From a virus, in the IMG/VR virus record IMGVR_UViG_3300001097_000021, positions 15,175 to 37,928 of that record: a stretch of 22,754 bases of DNA. The stretch is one strand, 5' to 3'. The position numbers were made by a program, and so were the translations under genes. Positions 1 to 22,754 of this stretch are shown here, piece by piece; positions within the stretch are counted from its first letter, which is position 1, and every line of letters begins with the position of its first letter. The notes under the pieces were generated by a model that was not told the DNA's origin, searched no databases, and was given only the letters and a program-made list of their open reading frames with translations.

Positions 1-24
1 TACTATATAGTAATTGTTTTATAG

Positions 25-96
25 TCACCCCACAGAGAATCGAACTATGGTTTCTACATTGAAAACGTAGCGTCCTAACCGTTAGACGATGGGGCG
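25..96 (-). tRNA. tRNA-Glu (anticodon TTC)
   Basis: Read on the minus strand this folds as a full cloverleaf. The acceptor stem has seven pairs (one G-U), the D stem starts GTC, and the anticodon stem CTACG/TGTAG carries loop TTTTCAA with anticodon TTC. The T arm contains TTCGATT. The discriminator is A and no CCA is encoded, so the 3' end depends on CCA-adding enzyme. It is the first of three tRNA-type elements behind the duplicated promoter block at 308-442. Confidence 0.93.
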
Positions 97-141
97 TGTT
101 AAAAGGCATCTCACCGATTAAGGACATTATAGTGTGTCTTA

Positions 142-213
142 CTACCAATATAGGAATCGAACCTATGTAAGTAAGAGATACTCGAACTGTCCTAACCACT
201 AGACGAATTAGCA
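142..213 (-). tRNA. tRNA-like element with abnormal anticodon arm
   Basis: The acceptor stem (T1-A72 outer pair, discriminator G), the D arm (almost identical to the neighbouring tRNA-Glu) and a perfect T stem with TTCGATT loop are intact, with the usual spacing. The 17-nt anticodon arm does not fold normally. Pairs 27-43, 28-42 and 31-39 form, but 29-41 and 30-40 are pyrimidine mismatches, and residue 33 is G instead of the near-universal U. The formal anticodon position reads TAT. It could be a decayed gene, a tRNA edited after transcription, or a tRNA-shaped RNA with another role. Identity is left open. Confidence 0.55.
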
Positions 214-222
214 TCTTTAATG

Positions 223-295
223 TGGTTCCAAAGGGAGTCGAACCCTTGACACTCGCATCTTCAATGCGAAGCTCTACCAACTGAGCTACAGAACC
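223..295 (-). tRNA. tRNA-Phe (anticodon GAA)
   Basis: A complete cloverleaf on the minus strand. Acceptor GGTTCTG pairs with TGGAACC, the D arm is TAGCTCAGTTGGTAGAGC, the anticodon stem TCGCA/TGCGA carries loop TTGAAGA (anticodon GAA), and the T arm contains GGTTCGACTCC. Discriminator A, no encoded CCA. It is promoter-proximal to the duplicated TACCTTTG blocks. Confidence 0.95.
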
Positions 296-307
296 ATTAT
301 TTATTTT

Positions 308-347
308 GTTGTTACAAAGGTATATATTTTATTTCATTATACCTAAT
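308..347 (-). promoter_or_regulatory. Putative tRNA promoter, copy 1
   Basis: On the minus strand this 40-bp block contains TACCTTTG (315-322), matching the Bacteroidota -7 consensus TAnnTTTG. It lies about 20 bp before tRNA-Phe. The -33 position reads TAG rather than TTG. The whole block is repeated exactly at 403-442. Confidence 0.6.
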
Positions 348-402
348 GTTTTTTAAAATAAATTAATTTATTTTTTTTATTATTAATATGTCAAAGTACG
401 TT

Positions 403-442
403 GTTGTTACAAAGGTATATATTTTATTTCATTATACCTAAT
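403..442 (-). promoter_or_regulatory. Putative tRNA promoter, copy 2
   Basis: An exact second copy of the block at 308-347, 95 bp upstream, again with TACCTTTG (410-417) on the minus strand. It follows the terminator at 466-495, so it probably gives a second start for the tRNA-Phe, tRNA-like and tRNA-Glu transcript. Confidence 0.55.
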
Positions 443-465
443 TTTTTATCGTTTTTTTTTTTAAC

Positions 466-495
466 AAAAAAAAGCTTGGCGGTTAGGCCAAGCTT
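466..495 (-). terminator. Rho-independent terminator of the 27-codon gene
   Basis: Minus-strand stem AAGCTTGGC/GCCAAGCTT with a six-base loop, followed by an uninterrupted run of T. It separates the small gene at 522-605 from the tRNA promoters. Confidence 0.85.
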
Positions 496-521
496 ATCAT
501 CAATATTATTAAACTAAATAG

Positions 522-605
522 TTAACACATGACATTACTTGTCCTTCCTAGGCTAAAATCGGCCTCGGCTATAAAGAATTCAAATATGTTGTTATTAGTT
601 TTCAT
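522..605 (-). CDS. Small ORF, 27 aa, with own promoter and terminator
   Basis: ATG to TAA, 27 codons; the product begins MKTNNNIFEFF and ends SNVMC. It is acidic to neutral and has no signal peptide or membrane segment. I do not recognise it. Support comes from its context. A canonical host-type promoter lies 29 to 59 bases upstream (634-664) and a strong terminator 27 bases downstream, so the transcript would be about 160 nt with this as its only evident ORF. It could equally be a small regulatory RNA in which the ORF is incidental. Confidence 0.5.
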   Translation of the reverse strand: MKTNNNIFEFFIAEADFSLGRTSNVMC

Positions 606-633
606 TTTTTTGTTTTTGTTTATTATATATATG

Positions 634-664
634 CAAAGATACACACAAAGTACTTAAAAAACAA
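634..664 (-). promoter_or_regulatory. Bacteroidota-type promoter for the 27-codon gene
   Basis: Minus strand: TTG (662-664), 20-bp spacer, TATCTTTG (634-641). This matches the -33 TTG and -7 TAnnTTTG elements read by the Bacteroidota primary sigma factor. The predicted start of transcription is about 20 nt before the ATG at 605. Confidence 0.8.
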
Positions 665-705
665 GTATTTTTTAATCTTTTTTTAAAAGTTTTTTTTAAG
701 TACTT
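648..705. repeat. 14-bp perfect inverted repeat over the -33 element
   Basis: AAGTACTTAAAAAA at 648-661 is mirrored by its complement at 692-705, 30 bp apart. The left arm lies inside the spacer of the promoter at 634-664 and touches its -33 TTG. The right arm is just downstream of the gene ending at 735. It may be an operator dyad, or a terminator for the upstream gene. Confidence 0.5.
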
Positions 706-734
706 GATTTATAGTTGTTTTACATATTTTTTTT

Positions 735-989
735 TCATTTAAATTGTTCACCTCTAGACTCCATATCTTCCATTTTACTAGATAATACATTTTTTTGATC
801 TTGAATTGAATCTAATTCACTTCTACGTGTTAATGAAAATAAACCATCAATTTCATATTCTTCCAATTCTTTTTGTAATTTAAAATATAGTTTACTTAAT
901 TGATTCCATTTTTTATCCACTAGAACATATTCTGGGTTATATCTATAATCCAATGCTTCTTTAAGTAATTTTTTAATTAATATTTTCAT
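735..989 (-). CDS. Virion-type small protein with capsid-targeting-like N-terminus
   Basis: 84 aa, beginning MKILIKKLLKEALD. This short amphipathic helix ending in Glu is nearly the same as the start of the next gene upstream (MKRLIKQLLNEG). The rest is charged and helix-prone, with a likely coiled coil from about residue 25 to 75. There is no membrane segment and I recognise no family. T4 internal proteins and Alt begin with comparable capsid-targeting peptides that the prohead protease removes after Glu, so a packaged internal protein is plausible (inference). Its 5' flank matches that of the neighbouring 804-aa gene almost base for base. Confidence 0.75.
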   Translation of the reverse strand: MKILIKKLLKEALDYRYNPEYVLVDKKWNQLSKLYFKLQKELEEYEIDGLFSLTRRSELDSIQDQKNVLSSKMEDMESRGEQFK

Positions 990-993
990 ACTC

Positions 994-1018
994 TATAAAT
1001 ATCTAATAAAACTAAAAA
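994..1018 (-). promoter_or_regulatory. Candidate phage late-type promoter or leader motif
   Basis: Minus strand reads TTTTTAGTTTTATTA followed by GATATTTATA, ending five bases before the ATG at 989. The same arrangement with the same spacing is at 3431-3455. The T-rich half overlaps the stop of the 804-aa gene. There is no TAnnTTTG here. Confidence 0.4.
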
Positions 1019-3426
1019 CATCGTACAGATATTCGAGCTATTTCTCGCAACGATGCTTTAATCATTAATTTATTTTCATTCACCCACTGTGTATTATCTT
1101 CACTTCTAATTCGGTAAACCTCTTTAGATATAGCATCATTAATATCATAAGTAACTAACATTAACGGATTTATTAACTTATTAACACCAACGTTCTGTAA
1201 TGTATTGGTGATTTGGATAGCTTCTTCGTTATCATCTTTTAAACCTAAATATTCAATAATCTCACTAGAATTTAATAAATAGACATCTCTATACATGTTA
1301 TTATTATTTAATATGTAATTAGATACGTATTCTTTAATCTTATTTATTTGAAAATCTAAGAATTTTTTTGCTGGTTCATACATATAAAGATTTTCCCATC
1401 TTGTATCTTCATCGTATACTGAATAATTAAAATAACTAATAGCTTCAATATATTTTTCGTTAATAATATTAATCATTTTATCGTTAAATTCTTTATTAAA
1501 GTCTGTTTGAGTTTTCTTACCCAAATATAATTTATAATTAAGATAATCTTTTATCGTTTTACTGTTAGTTATTTTTAAGTCCTTTAAAAATAATGAAGTG
1601 ATGTATCTAGTTAATTTATCACTACTAGTTTTTACGTTACTTAATTCAGCACTAAGAGAATTTGTTAAATCAACCAAATTAATTTCATCACCTACCCTAA
1701 GATAATAACTCAACTTTTTATGGTAATTGACAGATGCTTCTTTAACCTCACCAATAAATTCATCACTAGCACCAAACTTACTCTTAAGATCATTTAATAT
1801 ACCATCTAATGAGTCAACATTTTTATACGTTAAAGCCCCAATAGTGTATTGTATTGAATAAAAACTAATAGGTCTAGATTCATTATTATTATTATTAGTT
1901 TTTGGTTCTATACGTTTATTTGGGTCACCACTTGTAAAATCTTTTACATTATCATAAAAATTAACTTGAATACCTAGTTCTTTTGCTTTGTTAATAAGTG
2001 AATCGTTAATCTCATCACCAGCGAATACATCAATTGATATAATAAACTTACTAGCATTTGGTATTTCATTATTATCAGACACAACTCTATCCTCCATTTC
2101 ATCACCACTACCTTGTTTCATGTATTCTGGTGTTTTTGGGTATTGCCAATAATCAACTGACATGACTTTATAGTTATAACCTAATTTAGTACCATCAACT
2201 TTAATTCTAACGGAATTTTGAGTTCTAAACTTACTACCATAACCTTGGGCGGTACTTTTTGAACGACTTAAAGACATAAAATAATTTTTATTTTTAGTCT
2301 TTTCACTGGCACTTACAGCTGGTGTTAAATAAAATGAATTAGTATCTAAAATATTATCTAACCTACTTACATTTGTAAAATGATATAATATAGGTGAGGC
2401 ACCTTCTACTATTAACCCTTCACTTAGTTTTTGTTTAATATAATCAATAGTTTTAACTTCATATTGTAATTCCAATTTTCTTTCATTACTATTTTTACCT
2501 AAATTACCTACATTATTTCGTCTATTTGGTTTAACCATATATTCTTTAAATTCATTTTCATCATAATCAAAACTTTTAACTATTTTCGCTATATTTGGAT
2601 GATATTCAAATATCGCTTTAATTGCTTCATCATCTTTTTGATTATAAATGTCTTTGGCGATTTCTTCGGCTTGTTTATCATTAAATTCAATGTTACTGTA
2701 TGGTATTAAATCTTTTAATAACCATTCACCAACTGATTTAAAATTCATCACATACTTATTACATAACTCAAAAAATTTATTTGATATACCTAATTCATAA
2801 GCCTTTAATAATGCGATTAAATAAATAAAACTTTCATCATAACTTAATTTAATGTTTGGTGAAATTTCATAATCATATCTACTGGCAAATAATAATACCC
2901 TACTACTTAAACGTGAATTAATTACACTTGAATTAGGTTTACTAGGGTTAATAAATTTACTATTTGCATCACGTAAAGCTCTTCTAGTAAATATAAGTTT
3001 ATTACGATTTAATAAAACCTCATTTAACGATATATCTCTAGTATTGAAATATTCTTTAAAATTGTTTCCTTCATAATCAATTGTATCATTATCATTATTG
3101 TTTAAATTACTAGTAACGTTACTATAATTTTCATAGTCACCAATATATACAAAGTCACTATCCCTTATTACTTCATTTTTATGATGATCAACATCATTAA
3201 TCATGTCAACATATAATAGTAAAGCAAGTCTTGCAGCACCACCTTTTGCGTAAATATTTTCATCAACTAAATAAATTTCTTTATTTAACTCACTAGCTAA
3301 ATTAGTATTTAATTTAGCTAATTTTTCAATAATGTCTCTATCAATAGTGATTAATTCGTCATATGAACCCTCAAATAATAAATCATTGATCCCTTCATTT
3401 AACAGTTGTTTTATTAATCTTTTCAT
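1012..3426 (-). CDS. Large virion-type protein with ART-like domain
   Basis: 804 aa with three visible parts. (1) Residues 1-12, MKRLIKQLLNEG, resemble a capsid-targeting peptide. (2) Residues 61-96 contain GGAARLALLL and RDSDFVYIGD, recalling the GGxxR...DxDF signature of polymerase-beta-type nucleotidyltransferases; this is weak. (3) Residues 346-470 contain LYHFTN (H349), YFMSLSRS (382-389), VRIKVDG and EMEDRVV (E445). This is the order expected of an ADP-ribosyltransferase fold (H or R, then an S/T-rich strand, then a catalytic E). About 330 C-terminal residues have no recognisable domain. T4 Alt, a packaged ADP-ribosyltransferase injected with the DNA, is the obvious analogy, but that is inference. 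Stop codon is TAG. Confidence 0.7.
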   Translation of the reverse strand: MKRLIKQLLNEGINDLLFEGSYDELITIDRDIIEKLAKLNTNLASELNKEIYLVDENIYAKGGAARLALLLYVDMINDVDHHKNEVIRDSDFVYIGDYENYSNVTSNLNNNDNDTIDYEGNNFKEYFNTRDISLNEVLLNRNKLIFTRRALRDANSKFINPSKPNSSVINSRLSSRVLLFASRYDYEISPNIKLSYDESFIYLIALLKAYELGISNKFFELCNKYVMNFKSVGEWLLKDLIPYSNIEFNDKQAEEIAKDIYNQKDDEAIKAIFEYHPNIAKIVKSFDYDENEFKEYMVKPNRRNNVGNLGKNSNERKLELQYEVKTIDYIKQKLSEGLIVEGASPILYHFTNVSRLDNILDTNSFYLTPAVSASEKTKNKNYFMSLSRSKSTAQGYGSKFRTQNSVRIKVDGTKLGYNYKVMSVDYWQYPKTPEYMKQGSGDEMEDRVVSDNNEIPNASKFIISIDVFAGDEINDSLINKAKELGIQVNFYDNVKDFTSGDPNKRIEPKTNNNNNESRPISFYSIQYTIGALTYKNVDSLDGILNDLKSKFGASDEFIGEVKEASVNYHKKLSYYLRVGDEINLVDLTNSLSAELSNVKTSSDKLTRYITSLFLKDLKITNSKTIKDYLNYKLYLGKKTQTDFNKEFNDKMINIINEKYIEAISYFNYSVYDEDTRWENLYMYEPAKKFLDFQINKIKEYVSNYILNNNNMYRDVYLLNSSEIIEYLGLKDDNEEAIQITNTLQNVGVNKLINPLMLVTYDINDAISKEVYRIRSEDNTQWVNENKLMIKASLREIARISVRCF

Positions 3427-3430
3427 ATTC

Positions 3431-3455
3431 TATAAATATCGAATAAAATTAAAAA
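3431..3455 (-). promoter_or_regulatory. Candidate phage late-type promoter or leader motif
   Basis: Minus strand reads TTTTTAATTTTATTC followed by GATATTTATA just before the ATG at 3426. It differs from the motif at 994-1018 at only two positions. Confidence 0.4.
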
Positions 3456-3482
3456 GGACTTTATAACCACCTTTTATTTTTG

Positions 3483-3570
3483 TACGGAGGGTTGGATTCG
3501 AACCAACAATTGTATCTTACGTTTGCTATAGGGCCTAAACCTACCGACTTTACCATTTGTCTACCACCGC
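3483..3570 (-). tRNA. tRNA-Leu (anticodon TAG)
   Basis: A class II tRNA of 88 nt on the minus strand. D stem GAC/GTC, anticodon stem GTAGG/CCTAT with loop TTTAGGC (anticodon TAG), a long variable arm, and T stem GTTGG/CCAAC with TTCGAAT. The acceptor has one T-T mismatch; discriminator A; no CCA. Confidence 0.9.
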
Positions 3571-3602
3571 ATTTAATAGTTGTTCAACATATGAACATAT
3601 TG

Positions 3603-3675
3603 TGAGGATAATTGGACTCGAACCAATGATATCTGAAATGTAAGTTCAGTGCTTTAGCCACTAAGCTATATCCCC
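3603..3675 (-). tRNA. tRNA-Val (anticodon TAC)
   Basis: Acceptor GGGGATA/TATCCTC, D arm TAGCTTAGTGGCTAAAGC, anticodon stem CTGAA/TTCAG with loop CTTACAT (anticodon TAC), T stem ATTGG/CCAAT with TTCGAGT. Discriminator A, no CCA. It lies 32 nt upstream of tRNA-Leu on the same transcript. Confidence 0.94.
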
Positions 3676-3679
3676 AAAT

Positions 3680-3708
3680 GGGTAGACATTTGACTGCGTG
3701 GTCTACCC
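3680..3708 (-). other. Stable hairpin just 5' of tRNA-Val
   Basis: GGGTAGAC and its complement GTCTACCC flank a 13-nt loop, five bases before tRNA-Val on the minus strand. No T run follows, so a terminator is unlikely. It may be a processing signal or part of a structured leader. The rest of 3709-3805 holds only a 17-codon ORF (3728-3781) and a small GCTTC/GAAGC hairpin; I see nothing firmer there. Confidence 0.4.
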
Positions 3709-3805
3709 CGTCACCATGATGATTTAATTATCCGTTTATGCATTCGTCAATAATTATCTCATCAACACAAGTGTGCTTCATTTAGAAGCCTGTGTGTACT
3801 TATCG

Positions 3806-4102
3806 TTAACCTACCTTTATAAATTCTTCTTTATCAATGGATTTTGTTATCCATCGATTTAATTCTGAACCTTTTATTTCAGCACTAAACACTGTTGTAC
3901 CTAAATCTTCGGATAATTTTAACCCTTCTTTTATACCAAATTCTGGATTTAAATTAGATTCAGTTGTTGGTATTGGAAATTGGTAAATTCCATCAACCAA
4001 CGCTACTTTATAATATAAATTACCACTTAAATAATGACTAAATTGAGCCATAACTTTTGATTTATATAAATCTTTTTTAATTTCATTTGTGTTAATAACC
4101 AT
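3806..4102 (-). CDS. Conserved-looking phage protein, unknown function
   Basis: 98 aa, starting MVINTNEIKKDLYKSK. The centre (AQFSHYLSGNLYYKVAL, then YQFPIPT) looks like a compact beta-rich fold, followed by LSEDLGTTVF and a C-terminal helix with GSELNRWI. There is no signal peptide, membrane segment or catalytic motif. The composition resembles small proteins found across T4-like phages, but I cannot assign a role. It is the first complete gene after the small basic ORF at 4127-4294 and is probably cotranscribed with it. Confidence 0.75.
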   Translation of the reverse strand: MVINTNEIKKDLYKSKVMAQFSHYLSGNLYYKVALVDGIYQFPIPTTESNLNPEFGIKEGLKLSEDLGTTVFSAEIKGSELNRWITKSIDKEEFIKVG

Positions 4103-4126
4103 TTTATTTTAGTTTATTTTATTTAT

Positions 4127-4294
4127 TTATTTACGCTTTCTCTTCATCATTTTTTTCAACATTTTTTTCAACATTTTAGTGATTACTTTACCACTTGGGA
4201 TATAACTAAATATCGTTTTACCATTTGACGAAAGACCACTTCTAGATCCCTCAAACGTACCACTTAATTTTTCACTATAATTTTCTTTTTCCAT
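4127..4294 (-). CDS. Small basic protein, 55 aa
   Basis: ATG (4294) to TAA, 55 codons. The N-terminal half is polar (MEKENYSEKLSG, then SRSGLSSNGK). The C-terminus is strongly basic and methionine-rich (KMLKKMLKKMMKRKRK), as in small nucleic-acid- or membrane-binding peptides. It lies between tRNA-Cys and the 98-aa gene on the same strand. The repeat-like Lys/Met tail is encoded by two copies of ATGTTGAAAAAA. Not recognised. Confidence 0.55.
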   Translation of the reverse strand: MEKENYSEKLSGTFEGSRSGLSSNGKTIFSYIPSGKVITKMLKKMLKKMMKRKRK

Positions 4295-4320
4295 TTTATT
4301 TTATTTAATTTTATTTATAG

Positions 4321-4393
4321 AACCAACAGTCAGATTCGAACTGACGAATAACAGTTTTGCAGACTGCCCCATTAACCACTTTGGTATATTGGC
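4321..4393 (-). tRNA. tRNA-Cys (anticodon GCA)
   Basis: Acceptor GCCAATA pairs with TGTTGGT, with G-U at the first and sixth pairs. Anticodon stem GCAGT/ACTGT with loop CTGCAAA (anticodon GCA), T stem GTCAG/CTGAC with TTCGAAT. Discriminator T, the known identity element of tRNA-Cys. No CCA. It starts seven bases after a strong terminator on the same strand, so its promoter is not obvious. Confidence 0.94.
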
Positions 4394-4400
4394 AAATTAA

Positions 4401-4432
4401 AAAGCCCATCTAAAAATTTTTAGATGGGCTTT
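4401..4432 (-). terminator. Perfect palindromic terminator
   Basis: A 32-bp perfect palindrome (AAAGCCCATCTAAAAA and its complement), GC-rich at the base, with a T run following on the minus strand. It is placed to end the transcript of the lipopeptide gene at 4454-4537. Because it is symmetrical it could also act on the plus strand. Confidence 0.8.
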
Positions 4433-4453
4433 AAATATTATTAGTTATTTTTA

Positions 4454-4537
4454 TTAACCTAAACAAGTACAACCCATCAAACCCACTACTAGTAGTGAAC
4501 ATAATATTAAAATGACTAAGTTGTTTAATGTTTTCAT
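4454..4537 (-). CDS. Tiny lipoprotein-like peptide, 27 aa
   Basis: ATG (4537) to TAA. It has an N-terminal Lys, a hydrophobic core (LVILILCSLLVVGL) and MGCTCLG at the end, so it is a signal peptide with a lipobox-like Cys at position 23 and almost nothing after it. It would give a minute lipopeptide or an entericidin-like membrane peptide. It is a complete transcription unit: canonical promoter at 4603-4633, leader of about 60 nt, and terminator at 4401-4432. Lysis-accessory, superinfection-exclusion or toxin-like roles are possible; none can be shown. Confidence 0.65.
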   Translation of the reverse strand: MKTLNNLVILILCSLLVVGLMGCTCLG

Positions 4538-4602
4538 AATTTATTTTTTGTGAGTTACCTCTATTTTATTTAATAAATATAACCTTATTTATTAAAGTTA
4601 CA

Positions 4603-4633
4603 CAAAGGTACTAAACTTTTTCCAATAAGTCAA
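4603..4633 (-). promoter_or_regulatory. Bacteroidota-type promoter for the lipopeptide gene
   Basis: Minus strand: TTG (4631-4633), 20-bp spacer, TACCTTTG (4603-4610). Its -33 region is TTGACTTATT, which is repeated in mirror orientation at 4661-4670 in front of the plus-strand gene. Confidence 0.82.
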
Positions 4634-4670
4634 GCTTTTTTATATTTATTTTAAAAACAGTTGACTTATT
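4624..4670. repeat. Mirrored -33 boxes between divergent genes
   Basis: AATAAGTCAA (4624-4633) and its complement TTGACTTATT (4661-4670) each hold the -33 TTG of a divergent promoter. The plus-strand promoter would be TTG-N20-TATTATTA (4684-4691), a weak -7, and would start transcription about at the ATG of the gene at 4695, giving a nearly leaderless mRNA. Confidence 0.45.
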
Positions 4671-4694
4671 ATTTTAAAATCACTATTATTAGTT

Positions 4695-5021
4695 ATGATC
4701 AAAGGTTACGTATATTTATTAATGACGAATAGTGAAAATGGTGAGGTTTTTAAAATAGGAATCACTAAAAATAACCCATTAGAACGAATTAAACAATTAT
4801 CTACTGGTAATGATAAGAAGATCACATTAATTAATTCTTATCAATCTCAAAACTATTTAAAAATAGAAAGATTTCTACATAGAAAATATTTAACTAAAAC
4901 TGAAGCTGGTAACGAATGGCGAAATCTTTCTATCGAACAAACGATATCGTTTTTAGATGATTGTATCGAAGCTGATAATAATATAAAATTTCTATTAAAA
5001 AATAACCCATTTTACGATTAA
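4695..5021 (+). CDS. T5orf172 / GIY-YIG-like protein
   Basis: 108 aa. The N-terminal strand GYVYLLM, then FKIGIT with RIKQLSTGN, and a downstream IERFLHRKYL...EWRNLS match the order seen in T5orf172/MUG113 domains of the GIY-YIG nuclease superfamily. In these, the GYVY and KIG strands replace GIY and YIG, R stands in the first helix, and E is in the later helix. Family members occur free-standing in many phages and are often annotated as putative nucleases. It is the only sizeable complete gene on the plus strand and is convergent with the gene at 5031. There is no DNA-binding extension, so a homing role is not evident. Confidence 0.78.
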   Translation: MIKGYVYLLMTNSENGEVFKIGITKNNPLERIKQLSTGNDKKITLINSYQSQNYLKIERFLHRKYLTKTEAGNEWRNLSIEQTISFLDDCIEADNNIKFLLKNNPFYD

Positions 5022-5030
5022 ACTATAACA

Positions 5031-5213
5031 CTAATCTTCTTCAACCCCATCTAAACTTTCACCAGTACAATCATAGTAAGGTGTTTTGGTTGTATCATAA
5101 AAACCAACATATTCTGATTCAATAGCATAAGTTGTTAACTCAACTATTATATTATCTTTTTGCTCGTCATTTAAAGTTTTAATCCATTCTTTTAATCTTT
5201 CACTTGTTGTCAT
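5031..5213 (-). CDS. Small acidic protein, 60 aa
   Basis: Starts MTTSERLKEWIKTLNDEQ. An N-terminal helical half with conserved-looking DEQKDNIIVEL is followed by an acidic tail containing two Tyr-rich turns (YDTTKTPYYD). It has no recognised domain. It begins 11 bp after the 168-aa gene and is the last gene of the operon started by the promoter at 6937-6967. Opposite-strand transcription from 4695 converges on it. Confidence 0.65.
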   Translation of the reverse strand: MTTSERLKEWIKTLNDEQKDNIIVELTTYAIESEYVGFYDTTKTPYYDCTGESLDGVEED

Positions 5214-5224
5214 ATTCTATTTTT

Positions 5225-5731
5225 TTAATCCCACCAATTATTTATTTCTGTCTCAATCAACTTAAAAACAATTTTATTACATCTAGCGGCATTTATGTTA
5301 CTAATTAGTATTGCTTTCTCTTTATTGGTTAGTGTATTATATTTACTGTTAACTTGGTTATATATCCTAGGGTATTTTTCAAAATACTCACTAAACCTTT
5401 CTGAAATTTCAGTAACTGTTAACTCATAACCATTAGACTTATTTTTTACTGGTACAACATTAATTTTACTAGAATAATATTCAAACCACTCACTACCGTA
5501 ATAATCCTCTTGGGCTTTATCAATCAACCTATAACATAACATCATTTTTTCAGAATCACGCTTGGATGATAAATGCCTATTTTTACCGCCAATATATTTA
5601 GCTTGATGTTTAATTTTTGTTTTTAAAATTTCATAAATAAAATTTTGGTCCCAATCTTTATCTTTGAATATAACTGGTATCCACCTAATTATGTTTTTAA
5701 CGCCTTCAAAAAAATACCTAATTCTCCACAT
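5225..5731 (-). CDS. Conserved-looking phage protein, 168 aa, unknown
   Basis: Starts MWRIRYFFEGVKNIIRWIP. The segment GVKNIIRWIPVIFKDKDWDQNFIYEILKTKI, with later EKMMLCYRLIDKAQEDYY, is a pattern I associate with an uncharacterised protein common in large myoviruses; I know no activity for it. It is mainly helical and basic in the first half. The Arg/Trp-rich N-terminus could sit at a membrane or nucleic acid, but no membrane helix is clear. It ends 5 bp before the RlaP-like gene's stop in reading direction, so the two are cotranscribed. Confidence 0.75.
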   Translation of the reverse strand: MWRIRYFFEGVKNIIRWIPVIFKDKDWDQNFIYEILKTKIKHQAKYIGGKNRHLSSKRDSEKMMLCYRLIDKAQEDYYGSEWFEYYSSKINVVPVKNKSNGYELTVTEISERFSEYFEKYPRIYNQVNSKYNTLTNKEKAILISNINAARCNKIVFKLIETEINNWWD

Positions 5732-5736
5732 ATTTA

Positions 5737-6921
5737 TTATAGATTATAAAATGATCGTCTAATTGAGATCAATAAATTATTAATAAAATCAAAATCAACT
5801 TTATCTGGTAAATTTGATTCAGCATATAACTTATCGATAATAATAATCTCATTTTTAGCCCAAGAAACGATATCCTCTAATATAACTTCACCTCGTCTAA
5901 TTTTAAGTAATTCTTCCCTATCGTAACGTCTAACTATTACACCTTTACCTTCAGCAATTTCTCTAGACATCTTAAGCAATCTAACCAAATGCATTATGTT
6001 TTTTGAGTCAAAATTCTGGCCATGTTTTTTATTGTCAATATATCTATTAACATTACGATTTTTTAACCAATCTTGGTATTCTTTATATTCCCTACAATGA
6101 ATTGAATAGGCATCTTTATTATAATATAAATTACAAATACAAACCTCATTTTTAGGTATTGAAGATAACCTTAATTGGTTAGACTCACCTAAGTTACTCG
6201 ACCCACCAACTTTCATTAAACCCTTATAACCAAAACCCATTGGGGAACCAGATTCTTGGTTATGTTTTTTATTTACTTCACGATCGAACTCACTCAAATC
6301 TTCTGAAAACATATTTTTAGCCATACCATCATAGTATACTGAATAAGTATCTTTAACATGTGTAAGATTCGTAATACCCAAAAACATTTCTTCGTATGCG
6401 TTTTCACTTTCATTTGAATTCCATACTTTCCACGGTATAGAATCCCCACCAGAAATAACATAACAAAAATCTAACATATCTTTTCGCTCAATTCTATTCG
6501 CCTCCCAATTTTGTTTTTTTGATAGACCATTACTTTTAGATATTTGAGATTGCGCATAACCAGCTAATGAATTACGAATCCCCTTAGTTATAAACTTATC
6601 TCTATGCTCTAATATTTGATCGTAAATCGGATGTTTAAACTCAATGCAATCCTCTGGCGTATTTAATAACTCCAATATATTGGGGTTATTAGTTTGCACC
6701 AATTGTAAGAATCGACCAATTTCATACCCATTATAATCGTCATCGATAATTAATTGTTCTTGATAAGAATTACCAAATAAATCATTAATTGGACATATAT
6801 ATATGAATTTTCGATCAATATCACTAGTTGGGGTTGATAACCCATAAGATTGTGAACCAACGATTGCTTCAAATAAAATTAAGTCATTTTCTTTTAAAAA
6901 TTCATATGTTAAATTTCCCAT
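5737..6921 (-). CDS. RlaP-like polymerase-beta-family nucleotidyltransferase
   Basis: 394 aa from the ATG at 6921. A TTG 18 bases further upstream is open but lies inside the promoter -7 element, so I reject it. Residues 20-36, IVGSQSYGLSTPTSDID, carry the GS...DxD signature of polymerase-beta nucleotidyltransferases (G22, S23, D34, D36). Length and general layout fit the RlaP family (RNA-repair-associated nucleotidyltransferase), named for its links to RNA ligases. It presumably transfers a nucleotide to an RNA end or other acceptor; the substrate is not established. The presence in this window of two RNA ligases and a kinase-CPD supports the RNA-repair reading. Leader only about 9 nt. Confidence 0.8.
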   Translation of the reverse strand: MGNLTYEFLKENDLILFEAIVGSQSYGLSTPTSDIDRKFIYICPINDLFGNSYQEQLIIDDDYNGYEIGRFLQLVQTNNPNILELLNTPEDCIEFKHPIYDQILEHRDKFITKGIRNSLAGYAQSQISKSNGLSKKQNWEANRIERKDMLDFCYVISGGDSIPWKVWNSNESENAYEEMFLGITNLTHVKDTYSVYYDGMAKNMFSEDLSEFDREVNKKHNQESGSPMGFGYKGLMKVGGSSNLGESNQLRLSSIPKNEVCICNLYYNKDAYSIHCREYKEYQDWLKNRNVNRYIDNKKHGQNFDSKNIMHLVRLLKMSREIAEGKGVIVRRYDREELLKIRRGEVILEDIVSWAKNEIIIIDKLYAESNLPDKVDFDFINNLLISIRRSFYNL

Positions 6922-6936
6922 AATATTTTTTTTTAA

Positions 6937-6967
6937 CAAAGGTAATAAATGTTTTTAGATAAACCAA
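6937..6967 (-). promoter_or_regulatory. Bacteroidota-type promoter for the RlaP-like operon
   Basis: Minus strand: TTG (6965-6967), 20-bp spacer, TACCTTTG (6937-6944). It decides the start of the following gene, because the only upstream in-frame start (TTG, 6937-6939) is part of the -7 element itself. Confidence 0.85.
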
Positions 6968-6968
6968 A

Positions 6969-7136
6969 TTATAATTTAGATTTTGAGGATAACTCGAAGA
7001 ATTCATCATTACTAATAAGTTTAAAATATTTATTACCATTATACCATCTAACTACGTAAAAATTACCACTAACAGTTTCCACCACATCTCTTATATCACC
7101 ATCATACAAGAGAATAAAATTATTTACTATTTTCAT
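6969..7136 (-). CDS. Small protein, 55 aa, unknown
   Basis: ATG (7136) to TAA (6969-6971), 55 codons. The sequence has alternating hydrophobics suggesting a small beta-barrel-like fold (MKIVNNFILLYDGD, then NFYVVRWYNGNKYFKL) and ends with a polar helix. The stop lies two bases from the -33 TTG of the next promoter. Tight packing and normal codon use support it as real. No family recognised. Confidence 0.6.
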   Translation of the reverse strand: MKIVNNFILLYDGDIRDVVETVSGNFYVVRWYNGNKYFKLISNDEFFELSSKSKL

Positions 7137-7175
7137 ATTTTTTATTTTTATTTAAACCAATACCATTTAATAAAG

Positions 7176-7183
7176 CAAATATA
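7176..7183 (-). promoter_or_regulatory. Possible -7 element before the 55-aa gene
   Basis: Minus strand TATATTTG, about 40 bases before the ATG at 7136. No TTG is found at the -33 spacing (TTA instead), so it is weaker than the other promoters. Confidence 0.35.
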
Positions 7184-7711
7184 TCAATGTTTTATTTGCC
7201 CACTAACTAATAACCCATGAATATATTTTGAATGTTCCAAATATAAAACATTTTTAGGTGTACCCAATGACATGTGCATCCCAGAGTATGGTCTACCTAG
7301 ACCTAGCTCATTACGTATAGCTTGTAGTTCATCTCTATCTTCATTTGGTATATTAAACCACCAGTGCATAGAATTTGATAGAGGGTCTAAATCCAATGTT
7401 ACATTAATTTCTTTACCGTGCCATTTATTTTTAACGTTCAACCAATTTACCTCAACCTCTTCTTTAGATAGTTTACCATTTTGTCTTAAATCTATAATAC
7501 TATCGTTTATAAACGATATATGACCACCTCTTAGTGGTGGGTTTAGTATGATATTATATCTTTTACTTAAAAACCACCCATAATACTCACAAATATCACC
7601 AGATAAAAAAACGAAAGCTGTTTTTTTCCAAGATGATTGTAAAATATGTTTTTTAGTTTCATCCTTCGGATCGAACCCAATTTTCCCAGTGAATGTTATT
7701 CTGTTGTTCAT
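7184..7711 (-). CDS. 2H phosphoesterase-like protein
   Basis: 175 aa from the ATG at 7711. The frame is open for 21 more codons upstream but that stretch overlaps the preceding gene. Two HxS motifs are present: GGHISFI (H64, S66) and SGMHMSLG (H146, S148), about 80 residues apart. This is the defining pair of the 2H phosphoesterase superfamily (LigT, CPDase, and T4 57B-like members). These enzymes cut or transfer 2',3'-cyclic or related phosphodiesters in RNA ends and nucleotide metabolites. It overlaps the upstream gene by 53 bp, so they are translationally linked. A role in RNA-end processing is inferred from fold and neighbours. Confidence 0.75.
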   Translation of the reverse strand: MNNRITFTGKIGFDPKDETKKHILQSSWKKTAFVFLSGDICEYYGWFLSKRYNIILNPPLRGGHISFINDSIIDLRQNGKLSKEEVEVNWLNVKNKWHGKEINVTLDLDPLSNSMHWWFNIPNEDRDELQAIRNELGLGRPYSGMHMSLGTPKNVLYLEHSKYIHGLLVSGQIKH

Positions 7712-8228
7712 TATATATTTCTTTAAGTTTAATTGATGTGAATGACATATACGGTAAAGGATCATACGGATCATATTTAAGCTCGTTTATTTGATAACCA
7801 AGACATTTAATTATTGATATTAACTCATCAATAGTTTTAATTCTATTTAATAAGTGTTTCAATGGTTTAGCGTCAATTTCCTTTGACAATTCATTAAATA
7901 TAGTTAAATTAACTTGATATTGAATATCCTTAATTCCATAATTAGATAACTCGATACCTAAATGTGGCCTAAATTTAGCATTTAATGTTTTAACACCCCA
8001 AGCTAACTCAAAATTAACAACTCCATTATTATGACTCCATTGTTTAAAAACAACTTTAGTAAATTCAATAGTTAAACAAAATATATCTGGGATATGTTCA
8101 CAAATTTCTGAACCCCAATACTGTATATCTTTATATTTACAATAATAAACATCATTATTAACATAATAATATTTATCTAGATACATAAATAAATGTATAA
8201 CTTCAAATGAATTTAAATCTATTTCCAT
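7659..8228 (-). CDS. Unknown protein, 189 aa
   Basis: Starts MEIDLNSFEVIHLFMYLDKYYYV at the ATG at 8228. An upstream TTG at 8261 is in frame, but it lies in a 13-bp inverted repeat region and is less likely. It is rich in aromatic residues and has alternating hydrophobic strands (CLTIEFTKVVFKQW, FELAWGVKTL), then a helical C-terminal half. There is no motif I can name. The 3' end overlaps the 2H phosphoesterase gene by 53 bp, an unusually long overlap that suggests coupled expression. Its start codon sits in the loop of a predicted mRNA hairpin (8212-8255). Confidence 0.7.
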   Translation of the reverse strand: MEIDLNSFEVIHLFMYLDKYYYVNNDVYYCKYKDIQYWGSEICEHIPDIFCLTIEFTKVVFKQWSHNNGVVNFELAWGVKTLNAKFRPHLGIELSNYGIKDIQYQVNLTIFNELSKEIDAKPLKHLLNRIKTIDELISIIKCLGYQINELKYDPYDPLPYMSFTSIKLKEIYNEQQNNIHWENWVRSEG

Positions 8229-8255
8229 AATATATAATATGAAAATAGATTTAAA
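8212..8255 (-). promoter_or_regulatory. Hairpin presenting the start codon of the 189-aa gene
   Basis: A perfect 13-bp inverted repeat (8212-8224 and 8243-8255) with an 18-base spacer. In the minus-strand transcript the ATG (8226-8228) lies in the loop next to the stem. The hairpin begins 10 bases after the stop of the Pth2-like gene. It could limit translation of the downstream gene, protect the 3' end of the upstream message, or both. Confidence 0.45.
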
Positions 8256-8264
8256 AGTCAATAT

Positions 8265-8768
8265 TTAAGCCAATTTAAAATTTTTCAAGAAATCTCTTAA
8301 AAAAACGTTTTTAACACCACCGACACTATCGACCCACGCTAAATAATTATTAGCGTTTATTGTTTCTAATTCTTTTAATTGTTTTTCACTAGGTTTATTT
8401 TTTGATAACGGAATAGTTTCTGGTTCAAAGTTTTTATATAAGTCCCGTAAAAACACCCTTTCATCAACTAAAAAACTTACTGAAGTTAACTGATCACCTA
8501 AATCTGGTTCAAAAAAACTACTAAAACCAATCCCATTCTCGTATAGTTTTTCATAATTATCTTTCATAGTAATAGAAGAACCACCACTTAAAATAATAAC
8601 AGTTTTCCAATTTTTACTCCAATCTTTAAATAGTTCTTCGTTAATTGAGTTTGGGTTATCAAACTGATTAGTCGCCTCAATTGTACTATGATAAGCTTGA
8701 ATACCAGCATGTATCGTTCCAGATAACTGATATAACACAAGTGAATACATTCTTAATTCTAATTCCAT
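8265..8768 (-). CDS. Pth2-like peptidyl-tRNA hydrolase
   Basis: 167 aa. Residues 8-30 (SLVLYQLSGTIHAGIQAYHS), then DWSKNWKTVIILSGG, then FFEPDLGDQLTSVSFLVDE match the order of the Pth2 fold: first strand and helix with G.....Q..H, a W..........V strand, and the substrate-loop D-x-G/L-x-T. Divergent Pth2-like proteins with this exact pattern are frequent in large phages. Pth2 releases stalled peptides from tRNA, which would suit a phage that carries its own tRNAs. A second Met at residue 7 could also be the start. Catalytic activity is not certain, because the basic residues of cellular Pth2 are not all visible. Confidence 0.75.
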   Translation of the reverse strand: MELELRMYSLVLYQLSGTIHAGIQAYHSTIEATNQFDNPNSINEELFKDWSKNWKTVIILSGGSSITMKDNYEKLYENGIGFSSFFEPDLGDQLTSVSFLVDERVFLRDLYKNFEPETIPLSKNKPSEKQLKELETINANNYLAWVDSVGGVKNVFLRDFLKNFKLA

Positions 8769-8796
8769 ATTATTTTTTTTAGATAAATTTATATAT

Positions 8797-9108
8797 TTAT
8801 TTTTTTTTTAATTTTCGTTCTAAATTATCGAAAACTTCTTCACTACTATAATACCATTTCATATTACCTTGGGCAACACCAATTAATAAGGACCATAGCT
8901 TTTTACCCCTAGGATTGTATATAACACCAGTATCAACAACACACCCTCTCTTTTTATCTATTTCAGTTTCATATACCTTAAATGACCTTAAAAACATGAA
9001 ATAAAACCATTTGAATGGAATTAATAAATACCAACGATACCTAAATATCTTTATAACCAAACTACATTCTTGAAACCTTTTTTCCATTTTTCCCAATAAA
9101 TTATTCAT
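8797..9108 (-). CDS. Putative membrane-associated phage protein, 103 aa
   Basis: Residues 20-42 (IKIFRYRWYLLIPFKWFYFMFLRSF) form a long aromatic, basic-flanked segment that could lie in or on the membrane. Residues 70-90 contain LLIGVAQGNMKWYYSSEEV, a pattern I associate with an uncharacterised protein family in large tailed phages (a KMxWYxxxEEV ending). Lys-rich C-terminus. It sits in the operon between the 86-aa gene (6 bp away) and the Pth2-like gene. Function unknown. Confidence 0.7.
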   Translation of the reverse strand: MNNLLGKMEKRFQECSLVIKIFRYRWYLLIPFKWFYFMFLRSFKVYETEIDKKRGCVVDTGVIYNPRGKKLWSLLIGVAQGNMKWYYSSEEVFDNLERKLKKK

Positions 9109-9114
9109 TAATAT

Positions 9115-9375
9115 TTACGTTAAATCATTATCTTCTGATAATTTTTCAGAATCAATAGTTATCATTTTTAAATCAAAAGTATTTACATAATATTTAAAAA
9201 TAAAAACTCCATCAACTATATTTCCTAACTTAAAACCATAAAAATTATCACCTCCATCATATTTTTCATGTATAACATTACAACCATTTACTTGAAACGG
9301 TAATTGATAATAATTATCATTATAACACGATATTTTGTTTATAATACAAGAATCAAAATCTATTTTTACTATCAT
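9115..9375 (-). CDS. Unknown small protein, 86 aa
   Basis: Starts MIVKIDFDSCIINKISCY. It is rich in beta-type alternation, Asn, Asp and Tyr, and contains four Cys, two of them at positions 10 and 17. An acidic C-terminus (SEKLSEDNDLT) follows. No signal peptide and no recognised motif. It begins 6 bp after the PARP gene stops and ends 6 bp before the next gene, so it is part of the PARP transcript and may be functionally tied to it. Confidence 0.65.
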   Translation of the reverse strand: MIVKIDFDSCIINKISCYNDNYYQLPFQVNGCNVIHEKYDGGDNFYGFKLGNIVDGVFIFKYYVNTFDLKMITIDSEKLSEDNDLT

Positions 9376-9381
9376 AATTAT

Positions 9382-10698
9382 TTAATTAGAAATCTCAATC
9401 AAATGAGAAATTGTTGTTTGGTTTTCATTGTAAACGATAAATTCATTATTTCTTAAATCACCACCACCATGAGCGTAAACACTATCAAAACCTTCTTTTT
9501 TTAAATCTACATAATTTAAATCATAACAAGACGAACTATGTTTATAAATATGTTTTTGATTACCAACATGGACATCATGTAAGATTAGATAAGCTTTATT
9601 TTCAGCCCCATTAGTCCAATAAGAACCCCTAAGTGAAGTATACCCAATTGATTTTTGAGCCTTATCAGCATGGTATGTACCCCATCCGAACATTTTACCA
9701 TTTGTCCTAACACCATTAGGTCTTAACAACAACCCACACTGAATTAAATTAAAAATATTCTCATTTCTAGAACCATGAAAGTAATAGTTTTTATTTTTAA
9801 CCTTAGCGTTATCTAAATTTTTATCAAATTTGTCTTGTGTCTTGTTATTAATAACTTTATATACTTTCTTAATCTGTTTAGCATTGGTACCCATTAATCC
9901 CTTAATTAGGTCCAAAGCTTCAATATCATTTTCAACCTCAATACTTAAACCCATTTGATCAAGAATAGTAATATCATTTGACTCATCAACTACTTTACCT
10001 TCTTCAATAGCTTTTTTAGCTTTTAGTGTAGCTTCTCTTTGTTGTTTAATTAATTCAACTTGACCACCCATAGTGTCCAATGCTGATTGTTCACCGTCAA
10101 TAACTTTTTGAGCGTTATCCAATGTCTTATCATCAATAATATCTTCAATTAAATAATTTTTAACGTTATCCATTTTACGTGGAATAATTGTAAATAATTT
10201 TAATAACATATCATTAACATCTTTAACATTAACACCAATACTTATAAGTCCAGAAACACTACTAATAATTTCTTGAGCAGCTAATATTTGTTTTTCAGAT
10301 ACAGATTCTTGAGTAACTTTATAATTTTGTTGTATGGATTTATTAGCAAACGCCATTAATTCTTCAATCAATTTTTTAACAACCGAATCTTTAATCTTTT
10401 CAATTTTATTATCTTTAGGTAATACCGAATCTTCATCAATAACGTATTCAGTTAATAATTCGGTAACATCTATATAATTTTTAGCTTTCGAAAGTTTCTG
10501 TTTTAACACATAATCCCATCTATTACCGTTTTTCCACTCAACAGTTAGTTGCTTACCAACACGACCATATTCACATTTTATACGACCATCTGACATTTCC
10601 TCCATAATGTAAATTTTATTACTATTATCTGTTTTGCCATTATCTATAGATACATGAATAAGTTTAGCGTATTTTAACCCATTTTCTTTTATAATCAT
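9382..10698 (-). CDS. PARP1-like poly(ADP-ribose) polymerase (WGR-PRD-catalytic)
   Basis: 438 aa with the core architecture of DNA-dependent PARPs. Residues about 10-85 are a WGR domain (KIYIMEE..DGRIKCEYGRVGK; Tyr replaces Trp, giving YGR). Residues about 100-240 form the all-helical regulatory domain. Residues about 275-438 are the catalytic domain. The H-Y-E triad is complete: H308 in YYFHGSR, Y342 in FGWGTYHADKAQKS, E419 in NNEFIVYNENQ. E419 corresponds to PARP1 E988, needed for chain elongation, so true poly-ADP-ribosylation is plausible. There is no zinc finger or BRCT domain. The enzyme would use NAD+ to modify proteins (or nucleic acid) on sensing DNA ends. It overlaps the upstream gene by 4 bp. 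Confidence 0.93.
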   Translation of the reverse strand: MIIKENGLKYAKLIHVSIDNGKTDNSNKIYIMEEMSDGRIKCEYGRVGKQLTVEWKNGNRWDYVLKQKLSKAKNYIDVTELLTEYVIDEDSVLPKDNKIEKIKDSVVKKLIEELMAFANKSIQQNYKVTQESVSEKQILAAQEIISSVSGLISIGVNVKDVNDMLLKLFTIIPRKMDNVKNYLIEDIIDDKTLDNAQKVIDGEQSALDTMGGQVELIKQQREATLKAKKAIEEGKVVDESNDITILDQMGLSIEVENDIEALDLIKGLMGTNAKQIKKVYKVINNKTQDKFDKNLDNAKVKNKNYYFHGSRNENIFNLIQCGLLLRPNGVRTNGKMFGWGTYHADKAQKSIGYTSLRGSYWTNGAENKAYLILHDVHVGNQKHIYKHSSSCYDLNYVDLKKEGFDSVYAHGGGDLRNNEFIVYNENQTTISHLIEISN

Positions 10699-11156
10699 AA
10701 TTTATTTTTTAAATTACGTTTAATCCGTTTAAACGAATTTTTAATGTCATGTTTAAACCAAAATAATTTACTACTTAAGGACCAATAAATTTTTAAATAA
10801 AATGTTGGAAACTTAAAACCATCTTCATCATAGCCATACTCGACACAAGGATATGGTCTACCAAGTTCATCTAAATTTTGCCAATAACCATCTTCCTTTG
10901 TTATCGCATCACCATCACCATCACCATCATCAAATATAATCCATCTCCAATCTTTACCTTCTTCACCTTCTGGTAAGTCTGCTGGTAAACCTTCTTGGTC
11001 TAAAGAATAGTTCCAGTTACAAGAACAACCGATATTATCTTTTGAAGTAACACAATCACCACAGTAATAACTAGATGGGCTTGGCATATAACACCAAGTC
11101 GCATCTTTTTTATTACATTCACAACATTGTATTTTCCTACCAATTCCTAGTATCAT
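10695..11156 (-). CDS. Cys-rich (zinc-ribbon-like) phage protein, 153 aa
   Basis: The start is taken at the ATG at 11156; a TTG directly before it is in frame. The N-terminal 46 residues contain C11, C12, C14, C22, C32, C35, C44 and C46, including CGDC and GCSC, likely one or two zinc sites. An acidic centre with DDGDGDGDAI and GRPYPCVEYGYDEDGFKFP follows, then a basic C-terminus (FKRIKRNLKNKL). I associate this layout with an uncharacterised protein found in many large phages. It overlaps the genes on both sides (20 bp upstream, 4 bp downstream), so it is coupled to the PARP gene. Confidence 0.7.
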   Translation of the reverse strand: MILGIGRKIQCCECNKKDATWCYMPSPSSYYCGDCVTSKDNIGCSCNWNYSLDQEGLPADLPEGEEGKDWRWIIFDDGDGDGDAITKEDGYWQNLDELGRPYPCVEYGYDEDGFKFPTFYLKIYWSLSSKLFWFKHDIKNSFKRIKRNLKNKL

Positions 11157-11340
11157 CAATAAATAAATTAGGGTTATTAATTATCCAATTATAAAATAAT
11201 GTCTGCATTGATGGTGGGACCATATTACCATTAACATATACTACATCCATAATTATCTCTAATTCTTGACCTTTTGGTAGTGGCATATCTTGACCTACTT
11301 CAGCCGCTTCTTTTAATCTGTAAACTTTACTTTGTATCAT
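11137..11340 (-). CDS. Conserved-looking small phage protein, 67 aa
   Basis: Starts MIQSKVYRLKEAAEVGQDMPLP. The middle (GQELEIIMDVVYVNGNMVPP) and the end (LFYNWIINNPNLFIDDTRNW) look like a small, well-packed domain with a Trp-rich C-terminus. Proteins with this flavour recur in T4-like phages without known function. Its 3' end overlaps the Cys-rich gene by 20 bp. The 151 bp upstream (11341-11491) show no convincing gene or host-type promoter. Confidence 0.7.
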   Translation of the reverse strand: MIQSKVYRLKEAAEVGQDMPLPKGQELEIIMDVVYVNGNMVPPSMQTLFYNWIINNPNLFIDDTRNW

Positions 11341-11491
11341 AATTCTTGTTTTTCACGAACATTTCTATATCTTTAGTGGAAATGTATTTAATGTTATTTT
11401 TTACTTATTTTAGATAAATCAATAAAATCAATAACTTTAATATTTTTAATTCACCTTTTTTCTTCTTCAAATATTTCGGAAGTTGAGCTTT

Positions 11492-12547
11492 TTATAGTTT
11501 TTCTTGATCGAAATAAAAACTTTTAGCGATTTCAGAGACATACTTAGCAATATCTTTAATCTCTAAATCAGCTTCTGAAATAACATCAATCTCTTCTTTA
11601 ATGATATCATTAATAACAGCTTTAATATAAAGACCTAATTTTGATCGATCTAAATCACCACCATTTATTAAATCAAAAGTTTCAGTCAACATTTGATCTA
11701 ACCTCCAAGATGGACAAACTTTTTGTGCGACAGCAATTATTTTATCGATCTTTTCATTATCTACTTTTTTTAACACTTTAACGTTACTACTAGAATGTTT
11801 AACCCCCTTCGATTTGAAGAATACTCTAACACCATTTTCATAAATATGACTAAAAACTATACCTTCACCAATTGTGTTTGGGAAACCAAACTGTTTAGAC
11901 ACTGGACATTCTTCCTCTACCTCTAACGTCAACTCAATAATTTTATTTTGAATTAATTCTGGTCGATTAAAATCTATTTCAACTTCATATGTTTTAAAAT
12001 CTAATATGTTATATATTTTATTTTTATCATCACTTAAATTAGAATGATCAACCCAATACGCTGGGTTATCTTTTAATTCCACTTCATTTACAATAATTGG
12101 TGAAATTTTAACACCATAAATGAAACAAGATTTTTCTATATTAGTGATACCAACACCTTTTTGTATACTCGACCCAGCCCATTCTGAATAGACACAAATA
12201 GTGTTTTTATTAGTATCAATATTGTATCGATCCTTAATTTGATTAATTAAATTAATAAAAGATTCTTTTCGTGATTCAACAAAAAAAGCAAAACCAGCAT
12301 TATCTGATTGTGGTGTGATAATGTTAGAACGACTTTGAACCCATAGTCCAGATATATCGTTAAATATCACCCCAGCTGAAGTCCCATGTAACTTAACAGA
12401 ACCTTTGAAAGTTATCACTGGTTTTGGTAAAAGCCTATCATAAATAGGTTCACCTTTATCATCAATACCGATATAGTTATAGGTTCTATTTACGCTCGTA
12501 ACCACTTCTCTAAATTGAGGAGTGGATGGGTAGTTTATCATTTTCAT
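11492..12547 (-). CDS. Rnl2-like RNA ligase
   Basis: 351 aa. Motif I of the nucleotidyltransferase superfamily is FKGSVKLHGTSAG with the adenylation lysine K52 (KxHG, the variant typical of T4 Rnl2-type ligases). Motif III is around FIYGVKI, motif IV is GEGIVFSH, and motif V is FFKSKGVKH. It would seal 5'-phosphate and 3'-OH RNA ends with ATP. It follows the DNA ligase and small membrane gene on the same strand, without its own clear host-type promoter, so readthrough from 14174-14204 is likely. Rnl2 enzymes prefer duplex or nicked RNA, which would complement the Rnl1-type enzyme at 14682-17553. Confidence 0.86.
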   Translation of the reverse strand: MKMINYPSTPQFREVVTSVNRTYNYIGIDDKGEPIYDRLLPKPVITFKGSVKLHGTSAGVIFNDISGLWVQSRSNIITPQSDNAGFAFFVESRKESFINLINQIKDRYNIDTNKNTICVYSEWAGSSIQKGVGITNIEKSCFIYGVKISPIIVNEVELKDNPAYWVDHSNLSDDKNKIYNILDFKTYEVEIDFNRPELIQNKIIELTLEVEEECPVSKQFGFPNTIGEGIVFSHIYENGVRVFFKSKGVKHSSSNVKVLKKVDNEKIDKIIAVAQKVCPSWRLDQMLTETFDLINGGDLDRSKLGLYIKAVINDIIKEEIDVISEADLEIKDIAKYVSEIAKSFYFDQEKL

Positions 12548-12590
12548 ATTTTTATTTATTTTTAATTTGTTTTACCTTATTTTATAAGAC

Positions 12591-12608
12591 AAACCTTTTG
12601 AAAGGTTT
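12591..12608 (-). terminator. Weak hairpin after the small membrane gene
   Basis: AAACCTTT/AAAGGTTT stem with a two-base centre, at the stop of the 40-aa gene. No proper T run follows on the minus strand, so it probably only partly terminates, or acts as a stabiliser between the DNA ligase and RNA ligase genes. Confidence 0.3.
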
Positions 12609-12730
12609 CACATATTTTCGTAATTCTTTATTTTACGTTTAATTCTACATATATTATACGTAGTGCGTATGGTTAAACTAAGTGCTATTACTAATAGCAC
12701 CGAATCCAATATCAATATAATTTCTATCAT
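12608..12730 (-). CDS. Small single-span membrane protein, 40 aa
   Basis: ATG (12730) to TGA. Residues 2-21 are a continuous hydrophobic segment (IEIILILDSVLLVIALSL) followed by a strongly basic tail (RIKRKIKNYE). It is a typical small membrane protein with its tail inside by the positive-inside rule. It starts two bases after the DNA ligase stop codon, so it is translated from the same message. A perfect 9-bp palindrome with a one-base centre (12682-12700) lies inside the membrane segment. Function unknown. Confidence 0.65.
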   Translation of the reverse strand: MIEIILILDSVLLVIALSLTIRTTYNICRIKRKIKNYENM

Positions 12731-12731
12731 A

Positions 12732-14144
12732 TTATTTAATTAAATTTTTAACCATATTCTCAATCTCTTTAATTGATTCTAATGTATCACATGTATCTTT
12801 ATCATCTCTAAGTAATTCAAACGATGGGTACATTAAAGAATAATTACCATCTGAATCATGTGATAACCCATTACATTTACACTGTAAAACCTTCCCAATT
12901 AATTCATCTTGATTATTGGTTACGTATAACATCATATCTTCTTTAAGACCTTGAGGGCGAGTTTTAACTAACCCATCTTCTGACTCACATGAAAAACTAG
13001 AAACCAATAGTTCATTTTTAGTCCCTTTTTTACCATAATTAAAACCAACTATACGTAAATCAACATTCATTTCTAATTTCATTTTTATTTGCCAAATTGG
13101 TTTACCATTTTTCCACTCACCTTTTAAAGATTTAAGTATAGTTCCTTCCATTGGAATACCGTGAACTTCTGTTGCTAAAACTTCTTGAAAATGTTCCATA
13201 GCTTCTGAATATGTTGATACCTCTTTAAATTCAATTAATTGAACCATTGATGGTTTAGCAGCGTAAATTAATTTACCAACATTAGCTAAACGTTCAAAAT
13301 ATGGTGTTTTTGATTTTTTATCTAAATATTCATCTAATGTTATGGTATCCCAAACGGTATATGTTATTTTTGATAAAGCTTCGTCAAAACTACCATGTTT
13401 TTCTTCAAAATTAGTAATTTTTAACTCATTTTCTTCAATAGAACGATTTTCAGTACCCTTAAGAATATCAATAAGTGATGTAATTATACCATTTGACGTA
13501 GTTCTTGGTATACCTTCAATTGTTAACTCACCATTCAAAACACAATCATCAAATAACTCTAAATCTTTAATGAATTTAGCATTTGTTAGAATTGTTGGCT
13601 CACCAGCTCTACTCTCCATTTCCACATCACCATTAATAATAATAGCATTGCAAAATCTACCATCCATCTTATTTTGCGATAAACCTTTACCACCCTTATC
13701 GAATATTTTTTTAACTTTACCCTCATCAAATGAAATAGCACCCATATATGGTGTTGTTTCAATAAGACCATTGATAACTTTATTAATATAAGTTGTACCC
13801 ATACCAATCTTTGGATCTTTACCGATTATACGCTCAACAATATAAGCATCATCTTTTTCAAGTGTTGATAATAGATCAACTAAAAACCTTGTTGCGTCAC
13901 CACCAGTAACATGTCTTTCGGAAATATGATTTAACTCACTAACAACAAAATCTAAATCATTTGTAATTGAATGGTTTCTACTATATTCTGGTATCTGTTT
14001 AATATAAAACCTTACACGTTTTGATTTACACAAATATAATACTTTTTTAAGTAATTCATTATCTTTATACTTAGTAAGTATTAACATCTTTAGATTATCG
14101 CCACTTTCAGCTGTAATCTCATCAAAAATTTCTTTTATTTTCAT
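12732..14144 (-). CDS. ATP-dependent DNA ligase, T4 gp30-type
   Basis: 470 aa (T4 gp30 is 487). The N-terminal helical domain covers about residues 1-135. Motif I is QNKMDGRFC with the adenylation lysine K159, the same number as in T4 ligase. Motif III is LNGELTIEG, motif IV is MEGTILKS, and motif V is WQIKMK; the OB domain follows to the end. It would seal nicks during phage replication and recombination, using ATP. A canonical host-type promoter is at 14174-14204. Two downstream genes (small membrane protein, Rnl2-like ligase) appear to share its transcript. Confidence 0.96.
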   Translation of the reverse strand: MKIKEIFDEITAESGDNLKMLILTKYKDNELLKKVLYLCKSKRVRFYIKQIPEYSRNHSITNDLDFVVSELNHISERHVTGGDATRFLVDLLSTLEKDDAYIVERIIGKDPKIGMGTTYINKVINGLIETTPYMGAISFDEGKVKKIFDKGGKGLSQNKMDGRFCNAIIINGDVEMESRAGEPTILTNAKFIKDLELFDDCVLNGELTIEGIPRTTSNGIITSLIDILKGTENRSIEENELKITNFEEKHGSFDEALSKITYTVWDTITLDEYLDKKSKTPYFERLANVGKLIYAAKPSMVQLIEFKEVSTYSEAMEHFQEVLATEVHGIPMEGTILKSLKGEWKNGKPIWQIKMKLEMNVDLRIVGFNYGKKGTKNELLVSSFSCESEDGLVKTRPQGLKEDMMLYVTNNQDELIGKVLQCKCNGLSHDSDGNYSLMYPSFELLRDDKDTCDTLESIKEIENMVKNLIK

Positions 14145-14173
14145 CTTAAGTTTAATTTTAGAAATATATTCTA

Positions 14174-14204
14174 CAAATGTACTAAATTAATTCTACTCTA
14201 CCAA
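14174..14204 (-). promoter_or_regulatory. Bacteroidota-type promoter for the DNA ligase operon
   Basis: Minus strand: TTG (14202-14204), 20-bp spacer, TACATTTG (14174-14181), about 30 bases before the ligase ATG. Confidence 0.85.
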
Positions 14205-14225
14205 ATTAATCATTATTTAAATAAT

Positions 14226-14483
14226 TCACCAAGAGATTCGTACCGTATAACCGTCTCTTTGATCATCACTAATTTTAACAAAAAAACCACGTTTTTCCAA
14301 TGATATTTTAGTTAAATGTTCAATTTTAGAAAAATGAAATAACTCCATTTTATTAGATTTTACCGCAGTTTTAATTAATTGTAAACATTCACTTATTTCT
14401 TTATTTACTTTTTCACTTAAAACCATATTCGATGTGCTCCTAGCCCATTCTCCAGTTATTTCGTCATCGTCAATTTCTTCCAT
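14226..14483 (-). CDS. Unknown small protein, 85 aa
   Basis: Starts MEEIDDDEITGEWARSTSN. The acidic N-terminus is followed by a long helix (SEKVNKEISECLQLIKTAVKSNK) and a C-terminal beta-like part (KRGFFVKISDDQRDGYTVRISW). It has no catalytic motif or membrane segment. It is monocistronic or leads into the DNA ligase gene, with its own canonical promoter at 14500-14530 giving a leader of only about 10 nt. Confidence 0.7.
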   Translation of the reverse strand: MEEIDDDEITGEWARSTSNMVLSEKVNKEISECLQLIKTAVKSNKMELFHFSKIEHLTKISLEKRGFFVKISDDQRDGYTVRISW

Positions 14484-14499
14484 AATTTTTTATTTAACA

Positions 14500-14530
14500 C
14501 AAAAATACAAAATTATTTTCAATAAAACAA
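14500..14530 (-). promoter_or_regulatory. Bacteroidota-type promoter for the 85-aa gene
   Basis: Minus strand: TTG (14528-14530), 20-bp spacer, TATTTTTG (14500-14507). Confidence 0.82.
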
Positions 14531-14598
14531 CTTTTTATTGTTTTATATTTACTATACTTTGTAATTAAATCTAGTTAAACAAATAACGGTAAATATAA

Positions 14599-14644
14599 AA
14601 CGGGAGGTAGCTAAACCATTGTCTGATCAAACTTACCTCCCGTT
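14599..14644 (-). terminator. Terminator after the RNA ligase C-half
   Basis: An 11-bp perfect stem (AACGGGAGGTA and complement), 24-nt loop, followed by TTTTATATTT on the minus strand, 38 bp after the stop of the C-half gene. The loop is longer than usual for an intrinsic terminator, so the element may also bind something. Confidence 0.65.
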
Positions 14645-14681
14645 AAAATCTAGATATTAGATAATAAAATTATCTAACCTA

Positions 14682-15635
14682 CTAACACATTAAATATAAT
14701 TTTTTTTTATCATAATTAGATAGAAAATCATCAACTGACGCTATTTTATTTTCAGCTAAATTGAAAAACATACCAGTGAATTCTTTCACATCATTTTCAC
14801 CACAAAGTTTAAAAACCTCCATAGCGTAACGTTTCTTTTCATTAGGTGTGAGATTTTTCGGTTTTAATTTCTCAAGTTCTAACCATAAAACGTTTAATTT
14901 AACACCTAAATTATCGTAATTTTGTTTTAATCTAAATAACTCAGATTTTCTATCTGGGAAAACAGCAGCAAATTCCTCAATTTCGTTACTCACGATAATT
15001 CCCATTATATTATATTCTGCTGACTTACCCTTAAGTCCATGTACATTTACATATGCTGGGTTTTTAACTTTAACCCTATTGTGATTTGCATCAACCACAA
15101 CATAACCCTCTGAAGACCAAGGCATGTTATCGAATGTTTTAATTAAATGTCCAATATTCTTTGCGTTTAAATCAAATGTTTGGACTACTGGTAAATGTAA
15201 CACCTTACCACACTCGATTAATTCGTCACGTGTAGCCTCTTTAAGTGTATCAATTTTCCTAGCAGTTAAAAGAGTTACTGACGATACACTGTGAGGTTTA
15301 ACAACAATATTATATGGTGTTGTTAACTCAAATACATAACAACTTGTTTTATCTAACCAAGAAATTCTAAATGTAGGGTATTTATCAGCAATTGTATCCC
15401 AAAACAAATTACTAAATGTTGTATTGTCTTTATTATTAACCATACCTTCAGCCTCAGCTGTACCAGTAGTCCCAGCAAACCACTTATTTAAGTGCCAATC
15501 CCAATAAACTTGAATCATAGAGTTATGAACTAATATACCATTCGCAAAGAAATTATTAGTTTCCTTAGTTTGAATATCATATCGCTTAGAGTGTGACTCT
15601 ATTTCTTTAATCTGTTTTATTTTAACTATTTTCAT
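14682..15635 (-). CDS. rnlA: Split-intein C-half fused to C-terminal part of Rnl1-type RNA ligase
   Basis: 317 aa. Residues 1-38 are a C-intein: RYDIQTKETNNFFANG then ILVHN (H37, N38), with Ser39 as the +1 splice residue. Residues 39-317 are the C-extein, the larger part of a T4 Rnl1-type ligase. It opens with SMIQVYW, which completes motif I. CYVFELTTPYNIVV (residues 99-112) matches T4 FEF.AP.N.IV. SSEGYVVV (174-181) is motif IV and RVKVKN (187-192) is motif V. Alone it lacks the catalytic lysine. After trans-splicing with the product of 16966-17553 it would give a 375-residue ligase (T4 Rnl1: 374) that seals broken tRNA. No promoter is visible directly upstream. Confidence 0.95.
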   Translation of the reverse strand: MKIVKIKQIKEIESHSKRYDIQTKETNNFFANGILVHNSMIQVYWDWHLNKWFAGTTGTAEAEGMVNNKDNTTFSNLFWDTIADKYPTFRISWLDKTSCYVFELTTPYNIVVKPHSVSSVTLLTARKIDTLKEATRDELIECGKVLHLPVVQTFDLNAKNIGHLIKTFDNMPWSSEGYVVVDANHNRVKVKNPAYVNVHGLKGKSAEYNIMGIIVSNEIEEFAAVFPDRKSELFRLKQNYDNLGVKLNVLWLELEKLKPKNLTPNEKKRYAMEVFKLCGENDVKEFTGMFFNLAENKIASVDDFLSNYDKKKLYLMC

Positions 15636-15790
15636 GATTTAATTTTAATTTTAACCCCAACACCGATAATATTATCATCATCAAATTTATCACCAAATAA
15701 CTCCACTAAATTAACTTCAACATAGTTATCATCTGTTGGTAATATTGAGTTATTAAATTGATTAAATATGTAATTTGACTTTTTTATAAT
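15632..15790 (-). pseudogene. ATG-less open frame between endonuclease and ligase C-half
   Basis: From the codon after a TGA (15791-15793) the frame is open for 52 codons and ends in TGA overlapping the ATG of the C-half gene (ATGA). No ATG or TTG starts it; ATT or an internal GTG are the only options. The translated text looks protein-like (YVEVNLVELFGDK, then IIGVGVKIKIK). It may be the 3' remnant of a gene cut by arrival of the endonuclease, or a translated spacer that couples ribosomes to the C-half. No homology recognised. Confidence 0.35.
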
Positions 15791-16902
15791 TCACTTATTT
15801 TTTCTATTATAAATAACTCTAATTCTATATCGTTTAATGGTCTAATATCCATTTCCCATAAAGGTAATACTTTAAATCCGTTTTTCAAAGCAATATTTAA
15901 CTTTTTTTCATCTTTCCCCCACAACGATTCAGCGATAACTTCTTTATTAGGGAATGGTAATATATCACTACCCTTATATTTCCTTGGGTTAGCATGCCAG
16001 AAATCACCGTTAACTTCTATTAATATATTAGTATTATCAATCTTAATATCATATGTTCGATGGTTTATTGGGTATTGTGGCGTGAATGATATATTCAACC
16101 TAGTTAATATATCTCTAACCCTAATCTCTAATTTTGATATGAAATTTTTATGTAACCTAACCATTCTTTTATTAAATTCATCATCAGATAAGTTAGACCA
16201 CATTTTTTTTAACCCATTACTAATATTCCTACCATTAATAAATATTTCCTCATCAGACCAATTTGATTTAGTCTCCATCATTTTTTTGATAACATTAGAC
16301 TTATGCTCATCAGACCAATTTGATTTAGTTAACTTATGTTTTTTGATTATTATATTTTTTTCAGTGTCAGTTTTGTTGGTCCAAGCCTCACGTATTTTAT
16401 CTGGGTTTGTTAATCGTTTAGTACCATATTTATTAATCATTAAGTCGTTAAGCGATTCTTTAAATTCATCAGTCTTGAAAATATTATCGACACCGTAGTT
16501 CTCAATAAATGTTTCTTTTTTCTTTTCTTTTATTTTGTCACATTTTGAAACATTCGAAACACCATATTTAGCCACACATGTTTTTTTATATTTATCTCTA
16601 ACTGACTTCTGCTTAGTCGCTTCACTTATTGATTTTAATTTAACACCATTGAGTCTAAATACTAATGATAAACTTTTATGTGGTATGTTATACTCATTAA
16701 CTAATGTCAATACCGTGCCATCATTTTCATACTTATGTATTAATTCACTAACTAACTCATCGGTTAGGTTAAATCTACTCTTAAGTACAAATAACTCCAT
16801 TTCATCACTATTCTTGAATTCAACTAAGTGTGTATTTCTAACATGTAATTTAAACATTTTATTATTAAACTCACCACCACACTTTTCACATTTTACTGTC
16901 AT
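15784..16902 (-). CDS. VSR-like homing endonuclease nested in the fractured ligase gene
   Basis: 372 aa. The N-terminus holds a C2H2-type zinc finger (C5, C8, H20, H25). The middle has three KYGV/NYGVDN-type repeats (residues about 108-160), a DNA-binding region common in phage homing enzymes, and two further copies of SNWSDE. The C-terminal third has the VSR/EDxHD nuclease core: SFTPQYPINHRTYDIKID, then ILIEVNGDFWHANP, then KKLNIALKNGFKVLPLWE. It would cut ligase alleles that lack the insertion and copy this region by recombination. It lies on the same strand between the two split-intein halves, exactly the arrangement called fractured genes. Confidence 0.9.
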   Translation of the reverse strand: MTVKCEKCGGEFNNKMFKLHVRNTHLVEFKNSDEMELFVLKSRFNLTDELVSELIHKYENDGTVLTLVNEYNIPHKSLSLVFRLNGVKLKSISEATKQKSVRDKYKKTCVAKYGVSNVSKCDKIKEKKKETFIENYGVDNIFKTDEFKESLNDLMINKYGTKRLTNPDKIREAWTNKTDTEKNIIIKKHKLTKSNWSDEHKSNVIKKMMETKSNWSDEEIFINGRNISNGLKKMWSNLSDDEFNKRMVRLHKNFISKLEIRVRDILTRLNISFTPQYPINHRTYDIKIDNTNILIEVNGDFWHANPRKYKGSDILPFPNKEVIAESLWGKDEKKLNIALKNGFKVLPLWEMDIRPLNDIELELFIIEKISEL

Positions 16903-16965
16903 AACTAATATCTTTAATAATAAATATCAGTTACTACTGGAAAAGTTAGATGAACGTCAAGTTTT

Positions 16966-17553
16966 TTAAGTAATTAATAAAAATTCATCATCCTCAGTCA
17001 ACTCATCAACTCTACGGTAACACTCTAAATTTGGTAACCAAACTTTATGGTTGGCAGTTAATTTAACGGTGGTCCCATTCTCTAATTCAATTTCAAACCA
17101 ATTGTTAATGTTCTTCTTGACTGAATAACCAACAATCTCATCATATACCGATTCATTGATTTCTAAATCAAATGATAAGACTTTACCAGAGTACTTAGTA
17201 TCACATATCTCACGAATAGTCATTTTACCATCCTCTGTTATAAGAATAGTATCCTCATGACAACACCCGTCCATTTTTTCTAATACATGTGCGGTACCCC
17301 AATCAATAGTTGCAGCGTTACCCTCGCCATAATTAAAAAATTTACGAAATGATAGACTAATTACTTTCCAAGTATCTTTTTCAAGTATAATACCACGGCA
17401 ATCTTGCATCTCTGGTAACCCCATTAGTGTTGGGGAGGATAATTGATCATACTTTAACAGAATTTTATGTCCGTAATCACGGGTTTTTAATTTAAAATCA
17501 ATTACGGTTTTATCTAACCCATGTTTTTTTAAGTAAACTTGTATAGCTAACAT
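16966..17553 (-). CDS. rnlA: N-terminal part of Rnl1-type RNA ligase fused to split-intein N-half
   Basis: 195 aa. Residues 1-96 are the N-extein: MQDCRGIILEKD (matching T4 LECRGIMFEMD), FRKFFNYGEGN, and EKMDG with the adenylation lysine K93 (T4 K99). Residues 97-195 are the N-intein. Block A is CCHEDTILI (Cys97 as first residue, with D and T at intein positions 5 and 6). Block B contains T166-A-N-H169 (TxxH). It ends DDEFLLIT. There is no endonuclease domain within the intein. The break falls between G96 and the Ser of the C-half, inside KxDGS. A canonical host-type promoter precedes it. The protein is inactive as a ligase until spliced. Confidence 0.95.
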   Translation of the reverse strand: MLAIQVYLKKHGLDKTVIDFKLKTRDYGHKILLKYDQLSSPTLMGLPEMQDCRGIILEKDTWKVISLSFRKFFNYGEGNAATIDWGTAHVLEKMDGCCHEDTILITEDGKMTIREICDTKYSGKVLSFDLEINESVYDEIVGYSVKKNINNWFEIELENGTTVKLTANHKVWLPNLECYRRVDELTEDDEFLLIT

Positions 17554-17570
17554 ATTTTTATTATTTTATA

Positions 17571-17601
17571 CAAATTTACACATAATTTATCGTTCCACCA
17601 A
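17571..17601 (-). promoter_or_regulatory. Bacteroidota-type promoter for the RNA ligase N-half
   Basis: Minus strand: TTG (17599-17601), 20-bp spacer, TAAATTTG (17571-17578), with transcription predicted to start about 10 nt before the ATG. It is the only clear promoter for the whole fractured locus down to the terminator at 14599-14644. Confidence 0.85.
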
Positions 17602-17606
17602 ATAAA

Positions 17607-19001
17607 TTACATTTTTTTTACATATGAACCATCAGAATGATAATAAATCTTAGGTCCACTATAGTTTTCATCAACCTCTTGACCCAAAATATTTATTATC
17701 TTAAGTATTTTAACTTCTTTTATTTCACTATTTCTATAAACACCAACCAAATCAGTAAATTCATATTTACCGTCAAAATCAGTTTGTTTTAATCGATAAT
17801 AAGTTATATCCCAAGGTTTATATTCTTCTAAATGATAATTAATGGTTTGTTGTGATGTACCAGCTCCATTAATTATTGAAACCACTTCAAAATCTTCACC
17901 ATTATTGGTTTTCTCTAAGGTAAAATAATCATTATTTAATTCAGAAGCTGTAACCCACTCAATAAGGTTAGCGTTAGATCCAACTTTACCAGTAAACGAA
18001 AGAAGTTCTATTGGTAGTGAAAGACCACATACAATACCTGGAGGGGTTATTGTAATGCTAAAACCACAACCAGTACCTCTAACACCATCTAAACCTAAAA
18101 AATATTTATCCGTTGTTGAGGAAACAACAACGGATAAATATTTTGTTATCCAGTTTTTACCTTTCCCATACATTAATACCGTATTTAGATTATTAGTAGA
18201 ACCTTTAAATAAAGCGTACTGAAACACAAATAGTGGTGTTTTAACACCACCATTTGGGGGGTAACATTTAGATGGTGTTATAGAGATAACCCAAGTACCT
18301 GTAATTGTTGGATTGAACTTATACCAAATATCATTTTCAATTGAATAACTAACATCACCACCATTATTATTATATGGTACACTAGCACCAGAACTAGAGT
18401 TATTACAATCTAAATCGTTATAAAAAGAGATAACTGTGTTTGTTGGTGGTCCAGAATTACCATTATAACCAACACAATTTGTTGAATTACCAGCGTCATA
18501 ATTGTTGGATGTAAAACTACTAACACAATTATCTATTAGTAATGGTGTTAGTAATACATCGTTACTTTGTTTTGGGTAACTATTCCAACCAATAGTTATT
18601 TTTGAAGAAGATTTATCAGTTAAATCACATGTATCAGCTGGACAATATAATAAATATAAATATCCATTACCAGATGTTGAAGACATGATACAACCTAAGG
18701 CTGAAGTTGGCGCCCAAACACCTAAAAGTGTTTCTGGTACACCATTATTATTTTGATCCTCATAAATACGTACACTATCAGATTTATTGTTACCACCACC
18801 ACAAGTAGTAACTAAATTATTTATTTCCAAACAAACCTCAATTCGTTTAGTTCCGTTACCTATTTTAACTGTGTTAGTTGAAAGTAACGAACAATCTGTT
18901 GATGAAGGACGATTCAAAATATAACCAGTACCAGATGGTGCTACTTGTAGTAAAACATTAAATTTTAATGCGATAAATAGGGTAAATAATATTAGCTTCA
19001 T
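17607..19001 (-). CDS. Secreted T9SS-cargo-like protein, 464 aa
   Basis: Residues 1-20 (MKLILFTLFIALKFNVLLQV) are a signal peptide. The middle is Ser/Thr/Asn/Gly-rich with many paired Cys and two beta-sandwich-like parts, one with GGDVSYSIENDIWYKF and VISITPSKC. Residues about 345-435 (LPIELLSFTGKVGSNANLIEWVT, then YYRLKQTDFDGKYEF) are the fibronectin-like region that precedes type IX sorting domains in Bacteroidota. The end (INILGQEVDENYSG, then IYYHSDGSYVKKM) looks like a short sorting domain. It would be exported and possibly attached to the cell surface of the host. This is unexpected in a phage and suggests host origin. It may be a late gene (ATATTTATA motif upstream). Confidence 0.82.
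   Translation of the reverse strand: MKLILFTLFIALKFNVLLQVAPSGTGYILNRPSSTDCSLLSTNTVKIGNGTKRIEVCLEINNLVTTCGGGNNKSDSVRIYEDQNNNGVPETLLGVWAPTSALGCIMSSTSGNGYLYLLYCPADTCDLTDKSSSKITIGWNSYPKQSNDVLLTPLLIDNCVSSFTSNNYDAGNSTNCVGYNGNSGPPTNTVISFYNDLDCNNSSSGASVPYNNNGGDVSYSIENDIWYKFNPTITGTWVISITPSKCYPPNGGVKTPLFVFQYALFKGSTNNLNTVLMYGKGKNWITKYLSVVVSSTTDKYFLGLDGVRGTGCGFSITITPPGIVCGLSLPIELLSFTGKVGSNANLIEWVTASELNNDYFTLEKTNNGEDFEVVSIINGAGTSQQTINYHLEEYKPWDITYYRLKQTDFDGKYEFTDLVGVYRNSEIKEVKILKIINILGQEVDENYSGPKIYYHSDGSYVKKM
18099..18144. repeat. Perfect 20-bp inverted repeat inside the secreted-protein gene
   Basis: Arms 18099-18118 and 18125-18144 are exact complements with a six-base centre. They encode the segment TKYLSVVVSSTTDKYF. 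Such a long, perfect hairpin is not required by the protein. Confidence 0.85.
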
Positions 19002-19011
19002 TTCTTTTATA

Positions 19012-19020
19012 TATAAATAT
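19012..19020 (-). promoter_or_regulatory. ATATTTATA motif before the secreted-protein gene
   Basis: Minus strand ATATTTATA preceded by a T run, 11 bases before the ATG at 19001. Similar to the motif before the virion-type genes. No TAnnTTTG is present. Confidence 0.3.
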
Positions 19021-19038
19021 AAAAAAATATATGAAACT

Positions 19039-19353
19039 TTATTTTTTATTTTTCTTTTTATTTACCTTCATCGTATTTTCTTCTTTAGTTAAAGTTTTTA
19101 ACCTTTTGACTAAATTATCTTCACCTTCCAATTCACGTATAGAATCAAGTATTTTTTTAGATGAAAACATAACACAAAATTCAGTAAATAAAAATATATC
19201 ATCCTCAGAATATATTAACCCACCAACTAAACTTAAAATATCACCAACTCTAGATATGATATAGTCATTAGTTTCATCACCCTCAACAATAAGTGCTTTA
19301 CCCATTTCATTAAGTTTACCACTTAAATTAACTCTTCTTTTAATATTACTCAT
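19039..19353 (-). CDS. Conserved-looking small phage protein, 104 aa
   Basis: Starts MSNIKRRVNLSGKLNEMGKALI. The core (IISRVGDILSLVGGLIYSEDDIFLFTEFCVMFSSKKILD) is helical and amphipathic, followed by a Lys-rich tail (KKKNKK). I associate this core with an uncharacterised protein found in several large phages. No enzyme motif. It has its own canonical promoter at 19371-19401. Confidence 0.7.
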   Translation of the reverse strand: MSNIKRRVNLSGKLNEMGKALIVEGDETNDYIISRVGDILSLVGGLIYSEDDIFLFTEFCVMFSSKKILDSIRELEGEDNLVKRLKTLTKEENTMKVNKKKNKK

Positions 19354-19370
19354 TTTTTTTTGTATTTTAA

Positions 19371-19401
19371 CAAAAATACACTTTTTAATTAACTAATACA
19401 A
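19371..19401 (-). promoter_or_regulatory. Bacteroidota-type promoter for the 104-aa gene
   Basis: Minus strand: TTG (19399-19401), 20-bp spacer, TATTTTTG (19371-19378), directly after the Nudix gene stop at 19407. Confidence 0.82.
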
Positions 19402-19406
19402 GTTAA

Positions 19407-20039
19407 TTAAATAGTTTTATAATAATTACTAGGAAATCTAATATTAAAATGATGATTTAAACCAATTTGTCTTATTTTTTCATCATAATCTAAATCTTCA
19501 TCAAATAAGCTATCAAAATCACCTTTTAATAAGATATTATAGATACCTCTTGAGTTACATGTCACTCGTTTAAAGTCAAATGGTATACTATACCCATTAC
19601 GAATTTTTGAAGCAATGAATGATTTAAGTTCAATGACCATTTTATCAACGTAATTAGTATAATTATAATTAATACCTAAATCATCTAATGATTCAGCAAC
19701 CAACTGATTATATCTACCAAAACTACCACGAACTAACACTTCCATCGGTAACCAACTAACAATGTGTGGTTCATTATGATTAATTTCACCACTATAATCA
19801 GCTAAATACGTGTAACCCATATTACCACCCTTATGAATCGCAAATATAAGTCTTAAATTAGTAATAGATAACCCAGTTTCTTCCCTACATTCACGTATAG
19901 CTGTTTGTATTGGATCATCATTATCCTCTGGATCCATTTTCCCACCAATAAGACCCATATCATTATGGTCATTTTTCCTAGATACACCTAGAATCATACC
20001 TTCCTTATTTATTAATACTACTTGGGCTGTTTTTTCCAT
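19407..20039 (-). CDS. Nudix hydrolase with expanded Nudix box
   Basis: 210 aa. The N-terminal half is a Nudix domain: AQVVLINKEGMILGVSRK, GLIGGKMDPE, then IRECREETGLSI. The consensus GX5EX7REUXEEXGU is met except that ten, not seven, residues (DNDDPIQTAI) separate the first E from R, a three-residue insertion. The C-terminal 90 residues (from about FGRYNQ) are not a known domain. Substrates could be NAD-type, ADP-ribose-type or dinucleotide polyphosphate compounds, or capped RNA. A link to the PARP in this window is possible but unproven. It is cotranscribed with the kinase-CPD gene. Confidence 0.9.
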   Translation of the reverse strand: MEKTAQVVLINKEGMILGVSRKNDHNDMGLIGGKMDPEDNDDPIQTAIRECREETGLSITNLRLIFAIHKGGNMGYTYLADYSGEINHNEPHIVSWLPMEVLVRGSFGRYNQLVAESLDDLGINYNYTNYVDKMVIELKSFIASKIRNGYSIPFDFKRVTCNSRGIYNILLKGDFDSLFDEDLDYDEKIRQIGLNHHFNIRFPSNYYKTI

Positions 20040-20044
20040 TTTAA

Positions 20045-20287
20045 TTATTTTTTATTATGTTGATATTCACCATCACCATAATTTGAGATTCTTAATTCAT
20101 CATCGATAAAAATATCACCTAAATTCAATATTTCATTATTATGAAATATTCCAACTTCCCATTGTGTGAAATTAGCCATTTCTCTAATAATATATTTTAT
20201 CTTATATAAGTTACCTTCAACCCAAAGTATTTCAGCTTGAACTAAACCATATCCCTTTAAATCTAATTTTGGTGTATCTAAATTCAT
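20045..20287 (-). CDS. Unknown small protein, 80 aa
   Basis: Starts MNLDTPKLDLKGYGLVQAEILWVEGNLYKIKYII, with further strands WEVGIFHNNEILNLG. It is a small all-beta-looking protein, possibly an OB- or SH3-like barrel by its pattern of alternating hydrophobics; this is a guess. It lies between the kinase-CPD and Nudix genes with a 5-bp gap to the latter. Its leader is the 11-bp repeat array at 20287-20341. Confidence 0.65.
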   Translation of the reverse strand: MNLDTPKLDLKGYGLVQAEILWVEGNLYKIKYIIREMANFTQWEVGIFHNNEILNLGDIFIDDELRISNYGDGEYQHNKK

Positions 20288-20341
20288 TTTATTTTTGTTT
20301 TATTTTTGTTTTATTTATGTTTTATTTCGGTTTTATTTCGC
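20287..20341. repeat. Five 11-bp tandem repeats at a gene junction
   Basis: Units 20287-20297, 20298-20308, 20309-20319, 20320-20330 and 20331-20341 follow TTTTATTTNNG (the last ends in C). On the coding strand the leader before the ATG at 20287 reads as repeated CAAAAATAAAA. The two right-hand units lie at the end of the kinase-CPD coding sequence. The spacing is about one DNA turn. Confidence 0.7.
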
Positions 20342-21239
20342 TAACAACACCTTTAACGTTAAAACTTTTAATATCTTGCCATTTGGTAATATCATTAGAA
20401 TCTCTACGTTTACCACCTTCTGGGTTAATAGCGATAGTTATATGTGGTATATCATTTTTACTTTCATACCCATCAACAATAACGGCAATAGCCATGTCTG
20501 ATAACCCAATTTTATTGACCTCTAACGTAACTTCTTCACCTAATCTTGACTTATCCTTCAATGGTCCTAATCTGATCGTCATATGCTCAGAAACTATTAT
20601 CCAACCAGCTGGAATTAACCAACCAGCTTTTTCAAGCAAATGAGTTCTTGACGCTGAATCTAATAATACACAAGAGTATGAAATATCTGATCCTTTAGGT
20701 TTAGCGTTAATAATTTTTAATAAAGTTAAACCTTTTACTGATTTATATTTTTGAATCATTGATTCAATCTTAATTAAACTAACACCATGAGTGTTTCTTT
20801 CAGCTAAAGCTTTAGCTGTTAATCCACCCAACCCAATATCACAAATTGTTATATTTTTATCATCAAATCCCATTTCTAACGCTGAGATAACATAAGCTCT
20901 AGATTCGGATGGTGAAATATTGGTATTATCAATTATCACAGGCGATACACCATCCTTCATAGATTTTATTGCGTTCTTTAAATTTAAAGAGTGAGCTTTA
21001 TTTAACTCAACTAAATCACCAGATTCATTCATTTTACTAAAGAAATCACCAGATTCATTCATTTTACTAAAGAAATCACTATAATCACAAATAGAACCAA
21101 TTACTTCATCAGTTGAATGAATTACACCAGATTTAACTAAGTTTTTTGCTGATGTTGATTTACCAGAACCTGGAATCCCAGTCATAATTATCAACTCTTG
21201 ATGAGGTTTACTAATTTCAACATTTAAAATATTCTCCAT
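20322..21239 (-). CDS. P-loop polynucleotide kinase fused to 2H cyclic phosphodiesterase
   Basis: 305 aa. The N-terminal kinase has Walker A GIPGSGKST (21-29), HSTDEV with D44, and DNTN (104-107), as in polynucleotide-kinase-type P-loop enzymes. The C-terminal domain has two HxT motifs, EHMTIRLG (H219, T221) and PHITIAIN (H266, T268), the hallmark of 2H phosphoesterases. This kinase-CPD order is that of vertebrate CNPase and the healing module of fungal tRNA ligase Trl1. It would open 2',3'-cyclic phosphates and phosphorylate 5'-OH ends so that an RNA ligase can seal them. Residues 55-74 contain an exact ten-residue duplication. Promoter at 21267-21296. Confidence 0.88.
   Translation of the reverse strand: MENILNVEISKPHQELIIMTGIPGSGKSTSAKNLVKSGVIHSTDEVIGSICDYSDFFSKMNESGDFFSKMNESGDLVELNKAHSLNLKNAIKSMKDGVSPVIIDNTNISPSESRAYVISALEMGFDDKNITICDIGLGGLTAKALAERNTHGVSLIKIESMIQKYKSVKGLTLLKIINAKPKGSDISYSCVLLDSASRTHLLEKAGWLIPAGWIIVSEHMTIRLGPLKDKSRLGEEVTLEVNKIGLSDMAIAVIVDGYESKNDIPHITIAINPEGGKRRDSNDITKWQDIKSFNVKGVVSEIKPK
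21013..21072. repeat. Perfect 30-bp tandem duplication in the kinase domain
   Basis: Units 21013-21042 and 21043-21072 are identical, and seven bases of a third unit follow. They encode DFFSKMNESG twice, between the Walker A strand and the first long helix. The frame is kept, so the protein tolerates it. Confidence 0.95.
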
Positions 21240-21266
21240 TTTTTTTTATTATAATAAATAGTTCCA

Positions 21267-21296
21267 CAAATGTACGAAATAATTATTAAATATCAA
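21267..21296 (-). promoter_or_regulatory. Bacteroidota-type promoter for the kinase-CPD/Nudix operon
   Basis: Minus strand: TTG (21294-21296), 19-bp spacer, TACATTTG (21267-21274), about 28 bases before the ATG. Confidence 0.8.
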
Positions 21297-21339
21297 AACT
21301 ATTTAATAATTATAATATATTTTTTTTTATATATCTAAT

Positions 21340-21744
21340 TCAAGAATAATAAGAATCATATACTTCTTTTGTCAAACCATAATCAATCATAATTATTGAG
21401 TCTTCACCATTTCGTTTAACTAAACCATATGAATTAGTTCTAACAAGATCACCAGTTGGTAAACTATAATTACCAATAAAATCGAACATTCCAGTCATGA
21501 ATTCGTTTTCCCACATACTGTCAACCATATTTTTATCCATTGGTATAATATTTCTTCTATTTCTACCATCGCCAGAAGCCAATCTTTGTAGATTTTCATT
21601 ACAATATTTAACTCTAGATGCAAATGAATTAAGCGTTTTAAAATGCTCCATATTGAAATTTGATGGGTAATCCTCATCAATCATCTGATTTAACATTTCA
21701 AAAACTATGGATTCATTTAATTTATTTTTAATAAAACTATACAT
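21340..21744 (-). CDS. Virion-type protein with capsid-targeting-like N-terminus, 134 aa
   Basis: Starts MYSFIKNKLNESIVFEML, a short amphipathic helix with Glu at residue 11, like the virion-type genes at 735-3426. It then contains LQRLASGDGRNRR, MFDFIGNYSLPTGDLVR, and TNSYGLVKRNGEDSIIMIDYGLTKEVYDSYY. The last part resembles the C-terminal end of larger phage proteins with a protein-kinase-like fold that I recall; here the nucleotide-binding core would be missing, so it may be a shortened relative. No catalytic motif is complete. Confidence is for the gene, not the family. Confidence 0.75.
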   Translation of the reverse strand: MYSFIKNKLNESIVFEMLNQMIDEDYPSNFNMEHFKTLNSFASRVKYCNENLQRLASGDGRNRRNIIPMDKNMVDSMWENEFMTGMFDFIGNYSLPTGDLVRTNSYGLVKRNGEDSIIMIDYGLTKEVYDSYYS

Positions 21745-21766
21745 AAAACTATTTATTTTTTATATT

Positions 21767-21785
21767 TATAAATATAAACTAAAAA
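21767..21785 (-). promoter_or_regulatory. Candidate phage late-type promoter motif
   Basis: Minus strand TTTTTAGTT followed by TATATTTATA, 22 bases before the ATG at 21744. The same words stand on the plus strand at 22614-22632. Confidence 0.4.
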
Positions 21786-21787
21786 GG

Positions 21788-22468
21788 TTAATACTTAGAT
21801 TTATATTTTAATTTAGCGAATTTTCCATTAAAAACATTAAATGATAATATACCATCCTTAGGTATTAATAATATTGAGAAGGAGAAAACCTCTAATAACC
21901 CTAAAATTATTGAGTGATTTGTTGTGTGGAATTCAGATGAAAAAAGTGATTCAAGTCTATGTTTCATTGCTTTAACGGTGTCGTATCTCCATTCTTCAAA
22001 TAAATCAATAATATAATCAGCGTCAGCAACCTTAACACCATTGTTAATAAAATCTTCTTTAGTCTTAATCGTATACTCACTAATAATATTATTAACCAAA
22101 ACCATAACACTATTAGCTAATTCAGTTTTACTTAACTTAACTAAATTATCTTCTTTTTCAATAAATGTTTTAGTTTGATCACCAATGGCATTTAATTTAT
22201 TATTCATAAAATCAACAAACATCGTTTCTTTGGTAATATCATGTATCTTTTCATCCTTATCAATAAAAAAATTAGCTCTTTTAATGTCTTGTCTAACTTC
22301 CTCTATCGTAGTAAAAATATTATGATTAATAAATTTAACTTTAACACTATTATCTGGGGTTTTACCACCTAGTTTTTGTGCCATATACTCGTTAAACCAT
22401 TTTGAACCTATAATACCTATTATTATAGTTACAATCGCTGTTATTATTGTTGTTATCACTACTACCAT
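21788..22468 (-). CDS. Membrane-anchored protein, 226 aa, unknown
   Basis: Residues 1-24 (MVVVITTIITAIVTIIIGIIG) are an uncleaved signal anchor without a Lys/Arg head. A long helical, charged region follows (about 55-175, with IEEVRQDIKRANFF and two LSK/LVNN segments), and a second hydrophobic stretch at about 190-205 (IILGLLEVFSFSILLIP). This suggests a protein held at the membrane with a coiled cytoplasmic or periplasmic domain. No family recognised. It precedes the virion-type gene at 21340 on the same strand, and an ATATTTATA motif lies about 30 bases upstream (22500-22509). Confidence 0.7.
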   Translation of the reverse strand: MVVVITTIITAIVTIIIGIIGSKWFNEYMAQKLGGKTPDNSVKVKFINHNIFTTIEEVRQDIKRANFFIDKDEKIHDITKETMFVDFMNNKLNAIGDQTKTFIEKEDNLVKLSKTELANSVMVLVNNIISEYTIKTKEDFINNGVKVADADYIIDLFEEWRYDTVKAMKHRLESLFSSEFHTTNHSIILGLLEVFSFSILLIPKDGILSFNVFNGKFAKLKYKSKY

Positions 22469-22499
22469 ATCATTAAATATTTAAAAATAAACCATTACC

Positions 22500-22509
22500 T
22501 ATAAATATA
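22500..22509 (-). promoter_or_regulatory. ATATTTATA motif before the membrane-anchored gene
   Basis: Minus strand TATATTTATA after a T-rich stretch, 32 bases before the ATG at 22468. No host-type -7 element is present in this orientation. Confidence 0.3.
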
Positions 22510-22512
22510 AAA

Positions 22513-22520
22513 TAAATTTG
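22513..22520 (+). promoter_or_regulatory. Possible host-type -7 element on the plus strand
   Basis: TAAATTTG, 16 bases before the ATG of the small plus-strand ORF at 22537. The -33 TTG is absent at the expected spacing, so it is weak evidence. Confidence 0.3.
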
Positions 22521-22536
22521 ATTAATTAACTATTAT

Positions 22537-22620
22537 ATGAAAAAAAAAAATAATTATTTAGTTACACTATATAAATCCATACGGAATGTAGCGAAAATAC
22601 CTTACTTAATACTTTTTTAG
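22537..22620 (+). CDS. Possible small basic peptide, 27 aa
   Basis: ATG to TAG, 27 codons, starting MKKKNNYLVTLYKSIRNVAK and ending in a hydrophobic IPYLILF. It is amphipathic and cationic. It could be a membrane-active peptide or chance in AT-rich DNA. Its stop overlaps the TTTTTAG word of the motif at 22614-22632. Confidence 0.35.
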   Translation: MKKKNNYLVTLYKSIRNVAKIPYLILF

Positions 22621-22632
22621 TTGATATTTATA
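22614..22632 (+). promoter_or_regulatory. Candidate phage late-type promoter motif, plus strand
   Basis: TTTTTAGTT followed by GATATTTATA, in the same orientation relative to the downstream gene (22671) as the copies on the minus strand relative to theirs. This is the best evidence that the motif is functional and directional. Confidence 0.4.
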
Positions 22633-22670
22633 TAAAAACATTATAAATAAAATAAATAAAATAAATAGAT

Positions 22671-22754
22671 ATGAATAATAAAGATTTAATTAATCAATAC
22701 ATAAATACTGGAATGGGAATACCCAAAGAACAATATGATATGTTAAGTGAAAGT
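22671..22754 (+). CDS. Start of a plus-strand gene, cut by the window edge
   Basis: 28 codons with no stop, starting MNNKDLINQYINTGMGIPKEQ. The YxxTGxxIPxxQ pattern recalls short repeats or N-termini seen in structural proteins of large phages, but too little is present to name it. The AT-rich leader contains four copies of AAATAAA-type words before the ATG. Confidence 0.6.
   Translation, partial: MNNKDLINQYINTGMGIPKEQYDMLSES

What the first reader, a model, noticed from the sequence alone, without database searches (positions are those of the whole stretch)
14682..17553. RNA ligase 1 gene fractured by a split intein with a nested VSR-like homing endonuclease
Seen: an ORF with ligase N-part plus N-intein (blocks A and B), then an endonuclease ORF, then an ORF with C-intein (block F/G ending HN|S) plus ligase C-part, all on one strand. 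Known: this layout was named fractured genes by Dassa et al. 2009 from metagenomic phage-like sequences, mainly in replication and metabolism genes. A T4 Rnl1-type RNA ligase host gene in a Bacteroidota phage is, to my knowledge, not a described case. The ligase becomes active only after trans-splicing of two separate proteins.
Basis: partly seen in the sequence, partly recalled or inferred. Interest (0 to 1): 0.95.

Follow-up and report, generated by a model that had tools for sequence, protein, structure and literature searches.

The report
Phage RNA ligase split by intein
In an uncultured phage the gene for an RNA-repair enzyme (RNA ligase 1) is cut in two inside its active site by a mobile split intein that carries its own DNA-cutting enzyme, so the phage must stitch two separate proteins together to make a working ligase; related phages show the same cut, the uncut gene, and even a second RNA ligase cut at the same active-site position.

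Summary
Confirmed. On the minus strand: ORF 17553..16966 is the N-part of a T4 Rnl1-type RNA ligase (aa 1-96, ending K93-M-D-G, nucleotidyltransferase motif I) fused to a 99-aa N-intein. ORF 16902..15784 is a Vsr/EDxHD homing endonuclease, nearest to I-Bth0305I (3R3P). ORF 15635..14682 is a 38-aa C-intein (..ILVHN) fused to the ligase C-part, starting at Ser39. Splicing would give 375 aa, KMDG|S.

In viral contigs the layout recurs in about 8 ligase lineages (13 contigs). More than 40 relatives carry the uninterrupted gene, with the two extein ends abutting and no residue gained or lost. Occupied genes always have Ser at +1; empty ones have Thr or Ser. Endonuclease states run from intact to truncated to absent. 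The intein halves are under strong purifying selection (dN/dS about 0.03-0.19). Occupancy on the ligase tree is patchy (at least 6 changes).

Beyond the finding: in some related phages the Rnl2-type ligase is also fractured, by a different split intein at the same motif-I point (KLHG|S; Thr in all empties). Several contigs carry both fractures.

This is the 'fractured gene' kind of Dassa et al. 2009 with a new host gene. Splicing and homing themselves are inferred.

The parts
16966..17553 (-). N-precursor ORF, 195 aa: Rnl1 N-extein + N-intein
17266..17553 (-). N-extein, ligase residues 1-96, ends in motif I K93-M-D-G96 (adenylylation lysine K93 at 17275-17277)
   Evidence: phrog_562 4e-14; alignment to T4 Rnl1 2C5U
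16969..17265 (-). N-intein, 99 aa, starts C97 (block A CCHEDT), block B TANH
   Evidence: TIGR01445, PF14890; invariant C1, T70, N72, H73 across 6 copies
15784..16902 (-). Vsr/EDxHD-type homing endonuclease ORF, 372 aa
   Evidence: phrog_3339 homing endonuclease 3e-17; TIGR00632 vsr 1e-5; profile best PDB match 3R3P I-Bth0305I
16828..16902 (-). N-terminal C2H2-type zinc-finger-like motif (C5, C8, H20, H25)
   Evidence: invariant cysteines and histidines in 4 homologues; assignment by inspection
16375..16617 (-). DUF7487 region of the endonuclease, NUMOD-like putative DNA-binding part
   Evidence: PF24308 1.6e-10, residues 96-176
15847..16137 (-). Vsr/EDxHD catalytic domain (about residues 256-352; E259, D285, E296, H303, D331 invariant)
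   Evidence: Foldseek 3R3P E 6e-4, 1VSR 2e-3 on a medium-confidence model
14682..15635 (-). C-precursor ORF, 317 aa: C-intein + Rnl1 C-extein
15522..15635 (-). C-intein, 38 aa (block F RYDIQT..NFFANG, block G ILVHN)
   Evidence: TIGR01443 above cut-off, PF14890
14685..15521 (-). C-extein, ligase residues after the junction, +1 Ser39 (15519-15521), holds motifs III (FEL), IV (EGYV), V (VKVKNP)
   Evidence: phrog_562 3e-22; alignment to T4 Rnl1

Best explanation
A mobile 'fractured-gene' element sits in an Rnl1-type RNA ligase gene of a phage. Two separate precursor proteins are made. Their complementary intein halves associate, C97 attacks first, Ser39 accepts the N-extein, the C-intein Asn38 cyclises, and a 375-aa ligase with an uninterrupted motif I (K93-M-D-G|S) results. 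The Vsr/EDxHD endonuclease gene between the halves is the mobility factor: it cuts ligase genes that lack the element near motif I, and repair copies the whole block in. Shown here: anatomy, catalytic residues, exact empty sites, patchy distribution, purifying selection on both intein halves, decay series of the endonuclease. Inferred: the splicing reaction, the cleavage target, and that ligase activity needs splicing (the adenylylating lysine is on one protein, the remaining motifs on the other).
For: Intein profiles on both halves and NrdJ-1 as best PDB match. Spliced sequence aligns with T4 Rnl1 through motif I. 43 empty sites with no residue gained or lost; 13 contigs occupied. Near pair L004 (occupied) and L038 (empty): flanks 85-87% identical, break exactly at GGT|TCT versus GGT|ACT. 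+1 residue Ser in all occupied, 26 of 40 distinct empties Thr, Fisher p 2e-4 uncorrected for kinship; every informative independent pair agrees, though too few for significance. Ligase tree needs at least 6 changes of occupancy, bootstrap 5-6. Intein halves dN/dS about 0.03-0.19 where dS could be computed. N-intein aa identity 82-90% to five other lineages, whose C-exteins are only 47-58% identical. Endonuclease: I-Bth0305I/Vsr by profile and fold; intact in L002, L004, L041, frameshifted in L003, truncated with His to Tyr in L056, absent in L005 and L085.
Against: No experiment shows splicing or cleavage. The high intein identity is partly strong constraint, since intein dS is often near 1, so lateral transfer rests mainly on the patchy tree and on L004 nested among empties. 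The Ser association is not significant once kinship is handled.
Confidence: 0.9

Rival explanations
1. The ligase gene is dead or a sequencing/assembly artefact: a cis-intein broken by frameshifts or a chimeric join.
For: L003 has real or apparent frameshifts in its N-extein and endonuclease.
Against: Same stop and start positions in about 8 lineages from many metagenomes; splice residues invariant; intein dN/dS about 0.03-0.19, extein dN/dS about 0.1-0.25 in most pairs (C-extein against L056 is higher, 0.4-0.5).
Confidence: 0.03
2. The two halves work as a non-covalent two-subunit ligase, the intein remnants being only docking domains.
For: Bare gene-in-pieces enzymes exist, as cited for T-even ribonucleotide reductase split by mobE (PMC3322345 reference list), and an RtcB gene in L068 is split by a kindred endonuclease with no intein seen.
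Against: All catalytic intein residues are invariant (C1, T-x-N-H, H-N, +1 Ser); a docking role would not need Cys1, Asn or +1 Ser; the cut lies between G and S of motif I, within four residues of the nucleophile lysine.
Confidence: 0.05
3. The split intein is kept because it regulates ligase maturation (conditional trans-splicing), not as a parasite.
For: Copies without an endonuclease (L005, L085) or with a dead one (L056 group) keep the split intein with its catalytic residues.
Against: Most relatives lack it; retention after endonuclease loss is also expected because precise loss is rare; no regulatory signal found.
Confidence: 0.1

Closest known systems
Fractured genes with split inteins and a Vsr-like endonuclease (Dassa et al. 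2009, NAR 37:2560; paper not held, cited from own knowledge and via PMC6892783)
   Same: Separate N and C precursor genes, split intein of about 100 + 40 aa, Vsr/EDxHD endonuclease gene between them, phage-like metagenomic source.
   Different: Host gene is an RNA ligase; hosts I recall from that work are helicase gp41, ribonucleotide reductases, IMPDH, polymerase-type genes.
NrdJ-1 split intein (PDB 8UBS)
   Same: Best solved relative of the joined intein, E 3e-12 over 129 aa.
   Different: Inserted in ribonucleotide reductase.
I-Bth0305I (PDB 3R3P), EDxHD homing endonuclease
   Same: Top profile and fold match for the catalytic domain; catalytic core tethered to modular DNA-binding parts (PMC3943268).
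   Different: I-Bth0305I belongs to a group I intron; this one is a free ORF within a fracture, with a zinc-finger-like N-terminus and DUF7487.
Pseudomonas phage MIJ3 split PolB intein with HNH endonuclease (PMC6892783)
   Same: Fractured gene with endonuclease between the halves in a cultured phage, block G ILVHNS.
   Different: DNA polymerase host, HNH endonuclease.
T4 RNA ligase 1 (2C5U, 5TT6)
   Same: Match of the spliced product over most of its length, motif I KEDG|S.
   Different: Uninterrupted gene.

Membership tests
Fractured gene with split intein (Dassa type) | N-extein + N-intein and C-intein + C-extein encoded by separate ORFs | tested here: met
   recurs in 13 contigs
Fractured gene with split intein (Dassa type) | Endonuclease gene of Vsr/EDxHD type between the halves | tested here: met
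Fractured gene with split intein (Dassa type) | Exteins rejoin to an uninterrupted homologue without loss | tested here: met
   43 empty sites, gap 0; T4 Rnl1 alignment
Split intein (class 1, Hint fold) | Cys1, block B TxxH, terminal HN, +1 C/S/T | tested here: met
   invariant in 6 copies
Split intein (class 1, Hint fold) | Halves splice in trans | not testable with these tools
   needs co-expression
Rnl1-type RNA ligase | Motif I KxDG and motifs III, IV, V in Rnl1 order | tested here: met
Rnl1-type RNA ligase | Ligase activity | not testable with these tools
   needs an enzyme assay
EDxHD homing endonuclease | Vsr-like catalytic fold with conserved E, D, H, D | tested here: met
   profile and Foldseek to 3R3P and 1VSR; conserved residues; model confidence only moderate
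EDxHD homing endonuclease | Cuts the empty allele at the insertion site | not testable with these tools
   needs a cleavage assay

The most novel reading that the evidence does not exclude
Motif I of phage RNA ligases is a recurrent split-intein target: two different split inteins, each with its own Vsr-like endonuclease, have separately entered the same K-x-x-G|S position of Rnl1 and Rnl2, and phages carrying both make their ATP-grasp RNA-repair ligases depend on two parallel trans-splicing reactions, possibly gating tRNA repair during infection.
Probability: 0.3. Interest if true: 0.8.

Novelty: new member of a known kind. Interest (0 to 1): 0.6.

Why it matters
It adds RNA ligases, a widely used reagent and phage counter-defence enzyme class, to the hosts of split inteins, and gives a natural series in one gene (empty, full element, broken endonuclease, endonuclease lost) that makes the homing cycle of fractured genes testable. 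The intein pairs in Rnl1 and Rnl2 of one phage are natural candidates for mutually orthogonal split inteins, and the cut inside the active site offers an off-until-spliced RNA ligase. The Thr to Ser difference at +1 in both host genes is a testable sign that the splicing nucleophile arrives with the element.

Tried and rejected
Genome-contig scan with the C-half found no relative. High intein identity was first read as recent transfer; dN/dS showed much of it is constraint, so I lean on the tree and the near pair L004/L038 instead. The phylogenetic pair test of Ser against occupancy had too few pairs. No T9SS family matched ORF 19001..17607 despite its appearance. No intein/Rnl1 paper found in 8 text searches.

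Full report
OBSERVATION. The N-ORF (17553..16966) reads ..HVLEKMDG|CCHEDTILITEDG..NGTTVKLTANHKVW..DDEFLLIT*. The C-ORF (15635..14682) reads MKIVKIKQIKEIESHSKRYDIQTKETNNFFANGILVHN|SMIQVYWDWHL.. Intein models match both (TIGR01445 and TIGR01443, each above its cut-off; PF14890), and the RNA ligase family phrog_562 matches both. Joined, the intein pieces best match NrdJ-1 (8UBS, 3e-12), with gp41-1 and DnaE inteins weaker. The joined ligase matches T4 Rnl1 (2C5U, 5TT6) from residue 45 on, the junction KMDG|S falling on T4 KEDG|S. The adenylylating lysine (K93) is thus on one protein and motifs III, IV and V on the other.

EMPTY SITES. A scan of IMG/VR with the C-half gave 52 loci. In 43 the N-extein end and the C-extein start abut with a gap of zero residues. 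In L002, L003, L004, L005 and L041 they are 556-1700 bases apart, with the intein halves there. A scan with the N-intein added the L056-L059 group, and a junction pattern search added L085, L086 and L087. That makes about 8 ligase lineages on 13 contigs including the window. L004 and L038 are a near pair: flanks 85-87% identical over 486 and 1238 bases, the alignment breaking at GGT|TCT against GGT|ACT. This rules out an assembly artefact and fixes the boundaries independently of motif reading.

SELECTION AND MOBILITY. On a ligase tree, occupancy needs at least 6 changes (bootstrap 5-6), so the element was gained and/or lost several times. N-intein identity to the window is 82-90% in five lineages, whose C-exteins are 47-58% identical. 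Part of that is constraint: intein dN/dS is about 0.03-0.19 with dS from 0.5 to above 1. dS is lower in the N-intein than in the C-extein in most pairs where both could be computed, which fits more recent shared descent, but these values are near saturation. The strong constraint is evidence that the split intein is functional. The endonuclease is open in the window, L002, L004 and L041; frameshifted in L003; a truncated remnant with the catalytic His changed to Tyr in the L056 group; absent in L005 and L085. These are the stages expected of a homing cycle.

THE +1 RESIDUE. All occupied Rnl1 genes have Ser at +1; of 40 distinct empty ones 26 have Thr and 14 Ser (Fisher p 2e-4 without regard to kinship; on the tree 2-4 of 5 independent pairs agree and none disagrees, which is too few to test). 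L004 (Ser) lies among Thr-bearing empty relatives. The simplest reading is that the nucleophile is brought in, or selected, with the element.

THE ENDONUCLEASE. It has a zinc-finger-like N-terminus (C5, C8, H20, H25 invariant in four homologues), a DUF7487 region and a C-terminal Vsr-like domain. A profile of four homologues finds I-Bth0305I (3R3P) first and Vsr next in PDB. An AlphaFold model of moderate confidence (mean pLDDT 62) does the same by fold (3R3P E 6e-4, 1VSR 2e-3). I-Bth0305I is the type enzyme of the EDxHD family (PMC3943268). The window copy has about 70 extra residues (roughly 166-234) absent from L002, L004 and L041, but the L056 remnant (83.7% identical over residues 221-306) comes from this longer kind.

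A SECOND RNA LIGASE. In L086 the Rnl2-type ligase, homologue of the window's intact gene at 11492..12547, is also fractured: N-part ending KLHG, then CFDKNSLVTL.., a different Vsr-like endonuclease, then ..DILVHN|SNAG... Scans with it and with the window's Rnl2 show the same in L106 and L107, where Rnl1 is intact. The contigs of L057/L091, L058/L090, L059/L093 and L086 carry both fractures. Of the Rnl2 genes examined, 41 distinct empty loci plus the window have Thr at +1; all fractured ones have Ser. Rnl1 and Rnl2 inteins share about 30% (N) and 45% (C) identity. On a small tree the Rnl1 intein groups with the intein of a third, OB-fold plus RNA_ligase type gene (L066, split before motif I) rather than with the Rnl2 inteins (Pfam). 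So entry at motif I of Rnl1 and Rnl2 looks independent, though eight sequences of 140 columns are a thin base. Kindred elements also split DnaE (L064), ribonucleotide reductase (L063) and IMPDH/GMP reductase (L069); an RtcB gene (L068) is split by a kindred endonuclease without an intein seen.

CONTEXT. The record is a 37.9-kb IMG/VR fragment. Around the ligase lie an ATP-dependent DNA ligase, Rnl2, RlaP, a kinase with a phosphodiesterase-like part, a PARP-domain protein and five tRNA genes: an RNA-repair set, as described for large phages (PMC7824862). The nearest cultured relatives of its DNA ligase are Cellulophaga phages (51%), so a Bacteroidota host is likely but not shown. No record of the phage collection carries this intein closely (best 27-31%) and none has a close ligase (at most 34%).

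NOVELTY. The arrangement is that of fractured genes (Dassa et al. 2009; not held), with precedents in cultured phages such as MIJ3 PolB (PMC6892783) and inteins and split genes in Campylobacter phage IBB_35, where the RNA ligase 1 gene is listed without mention of an intein. I found no paper on a split intein in an Rnl1 or Rnl2 gene in the open library, which does not include most subscription journals. I file it as a new member of a known kind; the doubled fracture of two RNA ligases at one active-site motif is the part a specialist would find surprising.

Noticed in passing
L086:6255-8525 (-), L106:2841-5153, L107:3597-5915: Rnl2-type RNA ligase fractured at KLHG|S by a distinct split intein with its own Vsr-like endonuclease; in four contigs together with the fractured Rnl1.
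   Followed up: yes
L066:3243-5741: OB-fold + RNA_ligase type gene fractured by a split intein related to the Rnl1 one (N 39%, C 55%), about 20 residues before KMDG.
   Followed up: partly
L068:3193-4797: RtcB RNA ligase split into two ORFs by a Vsr-like endonuclease with no intein sequence seen.
   Followed up: partly
L063, L064, L069: Further fractured genes with split inteins and kindred endonucleases: ribonucleotide reductase (two splits), DnaE, IMPDH/GMP reductase.
   Followed up: partly
L036:5881-7003: Intact Rnl1 followed by a free-standing Vsr-like endonuclease and a second copy of the ligase 3' end, as left by a homing or recombination event downstream.
   Followed up: no
L056:4145-4720, L005:2653-2763: NUMOD3-rich ORF end directly upstream of the fractured ligase N-half, apparently a second, unrelated homing endonuclease gene.
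   Followed up: no
L041:4683-4994: An extra unknown ORF sits inside the fracture next to the endonuclease, so the gap can hold further genes.
   Followed up: no
window 15636-15783: Open frame without a start codon between endonuclease and C-half (..LPTDDNYVEVNLVELFGDKFDDDNIIGVGVKIKIKS*), its stop overlapping the C-half ATG.
   Followed up: no
window 17607-19001 and L085 (same neighbour): Protein with a C-terminus that looks like a T9SS sorting tail (PIELLSF..YYRLKQTDFDGKYEF) next to the ligase in two fractured lineages; no family match found.
   Followed up: partly
L072:160-1908 and 1960-2937 (same record, outside the window): Nicotinamide phosphoribosyltransferase-like gene and a NUDIX protein side by side, resembling a phage NAD salvage pair.
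   Followed up: no
window 1012-3426 and 9382-10698: A PARP-domain protein (8e-22) and a large protein with a weak Tox-ART-HYD1 match.
   Followed up: no
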